Assembly: GCA_945920215.1 (NCBI GenBank) | Contig: CAMEJM010000013.1 | Span: 1-42,470, forward strand | DNA: 42,470 nt | Reading direction: 5' to 3' | From: an uncultured bacterium | GTDB taxonomy: Bacteria > Bacillota > Clostridia > Oscillospirales > CAG-272 | Part shown: piece after piece, positions 1 to 42,470 of the stretch | Layout: every line of letters begins with the position of its first letter | How positions within the stretch are numbered: the stretch's first letter is position 1 | Translations under genes and position numbers: made by a program | Notes under the pieces: generated by a model | Told to the model about the DNA's origin: nothing | Database searches by the model: none | Seen by the model: the letters and a program-made list of their open reading frames with translations, nothing else

Positions 1-29
1 GAACTCAATCACTTTTTCTATTCGTTCTC

Positions 30-41
30 GGTCTCACATCA
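30..41 (+). repeat. Left copy of a 12-base motif also found inverted at the other end of the window
   Basis: The 12 bases GGTCTCACATCA occur here and, as the reverse complement, at 42432-42443. Both copies follow a pyrimidine-rich stretch of about 18 bases. Both lie upstream of a consensus promoter in the same relative orientation, 44 bases before the -35 box here and 33 bases at the far end. It could be an operator, a dispersed repeat or chance. Confidence 0.4.
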
Positions 42-85
42 ATTGTAACACTACACTACCGTTGATCTCTTTCCCATAAAATCAT

Positions 86-114
86 TTGACATATTTTTTC
101 ATGTATAGTATAAT
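86..114 (+). promoter_or_regulatory. Sigma-A promoter for the cvpA-like gene
   Basis: A perfect TTGACA at 86-91 and a perfect TATAAT at 109-114 are separated by 17 bases. The predicted start is near 121, giving a leader of about 60 bases that ends in a strong GGGAGGAGG ribosome-binding site. The promoter probably also drives the downstream clpE-like gene and mrp, since the gaps between these genes are under 20 bases. Confidence 0.85.
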
Positions 115-180
115 AATGAGACGGTCAGATGGTTATATTTAGGGACGTATCAAGTTCCCGCAAGGGAGGAGGTTTTACAG

Positions 181-903
181 ATGGCTGTCAGAGTCATTCT
201 TGATATTTTTGTCGTATTGCTTGCAATCGTCGGTATTATCGCCGGGGTTCGACAAGGCTTTGTGCGACTGTTGTTTCAACGCTTTCGCCGCCTGAGCGCC
301 GCTTTGATTGCACTTCTGCTATCAAAACCTCTCGGCGCCCTAATTACCAAGGGCTTTTTATCGGACAAGCTGACGGAACTCATTATGTCCGCTACGAAAC
401 TGAAGGAACTGCCGACTGCCGCTTCTCCGGAAGTACTCCTCGAAAGCGTCCCTGTTGTCGTGCGTTGGATGGCACAGGCTTTTCATTATGATTTGACAGC
501 AGCGGCGCAGCGCGCCTTTGATGAAGGCGACGGGATGTATTACACCGTAATTAAAGAACTTTCCTACCCGCTTGCCAGCACCATCGCGGTGATACTGTCT
601 TGGATTGCGTTGTATTTTCTTCTGCGGCTGACAATCAGACTCCTCCTCAGAATCACGGACGGCTTGTTCGACTTGCCTGTGATAAAACAGATCAACTGTA
701 TTCTCGGTGCCTGTTTCGGCTTGTTGTTTAACGCCGCAATCGTTTGGTGTGCTTGCCGTGCGTTTGTTTGGATTGTTACGCTTCCTGCATTCTCGAATGT
801 CAGCGCCCTGCAGAATTTTTCGATCGATTCCACCTATATTGCCAAATATGTGTATCACTTCAATCCATTGGCATTTATTTTATCAATTAATCCCAATCGT
901 TAG
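181..903 (+). CDS. CvpA-family integral membrane protein
   Basis: This 240-residue protein begins with a hydrophobic segment (about residues 4-22) followed by a GxRQGF-type motif (VRQGFVR), which is typical of the N-terminus of CvpA/colicin V production proteins. Further hydrophobic stretches lie near residues 35-45, 130-155 and 170-200, so about four membrane segments are likely. The long soluble stretch at about 60-125 is larger than in short CvpA proteins. The start is fixed by the GGGAGGAGG site 7 bases upstream. CvpA family members are poorly understood; in other bacteria they are linked to envelope stress and purine-related phenotypes. It is probably co-transcribed with the Clp ATPase 19 bases downstream. 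The family assignment is reasonable, the cellular role is unknown. Confidence 0.7.
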   Translation: MAVRVILDIFVVLLAIVGIIAGVRQGFVRLLFQRFRRLSAALIALLLSKPLGALITKGFLSDKLTELIMSATKLKELPTAASPEVLLESVPVVVRWMAQAFHYDLTAAAQRAFDEGDGMYYTVIKELSYPLASTIAVILSWIALYFLLRLTIRLLLRITDGLFDLPVIKQINCILGACFGLLFNAAIVWCACRAFVWIVTLPAFSNVSALQNFSIDSTYIAKYVYHFNPLAFILSINPNR

Positions 904-922
904 TTATTTATGAGGTTCTATT

Positions 923-3277
923 ATGCAAATGTGTTCCAGATGCCATAAGCGTGTTGCCGTGGTATTCATCACACGGATGAATCCGGGAGACAGCGAGGCG
1001 GTCAACGAAGGACTTTGCCTCCAGTGCGCGCGCGAGTTGGGCATCAAGCCTGTTAACGATATGCTCGAAAAGATGGGGATCAGCGAGGACGATCTCAATC
1101 GTATGAGTGAAGACTTGACGACCATGCTGGACAGCACACAGGAGGAAGGGGAGGACGACGGCGAGGACGCCGGAGCGCCCGCCATCAATCTTCCGAAGTT
1201 GTTCAGCCAACTCGGTTTTCCGCTCGGCGTCCGCCAGACAGACGCGGAAAACGATACAGCCAATGAAAACGCCGGTAGAAAAGAACGTGCGGCGGAGGGC
1301 GAAAAAGACAAGAAAAAGAATAAAGAAAAGCGTTTGCCGGGTCGTAAGACGCTCGATACATTCTGCACCAATCTTACCAAGCGGGCGGCGGAAGGAAAAC
1401 TCGACCGCATTGTGGGGCGTGAGCATGAGCTGGACCGCGTGATTCAGATTCTGTGTCGCCGTCAGAAGAACAACCCCTGCCTGATAGGAGAACCCGGTGT
1501 CGGCAAAACCGCGATTGCAGAAGCTCTCGCAAACAGAATCGCCACGGGAAATGTCCCTGCAAAGCTTTCGGATCATGAAGTATATTTGGTTGATCTGACG
1601 GCGCTTGTTGCAGGAACGCAGTTCAGAGGGCAGTTTGAATCCCGCGTGCTGGGGTTGCTCAATGAGGTAAAAGCGCTCGGCAACATCATCCTTGTGATTG
1701 ACGAGGTGCATAATATCGTCGGTGCGGGGGACGCCGAGGGATCGATGAACGCCGCCAATATTATGAAGCCGGCGCTTTCTCGCGGTGAGATTCAGGTCAT
1801 AGGTGCAACCACCCTGAAAGAATACCGTAAGTACATTGAAAAGGACAGCGCTCTCGAACGCCGTTTCCAGCCGGTTATGGTCAATGAACCGACCACCGCC
1901 GAAACCGAGGAAATGCTCCGCGGTATCAAGGGATATTACGAGACGTACCACAATGTAAGAATTCCGGACAGCGTTCTGTCCGCCGCCGTTCGCCTTTCCG
2001 AAAGATACATCAATGACCGTTTCCTCCCGGATAAGGCCATCGACCTGTTGGACGAGGCGGCGTCCCATGTATCGCTTTCTTCCGCCGCAGTCAATGAGAA
2101 GCTGCGCGCCGATAAGCATTTGGCGGCTCTGGAAGAGCAGCTTGCGGCGTTGGAGGAGAAAGCCGAAAGCGCCCCTGACGAAAGCAAGGAAGGAATATAC
2201 CGCGAGCTTGCAACGCTCAAGGTCGAAAAATCGCAGCTTGAGGAACGGCAAAATGCACTCTCGGAAGAATGCAACCATCTTGAAGTAACCGTTTCCGACC
2301 TTGCCGATGTGATTGAAATCTGGACGGGGATTCCCGCATCCGATATCAAAGAGCAGGAGTTTGAGCAGCTTGATAAGCTGGAAGAGCGCATTCAATCACG
2401 CATTGTCGGTCAGAATGAAGCGGTCAGCGCTGTTGTCCGCGCCATCAAACGGAAGCGCGCAGGGGTATCTGCCGCAAGAAAAAGCCCTGTTTCTCTGATT
2501 TTTGCAGGACCGACAGGGGTGGGAAAAACCGAACTGGTTCGCGTTCTTGCCTCTGAACTGTTCAAACAGCCCGATATGCTGATTCGCCTGGATATGTCCG
2601 AGTTTATGGAAAAGCATTCGGTTTCCCGTATCATCGGCGCGCCTCCCGGATATGTCGGATATGATGAAGCGGGACAGTTGACCGAAAAAGTACGCAGACA
2701 CCCATATTCGGTGATTTTGTTTGATGAAATCGAAAAAGCCCATCCCGATGTGCTGAATGTGCTGTTGCAGGTTCTTGACGACGGCAGAATCACGGACGCT
2801 TCCGGTCGCGTTGTCAATTTTGAGAACACGATTATCGTCATGACTACCAACGCAGGTTCCGACAGAAGCACCGCTATCTCCGGTTTTTCGGAGGACGCGG
2901 CAGTGCAGGACAAAGAGCGCACCGAGCGCGCGCTGCTTTCTTTCCTGCGCCCCGAATTCCTGAATCGGATTGACGAGGTGATTACTTTCCACGCACTCAC
3001 GCAGGAAAACTTCGTTTCCATTGCTCAGATCATGCTGGGTGATTTGACTAAGACGTTGTCCGATAAAGGCATTGCGTTTACCTACACGCATCCCGCCGCC
3101 GAATTAATTGCCAAGGAATCTTATTCCTCCCGCTACGGTGCACGGAATATGCGACGCTATTTGGAAACCCACGTGGAAGACGCGCTTGCCACCCAAATCA
3201 TTGAAAACTATCAGAAACGTATCACCAAGGCGACGCTGTCCGTTGAGGACGGAGCGCTGCGCGTGGTATGCATATAA
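923..3277 (+). CDS. clpE: ClpE-like AAA+ unfoldase with N-terminal zinc finger
   Basis: The 784-residue protein is an ATP-dependent protein unfoldase of the Clp/Hsp100 class, expected to feed substrates to ClpP in the cytoplasm. It opens with a four-cysteine zinc-finger-like unit (Cys4, Cys7, Cys32, Cys35), as in ClpE and McsA, and lacks the double Clp_N repeat of ClpC. A low-complexity acidic/lysine-rich linker (about 70-140) precedes AAA domain 1: Walker A GEPGVGKT at 189-196, Walker B ending Asp260-Glu261, and an LERRF arginine-finger region near 311-315. A coiled-coil middle domain follows at about 395-460. AAA domain 2 has Walker A GPTGVGKT at 529-536, LFDEIE and [10 protein letters not shown]. 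An ISGF sequence lies where ClpP-binding loops usually sit. No CtsR-type repeat is visible upstream. Subtype ClpE rather than ClpC is inferred from the N-terminus. Confidence 0.85.
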
Positions 3278-3286
3278 GGAGCCACA

Positions 3287-4141
3287 ATGTCAGAATGCAC
3301 ACATAATTGCAGCACCTGCACCGCCAACTGCGCGTCCAAAGAGAAAGGCGGCGAGCAGGCGGGTCCTCAGACCGAGCCCCAGAATCACCTCAGCGCCGTC
3401 AAACGCGTGATTGGGATCGTATCGGGAAAAGGCGGCGTGGGGAAGTCATTGGTCACCTCAATGCTTGCCGTTTCCATGCGGCGCAGGGATTTTACCACCG
3501 CTATTCTGGACGCGGATGTGACCGGTCCGTCTATTCCGAAAATATTCGGCATGGACGGCGTTCGTGTGGAGGGGACGGCAGACGGTCTGATGCTTCCGCC
3601 GATGACCAAGACCGGCATTGAGATCATGAGCGTGAACCTGCTCCTTGACGACCCGACCAAACCTGTGGTATGGCGCGGCTCCATGATCTCGGGTGCCGTC
3701 AAACAATTCTGGACAGACACCGCTTGGAATGAAGTGGACTATATGTTCGTCGATATGCCTCCCGGAACCGGAGATGTACCGCTGACAGTCTTTCAGAGCC
3801 TGCCCTTGAGCGGTATTATCATTGTCACCAGCCCGCAGGAACTCGTTTCGATGATTGTCGGCAAGGCGGTACAGATGGCGCGCATGATGAACATCCCCGT
3901 GCTTGGAATTGTTGAAAACTACAGTTATCTCGCCTGCCCTCACTGTCATGAAAAGATTTCCGTTTTCGGTGAATCTCACGTCGATGAGGTGGCCGCGAAA
4001 GAGCACCTGCCTGTTCTCGCAAAGCTTCCGATTGACCCGCGTTTGCCGGCGCTCTGTGACAAGGGATTGATTGAACTCATGGAAAATGATTATCTTGACG
4101 AGACGGTCGGTGTTCTTTCCAAAATGCCCGAAAACCATTAA
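3287..4141 (+). CDS. mrp: Mrp/NBP35-type iron-sulfur carrier ATPase
   Basis: This 284-residue P-loop ATPase belongs to the Mrp/ApbC/NBP35 family, which binds and transfers [4Fe-4S] clusters to apo-proteins in the cytoplasm. The deviant Walker A motif GKGGVGKS is at residues 47-54, followed by a DADVTGPS switch and the MPPGTGD motif. A C-terminal CPHC pair is the conserved bridging-cluster ligand of the dimer. The N-terminus carries four cysteines (4, 8, 11, 15), resembling the extra N-terminal cluster of NBP35-like members. It starts 9 bases after the Clp gene behind an AAGGAG site, so co-transcription is likely. The nearby cluster-rich hydrogenase is a plausible client, but the sequence does not show that. 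Confidence 0.9.
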   Translation: MSECTHNCSTCTANCASKEKGGEQAGPQTEPQNHLSAVKRVIGIVSGKGGVGKSLVTSMLAVSMRRRDFTTAILDADVTGPSIPKIFGMDGVRVEGTADGLMLPPMTKTGIEIMSVNLLLDDPTKPVVWRGSMISGAVKQFWTDTAWNEVDYMFVDMPPGTGDVPLTVFQSLPLSGIIIVTSPQELVSMIVGKAVQMARMMNIPVLGIVENYSYLACPHCHEKISVFGESHVDEVAAKEHLPVLAKLPIDPRLPALCDKGLIELMENDYLDETVGVLSKMPENH

Positions 4142-4152
4142 ATTTCAGCAAC

Positions 4153-4187
4153 AAAAACCACCGGTGGATTTCAACCCGGTGGTTTTT
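4153..4187 (+). terminator. Intrinsic terminator after mrp
   Basis: An 11-12 base-pair stem (AAAACCACCGG with CCGGTGGTTTT) with an 11-base loop runs straight into a U-run. It lies 12 bases after the mrp stop codon. Confidence 0.85.
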
Positions 4188-4200
4188 ATCGTATAAGAAG

Positions 4201-4249
4201 CACCTCACGGTACCGCGCATGATGCTTGGTCGTACCGTGAGGTGTTTTT
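4201..4249. terminator. Bidirectional terminator between convergent mrp and the FAD oxidoreductase gene
   Basis: A perfect 13 base-pair inverted repeat (CACCTCACGGTAC with GTACCGTGAGGTG) is followed by TTTTT on the plus strand. On the minus strand it is followed by CTTCTTAT. It lies 12 bases beyond the minus-strand stop codon and is probably the main terminator of the leftward gene. Confidence 0.8.
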
Positions 4250-4261
4250 GGGTTATGCAAA

Positions 4262-5530
4262 TCAAAGATACTTCTGAATTTCGCCGGCGGTAATGTCGCG
4301 TACTTCACAGCCCTTCTTGGCTGCCAGCGCGGCTGCAATACCGCCTGCTACACCGATACCGACGCAAATGGGCATCGCGCGGAAGTTGGAGTGAGCCATG
4401 TGTGTGCCGGAGATATTGCGACCGGAGAGGAGCAGACCGTCGATCTTTTCGGGGACGAGGCAACCGTAGGGAATGGTGTAGCCCTTTTCCTGATCAAAGA
4501 ACTTCTGTTTACCGGTTTTATCAAGACCGGAGCCGGTGATATTGTGAACGTCAAAGTTGAAGTGCGCACCGTAAACAACGGCGTCGTCAAACTGACGTGC
4601 CTGATAAATATCTTCTTCAGTGATTGTGTAAAGTCCGTGGAAATGACGGGTTTCACGGATTCCAATCAGACTTGCCGCAGAGATGATATAGCACTTTTCA
4701 TAGCCGGGGACGTATTCACGCAGGAATTCGACGATCGGCTGCATCTGAGAGCGGCAGACGATTTCCGCTTTGGTCAGGTCTTCGATCTTGGTACCGTCGA
4801 TGTCCGTGACATTGGTCATGTTGCAGGTGACGATACCGGGAATGGTGGATTTATACAGCAGAACGTGTCCTGCAGGTTTGGGAAGAATCTTATGCGCCAG
4901 CGCCTGAAGCTCCCCGCGGGGAGTCTCATAGGTGGATTCAAAGGAACCGAGGAAGACAGCGCGATCCATATCAACGCCGCCCACCTTGAACATCAGGGTT
5001 GCGGGCTGCATCTTGTGGTCGGTCTCACGACCGAGGGTAAAGGCGGCGCCTGCGCGGCAAGCAATATCGCCATCACCGCTTGCGTCGATAACGACCTTTG
5101 CCATATAGGCGACTCTGCCGCACTTGCTCTGACCTATCACGCCCACAATCTTGTCGCCCTCCATAATGGCGTCACAGACGACGGTGTAGAGCAGCACGGT
5201 CACGTTTGCTTCGGTAAGCATTTCGTAATATGTATTCTTGAGCATTTCGGGGTCGATGACCACTTTATCGGAGCAGGGGAAGTAGTTCTTCTTTGCGGCG
5301 CGGTCAAGGATTTCCCAATAAATCTTGCTGTCGCAGGTACCGGTGAAATGACTCATCAGACCGGTGGTGGAGATGCCGCCGACAGAGCCTGTCAGCTCGA
5401 GAAGCAAAACTTTGGCTCCCATTCTGCCTGCCGCAAGCGCGGCACCGATACCGGCAGGGCCGGAACCGACAACAACGACATCGTAATCGGAAACAACAGG
5501 GATTTGACGCTCTTTTTCAACGTAGTACAT
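4262..5530 (-). CDS. FAD-dependent oxidoreductase of unknown substrate
   Basis: A 422-residue flavoprotein of the FAD_oxidored type (PF12831-like). The N-terminal dinucleotide-binding fold is clear: a VVVVGSGPAGIGAA motif within the first 40 residues, an acidic residue ending the second strand (LLLEL), then the glycine-rich GSVGGISTTG region. A second FAD contact, VVIDASGDGDIACRAGA, sits mid-protein. The C-terminal LLLSGRNISGTHMAHSNFR block is typical of the family. The start at 5530 is chosen because GAGGG lies just upstream; an in-frame ATG 45 bases earlier has no ribosome-binding site. Many clostridial relatives are annotated only generically. The gene stands alone between its own promoter and a bidirectional terminator, so context gives no substrate. 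Confidence 0.75.
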   Translation of the reverse strand: MYYVEKERQIPVVSDYDVVVVGSGPAGIGAALAAGRMGAKVLLLELTGSVGGISTTGLMSHFTGTCDSKIYWEILDRAAKKNYFPCSDKVVIDPEMLKNTYYEMLTEANVTVLLYTVVCDAIMEGDKIVGVIGQSKCGRVAYMAKVVIDASGDGDIACRAGAAFTLGRETDHKMQPATLMFKVGGVDMDRAVFLGSFESTYETPRGELQALAHKILPKPAGHVLLYKSTIPGIVTCNMTNVTDIDGTKIEDLTKAEIVCRSQMQPIVEFLREYVPGYEKCYIISAASLIGIRETRHFHGLYTITEEDIYQARQFDDAVVYGAHFNFDVHNITGSGLDKTGKQKFFDQEKGYTIPYGCLVPEKIDGLLLSGRNISGTHMAHSNFRAMPICVGIGVAGGIAAALAAKKGCEVRDITAGEIQKYL

Positions 5531-5566
5531 AAGTGAACCCTCATATGAAGTGATTAGTATATCTCT

Positions 5567-5595
5567 AATATACAATAACCTCTCGTTAAAATCAA
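5567..5595 (-). promoter_or_regulatory. Promoter for the FAD oxidoreductase gene
   Basis: On the minus strand TTGATT (5595-5590) and TATATT (5572-5567) are spaced by 17 bases, about 37 bases upstream of the chosen start codon. It diverges from the hydrogenase promoter. Confidence 0.6.
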
Positions 5596-5719
5596 GGGCA
5601 AACGGAAATTATTTCAAAAAATGAATGCGCGGGGAGCGTAGTGGAGACAGTGAAGAAGAACGAGCAATTCTATAATCGCATATTACAAAAAACTTTAGAG
5701 AAAAACTTTGGAAAAAATA

Positions 5720-5748
5720 TTTACAGAGTGTTAAGAATGTTGTATAAT
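5720..5748 (+). promoter_or_regulatory. Promoter of the hydrogenase operon
   Basis: TTTACA at 5720-5725 and TATAAT at 5743-5748 are spaced by 17 bases. The start is predicted near 5755, leaving a leader of about 57 bases that ends in AAGGAGG at 5793-5799. An imperfect inverted pair (ACACA / TGTGT) lies in the leader near 5763-5784, but it does not match a known operator well enough to call. Confidence 0.8.
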
Positions 5749-5811
5749 AATATTAATTGTCACACATATGCCAAAACTGTGTCAAAAATTCCAAGGAGGC
5801 AAACATCAACC

Positions 5812-6309
5812 ATGAAAAAAAATCTGACAACGGTTTCGTTCAAAGGAACTGCTGAGCAGGAAAAAAAGCTGGATGAACTGATTGCGCTTCACAAAGGGGA
5901 AGAGGGTGCCACCATGCGTGTTCTGCAGGGCGCACAGGAAATTTACGGCTATCTTCCGATTGAAGTGCAAAAGAGAATCGCCATCGGGCTGGATGTTCCG
6001 GTTGCGGAAGTGTTCGGTATTTCCACTTTTTATTCGCAGTTCGCACTCAATCCGAAAGGGGAAGTTGCCGTCGCAATCTGTTTGGGTACCGCCTGCTACG
6101 TCAAAGGCTCCGGCGATATTTTCAACAAGGTTAAGGAAATTCTCGGCATTGAAGAGGGGACAACCTCTCCCGACGGCAGATACAGTCTCGACGCAACCCG
6201 TTGCATCGGCGCGTGCGGTCTTGCTCCCGTTATGACCATCAATGACGAAGTGTACGGCCGTCTGACCGTCTCCGAGGTCAAAGATGTTCTTGCAAAATAC
6301 CAGGGCTGA
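5812..6309 (+). CDS. hydC: Bifurcating hydrogenase subunit HydC (NuoE-like, [2Fe-2S])
   Basis: This 165-residue thioredoxin-fold subunit matches the 24-kDa NuoE family. Its [2Fe-2S] ligands are visible as C-x4-C (Cys90, Cys95) and C-x3-C (Cys131, Cys135). In HydABC enzymes it passes electrons between the flavin subunit and the cluster chain. The start at 5812 is set by the AAGGAGG site 12 bases upstream. A longer in-frame reading from 5641 would run through the promoter and is not credible. It is the first gene of a three-gene operon, with 34 bases to hydB. The subunit order C-B-A is usual for clostridial NAD/ferredoxin-dependent hydrogenases. Confidence 0.9.
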   Translation: MKKNLTTVSFKGTAEQEKKLDELIALHKGEEGATMRVLQGAQEIYGYLPIEVQKRIAIGLDVPVAEVFGISTFYSQFALNPKGEVAVAICLGTACYVKGSGDIFNKVKEILGIEEGTTSPDGRYSLDATRCIGACGLAPVMTINDEVYGRLTVSEVKDVLAKYQG

Positions 6310-6343
6310 TACCGAACAAGAATAACTGAAAGGAATTGCTAAT

Positions 6344-8245
6344 TTGAAAACACTTGAAGAGCTTGCCTCTATTCGTGACGAACAGCGCCAGAAAATGGCA
6401 GTCCGCCACGGCAATCCGGCAAATGACCAATACACCAGACACGTATTGATTTGCGGCGGCACCGGCTGTACGTCATCCGACAGCCCTCGTATCCGTGCAA
6501 TTCTCGAAGATGAATTAAAGGCAAACGGCATTGCTGACCGTGTGAAAGTCATTCAGACCGGTTGCTTCGGTCTTTGCGCACTCGGTCCGATTATGATTGT
6601 ATATCCCGAGGGGACTTTCTATTCCCGCGTCAACAAGGACGAGATTCACGAGATTGTGACCGAGCATCTGGTAAAGGGCAATATCGTGAAGCATCTGGTC
6701 TATCAGGAAACCGTACATAGCGACGGCACCGTTGCACCTCTGAGCGGCACTAACTTCTACAAGAAGCAGCTGCGCGTTGCACTGCGCAACTGCGGTCTGA
6801 TCAACCCCGAGTGCATCGATGAGTATATCGGCACCGACGGTTATCTTGCACTCGAAAAAGTCCTGAAAACAATGACTTCACAAGAAGTCATCGACACCGT
6901 TTTGGCATCCGGCCTGCGCGGCCGCGGAGGCGGCGGATTCCCTACAGGGAGAAAGTGGCAGTTTGCCGCGAATTCCGTTTCCGATAAGAAATATGTTGTC
7001 TGCAACGCCGACGAGGGAGATCCCGGTGCGTTCATGGACCGTTCCGTTCTCGAGGGCGACCCCCACGCGGTTCTGGAAGCAATGGCGATTGCAGGTTATG
7101 CAATCGGAGCCGACGAAGGTTATATTTATGTCCGTGCGGAATATCCGATCGCCGTTCATCGTCTGGAAGTGGCTTTGAAGCAGGCGCGCGAATACGGTGT
7201 GCTCGGCAAGAATATCTTCGGAACAGGCTTCAATTTCGACATTCAGCTCCGCCTCGGCGCCGGCGCGTTTGTTTGCGGCGAGGAAACGGCTCTGCTGACC
7301 TCCATTGAGGGCAACCGCGGGGAACCCCGTCCCCGTCCTCCGTTCCCGGCGGTAAAGGGACTGTTCGGTCAGCCTACCATTATTAATAATGTAGAGACCT
7401 ATGCGAACATCTGCCAGATTATTCTGAAGGGTGCGGATTGGTTTGCCTCCATGGGTACCGAAAAGTCCAAGGGGACCAAGGTGTTTGCCCTCGGCGGCAA
7501 AATTACCAATACCGGCTTGGTGGAGATCCCGATGGGTACCACTCTCCGTGAAATCATTGAGGAAATCGGCGGCGGCGTTCCGAACGGTAAAAAGTTCAAG
7601 GCAGCGCAGACCGGCGGCCCCTCCGGCGGTTGTATTCCCGCGTCTCACCTTGACACGCCTATCGACTATGATAACCTGATTGCCATCGGTTCCATGATGG
7701 GTTCCGGCGGTCTGATTGTCATGGACGAAGACAACTGCATGGTGGATATCGCAAAGTTCTTCCTTGAATTTACCGTGGATGAATCTTGCGGAAAGTGTAC
7801 CCCCTGCCGTATGGGCACGGTTCGTTTGCTCGAACTGTTGAACAAGATTACCGACGGTAACGGTACCCTGGAGGATATCGACCGTTTGGAGCACCTCTGC
7901 TACTATATCAAGAGCGCGTCCCTGTGCGGGCTTGGTCAGACTGCTCCGAACCCCGTTCTTTCGACCCTCAAATACTTCCGTAACGAATACGTGGCTCACG
8001 TAGTTGATAAGAAATGCCCCGCAGGCGTCTGCAAGAAGCTGATGACACTCAATATCGATCCCGATAAGTGTATCGGCTGTAAGGTATGCCAGAGAAACTG
8101 CCCGGTCGGTGCAATCCAGATCAACCCCGCAGCAGAAGTTAAGCCCGGCAAGAGACTGCCGTATCTTGTCATCGACACACAGAAGTGCGTGAAGTGCGGC
8201 GCTTGTATCTCCGGCTGTAAGCCCAAGGCAATCTATAAGGCATAA
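6344..8245 (+). CDS. hydB: Bifurcating hydrogenase subunit HydB (NuoF-like, NAD(H)/FMN)
   Basis: The 633-residue flavoprotein is the NAD(H)-oxidising or -reducing subunit. An N-terminal thioredoxin-like [2Fe-2S] domain has Cys37, Cys42, Cys74 and Cys78. The NuoF core follows: the glycine-rich GLRGRGGGGFPTG motif near residue 196, CNADEGDPGAF, and the GAGAFVCGEETALL region for FMN and NADH. The SCGKCTPCRMG cluster motif and a later Cys (SLCGLGQ) bind the N3-type [4Fe-4S] cluster. Two ferredoxin-type [4Fe-4S] motifs end the protein (CIGCKVCQRNCP and CVKCGACISGCK). Translation starts at TTG, eight bases after an AAGGA site. The full domain set matches HydB of trimeric bifurcating hydrogenases rather than complex I. 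Confidence 0.92.
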   Translation: MKTLEELASIRDEQRQKMAVRHGNPANDQYTRHVLICGGTGCTSSDSPRIRAILEDELKANGIADRVKVIQTGCFGLCALGPIMIVYPEGTFYSRVNKDEIHEIVTEHLVKGNIVKHLVYQETVHSDGTVAPLSGTNFYKKQLRVALRNCGLINPECIDEYIGTDGYLALEKVLKTMTSQEVIDTVLASGLRGRGGGGFPTGRKWQFAANSVSDKKYVVCNADEGDPGAFMDRSVLEGDPHAVLEAMAIAGYAIGADEGYIYVRAEYPIAVHRLEVALKQAREYGVLGKNIFGTGFNFDIQLRLGAGAFVCGEETALLTSIEGNRGEPRPRPPFPAVKGLFGQPTIINNVETYANICQIILKGADWFASMGTEKSKGTKVFALGGKITNTGLVEIPMGTTLREIIEEIGGGVPNGKKFKAAQTGGPSGGCIPASHLDTPIDYDNLIAIGSMMGSGGLIVMDEDNCMVDIAKFFLEFTVDESCGKCTPCRMGTVRLLELLNKITDGNGTLEDIDRLEHLCYYIKSASLCGLGQTAPNPVLSTLKYFRNEYVAHVVDKKCPAGVCKKLMTLNIDPDKCIGCKVCQRNCPVGAIQINPAAEVKPGKRLPYLVIDTQKCVKCGACISGCKPKAIYKA

Positions 8246-8262
8246 GAGAGGAGCGGAAGAGA

Positions 8263-9996
8263 ATGGAAACTGTAAACGTCATTATCAACGGCCGTTCCTA
8301 TGCGGTCCCGAAGAACGCTACCGTTCTGGAAGCGGCAAAATATGCGGGAGTGGATATTCCCACCCTCTGCTATCTGAAGGATATCAATGAAATCGGCGCC
8401 TGCCGTCTTTGCCTTGTAGAGGTAAAGGGTGCGCGCGGTCTTGTGACTTCGTGCGTATATCCCGTGAACGAAGGAATGGAGATCACGACAAACTCCCCCC
8501 GCATCATGGATGCGAGACGCGAGAATCTGGAACTCCTCCTGTCCGGGCATGATAAGAAGTGCCTGTCCTGCGTTCGTTCCACAAACTGCGAGTTGCAGAA
8601 GCTCTGCCGTGATTACGGCGTAGACGCGGATGCCGTCGGCGGTCGTCGTCAGCGCTATCCCATCGAGGACAGCGGTTATTCCATTGTGCGGGATAACAAC
8701 AAGTGCGTTCTGTGCCGTCGCTGTGTGGCAGCCTGCAACAATCAGGGAATCGGCGCCATTTCCGCTGTCAATCGCGGATTTGATACCGAAATCAGCACTG
8801 AATTCGGCCGTCCCTTAAGTGAGACTACCTGTATTAACTGCGGTCAGTGCATTGAGGCTTGCCCGGTCGGCGCTCTGTATGAGAGAGACGATACCGCCAA
8901 GGTATTTGAAGCTCTTGCAGATCCGAACAAGCATGTTGCAATCTGCATTGCTCCCTCTGTCCGCACTGCTATCGGCGAAGCTTTCGGCAACGCGATCGGC
9001 ACTGATACAGAAGGAAAAATGGTTGCAGCAGTCAAGCGTCTCGGCTTTGACGGCGTGTATGACATGAATTTCAGTGCAGACCTTACCATCATGGAAGAAG
9101 CAACCGAGCTTGTCGAAAGACTTCAGAACGGCGGGAAGCTGCCCATGATCACCTCCTGCTCTCCCGGATGGATTAAGTTCTGCGAACACTACTTCCCGGA
9201 TATGACCGAAAACCTGTCGAGCTGCAAGTCTCCTCAGCAGATGTTCGGCGCTCTCTATAAGACCTATTTTGCACAGAAGATGGGCTTGAAAGCAGAGGAT
9301 GTCTTCATGGTTTCCTGCATCCCCTGCACAGCAAAGAAGTTTGAGGTGAAACGCGACGACGAGAATGCCGCAGGCGTTCCCGACGTGGATGTTGCCATCA
9401 CCACCCGTGAGCTTGCCCGCATGATTTCCATTGCCGGCATTGATTACAATGCACTCTCCGATGAAAAGTTTGACGACCCGATCGGAAAGGGCTCCGGCGC
9501 GGGTATCATCTTCGGTGCAACAGGCGGCGTTATGGAAGCGGCGCTCAGAACTGCCGCAGAGGTGGTTGCCGGTGTTCCTTTTGAAAAGCTGGATGTGGAG
9601 CCTATTCGCGGCGTGGAAGGAATCAAGTTCGCAGAATATAAGCTCGGTGATACCTCTGTGAAAGTGGCAGTTGCCAGCGGCACAAAGAACGCAAACAAAC
9701 TGCTGAAGCGCGTGCAGAGCGGTGAGTTGGATCTCCAGTTCATCGAGATTATGGCGTGCCCCGGCGGTTGCGTAAACGGCGGCGGTCAGCCTATTGTACC
9801 CGCTTCCGTCAAAAACTCTGTGGATATTCGTTCGCTTCGTGCGGCAGTCCTGTATAACGCAGATGCTGCTTCCGATGTCCGTACCTCTCATGAAAACTCT
9901 GCTGTTAAGGGTGTTTATGATGAGTTCCTCGGCAAACCGGGAAGTCACAAGGCACATGAGATCCTTCATACCACTTATGTGAAGCGCGGTCGCTGA
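8263..9996 (+). CDS. hydA: [FeFe] hydrogenase catalytic subunit HydA
   Basis: This 577-residue subunit makes or consumes H2 and, with HydB and HydC, couples ferredoxin and NAD(H). The N-terminal [2Fe-2S] domain has Cys36, Cys47, Cys50 and Cys64. A His-Cys3 [4Fe-4S] motif follows (His96, Cys100, Cys103, Cys109), then two ferredoxin motifs (CVLCRRCVAAC, CINCGQCIEAC). The H-cluster domain has L1 TSCSPGW at 297-303, L2 IPCTAKKFE from 353 and L3 EIMACPGGCVNGGGQP around 495-510. Cys299, Cys355, Cys499 and Cys503 align one-to-one with Clostridium pasteurianum CpI. Position 300, a cluster-ligand cysteine in CpI, is Ser here, and CpI Met353 is Ile. No maturation genes (hydE, hydF, hydG) are in the window, so they must lie elsewhere. 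Confidence 0.93.
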   Translation: METVNVIINGRSYAVPKNATVLEAAKYAGVDIPTLCYLKDINEIGACRLCLVEVKGARGLVTSCVYPVNEGMEITTNSPRIMDARRENLELLLSGHDKKCLSCVRSTNCELQKLCRDYGVDADAVGGRRQRYPIEDSGYSIVRDNNKCVLCRRCVAACNNQGIGAISAVNRGFDTEISTEFGRPLSETTCINCGQCIEACPVGALYERDDTAKVFEALADPNKHVAICIAPSVRTAIGEAFGNAIGTDTEGKMVAAVKRLGFDGVYDMNFSADLTIMEEATELVERLQNGGKLPMITSCSPGWIKFCEHYFPDMTENLSSCKSPQQMFGALYKTYFAQKMGLKAEDVFMVSCIPCTAKKFEVKRDDENAAGVPDVDVAITTRELARMISIAGIDYNALSDEKFDDPIGKGSGAGIIFGATGGVMEAALRTAAEVVAGVPFEKLDVEPIRGVEGIKFAEYKLGDTSVKVAVASGTKNANKLLKRVQSGELDLQFIEIMACPGGCVNGGGQPIVPASVKNSVDIRSLRAAVLYNADAASDVRTSHENSAVKGVYDEFLGKPGSHKAHEILHTTYVKRGR

Positions 9997-10010
9997 ACAT
10001 AGATAACTAA

Positions 10011-10041
10011 AACAACCTCCGGAAACCGGGGGTTGTTTTTT
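10011..10041 (+). terminator. Terminator of the hydrogenase operon
   Basis: A 12 base-pair stem (AACAACCTCCGG with CCGGGGGTTGTT, one G-U pair) with a three-base loop runs into TTTTTT, 15 bases after the hydA stop. Confidence 0.9.
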
Positions 10042-10070
10042 ATATAACAATCCAAACAAATATATTATGT

Positions 10071-10106
10071 AAAAGGGAGTAGTGTTGGGTCTGCTTCCTT
10101 TTTTCT
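10071..10106 (+). terminator. Possible second, backup terminator
   Basis: AAAAGGGAGTAG can pair with CTGCTTCCTTTT (12 pairs including two G-U) around an eight-base loop, followed by TTCTG. It is weaker than the preceding hairpin and may isolate the sporulation operon from hydrogenase read-through. Confidence 0.45.
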
Positions 10107-10136
10107 GTGTTTATAGAAACACCGCATTCATCACTT

Positions 10137-10197
10137 CCGACAAGAATATTTTGCTTGACAAAGAGTGACAGAACTTGCACTCCTCTCCGGCTATAAT
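10137..10197 (+). promoter_or_regulatory. Candidate Spo0A-dependent spoIIG promoter
   Basis: A perfect TATAAT at 10192-10197 has no -35 box at normal spacing. GTGACA at 10165-10170 lies 21 bases upstream, close to the unusual 22-base spacing of the Bacillus subtilis spoIIG promoter, which needs phosphorylated Spo0A. Two sequences matching 7 of 9 bases of the inverted Spo0A box (TTCGACAAA) occur at 10137-10145 and 10154-10162, 17 bases apart. The reading is inferred from this resemblance. Confidence 0.5.
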
Positions 10198-10219
10198 GAA
10201 TACCGGGAGTGAAACCGGT

Positions 10220-11029
10220 ATGAATACAGTTTACATAGATGTTTTGTTCCTGATCAATTTCGCACTGGACTATATGACCCTCTACCTTGGGGGAAAGCTG
10301 TTTCGGCACCGAATGAGTCGCCCGCGCCTGATTCTGACATCGGTCGGTATGGCGTTGTATGCATTGTGGGCGCTATTGTGGTGCCGTTCCTATCTTCTGT
10401 TGTTATTCAGCGCCATCGCGGTGATTCAGCTTGCCTGTGCTGTTGCTTTCTCTCTGCGGGGATGGCGCCGGATTCTCAAAACGGCATTTATGTGCAGCGG
10501 GATAGGTGCGATGCTTGGGGCAGGGGTCTATCTTTTGTGGCGCTTCATTGAAAAGCTGATACCCGCCAAGGTCGGAGGGAACGGCGGTGGCATGAAGGTC
10601 GTTGTATTTACACTGCTGGCAGCTGTCAGCGGAATTGTGCTGTATTTTGCCAACAGACTGATCACAGATGTGCGCGGTATCAAGAGTATTGAGGTGAATT
10701 TCAATCTTGCAGATAAAGCTTGTACAGCACATATGCTTGTTGACAGCGGGAATCTGGTGACAGATCCACTCAGCGGGCGGAAAGTACTGTTCATTTCACG
10801 CGCATATGCGCTTCGTCGCTTTGGCGATAAAATAGACTCTTTGGAATATTTGCCGCAGCGCAGACGCTGGCTCTGTGTGACAACGGCAACAGGGAAGCAG
10901 ACGCTGGTGGCGTTTCTGCCGCAGGAAATAAAAGTCGGGGATAAAGCAATTGAGGCACTGATTGCCATTGTTGACAAAAGTGACTTGCACGGTTATGACG
11001 GAATATTTCCGGCGGCTTTGCTGCCATGA
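10220..11029 (+). CDS. spoIIGA: SpoIIGA, pro-sigma-E processing aspartic protease
   Basis: The 269-residue membrane protease cleaves pro-sigma-E in the mother cell early in sporulation. The N-terminal half is strongly hydrophobic with about five membrane segments (roughly residues 4-22, 37-55, 57-77, 88-108 and 127-146). The C-terminal half contains the aspartic-protease motif DSGN at 175-178 (context [14 protein letters not shown]), the hallmark of SpoIIGA. The start at 10220 follows GGGAG at a good distance; an earlier in-frame ATG would place the start upstream of the -10 box. The protein is somewhat shorter than the roughly 309-residue B. subtilis enzyme. sigE follows after 10 bases, the conserved arrangement. 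Confidence 0.92.
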
Positions 11030-11039
11030 AAGGCGATAT

Positions 11040-11759
11040 ATGCGTAAGCTTCTGAATTGGATAAAAAATGTATTGATTCACGGGAAAAAGAAAATGGCGG
11101 AAGTATCGGCATCAGAGTTATATTATATCAACGGGGCGGATGTTCTCCCCCCGCCTCTCTCCGCTGAGGAGGAGTATGAGCTTGTGCGCTCCGATGTGGA
11201 GCCGGAGCAAAAACGATCTACTCTCATCGAGCGGAATCTGCGTCTTGTGGTATATATCGCAAAGAAATTTGAGAATACAGGCGTAAATATCGAAGAACTG
11301 ATTTCCATCGGGACAGTGGGACTTGTTAAAGCAGTAGAAACCTATCAGCCGGAGAAGAATATCAAGCTGGCAACATATGCCTCAAGGTGCATCGAAAACG
11401 AAATTCTGATGTTTATCCGAAAGAATACGAATATACGCAAGGAAATCTCTTTTGACGAGCCTTTGAATGTGGATTGGGACGGCAACGAATTGTTGCTGTC
11501 CGATATACTGGGAAGTGAAGCGGATTCCGTATCAAAACACCTGGAAGAAAAAGAGGAGGAAATGCAGCTGCGCCGTGCCGTCGCTTCTTTGAAAGAGCGG
11601 GAGCGCATGATTATTGAATTGCGTTACGGCTTGCGCGGCGGTGATGAGCTGACGCAAAAAGAGGTAGCGGACCTGCTCGGTATATCCCAATCATACATAT
11701 CTCGGCTTGAAAAAAAGATCATTCGCGATTTGAAAAAAGAAATGTCGGAAAAATTGTAG
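11040..11759 (+). CDS. sigE: Pro-sigma-E, mother-cell sporulation sigma factor
   Basis: A 239-residue sigma-70 family factor that directs early mother-cell gene expression during sporulation. It begins with a basic, amphipathic pro-sequence of about 25 residues ([18 protein letters not shown]) that keeps it inactive and membrane-bound until SpoIIGA cuts it near ELYYINGA. Region 2 reads [20 protein letters not shown] and [19 protein letters not shown]. Region 4 ends in a helix-turn-helix, [21 protein letters not shown]. These blocks are nearly the same as in B. subtilis SigE. The start at ATG 11040 has AAAGGCG just upstream; longer in-frame starts would overlap spoIIGA heavily and add sequence absent from SigE. 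Confidence 0.96.
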
Positions 11760-11776
11760 ATTCCTATAAAAAACAC

Positions 11777-11805
11777 TTGCAATTCTGAAAATCCTATGAT
11801 ATAAT
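11777..11805 (+). promoter_or_regulatory. Promoter of rpmE
   Basis: TTGCAA at 11777-11782 and TATAAT at 11800-11805 are spaced by 17 bases, 36 bases before the rpmE start codon. Confidence 0.75.
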
Positions 11806-11840
11806 ATAGAAGATAAATATTGACAAAGAGGTAATTTAAC

Positions 11841-12059
11841 ATGAAGTCCGGAATTCATCCCGAATATAAAGAGGCTACTATCAAGTGCGCTTGCGGTGCG
11901 ACCGTAAAGACCCACTCTACCAAGGGTGATATGAGCGTTGATATCTGCTCCAACTGCCACCCCTTCTTTACCGGGAAGCAGAAGCTCGTTGACATCGGCG
12001 GTGTGATTGATCGTTTCAATTCTCGTCGCAATGCCGCAGCAGCAAGAGCAGCGAAATAA
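11841..12059 (+). CDS. rpmE: Ribosomal protein bL31
   Basis: A 72-residue large-subunit protein. It has the zinc-binding form of L31, with CACG at residues 17-20 and [10 protein letters not shown] supplying the second cysteine pair. HPEY near the N-terminus and [16 protein letters not shown] in the middle are diagnostic. It has its own promoter upstream and a strong terminator 17 bases downstream, so it is mainly monocistronic. The ribosome-binding site is AGAGGT. The zinc form is the one normally used when zinc is plentiful; no zinc-free paralogue is in this window. Confidence 0.96.
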
Positions 12060-12076
12060 TCATGCTTTTGAGGAAC

Positions 12077-12112
12077 GCGCGTGGATAGTATTGTCCACGC
12101 GCTTCTTTTTTG
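12077..12112 (+). terminator. rpmE terminator abutting the hflX ribosome-binding site
   Basis: A perfect nine-pair GC-rich stem (GCGCGTGGA with TCCACGCGC) is followed by TTCTTTTTT. The U-run touches the GGAGG ribosome-binding site of hflX at about 12112-12116, and no separate hflX promoter is visible after it. Either read-through supplies hflX or its promoter lies within rpmE. Confidence 0.9.
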
Positions 12113-12122
12113 GAGGAATGTT

Positions 12123-13385
12123 ATGAGTGAAGAAACAACCAAAGGACAGGCGATACTTGTCGCTGCGGTTCCGACAGCGGTGGAAGCCAAAGAGGCGCAG
12201 AAAAGTCTTGATGAGCTTTCACGCCTCCTCGATACCGCCGGTGGGGAAGAATTTGCCCGTGTCATACAGGTGAAAGCCTCCTTTGACCCCCGTACTTGTA
12301 TCGGCGCAGGGAAGGTACGGGAAATCAGGGACCTCGCCAAAGAAAACGACGTCCACCTTGCGGTGTTCGACTTCGACCTTTCGCCGGCGCAGATACGGAA
12401 TCTTGAGGATGCACTGGAAGATGTGGAAGTGATTGACCGCAGTATGCTGATCCTCGATATTTTTGCCCGTCATGCCGTTACCGGGGAAGGTAAACTGCAA
12501 GTTGAGCTTGCACAGCTCAAATACACCGCTCCGCGTCTTGCCGGGAAAGGAAAAGCCCTCTCCCGTCTTGGCGGCGGCATCGGCACGCGGGGACCCGGTG
12601 AAAGCCAGTTGGAAACCGATAAACGGCATATGCGGGAACGTATCAATTCGCTTGAGAAGCAGCTTGAGGAAATGGCGCATAACCGCAGCGTCATGCGCGC
12701 GGCGCGTGACCGCTCCAATCTGCCAAAGATTGCGATCGTTGGATACACCAATGCGGGGAAGTCTACGCTTCTGAATACCCTTACGGACGCCGGGGTGCTG
12801 TGCCAAGACAAACTCTTCGCAACGCTCGACCCTACGACACGGCGCTTGACTCTGCCCAGCGGCGACGAAGTGCTGCTGACTGATACAGTCGGGTTTATCC
12901 GAAAACTTCCGCACCATTTGATTCATGCTTTCCGTTCTACATTGGACGAGGTGGTATACGCCGATATTTTACTCATTGTGAGCGATGTCACGGATCCTGA
13001 GTCGGAGGAACACATTGCCGTTACCGAGGAACTTCTGAAAGAGTTAGGCGCCTCGGACAAGCCTATTTTGTATGTATACAATAAATGCGATATATTACCT
13101 GACTTTCCGAAAAACGGAATAGAAAAGGATGAAAACAAGATTTATATATCGGCAGCAAAGAAGATGGGCATTGATTTACTTCTTGCTTCCATTGAAAGAA
13201 TCACCCAAGCCGGAAAACGGCGTTTGACCTTGCATTTCTCATATGCCGATCAGAATAAAGTCAGCCTTTTACACACGGATGCAACGGTGGAAAGCATTGA
13301 CTACCGGGACGACGGGGTATACGTGGAAGCAACGCTTGACGAAAGGGGACGCGGCAAGTATGCCGCTTATATCTGCGGTGAGTGA
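12123..13385 (+). CDS. hflX: HflX, ribosome-associated GTPase
   Basis: The 420-residue GTPase binds the 50S subunit and rescues or splits stalled or hibernating ribosomes, notably after heat stress. The N-terminal HflX domain has the glycine-rich GGGIGTRGPGESQLETDKR motif. The GTPase domain shows G1 GYTNAGKSTLLN, G3 DTVGF and G4 NKCD. The C-terminal region is a short extra domain after about residue 360. The start at 12123 has GGAGG six bases upstream; the 14 additional in-frame codons before it lie in the rpmE terminator. The final codons overlap the next gene by 26 bases, so translation of the two is probably coupled. Confidence 0.94.
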   Translation: MSEETTKGQAILVAAVPTAVEAKEAQKSLDELSRLLDTAGGEEFARVIQVKASFDPRTCIGAGKVREIRDLAKENDVHLAVFDFDLSPAQIRNLEDALEDVEVIDRSMLILDIFARHAVTGEGKLQVELAQLKYTAPRLAGKGKALSRLGGGIGTRGPGESQLETDKRHMRERINSLEKQLEEMAHNRSVMRAARDRSNLPKIAIVGYTNAGKSTLLNTLTDAGVLCQDKLFATLDPTTRRLTLPSGDEVLLTDTVGFIRKLPHHLIHAFRSTLDEVVYADILLIVSDVTDPESEEHIAVTEELLKELGASDKPILYVYNKCDILPDFPKNGIEKDENKIYISAAKKMGIDLLLASIERITQAGKRRLTLHFSYADQNKVSLLHTDATVESIDYRDDGVYVEATLDERGRGKYAAYICGE

Positions 13386-13995
13386 ATCCTATTACAGCCT
13401 TGCAGGCAGCGGCGCCGGGCGGTATGAAGAAAAGAAATCCGTCTTTCTCGGCTTTGCGGAGCCTGTTTCGACAGAGGAACAAGCTGTCGCTTTCGTGCAG
13501 TCCGTCAGGCAGAAATATCCGGACGCACGCCATCACGTGTACGCTTATGTGCTGCGTGAGGACAATAAATCCCGCTATACGGACGACGGAGAGCCGTCGG
13601 GCACTGCCGGTATGCCTGTTCTGGACGTGCTGCGTAAGCAGCAGCTCACAAACTGCGCCCTTGTTGTCGTGCGTTATTTCGGAGGCACATTGCTTGGTAC
13701 AGGAGGACTGGTCCGTGCATATACTGCCGCAGCCAAAGAGGCGCTGCAAAATGCGGGAACGGTGCTTTATCGGACGGTGGTTGACCTGACAATCCAATGT
13801 ACCTATCAGGACTACTGCAAGCTTTCACAACCTCTCTCGGATGTACGCGTCATATCCACCGACTTCGGCGATGAGGTGAGGGTCAGTGTAACATTGCCGC
13901 AGGAGAAGGAAAACCTTTTCGCCGAGACGGTCAGAAATCGCACGGCAGGACGCGCGATTCTTGTCCGGGGGAAAGAATATTTCGGTTTTTCATAA
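13360..13995 (+). CDS. yigZ: YigZ/IMPACT family protein
   Basis: A 211-residue protein of the UPF0029/IMPACT family. The N-terminal domain shows the family signature YTDDGEPSGTAGMPVLDVL and the VVVRYFGGTLLGTGGLVRAY block. A C-terminal domain of about 60 residues follows, as in bacterial YigZ. The biochemical role is unsettled; eukaryotic IMPACT regulates Gcn2, and the bacterial fold suggests nucleic-acid or ribosome contact. The ATG at 13360 lies inside the end of hflX, with AAGGGG 12 bases upstream. A GTG at 13378 is an alternative start that lacks a ribosome-binding site. Overlap with hflX suggests a shared transcript and perhaps a shared link to the ribosome. Confidence 0.85.
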   Translation: MPLISAVSESYYSLAGSGAGRYEEKKSVFLGFAEPVSTEEQAVAFVQSVRQKYPDARHHVYAYVLREDNKSRYTDDGEPSGTAGMPVLDVLRKQQLTNCALVVVRYFGGTLLGTGGLVRAYTAAAKEALQNAGTVLYRTVVDLTIQCTYQDYCKLSQPLSDVRVISTDFGDEVRVSVTLPQEKENLFAETVRNRTAGRAILVRGKEYFGFS

Positions 13996-14066
13996 ATTTC
14001 AATAAAAAAAAGTATTTATCTCTTTTTCTGCGTATATTTTGTTAAAAAGAGAGAAAGGAGAACGGG

Positions 14067-15077
14067 ATGAGCCGTATTTCGGATGTTTTCGTGGAACGGG
14101 AACAAGGAATGCTGTCGCCGTTCGCCTTTTTTACTTCTCAGACCCGAGGACGCGAGAAGCCGATTAGCCCGTGTCCCAACAGAACGGAATTTCAGCGTGA
14201 CAGAGACAGAATCATTCATTCTAAGTCTTTTCGCCGCCTCATGCATAAAACCCAGGTCTTTTTCTCGCCTTTGGACGAGCACTACCGCACCAGATTGACC
14301 CATACCCTTGAGGTGACGCAGATTGCGCGGATTATTGCACGTGCCCTTCGCCTCAACGAGGACCTGACGGAAGCGATTGCCATGGGGCATGATTTGGGGC
14401 ATACCCCGTTCGGTCATGCCGGAGAAGAAGCGCTGCGCCGTTGCTTTGACCCTCATTTTTCCCACAATGAGCAGAGTCTGCGCGTCGTGGACTGTCTGGA
14501 GAGAGACGGCGAGGGACTCAACCTGACATATGAGGTGCGCGACGGCATTGTCAACCATACTGGGAACCGCCAAGCGGCTACGCTGGAGGGTGTGATTGTC
14601 AAGTATGCCGACAGGATCGCTTACATCAATCATGACATTGATGACGCCTGCCGCGCGGGGATTCTTTCTCTTGGTCAGATTCCAGCCGGTATCCTCGATA
14701 TTCTTGGGCGCGGTAACAGTGAGCGAATCAACACGATGGTAACTGCATTGATCGAGAGCAGTGAAAATAAACCGGAAATTTCAATGACAAAAACCGTGGC
14801 AGATGCCATGATGGCACTTCGGGATTTTCTTTTTGAGCGTGTTTACCGTAATTCTGCCGCAAAACAGGAAGAAGAGAAAGCCAAAAAATTGCTGATCAGC
14901 CTGTATCAGTATTACAGCGAGTATCCGGAGCAGATGCCTGCGCTTTATCGTGACAATATTGAGAGAGACGGTGTTGCGCGCTGCGTGTGCGACTATGTTT
15001 CAGGTATGACAGACCGTTATGCCATTCGCACATATGAAAAGCTGTTTATCCCGGAAGTATGGAGGGGGAACAACTGA
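14067..15077 (+). CDS. dgt: dGTP triphosphohydrolase-like HD-domain protein
   Basis: The 336-residue protein belongs to the dGTPase family, which hydrolyses dNTPs to nucleosides and triphosphate and helps control the dNTP pool. The HD-domain metal ligands are visible in LTHTLEVTQIARIIARAL and the GHDLGHTPFGHAGE block, followed by NEQSLRVV. The N-terminal FQRDRDRIIHSKSFRRLMHKTQV segment and C-terminal MTDRYAIRTYEKLF are typical of short dGTPase homologues. AAAGGAG precedes the ATG. The stop codon overlaps the dnaG start by one base (TGATG). Many Clostridia keep this gene directly upstream of dnaG and rpoD. I found no clear promoter in the 71 bases before it. Confidence 0.9.
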   Translation: MSRISDVFVEREQGMLSPFAFFTSQTRGREKPISPCPNRTEFQRDRDRIIHSKSFRRLMHKTQVFFSPLDEHYRTRLTHTLEVTQIARIIARALRLNEDLTEAIAMGHDLGHTPFGHAGEEALRRCFDPHFSHNEQSLRVVDCLERDGEGLNLTYEVRDGIVNHTGNRQAATLEGVIVKYADRIAYINHDIDDACRAGILSLGQIPAGILDILGRGNSERINTMVTALIESSENKPEISMTKTVADAMMALRDFLFERVYRNSAAKQEEEKAKKLLISLYQYYSEYPEQMPALYRDNIERDGVARCVCDYVSGMTDRYAIRTYEKLFIPEVWRGNN

Positions 15078-16849
15078 TGATACCGCGTCAGGTCATAGAT
15101 GAGATACTTGCCCGTACCGATATCGGACAATTGATTTCAAAGTACGTTACTTTGCAAAGGGCGGGGAGCAACATGAAAGGGCTTTGCCCGTTTCATTCCG
15201 AGAAAACCCCTTCCTTTACCGTGTTTCCCTCAGAAAACAGCTTTTATTGCTTCGGTTGCGGGGTCGGCGGCGATGCCATCACATTTATCAGGCGCGCCGA
15301 AAACCTCGATTACGTTGACGCCGTGGAATATCTTGCAAAATCGGCGGGGATCACCATCCCCGAACAGCCTGACAGGGACGGTTTGCTGCCCAAGTACGAC
15401 CGAAAGCGTCTCTTTGAGATGAACCGCACCGCGGCAAAATACTTCCACAAATGCTTGTATGCGGATAACCAATATGCCAAGGTGGCGTATGAATATCTGC
15501 ATATCAAACGCGGACTGACCGACGCTACCATCAAGCATTTCGGGTTGGGATTTGCACCCAATGGTTACGGCGAGTTTATTCAATACATGACCGGGGCAGG
15601 ATATACTCTTGACGAGCTTGTCATAGGCAACCTCTGCGGGCGTGATCAGAAAACAGGCAGAGTATTTACATCGTTCTACAACCGCGTGATGTTTCCGATC
15701 ATCGACGTGTCGGGAAATGTAATTGCTTTCGGCGGGCGCGTCATGGACAACAGCACTCCGAAATATAAGAATTCTTCCGATACGCCGATTTATAACAAAC
15801 GCAGAAACATTTACGCACTGAACTTTGCCAAGGACGCCTGCGCGGAAGAAATGATACTCTGCGAGGGGTACATGGATGTCATTGCCGTACACGCCGCCGG
15901 CTTTACCAATGCCGTTGCCACTCTCGGAACAGCCATTACGCCGGAGCACGCGCGGCTGATGAAGCGCTACACAAAGTGCGTTGTGATTTCCTATGATATG
16001 GACGAGGCAGGACGCAACGCGGCAGACAAAGCGATGAAAATGCTGGAGGAAGTCGGACTGGAGGTGCGCTTGATCAAAATGGAGGGCGCCAAGGACCCGG
16101 ACGAGTTCATTCGAAAGTTCGGCGCCGACCGCTTCAAGGCGATTTTGTCGGGGAGCAGCACCAAGTTTGACTATAACATGGAGCGGGTTCTTTCCAAGTA
16201 TTCACTTTCTGTACCTCAAGACAAAATCAATGCAGCAAACGAACTTTGCAAATTGATTTCGGAAGTTTATTCTGCGGCAGAACGTGATGTATATATTCAC
16301 GCTGCGGCAAAAAAACTGGATATGGCACCCTCGGTTTTGCGGCAGGATGTGGAGAGAATGACGTATAGGAAGCAAAAGGACGAGAAAAAGAAAGACGTCC
16401 AGACCGTGCGTCAGTCTTCACTCGGCTTTACAGACAAAGTCAACCCGGATTATGTCCGGATGCCGGCGGTTGCGCGGTGCGAGGAAGCGGTGCTCGGATT
16501 GCTGATGTTGTATCCGCAGTACGTGGAGCTGGTGCGCGATGGAAAAGTTGATTTGACGCAAAACGATTTCATGACGGCTTTTAACGCGCGCGTGTTCGCC
16601 TCTGTTTTAGAAGCGAACGGTGACCCGATCGATCAGGAAAACTTCACAACAGATGAAATTGGACGTATGACGAAGATGAAGATCGGGCGCATGGAGCTGG
16701 CAGACAACAGCGAACGGGTATTCCGTGATTGCGTTGACAATCTGAAAGAAGCCGCCGCTAAAAAGAGGCAGGAAGCCGCTCCGCTAACCCCGCAGGATCT
16801 CTTGAGCCTCATAGACGCCAAACGCCAGGAACAGGGACAAGAAGAATAA
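15077..16849 (+). CDS. dnaG: DNA primase DnaG
   Basis: The 590-residue primase makes RNA primers for chromosome replication. The N-terminal zinc-binding domain has CPFHSEKTPSF and FYCFGCGVGGD (a Cys-His-Cys-Cys site). The TOPRIM catalytic core shows LCEGYMDVIA with its acidic residue, TLGTAIT, and the SYDMDEAG metal-binding DxD. The C-terminal third, after about residue 420, is a helicase-binding domain with lower conservation. Length fits the family. The start is set by the GGAGGGGG site and by the one-base overlap with dgt, which implies translational coupling. rpoD follows 42 bases downstream. Confidence 0.96.
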   Translation: MIPRQVIDEILARTDIGQLISKYVTLQRAGSNMKGLCPFHSEKTPSFTVFPSENSFYCFGCGVGGDAITFIRRAENLDYVDAVEYLAKSAGITIPEQPDRDGLLPKYDRKRLFEMNRTAAKYFHKCLYADNQYAKVAYEYLHIKRGLTDATIKHFGLGFAPNGYGEFIQYMTGAGYTLDELVIGNLCGRDQKTGRVFTSFYNRVMFPIIDVSGNVIAFGGRVMDNSTPKYKNSSDTPIYNKRRNIYALNFAKDACAEEMILCEGYMDVIAVHAAGFTNAVATLGTAITPEHARLMKRYTKCVVISYDMDEAGRNAADKAMKMLEEVGLEVRLIKMEGAKDPDEFIRKFGADRFKAILSGSSTKFDYNMERVLSKYSLSVPQDKINAANELCKLISEVYSAAERDVYIHAAAKKLDMAPSVLRQDVERMTYRKQKDEKKKDVQTVRQSSLGFTDKVNPDYVRMPAVARCEEAVLGLLMLYPQYVELVRDGKVDLTQNDFMTAFNARVFASVLEANGDPIDQENFTTDEIGRMTKMKIGRMELADNSERVFRDCVDNLKEAAAKKRQEAAPLTPQDLLSLIDAKRQEQGQEE

Positions 16850-16891
16850 AACGACGTAAAAATAGTAATTGATACATAAGGATGGATGGAA

Positions 16892-17980
16892 ATGGATAAC
16901 GAGAAAATTGATGTCAATGAACTGATCGAGCGTACCGTAGACGAGGGAATCGGACATTCCGATCTGATGAAAGCGCTGGAGGATATTAATTACGATATCG
17001 CCCCGGTGGACAAGATTTATGAGGCGCTTGACAGCAACGGCACTCCTCCCAATTTTGAAGACAGCGAACAGACCAGAGAATTGGAGCAGGAGGTCGAGAC
17101 ATACGACACGCCCGAAAAAATTGAAAAGATGCTGGCGCAGGAGGGGCTCGCTATCGATGACCCTGTGCGTATGTATCTGAAAGAAATCGGGAAGATTCCG
17201 TTGCTTACAGCTGAACGTGAAAAGTATTTGGCGGAGCAGATTGCCCTCGGCAACAAAGAGGCGGCGGAAGAACTTGCTGAGGCAAACCTGCGCCTGGTGG
17301 TTTCCATCGCGAAACGTCACGTTAACAAGGGAATGTATTTTCTCGACCTGATTCAGGAAGGGAACATGGGGTTGATGAAAGCGGTCGAGAAGTTCGACTA
17401 TCAGAAGGGCTATAAGTTCTCGACCTATGCCACATGGTGGATCCGTCAGGCAATCACGCGCGCTATCGCCGACCAGGCACGTACCATTCGTATCCCCGTC
17501 CATATGGTGGAGACCATTCACAAGGTTTCCCGTGCCAGCCGTCAGCTTCTCCAGGAATACGGCAGAGAACCCACTACCGAAGAAATTGCGAAGTCTCTTG
17601 ATATCACGCCCGAGAAGGTGCGCGAAATTATGAAGATCGCGCAGGATCCCGTTTCTCTTGAAACGCCGATTGGCGAAGAAGAGGACAGCCACCTCGGAGA
17701 TTTTGTGGAGGATACCGAGTCTCCGGCTCCTTCCGAAGCAGCTTCTTACAGCCTGCTGCGTGAGCAGCTTTGCAATGTTTTGCACACGCTGACTCCCCGT
17801 GAGGAGCAGGTGCTAAAGCTTCGCTTCGGTCTTGAGGACGGACGCCCCCGCACACTGGAAGAGGTGGGCAAGCAGTTCAACATTACGCGTGAACGTATCC
17901 GTCAGATCGAGGCCAAGGCTCTCCGTAAGCTCCGTCACCCGAGCCGCTCCAAGCCCTTACGCGATTATCTCGATAATTGA
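16892..17980 (+). CDS. rpoD: Primary sigma factor SigA/RpoD
   Basis: This 362-residue factor is the housekeeping sigma subunit. Region 1.2 ([16 protein letters not shown]), region 2 ([55 protein letters not shown]), region 3 and region 4.2 ([19 protein letters not shown]) are all present and nearly invariant. A short acidic region 1.1-like N-terminus of about 80 residues precedes them, as in Gram-positive SigA. ATG 16892 is preferred over ATG 16886 because it lies seven bases from AAGGATG. The consensus promoters seen across the window are the kind this factor recognises. The gene is the last of the dgt-dnaG-rpoD operon. Confidence 0.97.
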
Positions 17981-18011
17981 TTCCGTATCGGCATATTGCC
18001 TGTTTTTAGGC

Positions 18012-18040
18012 TTGACAAGAGAGCATTTCCATAGTAAAAT
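18012..18040 (+). promoter_or_regulatory. Promoter of the solute-binding lipoprotein gene
   Basis: TTGACA at 18012-18017 and TAAAAT at 18035-18040 are spaced by 17 bases, 36 bases before the start codon. Confidence 0.8.
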
Positions 18041-18075
18041 AAACTATAAAATGAATGTATTGGGAGAGTGTTTTG

Positions 18076-19290
18076 ATGAAGAAGCGCATTCTGTCATTGG
18101 TGCTGTGCACTCTGATAGTAGCAACGCTGCTTGTCAGTTGTGGTAAGACCGACCTTGACAAAGCAGAGGATTATATAAACACACATTCTTTGCGAGAAAG
18201 CGAGCCTTATGTCACTCTGAACCTGTATATCCCCGTCAAGAGCGTCAGCAATGATGCGGCGAGAGAAATGCAGAATGAGTTTAATAAGGTGATTGAACCG
18301 AAGTATAAAACGCGGATTGCGTTTCATCTTGTGCCCGAAGCTGAGTACGAGCAAACAGTAAAGGCGCAAGCGGCGCTCGCAAAAGAGAACGCGGAAGCCG
18401 AACTGGACAAAACGCCTGCCGGCATCGGAGACAATTTCCCTAAGGAAAACAATTTCCAGTTTGATATTTTTGTGGCAACCGGCAAGTCTATGATACAATC
18501 TTTTATATCCGCCGATTATCTCATGGATTTGACGGAGCCCCTGACCACTACATACAACCGCAAACTCAGCGACCAAACGCAGTATAACTCCATCCCGTCT
18601 GTGATCTATGAGAATGCCGTTTTCACTTCTACGGTAGACGGCAATACCGTGAACCGCTATTACGGTGTTCCATCCAATTTCCTAATCGGGCAGTATACCT
18701 ACTATATCATCAATAAAGAGAATGCCGACAAGTATTATTTCAATGAACTGGGAGATCTGGAGAGTAGAATTGCAAACCTGAAATCTCTAATTGAAAAGGA
18801 TGCTGCAATTGCGGATAAAAACGCATATATTGAAGAAACGATTCAGACAGTGCAGGGCGATTACCGCAAGCGTTATGAGTATAGCTCTGATGAGTATTAT
18901 GTGGAGGTAAAAGACACGCCGGTGCTCGATACCTCAAGGCTTTACGAGGGAATGTTCTGTATTTCCTCCATGTGCCGCTACAAGGACAGAGCCATGCAGG
19001 TCATCAGCGAGATTTACACAAATCCCGCATTGCATACGACTCTGCAGTACGGTGCCTCCAACGTCACTTATAAACTATCGGATACCACCTATACTTCCAC
19101 GCAGTCCGAGACATTCGGACAACAGCTCACTGTAAAGACAGTGGAGCAAATCGGAGACTCTGCCGCGTATCAGATCGATGTGAAGTACACCGGCAATATC
19201 GTTAATCTCTATACTTGTTCTGCCTTGGGGTATGATCCGGAGTACGGCTATTATCTCTCTCTGCAAAACAAAGACGCAACTGCTCCGTAA
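18076..19290 (+). CDS. Solute-binding-protein-like lipoprotein
   Basis: A 404-residue predicted lipoprotein. A lysine-rich start and hydrophobic core end in the lipobox LVSC, with the acylated cysteine at residue 22; the lgt gene in this window would modify it. The mature part begins like many ABC-transporter solute-binding proteins (YVTLNLYIPVKSVSNDAAREMQNEFNKVIEPKYK), a pattern used to bind sugars or oligosaccharides outside the membrane. No permease or ATPase gene is adjacent, so it may be an orphan receptor or serve a transporter elsewhere. An internal alanine/lysine/glutamate-rich stretch (about 88-115) looks helical. The start follows GGGAGAG. The substrate is unknown; the glycosidase downstream hints at a carbohydrate but has its own promoter. 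Confidence 0.65.
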   Translation: MKKRILSLVLCTLIVATLLVSCGKTDLDKAEDYINTHSLRESEPYVTLNLYIPVKSVSNDAAREMQNEFNKVIEPKYKTRIAFHLVPEAEYEQTVKAQAALAKENAEAELDKTPAGIGDNFPKENNFQFDIFVATGKSMIQSFISADYLMDLTEPLTTTYNRKLSDQTQYNSIPSVIYENAVFTSTVDGNTVNRYYGVPSNFLIGQYTYYIINKENADKYYFNELGDLESRIANLKSLIEKDAAIADKNAYIEETIQTVQGDYRKRYEYSSDEYYVEVKDTPVLDTSRLYEGMFCISSMCRYKDRAMQVISEIYTNPALHTTLQYGASNVTYKLSDTTYTSTQSETFGQQLTVKTVEQIGDSAAYQIDVKYTGNIVNLYTCSALGYDPEYGYYLSLQNKDATAP

Positions 19291-19306
19291 ATAAATCATT
19301 TGGATT

Positions 19307-19336
19307 CACCGAGGGGATACCCTCGGTGTTTCTGTT
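19307..19336 (+). terminator. Terminator after the lipoprotein gene
   Basis: A nine-pair perfect stem (CACCGAGGG with CCCTCGGTG) and a GATA tetraloop are followed by TTTCTGTT. Confidence 0.8.
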
Positions 19337-19397
19337 ATCGGTATGCGGCGACCTGTACGTTAACACACAAAATGAGCCTGTATCGGTATTTGTTTTG

Positions 19398-19426
19398 TTG
19401 ACACGGTTTATCGGGAATGCTATAAT
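19398..19426 (+). promoter_or_regulatory. Consensus promoter of the glycosidase gene
   Basis: A perfect TTGACA at 19398-19403 and a perfect TATAAT at 19421-19426 have ideal 17-base spacing. A seven-codon reading frame (ATG at 19464 to TGA at 19487) sits in the roughly 60-base leader. Its significance is unclear. Confidence 0.85.
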
Positions 19427-19495
19427 ACTTGCGTTACGGCGCATACCGTACAAAAGAGTAAGATATGAAATACAATCTTCAATTTTGAGGTACAT

Positions 19496-20656
19496 ATGGT
19501 TTTGACAAAAGATGAATGGCTGACCTCCGTCAAAGATCAAGTCTCCCCGCGTAACCTGAATTTGCTCTCCCGCGCGTATGACACGCTTGCGGCAAATACC
19601 GTATCCGGTCCTGACACCCCCTGGGCGCCGTACCGCTGCATTTCGCCGTGGATCAAGTATGATACGGGGATCTGGAACTGGGATACCGCATTCCACGCAA
19701 TGGCAACCTCCTACTTTGATACCGAGCTTGCGAAAGACTGCCTCCGCGGCTTCATGAAATTTCAGAAGCCGGATGGTATGTTCCCGGATGTCGTTTATTT
19801 ATCAGGTTCCCGTGTAGAGGATTTGACAAAGCCGCCGGTTTTGCCGTGGGCGGCATTGACGGTATATAAGCATGACGGCGACGCCGATTTCCTCCGCGAG
19901 TGCTATCCGCGCTTCGTCGCAAACGAGAAGTTTTGGGTAACGCGCCGTAAATATAACGGTTTGTTTCACTACAGCTCCGAGGGAACGCCAGAGGAGGTTG
20001 CAAAGAACAATTATCTCCATGCAAGATATGAGTCCGGATGGGATAACTCCCCCCGTTGGGATTCGCCGGTCGTGGACTACTGGCCGATTGACCTCAACTG
20101 CTTCATGATTACCTTTTACCGGTCCATGTCTGAAATCGCGGCTGTCATCGGTGAGGACAGCGGCAAATGGAAATCGTTGGAGGAGGAACTGACAAACACC
20201 GTTCTCGAAAGACTTTGGGATCCGGCGCAGCAGGCGTTCTTGGATTACGATTTCAAGCGCGGTGCGCATAGCCATGTCGTTACTCCCGCTTCTTTTATGC
20301 CTTTGTTTATCGGGATTGCAAATCAGGAGCAGGCAAACGCCATGCACCGCATTGGTGCCGACCCAGCCAGATTCTTTCCGGGTATGCCTTCCGTCTCTTA
20401 CGATGACCCCACCTATTCCACGGAATACTGGCGCGGCCCAACTTGGTTGAACCTCGCATTCTTTGCAACAAAGGGGTTGAAGAATTACGGCTTCACCGAA
20501 ACTGCGGACGCCATACGAGAGTTTGTACTTTCCATGGTCGACGAGAACAAGGACGGCATATACGAAAACTATAATTCCAAGGAACGCAAGGGGCTTTACT
20601 GGCATTCCTTCAGTTGGAGCGCCTGCTTCGTGATCGAGTTTATTCTGAACTGGTAA
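19496..20656 (+). CDS. GH63-like (alpha/alpha)6-barrel glycoside hydrolase
   Basis: The 386-residue protein resembles the mannosylglycerate-hydrolase/trehalase-like group of inverting glycosidases (GH63 and GH37). Features seen: WAPYRCISPWIKYDTGIWNWDTAFHAMA near the start, ESGWDNSPRWD at about 179-189 whose Asp183 matches the usual general acid, YWRGPTWLNLAFFA, and a C-terminal YENYNSKERKG-FSWSA block where the catalytic base normally lies. There is no signal peptide, so it should act in the cytoplasm on imported sugar. It is about the size of a bare catalytic domain. The ribosome-binding site is weak (TTGAGG). The exact substrate (glucosylglycerate, mannosylglycerate, trehalose or an alpha-glucoside) cannot be read from the sequence. 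Confidence 0.7.
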   Translation: MVLTKDEWLTSVKDQVSPRNLNLLSRAYDTLAANTVSGPDTPWAPYRCISPWIKYDTGIWNWDTAFHAMATSYFDTELAKDCLRGFMKFQKPDGMFPDVVYLSGSRVEDLTKPPVLPWAALTVYKHDGDADFLRECYPRFVANEKFWVTRRKYNGLFHYSSEGTPEEVAKNNYLHARYESGWDNSPRWDSPVVDYWPIDLNCFMITFYRSMSEIAAVIGEDSGKWKSLEEELTNTVLERLWDPAQQAFLDYDFKRGAHSHVVTPASFMPLFIGIANQEQANAMHRIGADPARFFPGMPSVSYDDPTYSTEYWRGPTWLNLAFFATKGLKNYGFTETADAIREFVLSMVDENKDGIYENYNSKERKGLYWHSFSWSACFVIEFILNW

Positions 20657-20693
20657 AAGCAGGGCAGTGTCTCTTGGATATATCACCGTACAG

Positions 20694-20723
20694 AAAAGGC
20701 GCGGCAATCTGCCGCGCCTTTTT
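20694..20723. terminator. Bidirectional terminator between the glycosidase gene and asnB
   Basis: A 13-pair perfect stem (AAAAGGCGCGGCA with TGCCGCGCCTTTT) with a three-base loop has U-runs on both strands. It separates the two convergent genes. Confidence 0.92.
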
Positions 20724-20759
20724 CGCTTTTTGAAAAATGTTTCATTTCGAGCCGCGAAG

Positions 20760-22343
20760 TTATACACCGCTTGCCCCGTAGTTGGAAAGGACACGCGCCG
20801 AGGGGTCGTTGACGTTGCAGCCCTCCCAGTTTTTGTTGGGCATCCAGAAGTCGGCAATCATTTCCGCTTGACCTGGATAATACTTTTCAAACAATTCACG
20901 GTAGCAAAGGGATTCTTTTGTGAAAGGGGTCGCATAGCTATATTTGATGCGTTTTTCCTCAAACTCCTCATCGGTATAAAGTGATTCCGCGTATTCTTTG
21001 AGATAGTCCACCATCGAGTGACCGACCGCGTCGCTGAAGGCGGCTTTTTCCCGCATCAGAATATCATGCGGCAGGTAATCTCCCTCAAATGCATGGCGCA
21101 ACAGGTATTTGCCTTTGCCATAGACGTTCATTTTCATTTCAGGGGCAATTGACATCACATATTTCACGAAACTGAGGTCACCAAACGGGACACGCGCTTC
21201 CAGTGAGTTGGAGGAGATACAGCGGTCAGCGCGCAATACGTCATACATATGAAGTTCCCGAATACGTTTTTCGGATTCAAGTTGAAATTCATCGGCTGAG
21301 GGAGCAAAATCTGTATATTTGTATCCGAAGAGTTCGTCGGAAATCTCACCGGTCATAAGCACGCGGACGTCTGTCGTCTCGTGGATGGCGCGGCAAAGCA
21401 GATACATACCGATGCTGGCGCGGATGGTCGTAATATCATAGGTACCGAGAATGGAGACCACTTCCGGCAACGCTTTCAGGACGTCTTCTTTGGTGATGAT
21501 GATTTCATGATGCTCAGAGCCGATATAGTCGGCGACCTCTTTTGCATACTTCAGATCGATTGCGTCGGTATTCATACCGATGGCAAAAGTGCGGATCGGA
21601 TGTGAAACAAGCTTGGCGCTGACAGCGCACACCAAAGAGGAATCAAGACCACCGGAAAGGAGAAATCCGACAGGCGCGTCCGCGTCCATGCGTTTTTCAA
21701 TGCCCGCAATCAAAAGTGTGCGTATCGTATCGCAGACCTTGTCGAGCGGCTCTCTCACTACTTGCTCCACTTTTGTCATATCGCGATAGCAGACGAACTC
21801 TCCGCCAAAGTAGTAATGACCGGGTGGGAAAGGAACAATCCGGCTGCAAAGCCCGATAAGGTTTTTCGGCTCCGAAGCGAATATGATTTTTCCGTCGGAG
21901 TCATAGCCGTAATACAGCGGACGGATACCGATCGGATCTCTTGCCGCCACCAGACTGTTGGTCTTGCTGTCATAAATAATCAGCGCGAACTCTGCGTCCA
22001 GCATGCGAAACATCTCTGTGCCGTATTCACGCCACATCGGCAAGAGTACTTCGCAGTCGGAGTTGCTGCGAAAGACGTATCCTTTCTTTTGAAGCGCTTC
22101 GCGCAACGGGCGAAAGCCGTATATCTCACCGTTGCATACGAGAGCATCGTCTCCAAGCGTAAACGGCTGCATACCGCGCTCGGTCAGCTCCATAATGGCA
22201 AGGCGATGAAAGGCAAGCGCACCGTGTTTACCTACTTCAAGAATCTCCGACATATCGGGTCCACGCGATACAGTTTTGTCAAAGCCTTGTATGAATGCTT
22301 CGCGTTGAATTTGAGTGCCGATATAACCCATGATTGCGCACAT
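20760..22343 (-). CDS. asnB: Glutamine-dependent asparagine synthetase AsnB
   Basis: The 527-residue enzyme converts aspartate, glutamine and ATP to asparagine and glutamate. The N-terminal nucleophile Cys2 (MCAIMGYIG) and NGEIYG define the glutaminase domain. The synthetase domain has the ATP-pyrophosphatase motif SGGLDSS at 230-236, followed by IRTFAIGM. It resembles the roughly 550-residue AsnB group typical of E. coli and Clostridia. The gene lies downstream of glnN and amt on the same strand, with a T-box leader directly upstream. It should therefore draw glutamine from this operon and respond to uncharged tRNA-Asn. An AAGAGGT sequence precedes the start. Confidence 0.95.
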   Translation of the reverse strand: MCAIMGYIGTQIQREAFIQGFDKTVSRGPDMSEILEVGKHGALAFHRLAIMELTERGMQPFTLGDDALVCNGEIYGFRPLREALQKKGYVFRSNSDCEVLLPMWREYGTEMFRMLDAEFALIIYDSKTNSLVAARDPIGIRPLYYGYDSDGKIIFASEPKNLIGLCSRIVPFPPGHYYFGGEFVCYRDMTKVEQVVREPLDKVCDTIRTLLIAGIEKRMDADAPVGFLLSGGLDSSLVCAVSAKLVSHPIRTFAIGMNTDAIDLKYAKEVADYIGSEHHEIIITKEDVLKALPEVVSILGTYDITTIRASIGMYLLCRAIHETTDVRVLMTGEISDELFGYKYTDFAPSADEFQLESEKRIRELHMYDVLRADRCISSNSLEARVPFGDLSFVKYVMSIAPEMKMNVYGKGKYLLRHAFEGDYLPHDILMREKAAFSDAVGHSMVDYLKEYAESLYTDEEFEEKRIKYSYATPFTKESLCYRELFEKYYPGQAEMIADFWMPNKNWEGCNVNDPSARVLSNYGASGV

Positions 22344-22359
22344 AATGAAATACCTCTTG

Positions 22360-22598
22360 AAAAAATAAAGACGCAGCCGCTATCCTCAAATAGGACGAGC
22401 AGCTGCGCTGTCGTGGTACCACCTATCTTACTTCTCACAGACCGCTTGACGGGCGGTAGCGGCGTACCTACTGAGCGCGGCGTTGCCTGCTTTTCAGCTT
22501 GCGGCTCCGAAGTGTTCTTTTGCACGGGCGGCTACGCGCCTCTCACCTGCGCGCGCTCTCTGTGAGCCGTTGACCGTGTTACTTTTCTTCATCAATGC
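22360..22598 (-). promoter_or_regulatory. T-box riboswitch, asparagine type, upstream of asnB
   Basis: Read on the minus strand, the leader has an AGTA strand of the specifier loop, an upper helix CACGG/CCGTG and a lower helix GAAG/CTTC. The triplet before the conserved A and the lower helix is AAC (complement at 22514-22516), an asparagine codon. The T-box core AGGTGGTACCACG lies at 22424-22412. The antiterminator folds as ATAGG, a UGGUACC bulge, ACGA paired to UCGU, and CCTAT. The competing terminator pairs CGCAGCTGCT with AGCGGCTGCG and ends in TCTTTATTTTTT (22407-22360). The bulge UGGU predicts discriminator A, or a U-G wobble with the usual G of tRNA-Asn. I see no promoter between amt and the T-box. 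Confidence 0.9.
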
Positions 22599-22609
22599 CT
22601 TTATGGAAA

Positions 22610-24409
22610 TCAGTTTTCTTCTGCATCCTGCAGGGCGTCATAGCCCTCTTCACCCGTGCGGACCTTAATCACGTTCTCCACATCGTAGATGAAGATCTTA
22701 CCGTCTCCGATATGACCGGTATAAAGCGTTTTCTTAACCACACGTACGACTTCGGACACGGGCACTTTGCTCACAACAACCTCAACCTTAATCTTCGGCA
22801 GGAGGGAAGCTTCGTGCACAACGCCACGGTAATACTCGGGCTTACCTTTCTGTACGCCGCAACCAAGCACGTTGCTGACGGTCATGCCGGTAATGCCGAT
22901 GCCTGCAAGCGCATCTTTCAGAACGCCAAGGCTTTCTGTTCTCGCAAAGATTTCAATTTTGGTAATCTTCACATCGGATGCAACTGCGGAGTCTGCAGAT
23001 GCGGTCTTCAACTGTACGGGTACTGCCTCGTCAATCGGAACAGCAGGTACGGCGGCGGGTATTGCAATCGGGGATGTCCCAACACCGAGCTCGTCAGATG
23101 CAAGCATCATAAAGCCTGCGTAAGCGGTGGGCAAGCCGTGCTCAGAGGAGTCAAGACCTGCAATTTCATCCTCGGGATCCGCACGCAGACCGTTGTGCTT
23201 CACGCCGTTGACAGTCTTGCTACCGAGCTTCTTAATCAGAAGGAAGGTGACAGTCATGGTGACGATGGTATAAGCAGCAACGGTGACAACGCCGAGGAGC
23301 TGCACACCCAACTGCTTGAAACTACCGGTATAGAGCAGACCGTTCAAACCTGCAGGGGCATCGGGGTTTGCCAAAAGGCCGACTGCGATGGTACCCCAGA
23401 TACCGTTTGCCATATGTACTGCCACTGCACCGACAGGGTCGTCAATGTGGAGTTTCAAATCAAGGAATTCTACGACAAATACAACCAGGAAACCGGAGAC
23501 AATACCGACAATGGTTGCACCGAGCGCGTCCAGAGCGGCACAGCCGGCAGTGATACCGACAAGACCGGCAAGGGAAGCGTTCAGACACATGGAAACATCG
23601 GGTTTCCCGTTTTTAATCCATGTGAAAATCATGGTTGTGACGGTTGCAACCGCCGGTGCGATGGTTGTGGTCATGAAGATGGAAGCAAGCTCGGAACCGC
23701 TTTTTGCAGCGGCGCCGTTGAAGCCGTACCAGCCGAACCACAGAATAAAGCAACCGAGGGCGCCGAGAGGAATCGAGTGACCGGGGATCGCATTGACTTT
23801 TACAACCTTGTTATTCTTGTCTTTAACATATTTGCCAATACGGGGCCCGAGAATAATGGCGCCGACCAAAGCGGCAATACCGCCGACCATGTGAATCGCA
23901 GTAGAACCTGCGTAGTCGTGGAAGCCGAGGGAAGAGAGCCAACCACCGCCCCAGATCCAATGGGCTTCAATCGGGTAAATAACCAAAGAGATGACTGCAG
24001 AATAAATGCAGTATGCCAGGAATCTTGTCCGTTCTGCCATCGCACCGGAGACGATCGTCGCGGTAGTTGCGCAGAACACAAGGTTAAAGACGAAAGAAGA
24101 AGCATTTTCAGAAATAAATGCACCGAAGTCTGAGAACATCTGCCAGTTCGGCTTTCCGATCAGACCGAACAAGGCGTTTTCACCGCACAGAAGACCGAAA
24201 CCGAGTATCGTGAAAACCACGGTACCGATACAGAAGTCCATGAGGTTTTTCATGATGATGTTGCCGGCGTTCTTTGCGCGGGTAAAGCCGGTTTCCACCA
24301 TAGCGAATCCCGCTTGCATAAAGAAGACCAATGCGGCACCGATCAGAAACCAAATTCCAAACACGTCGCCGAGGATAGATTCTCTTAACCCTTCCATTAA
24401 TTCTTCCAT
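22610..24409 (-). CDS. amt: Ammonium transporter fused to a C-terminal P-II domain
   Basis: A 599-residue fusion. Residues 1 to about 415 form an Amt/MEP channel with 11 predicted membrane helices (for example GFAMVETGFTRAKNAGNIIMKN, HWIWGGGWL, GSTAIHMVGG and WFGWYGFNG). A linker of about 65 residues rich in Ala, Val and Pro (about 415-479) leads to a complete P-II signal protein from residue 480 onward (GCGVQKGKPEYYRG, then GDGKIFIYDVENVIKVRTGE). Normally P-II is a separate GlnK that plugs Amt when nitrogen is plentiful. The residue matching the uridylylated Tyr51 of E. coli is His532, so control by uridylylation is unlikely; direct binding of ATP, ADP and 2-oxoglutarate remains possible. 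It starts behind GAGGTG, 37 bases after glnN. Confidence 0.93.
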   Translation of the reverse strand: MEELMEGLRESILGDVFGIWFLIGAALVFFMQAGFAMVETGFTRAKNAGNIIMKNLMDFCIGTVVFTILGFGLLCGENALFGLIGKPNWQMFSDFGAFISENASSFVFNLVFCATTATIVSGAMAERTRFLAYCIYSAVISLVIYPIEAHWIWGGGWLSSLGFHDYAGSTAIHMVGGIAALVGAIILGPRIGKYVKDKNNKVVKVNAIPGHSIPLGALGCFILWFGWYGFNGAAAKSGSELASIFMTTTIAPAVATVTTMIFTWIKNGKPDVSMCLNASLAGLVGITAGCAALDALGATIVGIVSGFLVVFVVEFLDLKLHIDDPVGAVAVHMANGIWGTIAVGLLANPDAPAGLNGLLYTGSFKQLGVQLLGVVTVAAYTIVTMTVTFLLIKKLGSKTVNGVKHNGLRADPEDEIAGLDSSEHGLPTAYAGFMMLASDELGVGTSPIAIPAAVPAVPIDEAVPVQLKTASADSAVASDVKITKIEIFARTESLGVLKDALAGIGITGMTVSNVLGCGVQKGKPEYYRGVVHEASLLPKIKVEVVVSKVPVSEVVRVVKKTLYTGHIGDGKIFIYDVENVIKVRTGEEGYDALQDAEEN

Positions 24410-24446
24410 TGTAAATTCACCTCTATTTCAAATTTTATTGTAACCG

Positions 24447-26534
24447 TTATCTGACGCTGAACAGAAGATCCGCATAAGAGGGATAAGGCCAGTAATCCGC
24501 AGCAGTGAGTGTTTCCAACTCATCCACTGAGATACGCAGTGCATTCATCGCGTTGAAGACGCTCTCGCGGTAATACTTTGCGCATTTTTCCGTATCTGTG
24601 ATTTCTCTTGCGGCAGGCAAAGTATCTTCGAGGGCTTTCAGCTCCTTGTACGCAAGCGCCGCCTGTTTGGAAATCTGTTTCACCAGATCGACCTCGTAGG
24701 TGTCGTCCGCACCGAACTGTTTCTTTGCGGCAGCCGTGTCAGCCAGTTCATGCTGATATTTGCTGACGGCGGGGAGAATGTCATGGCGCGCCATGTCGAT
24801 CATGGTCTTTGCCTCAATGCTGATGACCTTGCAGTAGTTCTCGGCGGCAATTTCAAAGCGTGATTTGATTTCGGATTCCGTGTACACCTTGTGTTCCGTA
24901 AACAGGGAGACATTCTTTTCATGCAACATATACGGCAGGCATTCGGGCGTGGTCTTGAGGTTTGCAAGTCCGCGCTTTTCCGCTTCGGCAATCCACGCGT
25001 CGTCATAGCCGTTGCCGTTGAAGATGATGCGCTTGTGTTCGGCAATCGTCTTTTTGATAAGTGCGTGAAGCGCAGCAGGGAAATCGGTGACCCCTTCCAA
25101 CTCGTCTGCAAACTGGCGAAGCTCTTCCGCTACCGCAGTATTCAGGACAACGTTTGCATCCGAAATGGAAGCGGACGAGCCGAGCATACGGAATTCAAAC
25201 TTGTTGCCGGTAAAGGCAAAAGGAGAAGTGCGGTTACGGTCTGTCGTGTCCTTGGGGAACTTGGGCAGAACATGCACGCCGACTTTCAGAATTTCTTTTT
25301 CTTTAGCGCCGTAGGGCGTGTCGGTTTCAATTGCATGGAGAATATCAGCTAATTCGCTGCCGATAAACATCGATACAACTGCGGGAGGCGCTTCGTTCGC
25401 ACCGAGACGGTGGTCGTTGCCGGCGGAGGCAACCGAAATACGAAGAAGCTCCTGGTAGTCGTCTACCGCTTTAATAACGGCACAGAGGAAGAGCAGGAAC
25501 TGCGCGTTCTCATAGGGCGTATCGCCGGGTTCCAACAGGTTGATGCCGGTATCGGTGGAAATCGACCAGTTGTTATGCTTGCCGGAGCCGTTGACTCCCG
25601 CAAACGGTTTCTCATGCAGCAGGCAAACCATGTTGTGGCGCTTCGCAATCTTCTGCATCAGCTCCATGGTCAGCTGGTTATGGTCGGTTGCGATATTTGT
25701 GGTGGCAAAAATCGGAGCCAGCTCATGCTGCGCGGGAGCCACCTCGTTGTGTTCTGTCTTTGCAAGAACGCCCAACTTCCACAGTTCTTCGTTCAGTTCT
25801 TTCATGAACGCCTGTACACGGGGCTTGATAACGCCGAAGTAATGATCCTCAAGCTCCTGTCCTTTGGGTGGCTTTGCACCGAACAGGGTTCTGCCGGTGT
25901 AAATCAGATCCTTCCGCTTTGCGTACATATCTGCGTCTACCAGGAAATACTCCTGTTCGGGACCAACCGTTGTTTTCACGGAGGTAACATTATCATGCCC
26001 GAACAGTTTCAGTACGCGCAGCGCCTGACGGTTGATTGCTTCCATAGAGCGAAGCAAGGGGGTCTTCTTATCCAGCGCTTCACCGCCGTAAGAGCAGAAT
26101 GCAGTGGGGATGCAGAGCACGCCGTCCTTGATAAATGCGAAAGACGTCGGATCCCACGCGGTATATCCGCGCGCTTCAAAGGTGGCGCGAAGACCGCCGG
26201 AGGGGAAAGAGGAAGCGTCCGGTTCGCCCTGAATGAGTTCCTTGCCCGAAAACTCCATTATCACTTTGCCGTCGGACGACGTATGAATAAAGCTGTCGTG
26301 CTTTTCCGCCGTGATGCCCGTCATTGGCTGAAACCAGTGCGTATAATGAGTTGCGCCCTTTTCGATCGCCCAGTCCTTCATGGCGTTTGCAACAACATTG
26401 GCAACTGCGATGTCCAGCCGTTTCCCGTAATTCAGGCTTTCCTGAACCTTTTTATAGGTCTCACGGGGCAGGCGTGCCTTCATGACCGATTCGTCAAAAA
26501 CGTTTTCTGCGAAAAAATCGGATACTGTCTGCAT
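24447..26534 (-). CDS. glnN: Type III glutamine synthetase GlnN
   Basis: The 695-residue enzyme makes glutamine from glutamate, ammonia and ATP. It is of the large GSIII class, as its length and motifs show: [52 protein letters not shown] and [16 protein letters not shown]. All catalytic blocks appear intact. The start at 26534 is chosen for its GTGAGGTG ribosome-binding site; an upstream in-frame ATG lies in the leader terminator. It is the first gene of a glnN-amt-asnB operon whose 5' leader carries a strong attenuator. Together with gltBD across the control region it completes a GS-GOGAT cycle. Confidence 0.95.
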
Positions 26535-26553
26535 AATACACCTCACAAAATAA

Positions 26554-26605
26554 AACAGCGACAAGGGTGGAGAGAAATGGTCTCTACGACACCTTTGCCG
26601 CTGTT
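26554..26605 (-). terminator. Leader terminator (attenuator) of the glnN operon
   Basis: On the minus strand AACAGCGGCAAAGGTG (26605-26590) pairs with CACCCTTGTCGCTGTT (26569-26554): 16 positions with one G-U pair and one mismatch. GAGA/TCTC pairing lies inside and TTTATTTT follows. It lies after the promoter and before glnN, so transcription must read through it to express glnN. Its 5' arm contains the hexaloop hairpin described at 26586-26601. Confidence 0.85.
26586..26601 (-). promoter_or_regulatory. Candidate ANTAR-binding hairpin (P2) in the glnN leader
   Basis: On the minus strand GCGGC pairs with GTCGT (five pairs, two of them G-U) around hexaloop AAAGGT, closed by C-G. The loop has A at position 1 and G at position 4, the known requirement for ANTAR protein binding. 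The hairpin uses the 5' arm of the leader terminator, so the two structures exclude each other. Confidence 0.55.
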
Positions 26606-26637
26606 ATGAATAACGGTACAATGGATTCACTTGAACT

Positions 26638-26663
26638 AAGCCGCAACATCCTCGCTGCTACTT
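26638..26663 (-). promoter_or_regulatory. Candidate upstream hairpin (P1) in the glnN leader
   Basis: AAGTAGCAGC pairs with GTTGCGGCTT (ten positions with two G-U pairs and one A-G mismatch) around hexaloop GAGGAT, closed by C-G, starting about three bases into the predicted transcript. Loop position 4 is G as in ANTAR sites, but position 1 is G rather than A. Confidence 0.4.
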
Positions 26664-26672
26664 ATGGTCTGC

Positions 26673-26701
26673 ATTTTACAACAACAATTCTCGCTTGTCA
26701 A
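26673..26701 (-). promoter_or_regulatory. Promoter of the glnN-amt-asnB operon
   Basis: On the minus strand TTGACA (26701-26696) and TAAAAT (26678-26673) are spaced by 17 bases. The -35 box faces that of the divergent glnA promoter across 38 AT-rich bases, which could act as a shared UP element. The predicted leader is about 130 bases long. Confidence 0.85.
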
Positions 26702-26739
26702 TAGGATTTTCGAAATTTTTCATTTTTTTTAGAAATTTG

Positions 26740-26768
26740 TTGACACACCGTTTCATCTGTGCTAAACT
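26740..26768 (+). promoter_or_regulatory. Promoter of the glnA-nitR-gltBD operon
   Basis: TTGACA at 26740-26745 and TAAACT at 26763-26768 are spaced by 17 bases, with a start expected near 26775. Confidence 0.8.
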
Positions 26769-26777
26769 CTATGCATA

Positions 26778-26797
26778 TATGAGCAATGGCGTTCATA
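26778..26797 (+). promoter_or_regulatory. Candidate ANTAR-binding hairpin in the glnA leader
   Basis: TATGAGC pairs with GTTCATA (seven pairs, one G-U) around hexaloop AATGGC, closed by C-G. Position 1 is A and position 4 is G, as ANTAR proteins need. The hairpin sits at the very 5' end of the transcript. Its 3' arm (26791-26797) is part of the 5' arm of the terminator at 26789-26848, so forming one prevents the other. Confidence 0.6.
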
Positions 26798-26848
26798 GAT
26801 AAATAGATATGTTTCTATATCTATATCTGTGAGCGCGCTTTCTTTTTT
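26789..26848 (+). terminator. Leader terminator (attenuator) of the glnA operon
   Basis: GCGTTCATAGATA (26789-26801) pairs with TATCTGTGAGCGC (26824-26836) in 13 pairs with two G-U. An inner seven-pair TAGATAT/ATATCTA hairpin caps it, and GCTTTCTTTTTT follows. It lies between the promoter and the glnA ribosome-binding site (26852-26858), so it must be bypassed for expression. Confidence 0.75.
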
Positions 26849-26863
26849 ATCGGGAGGGAAATG

Positions 26864-28066
26864 ATGTATAGTTACGAGGACGTTCTGACATATGTCAATG
26901 AGGAGAACGTAAAGTTTATCCGTCTGGCATTCTGCGATATTCACGGTAAACAGAAGAATGTGGCAATCATGCCCGATGAGCTGGAACGTGCTTTCAGAGA
27001 CGGAATCTCATTTGACGCGTCTGCGGTGGACGGTTTTGAAAGCGAAATACACTCTGACCTGTTTCTTCACCCGGACCCCACAACGCTTTCCGTTCTCCCT
27101 TGGCGCCCCTCAAACGGAAGAGTCATCCGTATGCTGTGCGACGTCCGTTATCCGGACGGCACACCGTATGTAAAGGACGGAAGACAAATACTGCGCACAG
27201 CGGTGGAAGCAGCGGAAGCGGAGGGAATTACCTGCAATTTCGGCGCAGAGTACGAGTTTTACCTTTTCAAAAGAGATGAAAAAGGCGACCCGACGCGTGA
27301 GCCTTACGACAATGCCGGCTATATGGCGATCGCCCCGGACGATAAGGGGGAGAACATACGCCGTGAAATTTGTCTGACGCTTCAGGATATGGGGATCCGC
27401 CCCGAGACGTCGCACCATGAGGTGGGACCGGGGCAGAATGAAATTGATTTCCATTACAGCGCCCCGATGACGGCGGCAAACGATGCGGTCACCTTCCGCG
27501 CCGTCGTTGAAACGGTAGCGGCGCGCAACGGTCTGTACGCGGACTTTTCTCCGAAGCCGCTGACAGGATACAGCGGGAACGGAATGCACATCAATGTTTC
27601 CGTAAAGGAACGAACAGGGAAAGATGTCACAGAGCAGTTTATTGCAGGTCTGCTCGCACATATCTGCGAAATTTCTTATTTTTTGAATCCCACAGAAGAT
27701 TCTTATCTGCGTCTCGGAGAAATGAAAGCCCCCCGCTATGTGACTTGGTCGCGTGAGAACCGTTCCCAGTTGGTTCGGATTCCCGCCGCAAAAGGCGAAT
27801 ACAAGCGGATTGAGCTGCGTTCCCCGGATCCGTGCGCGAATCCGTATCTTGCGTACGCGCTGATCCTTCACGCAGGTCTCGACGGGATCAAGCGTCATCT
27901 GCCGCTAAGACCCTCGACAGACTTGAATCTGTACACCGCGCCGCGTGAAGTGACAGAGCGGCTGGAAAAACTCCCTGCAACGCTTGAGGAAGCATATACG
28001 GCGGCGCATGAAAGCGCGTTTGTCAAGAAAATCCTGCCGGAAGGGTATCTGGAGAGTCTGAGCTGA
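26864..28066 (+). CDS. glnA: Type I glutamine synthetase-like protein GlnA, atypical
   Basis: A 400-residue GSI-family protein, shorter than the usual 440 or so. Metal-binding and substrate motifs are present: GAEYEFYLF, HHEVGPGQNEIDF, GNGMHINVS, NRSQLVRIP and RIELRSPDPCANPYLAYA. Three differences stand out. The active-site flap, normally ending Glu-Ala-Pro, reads GEMKAP with Lys (codon 27725-27727). The segment matching B. subtilis Arg62, used in feedback inhibition, reads GFESEIHSD without Arg. The last 25 or so residues of the family are missing, and no frameshift remnant follows. ATG 26864 is preferred to 26861 for its spacing to GGAGG. It may be a specialised or weakly active synthetase; GlnN is intact. 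Confidence 0.85.
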   Translation: MYSYEDVLTYVNEENVKFIRLAFCDIHGKQKNVAIMPDELERAFRDGISFDASAVDGFESEIHSDLFLHPDPTTLSVLPWRPSNGRVIRMLCDVRYPDGTPYVKDGRQILRTAVEAAEAEGITCNFGAEYEFYLFKRDEKGDPTREPYDNAGYMAIAPDDKGENIRREICLTLQDMGIRPETSHHEVGPGQNEIDFHYSAPMTAANDAVTFRAVVETVAARNGLYADFSPKPLTGYSGNGMHINVSVKERTGKDVTEQFIAGLLAHICEISYFLNPTEDSYLRLGEMKAPRYVTWSRENRSQLVRIPAAKGEYKRIELRSPDPCANPYLAYALILHAGLDGIKRHLPLRPSTDLNLYTAPREVTERLEKLPATLEEAYTAAHESAFVKKILPEGYLESLS

Positions 28067-28106
28067 CAGTGGAAAGCCAAACAAAAGCCGTGAAAGGAGG
28101 GGCGCT

Positions 28107-28691
28107 ATGGCTGAGGACGATAAACTGCGGATTCTCACTGTATCGGCAGGTTCAAAGTTGTTTGACTATTTATCAGAGATTCTGCCGCGCAGCGAGTTTT
28201 CCTGCGATTATCAAGCACAATCCGCCGGAGAAGCAATGCGGCTGTTTTTAGACGTATCCTTTGACATTGTGGTCATCAACACCCCTTTGCCGGACGAATT
28301 TGGCAAAGAGCTTGCGCTTGATCTTGCGGACAAATACCCGATAGGGGTACTGATGCTCGTCAAGGAGGACTTTTTCGACACGATTGCATCCGACAACGAG
28401 GAACACGGAATCCTGACGTTAGCGCGCCCGTGCAGCAAAAATATGCTGTACCAGACCGTTAAACTGTTGGCGGCAACCCGCCGGCGCCTTCTCAGAATGG
28501 AGAAGAAGACGGTTTCACTCGAAACACAGATGAAGGAAATCCGGCTTGTCAATCACGCAAAGTGGCTTCTGATACAGAATCTGAAAATGAATGAGCCGGA
28601 AGCCCACCGATATATAGAAAAAACGGCAATGGACAAATGCATCCGCCGCGTGCAGGTGGCGGAACAAATTATCAAAATCTACGGAGAATGA
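28107..28691 (+). CDS. nitR: ANTAR-domain RNA-binding antiterminator with degenerate receiver (NitR-like)
   Basis: The 194-residue protein has a receiver-like N-terminal half (about 6-125), a coiled-coil linker (about 126-148) and a C-terminal ANTAR domain (about 146-192; NHAKWLLIQNLKMNEPEAHRYIE, then AMDKCIRRVQVAEQII). ANTAR domains bind paired hexaloop hairpins in nascent RNA and prevent terminator formation. The receiver is degenerate: the phosphoacceptor position is Asn58 (VVINTPLP), the acidic pair after strand one is absent (ILTVSAG), and the usual Lys-Pro reads ARP. Control is therefore probably not by ordinary phosphorylation. It lies between glnA and gltB, as nitR does in Clostridium saccharobutylicum. 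Its likely targets are the leaders at 26554-26848. AAAGGAGG precedes the start. Confidence 0.9.
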   Translation: MAEDDKLRILTVSAGSKLFDYLSEILPRSEFSCDYQAQSAGEAMRLFLDVSFDIVVINTPLPDEFGKELALDLADKYPIGVLMLVKEDFFDTIASDNEEHGILTLARPCSKNMLYQTVKLLAATRRRLLRMEKKTVSLETQMKEIRLVNHAKWLLIQNLKMNEPEAHRYIEKTAMDKCIRRVQVAEQIIKIYGE

Positions 28692-28737
28692 CAACATCCG
28701 TTGAACGGGAACTCTCCCGCGAGGAAAGAAGGAATAT

Positions 28738-31700
28738 ATGGAACAGCGTACACCAAAGTTATATGACCCGGCATTTGAGCATGACGCCTGCGGAATAGGC
28801 GCCGTCGTGGATATCCACGGCAAAAAAAGCCACGCGGTGGTGGAGCAGGCACTCTCCATTGTGGAAAAACTGGAACACCGCGCCGGAAAGGACGCCAGCG
28901 GTAAAACCGGTGACGGTGTGGGAATACTTCTTCAAATTTCCCACAAATACTTCAGCAGAGTGTTGAAAGAAGCGGGAATCAATGTCGGCGCAGAGCGCAC
29001 CTATGCCGTCGGGATGTTCTTCTTCCCGCAACAGACCCTTGCGCGCAATCAGGCCAAAAAAATGTTTGAGGTCATTGCCGAAAAAGAGGGCGTGAAGTTC
29101 CTCGGCTGGAGAAAGGTCCCCACCTGTCCCGATATTCTTGGGGAAAGAGCGCGGTCGTGTATGCCCTATATGATGCAGGGCATTCTTGAAAAGCCGCGCG
29201 ATATTGCCGCCGGTATCGATTTTGACAGAAAGCTCTATGTTATCCGTCGGGTCTTTGAGCAGTCAAACGACAATACCTATGTGCCTTCGCTCTCCTCGCG
29301 CACCATCGTATATAAAGGAATGTTCCTCGTCGGACAACTCCGGCGCTTCTATTGCGATTTGCAGGATCCTGATTATGAGAGTGCGCTGGCGCTTGTTCAC
29401 TCGCGCTTCTCAACCAATACAACGCCGAGCTGGGAACGCGCCCACCCGAACCGCATCATTCTCCACAACGGGGAAATCAATACGATTCGCGGCAACGTAG
29501 ACCGTATGTTTGCCCGTGAAGAAACCATGTCCAGCCCTGTCATGCGCGATGAGATCGACAAGGTGATGCCTGTGGTAGACACCCGCGGTTCCGACTCCGC
29601 GATGCTGGATAACACGCTGGAGTTCCTGATGATGAACGGCATGGATCTGCCTCTTGCCGTCATGACCACGATTCCGAAGCCTTGGAGAGCCGATAAGAGC
29701 GTTGATGAAACCACAAGAGATTTCTATCACTATTATTCGACGATGATGGAGCCTTGGGACGGTCCTGCGGCGATCCTGTTCTCCGACGGCGATATTGTCG
29801 GAGCAGTACTTGACAGAAACGGTTTGCGCCCCTCGCGCTACTATGTGACGGACAACGATATGCTGATTCTTTCGTCGGAGGTAGGCGTTCTGGAGCTTCC
29901 GCAGGAGCATATTGTCGCGAAAAAGCGCTTGGAGCCCGGCAAAATGCTTTTGGTCGACACCGTTGCGGGAAAAATCGTATCCGACCGTGATTTGGTACAA
30001 CACTATGCTTCCCGCACGCCTTATGGGGAATGGCTCGATCAGAATCTGATCCGGCTCAAGGATCTCCCGATACCGAATAAGCGCGTGGAAAACTATACGC
30101 AAGAGCAGCGAGACCGCCTGTATAAAGCGTTCGGCTATACATACGAGAATATCAAAAATGCGATTCTGCCCATGGCAAAGAACGGAACCGAAGCAACCGC
30201 TTCCATGGGAACCGATGTGCCGCTTGCGGTTCTGTCGGAAAAGCATCAACCGCTGTTCAATTATTTTAAGCAGTATTTCGCACAGGTCACCAATCCGCCG
30301 ATTGACGCGATCAGAGAGGAAATTGTAACCGATACCCATGTCTATATCGGCTCTGACGGTAATCTGCTTGAAGAAAAAGCCGAAAACTGCAATGTTTTGG
30401 AAATCAGGAATCCTATTTTGACATCTGTGGACCTGATGAAAATCAAAGCGATGAACCGTCCCGGCTTCCATGTGGAAACGGTTTCTCTGCTGTATTACAC
30501 CAATACGCCGCTTGACCGCGCGCTCGACAGGCTTTTTGTCAACTGTGACCGCGCTTATCGCAGCGGTGCTAATATCCTGATTCTTTCCGACCGTGGCGTC
30601 GATGAAAACCACGTGGCGATTCCATCCCTCCTTGCCGTATCTGCCATTGAGCATTATTTGGTGCGTACCAAGAAGAGAACCGCGGTTTCCATCATCCTGG
30701 AAAGCGGAGAACCCTGCGACGTGCATCATTTTGCAACGCTGCTCGGCTACGGCGCGCGCGCCATTAATCCCTATCTTGCGCAGGAATGTATCACAGAGAT
30801 GATCGACCTTAAAATGCTGGACAAGGATTATCACACGGCTATCCGCGACTACAACAACGCCATTTTGCACGGGATTGTCAAGATCGCGGCAAAAATGGGC
30901 ATTTCGACGATCCAGTCCTATCAGTCGTCGCAGATTTTTGAAGCAATCGGCATCAATCGTGACGTCATCGACCGCTACTTTACTGGCACTGTCAGCCGCG
31001 TCGGCGGGATCGGGCTTGATGAAATCAACGAAGAGGTAGAATACCGCCATAACCACGCTTTTGACCCGCTTGGGCTCGGCGTAGACACAACGCTTGACAG
31101 CGTTGGGGAACATCAGCTGCGCAGCGGCTGCGATAAAGAGGACCATATGTACAACCCGCAAACCGTGATTGCTTTGCGGGAGGCAACGCAGAAAGGTTCC
31201 TATGCGCGTTTCAAAGAATATTCCGCGATGGTGGACGATGAAACCCGCCCGCATACCCTGCGCGGCTTGCTTGACATCGATTTTGAAAACGTGCAACCGA
31301 TTCCGCTTGAAGAGGTAGAGAGCGTCTCGGAAATCGTAAAGCGCTTCAAAACCGGCGCTATGTCCTACGGCTCTATCTCGCAGGAGGCGCACGAGTGCAT
31401 GGCGATCGCCATGAATCGCCTCGGCGGGAAATCCAATTCCGGCGAGGGTGGAGAAAAGCCCGAACGCCTCGGTACAGAACTCAACAGCGCAATCAAACAG
31501 GTGGCGTCCGGCAGATTCGGCGTCACGAGCGAATATCTGGTCAGCGCAAAGGAAATCCAGATCAAGATGGCGCAGGGAGCCAAGCCGGGTGAAGGCGGAC
31601 ATCTTCCGGGAAAGAAAGTATATCCATGGATCGCAAAAACGCGGTATTCCACGCCCGGTGTGTCCTTGATTTCACCGCCGCCACACCACGACATTTACTC

Positions 31701-33267
31701 TATTGAAGATTTGGCGCAGTTGATTTACGATTTGAAGAACGCCAACCGCGATGCCCGTATCTCTGTCAAGCTTGTTTCGGAAGCAGGGGTAGGTACCATT
31801 GCCGCGGGCGTGGCGAAAGCGGGCGCGCAGGTCGTTTTGATTTCCGGCTACGACGGTGGCACCGGAGCGGCACCTTCCAGCTCCATTCACAACGCCGGTC
31901 TGCCTTGGGAGCTCGGTCTTGCCGAAGCGCATCAGACCTTGATTCGTAACGGACTCCGTACCCGCGTGATCCTTGAGACGGACGGGAAGCTGATGACAGG
32001 CCGCGATGTGGCTATCGCCGCAATGCTCGGCGCCGAGGAATTCGGGTTTGCTACCGCGCCGCTGATTACCATGGGCTGCGTGATGATGCGGGTCTGCAAC
32101 CTCGACACCTGCCCGTGCGGCGTGGCGACGCAGAACCCGGAACTGCGGAAACGCTTCTGCGGGAAACCGGAATATGTGGAAAACTTCATGCGTTTCGTGG
32201 CAGAAGAATTGCGCGAGATTATGGCAAAGCTCGGAATCCGCCGCATGGAGGATCTTGTCGGGCGTACAGATCTTTTGCATTGTCGCGAGCAGGCGCCCAC
32301 TCCGCGCGCCGCAACCGTTGACCTGAGCGGAATCCTTGACAGTATGCCGGATGTGCCGCAAACGCAAAAGCACTTCAATCCCGCGGACGTATTTGATTTT
32401 GAGCTGGAAAAGACAATGGATATGAGTCTGTTTCTGCCGAAATTTCATGCCGCCGTTGCAAGCGGAAAGAAGCAGAAGCTGCGCGTGAACATCTCAAGCA
32501 CCAACCGTACGCTCGGCACGATTCTCGGTTCCGAAATCACAAAGCAGCACAGAAACGGATTGCCCGACGATACCATTACCGTCAACTGCTTCGGCGGCGG
32601 CGGACAGTCCTTCGGCGCCTTTATTCCGCGCGGACTAACCATGACGATTGAAGGCGACTGCAACGACTATTTCGGCAAAGGGCTTTCGGGCGGGAAATTG
32701 TCGGTATATCCGCCAAAGAACGCCTCTTTCCGTGCCGAAGAAAACGTGATCATCGGCAACGTGGCGCTGTACGGAGCTACCTCCGGAGAAGCGTATATCC
32801 GAGGCATCGCGGGAGAGCGCTTCTGCGTCCGTAACTCCGGCGCCAATGCGGTTGTCGAAGGTGTCGGCGACCACGGCTGCGAATATATGACCGGCGGACG
32901 GGTTGTAATTCTCGGAAAAACCGGCAAAAATTTCGCGGCAGGAATGAGCGGCGGCATTGCGTATGTGCTGGACGAGCATCATGATCTCTATCAGCATCTG
33001 AACAAGGAATTAGTAACCATGACGGAAGTGACCGAAAAGCACGATATCGAGGAGCTAATGGGGCTTATCCGCAACCATGTTGCTGCGACAGATTCCGCAG
33101 TAGGGCGCGCGATATTGGCAAACCCCGAAAAGTATATCTGCAATTTCAAGAAGATTATGCCGAACGATTATCGGAGAATGTTGGTCACGATCGGGCAGTT
33201 TGAAGAAAAAGGATTAACGCGTGAACAGGCGGAATTGGAAGCCTTCTACGCGCTTCAAAGGGGGTAA
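28738..33267 (+). CDS. gltB: Glutamate synthase large subunit
   Basis: The 1509-residue subunit moves the amide group of glutamine onto 2-oxoglutarate, giving two glutamates. Cys18 (DACGIG) should be the N-terminal nucleophile after removal of a 17-residue propeptide. The order is class-II amidotransferase (1 to about 430), central domain, FMN-binding synthase domain (GGTGAAPSSSIHNAGLPWELGLAEAHQTL), the [3Fe-4S] motif CNLDTCPCGVA, and a C-terminal beta-helix with repeated glycine-rich turns. Length is normal. AAGAAGG precedes the start, 46 bases after the ANTAR gene. That gap contains a CGGGA/TCCCG hairpin without a U-run, so the four-gene operon probably continues through it. Confidence 0.97.
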   Translation: MEQRTPKLYDPAFEHDACGIGAVVDIHGKKSHAVVEQALSIVEKLEHRAGKDASGKTGDGVGILLQISHKYFSRVLKEAGINVGAERTYAVGMFFFPQQTLARNQAKKMFEVIAEKEGVKFLGWRKVPTCPDILGERARSCMPYMMQGILEKPRDIAAGIDFDRKLYVIRRVFEQSNDNTYVPSLSSRTIVYKGMFLVGQLRRFYCDLQDPDYESALALVHSRFSTNTTPSWERAHPNRIILHNGEINTIRGNVDRMFAREETMSSPVMRDEIDKVMPVVDTRGSDSAMLDNTLEFLMMNGMDLPLAVMTTIPKPWRADKSVDETTRDFYHYYSTMMEPWDGPAAILFSDGDIVGAVLDRNGLRPSRYYVTDNDMLILSSEVGVLELPQEHIVAKKRLEPGKMLLVDTVAGKIVSDRDLVQHYASRTPYGEWLDQNLIRLKDLPIPNKRVENYTQEQRDRLYKAFGYTYENIKNAILPMAKNGTEATASMGTDVPLAVLSEKHQPLFNYFKQYFAQVTNPPIDAIREEIVTDTHVYIGSDGNLLEEKAENCNVLEIRNPILTSVDLMKIKAMNRPGFHVETVSLLYYTNTPLDRALDRLFVNCDRAYRSGANILILSDRGVDENHVAIPSLLAVSAIEHYLVRTKKRTAVSIILESGEPCDVHHFATLLGYGARAINPYLAQECITEMIDLKMLDKDYHTAIRDYNNAILHGIVKIAAKMGISTIQSYQSSQIFEAIGINRDVIDRYFTGTVSRVGGIGLDEINEEVEYRHNHAFDPLGLGVDTTLDSVGEHQLRSGCDKEDHMYNPQTVIALREATQKGSYARFKEYSAMVDDETRPHTLRGLLDIDFENVQPIPLEEVESVSEIVKRFKTGAMSYGSISQEAHECMAIAMNRLGGKSNSGEGGEKPERLGTELNSAIKQVASGRFGVTSEYLVSAKEIQIKMAQGAKPGEGGHLPGKKVYPWIAKTRYSTPGVSLISPPPHHDIYSIEDLAQLIYDLKNANRDARISVKLVSEAGVGTIAAGVAKAGAQVVLISGYDGGTGAAPSSSIHNAGLPWELGLAEAHQTLIRNGLRTRVILETDGKLMTGRDVAIAAMLGAEEFGFATAPLITMGCVMMRVCNLDTCPCGVATQNPELRKRFCGKPEYVENFMRFVAEELREIMAKLGIRRMEDLVGRTDLLHCREQAPTPRAATVDLSGILDSMPDVPQTQKHFNPADVFDFELEKTMDMSLFLPKFHAAVASGKKQKLRVNISSTNRTLGTILGSEITKQHRNGLPDDTITVNCFGGGGQSFGAFIPRGLTMTIEGDCNDYFGKGLSGGKLSVYPPKNASFRAEENVIIGNVALYGATSGEAYIRGIAGERFCVRNSGANAVVEGVGDHGCEYMTGGRVVILGKTGKNFAAGMSGGIAYVLDEHHDLYQHLNKELVTMTEVTEKHDIEELMGLIRNHVAATDSAVGRAILANPEKYICNFKKIMPNDYRRMLVTIGQFEEKGLTREQAELEAFYALQRG

Positions 33268-33271
33268 TGAT

Positions 33272-34762
33272 ATGGGAAAACCTACAGGTTTTATGGAAAC
33301 AGCGCGGAAAGAGTCTCCTGTCCGCCCGCCCCTCGAACGCATCAAGGATTTTAATGAGTTTCACACTCTGACCTCCGATAAGGAGCGGCAGGCGCAGGGC
33401 GCCCGCTGCATGAACTGCGGCGTTCCGTTCTGCCAGTCTGGCATGATGCTCGCCGGTATGGCGACCGGCTGTCCGCTCCACAACCTGATTCCGGAATGGA
33501 ATGATGAGATATATCACGGCAACTGGTCGCATGCGCTTTCCCGCCTGACAAAGACCAACAATTTCCCGGAATTCACCGGCAGGGTCTGTCCCGCGCTTTG
33601 CGAGGCGGCTTGTACCTGCGGGCTCTATGACAGTCCCGTTACGGTGCATGACAATGAGCTGTCAATCATTGAAAAGGCATTCGAGAGTGGGGAAATGGTA
33701 GCACGTCCGCCGAAAATGCGCAGTGAGAAATCGGTGGCAGTTATCGGCAGCGGTCCGTCCGGCTTGGCGTGCGCGGATCAGCTGAATCACCGCGGACACA
33801 ACGTCACCGTGTTTGAGCGGGATGACCGTATCGGCGGGTTGCTCATGTACGGGATCCCGAATATGAAACTTGAAAAGCGCATCGTGGACCGCCGCGTTGC
33901 ACTGATGAAAGAGGAGGGCGTTATTTTCAAGACCGGTGTTGACGTTGGAAAAGATATTTCACCGGAAGAGTTGCAAAAGCAGTTTGACGCGGTGGTGCTG
34001 TGCTGCGGAGCCGGTAACCCGCGTGACTTGAATCTGCCCGGCAGAGATGCGGCGGGTATCTGGTTTGCCGTGGATTTTCTTCGTCAAACCACCAAAACCC
34101 TCCTCAATACCGGCAGTGCGCCTATGGATGGCGACGCTTCGGCACATGGGAAACACGTGATTGTTGTCGGAGGCGGCGACACGGGCAACGACTGTGTGGG
34201 AACCTGTATCCGTGAAGGATGTGCTTCCGTCACGCAAATTGAGATGATGCCGCGCCTGCCGGACTCGCGTTCCGATTCCAATCCGTGGCCGCAGTGGCCG
34301 CGCGTTTGCAAAACAGATTACGGTCAGGAGGAGGCAATCGCTGTTTTCGGTCACGATCCGCGTATTTTTGAAAGCACGGTCAAAGAGTTTCTCAAAACAC
34401 CCGAGGGCAACCTTTGCGGGGTCAAAATCGTATCTGTGCATTCCGAAAAAGATGAGGCGACCGGCAGAAACCGCATGGTTGAAACGCCGGGAACGGAGCG
34501 GGAACTTCCGGCAGATATGGTTCTGATTGCTGCGGGCTTTCTCGGTCCCCGCCCATATATTGCGGAAGCATTCGGGCTCAATACCACACAGCGTACCACT
34601 GTCGCGACAGAGGACGGTAAGTACCGTACTTCTGTTCCGGGGGTATTCTGCGCGGGAGATATGCACAGAGGGCAATCCCTTGTGGTATGGGCAATCACCG
34701 AAGGGCGCGCCGCCGCCAAAGAGGTGGACTTGTATCTTATGGGGTACAGCAATATGCTGTAA
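33272..34762 (+). CDS. gltD: Glutamate synthase small subunit
   Basis: The 496-residue subunit supplies electrons from NAD(P)H to the large subunit. The N-terminal cysteine-rich region (CMNCGVPFCQSG and GRVCPALCEAACTCGL) binds two [4Fe-4S] clusters. The FAD site is VIGSGPSGLACADQ with RIGGLLMYGIP, the NAD(P)H site is VVGGGDTGNDCVGT, and a second FAD contact is VFCAGDMHRGQSLVVWAITEG. The ATG at 33272 follows AAAGGGGG at the end of gltB, with only four bases between stop and start, so translation is coupled. It is the last gene of the glnA-nitR-gltB-gltD operon. Confidence 0.96.
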   Translation: MGKPTGFMETARKESPVRPPLERIKDFNEFHTLTSDKERQAQGARCMNCGVPFCQSGMMLAGMATGCPLHNLIPEWNDEIYHGNWSHALSRLTKTNNFPEFTGRVCPALCEAACTCGLYDSPVTVHDNELSIIEKAFESGEMVARPPKMRSEKSVAVIGSGPSGLACADQLNHRGHNVTVFERDDRIGGLLMYGIPNMKLEKRIVDRRVALMKEEGVIFKTGVDVGKDISPEELQKQFDAVVLCCGAGNPRDLNLPGRDAAGIWFAVDFLRQTTKTLLNTGSAPMDGDASAHGKHVIVVGGGDTGNDCVGTCIREGCASVTQIEMMPRLPDSRSDSNPWPQWPRVCKTDYGQEEAIAVFGHDPRIFESTVKEFLKTPEGNLCGVKIVSVHSEKDEATGRNRMVETPGTERELPADMVLIAAGFLGPRPYIAEAFGLNTTQRTTVATEDGKYRTSVPGVFCAGDMHRGQSLVVWAITEGRAAAKEVDLYLMGYSNML

Positions 34763-34832
34763 ATATTTCGGAACAGCCGCCGGATTCGGCATTACTCCTT
34801 TTGGAAAATCGTTTTTTATCAAATCATCTGTT

Positions 34833-34862
34833 GGGCACGGAAATTCATCCGTGCCCTTTTTC
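34833..34862 (+). terminator. Terminator of the glnA-gltD operon
   Basis: A perfect nine-pair stem (GGGCACGGA with TCCGTGCCC) with a six-base loop is followed by TTTTTC, 70 bases after the gltD stop. Confidence 0.9.
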
Positions 34863-34991
34863 TTATCAGATTTGAAAATTCAATGTCGAGACAACGAATC
34901 ATACGGTGGGAATAATTGTAATGGATAATCTTTCTCTGATTTACAAACAATAGGTGCGAAATAACCAAACCAAAGGGCAAGGAGTATTTTT

Positions 34992-35549
34992 ATGAAAGCA
35001 ACAGGAATTGTAAGAAGAATAGATGACTTGGGCAGAGTCGTGATTCCGAAAGAAATCCGCCGTACGATGCGTATCCGCGAGGGGGACCCTCTTGAGATTT
35101 ATACCAACCGCGAGGGAGAGGTTATTTTTAAGAAATACTCTCCGATAGGAGAGCTTTCCTCGTTCGCCGGGGAGTATGCGGAGACTTTGTCCAAGGTATG
35201 CGGTCTTTCGGTTGTCATTACGGACAGAGACGCCGTCATTGCCACCGCAGGCGTTTCCAGAAAGGAATACGGGGATAAGCGGATATCCGGTGAATTGGAG
35301 GCAATCATTTCCTCCCGCCAGATGTATGTCCGTGAAGAGAACAGCGATTATGTATACGTCACCGAAGACGCAACATCTCATTATGTGCGTTGCGCCATGC
35401 CGATTATCGCGGAGGGGGATCTGATTGGGTGCGTTTGTTCACTTGGCGACGCAGAGGGGAAGGATGAAGACTTGTTTTCCGATGCGCATGTGGAAGAAAA
35501 ACTCATCCAAACCGCGGCAAACTTTCTTTCCAAGCAGCATGAGGGCTGA
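34992..35549 (+). CDS. spoVT: SpoVT, AbrB-type forespore regulator
   Basis: This 185-residue DNA-binding protein matches stage V sporulation protein T, which tunes sigma-G-dependent genes in the forespore. The N-terminal 50 residues are a swapped-hairpin AbrB domain (MKATGIVRRIDDLGRVVIPK and RRTMRIREGDPLEIYTN). The C-terminal part (about 56-180) is a GAF-like domain. Length matches B. subtilis SpoVT (178). AAGGAG precedes the start. The 229-base gap to gltD contains the operon terminator; I could not recognise a sigma-G promoter with confidence in the remaining 130 bases. It fits with spoIIGA-sigE and pdaA as evidence of sporulation. Confidence 0.94.
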   Translation: MKATGIVRRIDDLGRVVIPKEIRRTMRIREGDPLEIYTNREGEVIFKKYSPIGELSSFAGEYAETLSKVCGLSVVITDRDAVIATAGVSRKEYGDKRISGELEAIISSRQMYVREENSDYVYVTEDATSHYVRCAMPIIAEGDLIGCVCSLGDAEGKDEDLFSDAHVEEKLIQTAANFLSKQHEG

Positions 35550-35573
35550 CGGCGGAAGCTTGAAAAGAGAAGC

Positions 35574-35603
35574 AAAGGAGAGGCAACGCCGGCCTCTCCT
35601 TTA
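35574..35603 (+). terminator. Probable terminator after spoVT
   Basis: An 11-pair perfect stem (AAAGGAGAGGC with GCCTCTCCTTT) has a seven-base loop, but only TTTA follows, so termination strength is uncertain. Confidence 0.6.
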
Positions 35604-35640
35604 CCGTCGGTTCAGGGCATTGTGAATTCATAATTTAATG

Positions 35641-35669
35641 TTGTAATCTGAACCTGATTTTGCTATAAT
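35641..35669 (+). promoter_or_regulatory. Promoter of the M16 peptidase operon
   Basis: TTGTAA at 35641-35646 and a perfect TATAAT at 35664-35669 are spaced by 17 bases. Confidence 0.75.
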
Positions 35670-35732
35670 GTTTACATTGCAAAGGACGCCGCTGCCAATC
35701 TTACGCGCCCGTAGCGCGAAAGGAGGGTGCAG

Positions 35733-37016
35733 GTGCAACCGATCGTACATACTGTCAATGACCGTTTGAAGCTGCATTTCCTGAGGGATACGCGCTTTAA
35801 GTCGGAGATCCTTTCGCTTCACTATCTTGTGCCGTTTGTGCCGCAGGAAGCATCGCTGTATTATATGTTGCCCCACGTGCTGCAATCGGGGTCTGCACAT
35901 TATCCGAGCGAGCAGATGATTGCAAGGGAGCTGGAAGAGCTCTATGGGGCGGATATTCTGCACCGTATTGTGCGGCGCGGAAATATGATTGAGATTGTTT
36001 TCACGTTGGATATGCTATCCGCCGATTATACGCTCGATAAAAGCGACCCTTGGGAGCGCGGTGCGGCAATCCTGTATGACCTGATTTATTGCCCACTCTT
36101 TGTTTGCGGTGCTTTCCGTGGCGATACGGTTAAACGCGAAGCGACGGAACTTTCCCGCAATATACGAGACTCGCGCAGTTATAAGGATATTTTAGCGCTT
36201 GACACTGCAAGAAAGCTCGTCTGCGGAGACACGCTGTACGCCAAACCCCTGATGGGGACTTCAAAAGAGGCAAAAGCCGCAACCCCCGAAGCTCTCACAC
36301 GCGTATATCATGATTTTATCAGACAGGCGAATGTTCAGGTTTGGTACGCCGGCAACAGGGCAGAACAGACCGTCCTTGCGTTTGCACGTCAACTTGCCTT
36401 ATTACACCCCTGCACACCGCTGCACTTGCCGAATGCCGCTCCTCTTTTACCGCCGCTGTCACGTGTTCGCAAACGCACCGAAAAAGTGTCCGCACGGCAG
36501 AGCCAGCTCGTTATAGCTTACCGTATGCCGCTCTCAGTTGACAGTCTTTATTGGGAAACGGTTTTGCTTTTCAACGCCGTTCTTTCCTCCTCTCCGCTTG
36601 CCAGACTGTTCCGTGTTGTGAGAGAACAGCAATCTCTGTGCTATTCCTGCAACGCCGATTTGGATACGGTGGCGGGAATTCTGTATATCATAGCCGGCGT
36701 CGAGCCCGGAAAGGAAGTAGAGACTGCGGCGGCAATCCGAAATGTTGTGCAATCACTCGCGCATTCTGATGTGACAGAGGAGGAGCTTTCGAGCGCGAAG
36801 AATACGGTTCGCCATTATCTTCTCTCTGCTACCGATGAACAATCTGCGTATGAAGACTTTTATTTTAATATGTTATTCAGAGGCAGATCACCTGATATTT
36901 CTGTTATTCTCAACAACATTGATAAACTGAAAAAAGAAGATGTTTTGCATTTCGGAGGACATTTACGGGAAGCAGCACAAGTCATCATTGCCGCCGGAGG
37001 TGGTCAGAATGGCTGA
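35733..37016 (+). CDS. M16-family peptidase homologue lacking the zinc motif (YmfF-like)
   Basis: A 427-residue member of the M16 (pitrilysin/processing peptidase) family without the catalytic HxxEH site. The matching segment reads HVLQSGSAHY, so it is probably the non-catalytic half of a heterodimer with the next gene. The C-terminal M16 domain is recognisable (FNAVLSSSPLARLFRVVREQQSLCYSCNADLD). B. subtilis has an analogous YmfF-YmfH pair. The start is a GTG; 35733 is preferred over GTG 35727 because AAAGGAGG ends at 35726. The last eight bases overlap the active partner, consistent with coupled translation. Confidence 0.8.
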   Translation: MQPIVHTVNDRLKLHFLRDTRFKSEILSLHYLVPFVPQEASLYYMLPHVLQSGSAHYPSEQMIARELEELYGADILHRIVRRGNMIEIVFTLDMLSADYTLDKSDPWERGAAILYDLIYCPLFVCGAFRGDTVKREATELSRNIRDSRSYKDILALDTARKLVCGDTLYAKPLMGTSKEAKAATPEALTRVYHDFIRQANVQVWYAGNRAEQTVLAFARQLALLHPCTPLHLPNAAPLLPPLSRVRKRTEKVSARQSQLVIAYRMPLSVDSLYWETVLLFNAVLSSSPLARLFRVVREQQSLCYSCNADLDTVAGILYIIAGVEPGKEVETAAAIRNVVQSLAHSDVTEEELSSAKNTVRHYLLSATDEQSAYEDFYFNMLFRGRSPDISVILNNIDKLKKEDVLHFGGHLREAAQVIIAAGGGQNG

Positions 37017-38283
37017 AAGACAGGTCATTTCTGTACCGCTCCTGCACGAGGAAGCGGTCCGTTTTACCCACCGCTCCGGACTACGCGTCCACTTGATTCC
37101 CAAAGAGTTTTCCACCACCTATGTATCGCTTGGCGTGGCGTTCGGTTCTCTTGATATATGTATTCCGGGCTCTCCCGATATTTTGTTGCCGGCAGGGACT
37201 GCGCACTATTTGGAGCATAAGATGTTCGATATGCCTGACGGCACCGACGCACTCGATTTGTTTGCCGCCCTCGGCGCCAATGCCAACGCGTTTACCGCAA
37301 ACGAATATACAGCATATGTCTTTTACAGCAACGAGAGGTTTGAGGAGTGCTTGCAGGCGCTGCTCCGCTTTGTAACAACGCCGCACTTTTCGCAACAGGC
37401 TTACGCAAAAGAGAAGGGTATTATCGCACAGGAAATAGCAGCCTATGAGGATGACCCCTCCGCCGCACTCTATATGCGTACTATATCCGCACTTTATCCG
37501 ACTCATCCGATTCGCAATGATATCTGCGGCACGCGCGAGAGTATTTCGCAGATCTCGCCGGCGCTGCTCAAAGCAGCGTATGAGTATTATTATACTCCTT
37601 CCAATATGGTCTTGACGGTTGTCGGCAGATATGACGAACAAGCGATAACCGAAATTCTCGACTGCGTATTGCCGCGGGAATCCTCTCCGGCGCCGCTTCG
37701 CCGTCTGCCTGTAGTGGAATGCGGATCTCCATCAGCGGACAACCTATACCGCATGGATATTGTCTGCCCGCGCTTTTCTATCGGATATCGTGATGCCGTC
37801 CAAAACCAATCCAAGTTAAACGATCGGCGCGGCTATGCGCTCGACATCGCTTGCGCCGCTCTATTCTCAAGAACGGGCGACTTATATCGAACCCTTTACC
37901 GTAAAGGATTGATCGGGCGTGATTTCAGCGCCGTTTATGAATGGTCTTGGGGCTGCGGACACCTTTTGATTTCCTCGGAGAGTGAGAGGCCGGAGGATGC
38001 CGTTGCATATCTGCGTGATTATCTTATGCAAATCGGCGAGCATATGCCGTCGGAGGAAGATTTTCTACGCGTCCGCAACGCAGTATACGCTGACACTGTC
38101 CGCGTATTTGACTCGCCGGAGGATATCGCGGCAGCCGATGTTGAGCAAGCCATGTGTGCGGGAGATTTCTTTGCACACCCCGATTTGATACGCTCGCTCA
38201 CATATCCGTATTTTTGCGAAACCCTACAATCCATGTTCACGCAAGGGCAAAGCGCGTGCGTGATCTTGAAACCGGAGGTATGA
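37009..38283 (+). CDS. M16-family zinc peptidase (YmfH-like)
   Basis: The 424-residue catalytic partner has the inverted zinc motif HxxEH (HYLEHKMF at about residues 65-72) and a downstream glutamate in EKGIIAQEIAAYEDDP as the third ligand. The N-terminal domain ends with ALGANANAFTANEYTAY, which is typical of the family. A second M16 domain follows. ATG 37009 is chosen for its GGAGGTGG ribosome-binding site and the overlap with the upstream inactive homologue. M16 pairs degrade or process peptides in the cytoplasm; the substrate here is unknown. The next gene, lgt, starts three bases after the stop. Confidence 0.88.
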   Translation: MAERQVISVPLLHEEAVRFTHRSGLRVHLIPKEFSTTYVSLGVAFGSLDICIPGSPDILLPAGTAHYLEHKMFDMPDGTDALDLFAALGANANAFTANEYTAYVFYSNERFEECLQALLRFVTTPHFSQQAYAKEKGIIAQEIAAYEDDPSAALYMRTISALYPTHPIRNDICGTRESISQISPALLKAAYEYYYTPSNMVLTVVGRYDEQAITEILDCVLPRESSPAPLRRLPVVECGSPSADNLYRMDIVCPRFSIGYRDAVQNQSKLNDRRGYALDIACAALFSRTGDLYRTLYRKGLIGRDFSAVYEWSWGCGHLLISSESERPEDAVAYLRDYLMQIGEHMPSEEDFLRVRNAVYADTVRVFDSPEDIAAADVEQAMCAGDFFAHPDLIRSLTYPYFCETLQSMFTQGQSACVILKPEV

Positions 38284-38286
38284 TTT

Positions 38287-39180
38287 ATGTTACGTGTCAC
38301 AAAGGTAACGTTTCCGGGAATTTTTCCGAATTTGGAGCTTAATGTTGACAGCGTCGCCTTTACACTCTTCGGGCATGAATTCCCGTGGTATGCACTCATT
38401 ATCACAGCAGGTATTATATTCTGTTTTATTTATGTGATTTATCGCGCCCGCCGCGTCGGAATCATTCCGGATGACGTACTGGATATCGGCCTTGTTACCG
38501 TAGTCATGGGCATTATCGGAGCACGGATTTATTATGTTGCGACAAGCTGGGATCACTATAAAGATAACTTGATTGATGTCTTTAAGATTTGGGAGGGCGG
38601 TATTGCGATTTACGGCGCTCTCATCGGCGGCGGTCTCGGCATATTTCTGATGTGCAGACTGAAGAAAAAGAATTTTTGGCTCTTTGCGGATTGCACGGCG
38701 CCGTCCCTGTTGCTTGCACAGGCAATGGGACGTTGGGGAAATTTTTTCAACGCGGAAGCCTATGGCTCGGAAACAAATATCTTTTGCCGCATGGGACTCC
38801 AATGGGGATACGGGCAGCCTATCTATGTTCATCCTACATTCCTCTATGAATCTCTTTGGAACCTGATTGGCTTTGTGATCGTGAATCTCCTTTACAAACG
38901 CAAAAAGTACGACGGCTTCATCGTGCAGTTCGTTTTCGCGTGGTACGGTTTCGGACGTATGTTCATTGAAGTCTTGCGCAGCGACAGTCTTTACATCTGC
39001 TCCTATCACGCATGGTTTACCAAGATTTCCGTTTTGGTCGGTGCCGGCTTCTTTATCGGTTGCACCGCCGCTATTGTGACCAGTTTGATACGAATCAAAA
39101 AAGGAGCGAAACTGCCCCTTACCCCCGAAGGAGAGCCTGTGAGCAATCCCAAACCGGAAAAGAAAGCAAAAACGAACTGA
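38287..39180 (+). CDS. lgt: Prolipoprotein diacylglyceryl transferase
   Basis: The 297-residue membrane enzyme transfers diacylglycerol from phosphatidylglycerol to the lipobox cysteine of prolipoproteins, the first step of lipoprotein maturation. The signature [13 protein letters not shown], the [15 protein letters not shown] block and the FLYESLWN segment are all seen, with about seven hydrophobic helices. The C-terminal tail is lysine- and proline-rich. A GGAGGT site precedes the start and the gene follows the M16 peptidase by three bases, so it belongs to the same operon. The lipoprotein at 18076-19290 is one likely client. Confidence 0.94.
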
Positions 39181-39196
39181 TATAGAGGTTGATTTC

Positions 39197-40066
39197 ATGA
39201 TACGCATGGATGGCAAAGAGGTTTCGGCATACGTCAGAGAACAACTGAAAAACGAAACCGCCGAATTTATTTCGCAAACTGGCGTCACCCCCGGACTTGC
39301 CGTAGTCATTGTGGGGGAGGACCCCGCGTCTCAGGTCTATGTGCGCAACAAACACCGCGCTTGCACAGAAGTGGGCTTTTATTCTGAAGTACACGCGTTG
39401 CCTGAGTCAACGACGCAGGAAGAGCTCCTTGCTTTGATTGCGCGCCTGAATGCAAATCCCGCGATTCACGGAATTCTGGTGCAATTGCCTCTGCCGAAAC
39501 ATATTGATGAAAATGCAGTGATTTTGGCAATTGACCCCGCAAAGGACGTCGATGCGTTCCACCCATACAATGTAGGACGTATTCTGACCGGTAACTATGA
39601 CTTTGTGCCTTGCACTCCCGCCGGGGTGATGGAAATCCTGAAATACTATCATATTGAGATTGCGGGACGGGAGTGCGTTGTGGTCGGTCGTTCCAATATT
39701 GTCGGTAAACCGCAGGCACTGCTGCTTTTGGAAAAGAACGGAACGGTCACCGTCTGCCATTCGCATACCCGCAATCTTGCAGAAGTGACCCGCAGAGCAG
39801 ACATCCTTGTGGTCGCTGTCGGTCGCCCGCACTTTATCGGTCCCGATATGGTCAAAGAGGGAGCCGTTGTGATTGACGTAGGCATCAACCGTCTGCCCGA
39901 CGGAAAGCTGGCAGGAGACGTTGACTATGATGCCGTTGCCCCCAAAACCTATGCCATCACCCCTGTCCCCGGCGGAGTAGGTCCCATGACTATTTCCATG
40001 TTGCTCAGGAACACAATGAGCGCTGCAAGAACGTCAATCCGGGTAAATAAACCTTGTTTGCGCTGA
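39197..40066 (+). CDS. folD: FolD, methylenetetrahydrofolate dehydrogenase/cyclohydrolase
   Basis: The 289-residue bifunctional enzyme interconverts 5,10-methylene-, methenyl- and 10-formyl-tetrahydrofolate with NAD(P). Recognisable blocks are [18 protein letters not shown] with the catalytic lysine, [40 protein letters not shown] for the dinucleotide, and [17 protein letters not shown]. Length is normal. It starts 16 bases after lgt behind AGAGGT and is probably the last gene of that operon. I saw no clear hairpin terminator in the 124 bases to rpsU, which instead contain the rpsU promoter. Confidence 0.95.
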
Positions 40067-40105
40067 TTTTTCTCGAGAACAATCCTATTTTTCTCGCAAA
40101 TGGTA

Positions 40106-40134
40106 TTGACAAACCTTACTCAAAAAGATATAAT
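40106..40134 (+). promoter_or_regulatory. Consensus promoter of rpsU
   Basis: A perfect TTGACA at 40106-40111 and TATAAT at 40129-40134 have 17-base spacing, as expected for a highly expressed ribosomal gene. Confidence 0.9.
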
Positions 40135-40190
40135 ATTCAAGAATGAATAAGACTTGAGTCTTTTGTCCATAGCGAAGGGAGGGATACAGA

Positions 40191-40367
40191 ATGGCTGAAA
40201 TCAGAGTGAAAGAAAACGAATCCATTGATAGCGCTCTCCGTCGCTTTAAGCGCTCTTGCCAGAAATCTGGCGTCCTTATGGAGCTCCGCAAGAGAGAGCA
40301 CTATGAGAAGCCTTCCGTAAAGCGGAAGAAAAAGTCCGAAGCTGCAAGAAAGCGTAAGTACAAATAA
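40191..40367 (+). CDS. rpsU: Ribosomal protein bS21
   Basis: A 58-residue, very basic small-subunit protein. It begins [20 protein letters not shown] and continues [25 protein letters not shown] before a lysine/arginine-rich tail; this is unmistakably S21. It has its own consensus promoter, an AGGGAGGG ribosome-binding site and a strong terminator 11 bases after the stop, so it is a single-gene unit. In many bacteria rpsU heads the dnaG-rpoD operon, but here it is over 22 kb away and dGTPase takes that place. Confidence 0.95.
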
Positions 40368-40377
40368 TTTCGGATTC

Positions 40378-40416
40378 AAACCGATGGCAAAACCGCCATC
40401 GGTTTTTCTTTTTTAA
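40378..40416 (+). terminator. Terminator of rpsU
   Basis: An 11-pair stem (AAACCGATGGC with GCCATCGGTTT) with a six-base loop runs into TTTTTCTTTTTT. Confidence 0.93.
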
Positions 40417-40488
40417 TCTGACAATCATTGCATAGTCTAATGAAATCGTATTGCGCGCACACTAAGAAAAAAAGAAAGGAGCTACTCA

Positions 40489-41265
40489 ATGAAACGTATT
40501 TGCGCGCTTATACTTGCCGCGATTGCCGCTTTTTCACCGATCGGCATTGCAGCGAAAGAATCCGCGTGCGACCACTGGTATATCAAACATACCGGCGATC
40601 ACACGCCCCCTGTTTGTGACAGCCGCTTTTCATATCTTGAAAACTATCCGGCTTATTATATCGACAAAAAAATCCGAGAAGGAGAAACGCCGAAGAAGCG
40701 CATTTTCCTGACTTTCGACGCGGGGTATGAGAACGGCAATATTACAAAGATTCTTGACACGCTGAAAAGCGAGAATGTACCGGCAGCTTTTTTTATTCTG
40801 CAAAATATGGCGTACAAGTGTAAGGATTTGCTTGAACGTATGGACGCGGAAGGGCATCTGATTTGCAATCATACAGCGCATCATAAGGATATGTCGCGTG
40901 CTGACGAAGCCACGTTTCGCGCCGAACTGACAGAAATGGAGGACGTCTACCGGGAAGCCACCGGTAAGGAACTTGCAAAGTTCTACCGTCCGCCCGAGGG
41001 AAAATTCGTGGAAAACAATCTGAAATGGGCGCAGGATATGGGATATACCACAGTATTTTGGAGTTACGCGTATGCGGACTGGGACAACGGCAAACAGCCG
41101 GATCCTGACAAAGCAAAAGAGAAGCTGCTTGCAAACGCGCACCCGGGCGAAATTCTTCTCCTGCACCCCACCTCAGCTACGAATGCGACAATTCTCGGAG
41201 ATTTCATTCGCACGCTGAAAAGCGAAGGCTATGAATTCTGCTCTTTAACAGAGCTTTCAAAGTAA
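40489..41265 (+). CDS. pdaA: PdaA-like polysaccharide deacetylase
   Basis: A 258-residue exported enzyme close to B. subtilis PdaA, which removes the acetyl group from muramic acid so that the muramic delta-lactam of spore cortex can form. A signal peptide of about 21 residues (to GIAA) leads the protein. The NodB-domain motifs are TFDAGYENGN (catalytic Asp), HTAHHKD (metal histidines), RPPEGKF, and the C-terminal ILLLHPTS. The spacing matches PdaA rather than chitin deacetylases. AAAGGAG precedes the start. A forespore promoter would be expected, but the GCATA and CACACTA elements upstream are 23 bases apart, too far for a good sigma-G match. Confidence 0.85.
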   Translation: MKRICALILAAIAAFSPIGIAAKESACDHWYIKHTGDHTPPVCDSRFSYLENYPAYYIDKKIREGETPKKRIFLTFDAGYENGNITKILDTLKSENVPAAFFILQNMAYKCKDLLERMDAEGHLICNHTAHHKDMSRADEATFRAELTEMEDVYREATGKELAKFYRPPEGKFVENNLKWAQDMGYTTVFWSYAYADWDNGKQPDPDKAKEKLLANAHPGEILLLHPTSATNATILGDFIRTLKSEGYEFCSLTELSK

Positions 41266-41270
41266 ACAGA

Positions 41271-41304
41271 AAAAGCATTTGTTCCGGGTGAACAAATGCT
41301 TTTA
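41271..41304. terminator. Bidirectional terminator between pdaA and the DUF624-like gene
   Basis: A perfect 14-pair stem (AAAAGCATTTGTTC with GAACAAATGCTTTT) with a CGGGT loop provides U-runs on both strands for the convergent genes. Confidence 0.9.
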
Positions 41305-41320
41305 TGCTGAAATCGACCGA

Positions 41321-42316
41321 TTATTCGGGACTCTCTTCGGTAACTACATCGGAGGTTTGGTCCGCGTCGTCTTTCTTATCTGCATCATGGATAACCATGA
41401 TTTCATCGATCTTGAACCATCCTGCGTAAACCAACATCAAAGAGACGTTGGAAAAGAAGAGACAGGCAAACAGAACCAAAGACACAATGACAAGACGGCC
41501 GCCGAAAGCGGAGAAGAACAACAGTCCGAGAGCGCTCAGCAGTATCACGCCGAGGAGGGCGAGCATATTCCGTTTGAATCCAAGCAGAACGAAATATGCT
41601 GCGTTCTTCACCATTTTGAACAGTTTCATATCAAAGGAAACAATTTGCAGGTAGACGTACTGCCTCATAATGAAGTAAAGGATAAACAGCACGACATTGA
41701 CCCAGAAAAAGAAGCTGGCAAGGTAAGTACCGCCCTGTACCATCTGAAAAATGTTGAAGCAGAGAATTCCCATAATTCCAAGGTCAATTATGCCGAAGGG
41801 AAGCGCCTGTTTCCAATTGGTACGAATCGCGTCGACAAAATCACTCCAAAGAAAAATCGGACGTCCCATCACAAGATTGCGGAGAATGTAGGTACTACCG
41901 ACCGAAACAGCGCCCCATGTAAAGATTGTCAAGGCGCCCAATCCGTAAAAAACATACGTCCATGCAGTGGAAGCCTGCTTGACAATCTGCATACCCGCAA
42001 CCCCCATCATCGCAAGGGAAGAGGGAGTAAAACCGCCCGAAAGCGCATTGACGCCGTTCATGACACCAAACAGATTGCCGACCGGCATTGTATAATCGGC
42101 GCTGCCGACTCCCAACAGAGCCATGACGATAAATATGGCAGGGAAATTGCCGAGAATCATCATGATATTGAGCGTCAGAAGTCTGTTGGTGAAGTTCTCA
42201 CGCCAAAGGATCCAGAATCGTTTTAAGTTCGGAGGAAGATTGGCGTCGGCTTTCTCCACGCCTTTTCCCTCGCGCTGCGTGTTAAACAGCAGGAATTTCT
42301 TTTTCTTTTCTGCCAA
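41321..42316 (-). CDS. DUF624/YesL-like multi-pass membrane protein
   Basis: A 331-residue membrane protein with about six hydrophobic helices: near residues 48-70, 120-140, 170-190, 198-215, 245-275 and 275-300. The first 30 residues are basic, and the last 20 are acidic (IHDADKKDDADQTSDVV). The overall pattern and the conserved LYF-MRQYVYLQIVSFDMKLFKMVKNA segment suggest the DUF624 (YesL) family, often near carbohydrate-uptake genes in Firmicutes. No such genes adjoin it here. Translation starts at TTG behind GGAGGCAAAGAA. It has its own promoter and shares a terminator with pdaA. Function unknown. Confidence 0.6.
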   Translation of the reverse strand: MAEKKKKFLLFNTQREGKGVEKADANLPPNLKRFWILWRENFTNRLLTLNIMMILGNFPAIFIVMALLGVGSADYTMPVGNLFGVMNGVNALSGGFTPSSLAMMGVAGMQIVKQASTAWTYVFYGLGALTIFTWGAVSVGSTYILRNLVMGRPIFLWSDFVDAIRTNWKQALPFGIIDLGIMGILCFNIFQMVQGGTYLASFFFWVNVVLFILYFIMRQYVYLQIVSFDMKLFKMVKNAAYFVLLGFKRNMLALLGVILLSALGLLFFSAFGGRLVIVSLVLFACLFFSNVSLMLVYAGWFKIDEIMVIHDADKKDDADQTSDVVTEESPE

Positions 42317-42369
42317 TTCTTTGCCTCCGCGCGTATTTTACAGCGTCATCTGCTTTTTTATTTACAGTG

Positions 42370-42398
42370 ATTATATCACACTGAAAAGCGTATTGCAA
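42370..42398 (-). promoter_or_regulatory. Promoter of the DUF624-like gene
   Basis: On the minus strand TTGCAA (42398-42393) and TATAAT (42375-42370) are spaced by 17 bases. The leader to the TTG start is about 47 bases. Confidence 0.75.
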
Positions 42399-42431
42399 GG
42401 CGGAGTTGTGAACGATTTGTGTATTTGTAAA

Positions 42432-42443
42432 TGATGTGAGACC
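42432..42443 (-). repeat. Right copy of the 12-base end motif
   Basis: TGATGTGAGACC here is the reverse complement of the motif at 30-41. Read on the minus strand it follows a T-rich tract and precedes the DUF624-like gene promoter, mirroring the left copy. Flanks match only loosely. Confidence 0.4.
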
Positions 42444-42470
42444 AAAAAAGATGAGAAAAAAGTTATGTTA

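Follow-up and report, generated by a model that had tools for sequence, protein, structure and literature searches.

A candidate one-hexaloop, ANTAR-type transcription attenuator in the glnA leader of an uncultured clostridial bacterium

The glnA locus, its leaders and the ANTAR protein

The window, which is the whole stretch of DNA analysed here, is an entire contig of 42,470 bp from a genome of 1.59 Mb that is 98% complete. Its nitrogen genes and the features of their leaders are given below. R1 denotes a covariance model that was built from 86 leader sequences and used with a cut-off of E ≤ 2e-4.

20760..22343, minus strand: asnB, after amtB (Pfam)
22610..24409, minus strand: amtB with a PII domain, downstream of glnN (Pfam)
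24447..26534, minus strand: glnN, type III glutamine synthetase (Pfam)
26547..26605, minus strand: glnN-leader terminator, stem-loop 26605-26554 and T tract to 26547, overlapping the hairpin 26601-26586
26586..26601, minus strand: glnN-leader hexaloop hairpin, GCGGC-AAAGGT-GTCGT (R1 match)
26643..26658, minus strand: possible degenerate first hairpin of the glnN leader, GCAGC-GAGGAT-GTTGC (tentative reading)
26673..26701, minus strand: glnN promoter, -35 TTGACA 26701-26696, -10 TAAAAT 26678-26673
26740..26768, plus strand: glnA promoter, -35 TTGACA 26740-26745, -10 TAAACT 26763-26768, 17-bp spacing
26778..26797, plus strand: hexaloop hairpin, candidate antiterminator (fold, R1 match)
26789..26848, plus strand: intrinsic terminator of the glnA leader, stem-loop 26789-26836, T tract 26839-26848
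26861..28066, plus strand: glnA, type I-like glutamine synthetase (Pfam PF00120, PF03951)
28107..28691, plus strand: ANTAR protein, 194 aa (Pfam PF03861)
28738..33267, plus strand: gltB, glutamate synthase large subunit (Pfam)
33221..34762, plus strand: gltD, glutamate synthase small subunit (Pfam Pyr_redox_2, Fer4_20)

The glnA protein scored 350.8 bits against NCBIfam TIGR00653, under the cut-off of 429. The true start of gltD probably lies downstream of the GTG at 33221, and the first internal Met is residue 18. On the minus strand, the PII domain forms the C-terminus of the ammonium transporter at 22610-24409, i.e., an AmtB-PII fusion. A T-box leader was found 5′ of asnB at 22604-22388 (minus strand; Rfam RF00230, 80.4 bits, E 4.8e-18, gathering score 93), and asnB probably has its own tRNA-sensing control, placed between amtB and asnB.

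The gene next after glnA encodes the ANTAR protein that the initial annotation had placed downstream of the leader. This product, for which the name NitR from the clostridial literature is used here, matched PF03861 at 56.2 bits (cut-off 27.3), which assigns it to the ANTAR-domain proteins, and it is the only PF03861 match found in its genome. It is composed of a REC-like domain, a long helix and an ANTAR domain (residues 138-189). Its AF2 model had a pLDDT of 91.7, with EutV among the best structural matches (50 listed); the absence of AmiR and Rv1626 among those 50 carries no weight. The phospho-Asp position, aligned with the Asp of Rv1626, is Asn58 in the window protein, and across 38 proteins it is Asn in 32, Ser in 3 and Gln, Tyr and Asp in one each; the acceptor Asp of the phosphorylated REC-ANTAR response regulators (EutV type) is missing from the window protein. 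Since the receiver-like domain usually carries Asn at this position, it is probably a partner or ligand, and not a kinase, that sets the activity of the protein by reporting nitrogen or glutamine status. The positions that contact RNA in EutV, with roles as described for the EutV-RNA crystal (PMC8934654), were kept: Met175 in 38/38 proteins, Arg146 in 36/38 and His167 (EutV Tyr164) in 37/38. Position 150 is Arg or Lys in 36 of the 38 proteins and His in the window protein.

Nine nucleotides past the -10 box of glnA, the arms TATGAGC (26778-26784) and GTTCATA (26791-26797) form seven pairs, one of them G.U, around the loop AATGGC (26785-26790). The loop has A1 and G4, the closing pair is C-G and the next pair is G.U. 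The hairpin matched R1 with 27.5 bits (E 3.1e-6 in the window), its sequence being one of the 86 used for training. The outer 13 pairs of the terminator start at hexaloop position 5, and the terminator takes loop positions 5-6 together with the entire 3′ arm of the hairpin. Bases 26789-26797 are common to both folds, which are mutually exclusive. A 7-pair AATGGC hairpin after the promoter, sharing these bases with a 13-pair terminator, had been described in the initial annotation, and the coordinates agreed.

The fold of the whole glnA leader had an energy of -31.8 kcal/mol, compared with an average of -18.2 for shuffles (z -4.28; 0 of 200 as good). The terminator piece alone reached -25.5 kcal/mol (z -6.5; 0 of 200 as good). 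The hairpin alone gave -6.4 kcal/mol, with z -2.8 or -1.7 depending on the flanks, and 6 or 12 of 200 shuffles were as good. On the window sequence alone the terminator stands well clear of chance, and the hairpin exceeds it only modestly; the case for the glnA hairpin therefore rests on relatives. Since the terminator is far stabler than the hairpin, the latter would need help to form, as expected of a protein-dependent antiterminator.

The divergent glnN leader on the minus strand has the same element, which had been overlooked initially. Its hairpin (26601-26586) matched R1 with 24.0 bits (E 3.9e-5) and is also one of the 86 training sequences; its terminator had an energy of -25.8 kcal/mol (z -6.5). 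The hairpin at 26658-26643, nearer the glnN promoter, keeps G4 and the C-G and G.U pairs, and its A1 is changed to G. Neither a T tract directly 3′ nor a terminator was found for it, and we tentatively read it as a decayed first copy of the element.

No Rfam family matched the window at its gathering score, and five relatives gave one tRNA. Five sub-threshold Rfam matches at 26400-26900 (E 0.08-1.9), one of them a SAM riboswitch with 19.9 bits (cut-off 44.4), were taken as chance.

Conservation of the element and its link to the ANTAR protein

Relatives were collected with a profile from an alignment of 11 ANTAR proteins, which found at least 568 in a genome collection; the best 80 were kept with their flanks. 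A scan of the collection with the single ANTAR protein as query found no relatives. In 76 of these 80 a glnA match precedes the ANTAR gene, and two of the remaining four met a contig end within 140 bases upstream. In many relatives glnA is preceded by a split gltB operon, and glnN is divergent. From the relatives and the window, 123 leader regions were cut (52 glnN, 37 glnA and 34 gltB-type).

These leaders contained 218 hairpins with a 6-nt loop and a stem of at least 6 pairs, 89 of them with A1 and G4, compared with 88.9 and 5.9 in mononucleotide shuffles. The same count on the opposite strand, which includes divergent leaders, gave 144 and 37. A good promoter was found in 105 of the 123 leaders, and an A1/G4 hexaloop with a stem of at least 5 pairs lay no more than 45 nt past the -10 box in 68 of the 105, compared with 110 of 5250 shuffled 45-mers. 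The gap between the -10 box and the first hairpin pair was 3-21 nt, with a median of 8. Hairpins with stems of at least 5 pairs near the -10 box were also picked blind to the loop, with a slightly looser promoter rule that gave 114 regions. Loop size 6 occurred 77 times, and sizes 4, 5, 7 and 8 occurred 25, 10, 15 and 15 times. Among the 77 hexaloops, A1 was present in 63, A2 in 69 and G4 in 61; the closing pair was C-G in 61 and the next pair G.U in 60, while position 3 was freer (A 48, T 11, G 11, C 7). Retention of A1 with G4, which the initial annotation had set as a test, was observed in 60/77 of these promoter-proximal hexaloops.

The motif GC-AANGNN-GT, searched without the extreme edges of the leader regions, gave 124 matches in 94 of the 123 leaders, with 2.4 expected. 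The exact motif was absent from 29 leaders, which counts against the element, and some of these have variants. The outer pairs, which the motif does not select, were formed in 117, 114, 98 and 86 of 118 distinct sequences at pairs -3, -4, -5 and -6 (shuffle means 91, 66, 53 and 73), and pairing was at or near chance at pairs -8 to -11. Compensatory pair types were present in the outer stem. Covariation for the seven-pair structure in 86 of the 118 sequences, which are related and do not represent independent events, was 0.524 compared with 0.197 when shuffled (0 of 500), and 0.07-0.17 with slid partners. Pairs changed on both sides (5) were not above shuffles, because the columns vary anyway. 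Three families of arms, TGAGC/GTTCA, AAGGC/GTCTT and ACGGC/GTCGC, keep the pairing. The initial annotation had held that a lack of stem covariation would speak against the switch; in the hexaloop stem covariation was found. The second candidate hairpin that it had named, with loop TATGTT inside the terminator loop, had no conserved counterpart in the leaders of relatives.

A hairpin of -8 kcal/mol or lower followed by a T tract was located after 107 of the 124 elements, and it overlapped the hexaloop hairpin in 104/124, including both window elements. In a control with every third element shuffled, this was seen in 5 of 41. No terminator was found after 17 of the 124 elements, which counts against the reading. 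Taken together, the comparative evidence is strong, and the sequences argue that the element is a real, conserved one-hexaloop attenuator.

The distribution of the element among genomes was compared with that of the protein; since R1 was trained on leaders adjoining the ANTAR protein, presence of the element there is partly built in, and its rarity elsewhere is not. The protein was matched in 14 of 69 genomes of the same genus, a patchy distribution, and some of these genomes are incomplete. Under stricter Infernal filters at E ≤ 2e-4, the element was found in 8 of the 14 genomes with the protein and in 3 of the 55 without it; its absence from 6 of the 14 counts against the link. Two of the three exceptions (G067 and G009) have the divergent glnN/glt layout on contigs that end before the expected glnA and ANTAR gene, and no ANTAR was found elsewhere in either genome. 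The third match (G005) had no promoter by eye and was taken as chance.

In a sample of 107 genomes of the order, with presence of the protein defined by a profile match at E ≤ 1e-30, the element was found in 27 of 59 genomes with the protein and 2 of 48 without it (Fisher p 6e-7). One of these two (G101) has an ANTAR gene, by eye behind a glutamine synthetase frame; the R1 match in the other (G103) was inside a reading frame with no promoter seen. Of the 33 genomes with the strongest protein matches (E ≤ 1e-70), 26 had the element and 7 lacked it, which counts against the link. On these counts, the elements track the glnA-linked ANTAR protein across genomes. The ANTAR protein of G101 (L258) is much diverged, and in that genome the element is at asnB; the protein may represent the same regulator in a rapidly evolving form.

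In the genome of the window, R1 gave 12 matches at E ≤ 1. Besides the two in the window, three of them were read (C10:446, C1:42973 and C9:9615); these had no promoter by eye, the last also being inside a reading frame, and were taken as chance. A three-mismatch pattern search of this genome was too loose, with 86 matches compared with 48 for the reversed pattern.

Number of hexaloops, alternative readings and known systems

Inverted repeats at transcription starts are common operators, and the repeat TGAGC-N6-GTTCA has a conserved position just past the -10 box, as a repressor or activator site on DNA would. The repeat is asymmetric as DNA, however: in 75 of the 86 hairpins near promoters that are closed by C-G, the second pair is G.T, which as a wobble fits RNA, and the arms change together between the three families with pairing kept. 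Furthermore, the second copy in glnN leaders, described below, mostly lies away from any promoter, and an overlapping terminator was found for 20/29 second copies. We reject the operator reading, to which we give almost no chance, because the G.T pair is conserved and breaks the symmetry and because the arms change in concert. It is also very improbable that the hairpin is read by a different factor, be it a protein that binds RNA or a small molecule, and that the ANTAR gene is a mere neighbour. The lack of an Rfam family at gathering score in these leaders is in its favor, but a hairpin of 20 nt would make a small aptamer, and seven genomes with elements at distant loci (pyrG, purC-purA, purA-guaA, asnB) each have an ANTAR gene. 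A1/G4 hexaloops are moreover described as the known ANTAR target (PMC3369931).

The remaining alternative is a classical ANTAR target in which a weaker second hexaloop, upstream or in the terminator loop, pairs with the visible one as P1 and P2. The characterised targets of EutV, NasR and AmiR have two hexaloops (PMC3369931, PMC3369936), and both hairpins are reported to be needed for antitermination by EutV (PMC8934654, PMC3369936), which counts against a one-hexaloop reading. A promoter was recognised in 87 of the 94 motif-bearing leaders, and the loop is within 25 nt of the -10 box in 83/87. With transcription starts placed from the promoter sequence, the RNA should therefore begin at about the first pair (median 8 nt past the -10 box), leaving no room for an upstream P1. 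Upstream second hexaloops near the 124 elements were at chance (3 compared with 2.8 expected). A downstream A1/G4 hexaloop (stem of at least 4 pairs, within 15 nt) accompanied 13/124 elements compared with 2.4 expected, which favors two hexaloops, but these 13 have no common sequence; 4 come from close relatives and 1 from a spurious match in the promoter of a true element. A single copy is present in 45/46 motif-bearing glnA and gltB leaders; the exception, the one of 28 gltB leaders with two matches, has a spurious first match. Two copies were present in 29 of 48 motif-bearing glnN leaders. The first copy was at the promoter in 29/29, and the second had no promoter within 30 nt in 25/29. An overlapping terminator of its own was found for the first copy in 24, the second in 20 and both in 16, so that in 13/29 not both copies have one, a point for the two-hexaloop alternative. 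The copies are 65-154 nt apart, yet a linker 20 nt longer abolishes antitermination by EutV (PMC8934654). We read the two-copy glnN leaders as switches stacked in series, and consider a classical two-hexaloop target unlikely.

The one-hexaloop element shares with the described dual-hexaloop targets (EutV/eut, NasR/nasF, AmiR/amiE; PMC3369931) the A1/G4 hexaloop, the ANTAR protein, the nitrogen genes and a hairpin that overlaps and excludes an intrinsic terminator. It differs in that each terminator has a single hexaloop, placed at about the RNA 5′ end, with no upstream P1 and without the two hairpins on a short linker that mark the classical class. The C-G closing pair, the G.U second pair and A2 are additional conserved features. 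ANTAR targets were defined as two hexaloop hairpins, found upstream of many nitrogen genes including glutamate and glutamine synthases (Ramesh 2012, PMC3369931), and a commentary names glutamine synthetase among ANTAR-controlled genes (PMC3369936); ANTAR control of such genes is therefore not new. At least 13 ANTAR sites in six units are reported for D. acetoxidans. In the regulons of Desulfotomaculum acetoxidans and D. reducens, several attenuators likewise precede glutamate synthase and nitrogen genes, with more than one per transcription unit; these sites were found with a two-hairpin model and are compared here by description only (PMC3369931).

The minimal ANTAR motif was redefined as one hexaloop from a EutV-RNA crystal (Walshe 2022, PMC8934654). 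There, one hexaloop with G4, a feature also found here, is the minimal target of an ANTAR dimer. Single sites were foreseen in settings without the time limit of a transcribing polymerase, whereas the single sites here precede terminators. AmiR of Pseudomonas aeruginosa also combines a pseudo-receiver with ANTAR (PMC3369936), and our alignment places His at the position of EutV Tyr164. AmiR is gated by AmiC (PMC3369936), and no such partner was seen among the genes annotated around the glnA operon. In the open papers searched, no conserved single-hexaloop terminator switch at the RNA 5′ end was found. Such a switch with fixed C-G/G.U top pairs, stacked copies and a regulon of glutamine users was likewise absent from the open papers listed, and none of those papers was recognised as dealing with a clostridial glnA antiterminator.

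Proposed switch and regulon in relatives

We propose that the glnA leader is, with high probability, a one-hexaloop transcription attenuator run by the ANTAR protein at 28107-28691. The stem covariation, the retention of A1/G4, the terminator overlap and the co-occurrence with ANTAR all support the compact one-hexaloop switch suggested by the initial annotation. We infer the ANTAR binding, the direction of control, the stoichiometry, the signal and the extent of the operon. During promoter escape by RNA polymerase, the first ~20 nt may fold into the 7-bp hairpin with loop AA(N)GRC. The ANTAR protein would bind and hold this hairpin, making the shared bases unavailable, and the terminator could then not form, so that glnA, the regulator gene and gltBD would be transcribed. 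With no active protein, the far stabler terminator would be expected to win. The second copy of the module would gate the divergent glnN and amtB(PII).

A broader model is tentative, and we lean somewhat against it as a whole. One hexaloop at the 5′ end and one ANTAR dimer might form a complete switch, alone or in series, which in Clostridia would govern glutamine synthesis (glnA, glnN, glt) as well as glutamine consumption (asnB, pyrG-purF, purA-guaA, purC-purA). The phosphorylation-free regulator might read glutamine status via a protein partner, possibly the adjoining glutamine synthetase. The account of the EutV structure left open why one hexaloop is not enough, given that a dimer holds a single one, and called for bioinformatics on single sites (PMC8934654). 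Many natural single-hexaloop sites precede terminators and are small enough for in vitro transcription, which would make this question directly testable. The results also point to a nitrogen switch that is central in many Clostridia for which metagenomes are the main source of knowledge.

To describe the regulon, 46 R1 matches picked from the genus and order listings were read by eye. A promoter just upstream was seen for 23 of them, one of these promoters being weak, and the genes that follow are glnN, split gltB, gltB, glnA, asnB, pyrG, purC-purA and purA-guaA. Another 4, in glnN or gdhA leaders where no clear promoter was seen, are probably second copies. The other 19 comprise one match behind an ANTAR gene and 18 set aside as chance, being inside a reading frame, promoterless or, in one case (L198), next to a promoter-like sequence directly followed by the start codon of another gene. 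In this last case (L198:997), the loop AAAGGA overlaps an apparent ribosome binding site, and the gene behind it resembles, by eye, that of a glutamyl-tRNA synthetase; the hairpin is probably due to chance and possibly translational.

NCBIfam matched nine of ten regulon proteins, including PurC, PurA (twice), GdhA, PyrG, PurF, GuaA and AsnB, and gave no match for the GATase-like gltB piece. The remaining genes were named by eye or from matches around the ANTAR genes of relatives. The element precedes purC-purA, pyrG or purA-guaA, mostly genes of glutamine use, at L235, L237, L239, L242, L200 and L252 (genes at L200, L239 and L252 named by eye), and purF lies behind pyrG in L237 and L239. A hexaloop hairpin with a T tract was also observed directly behind the ANTAR gene at L055:10595, L078:10650 and L251:690, where it perhaps gates the following gene.
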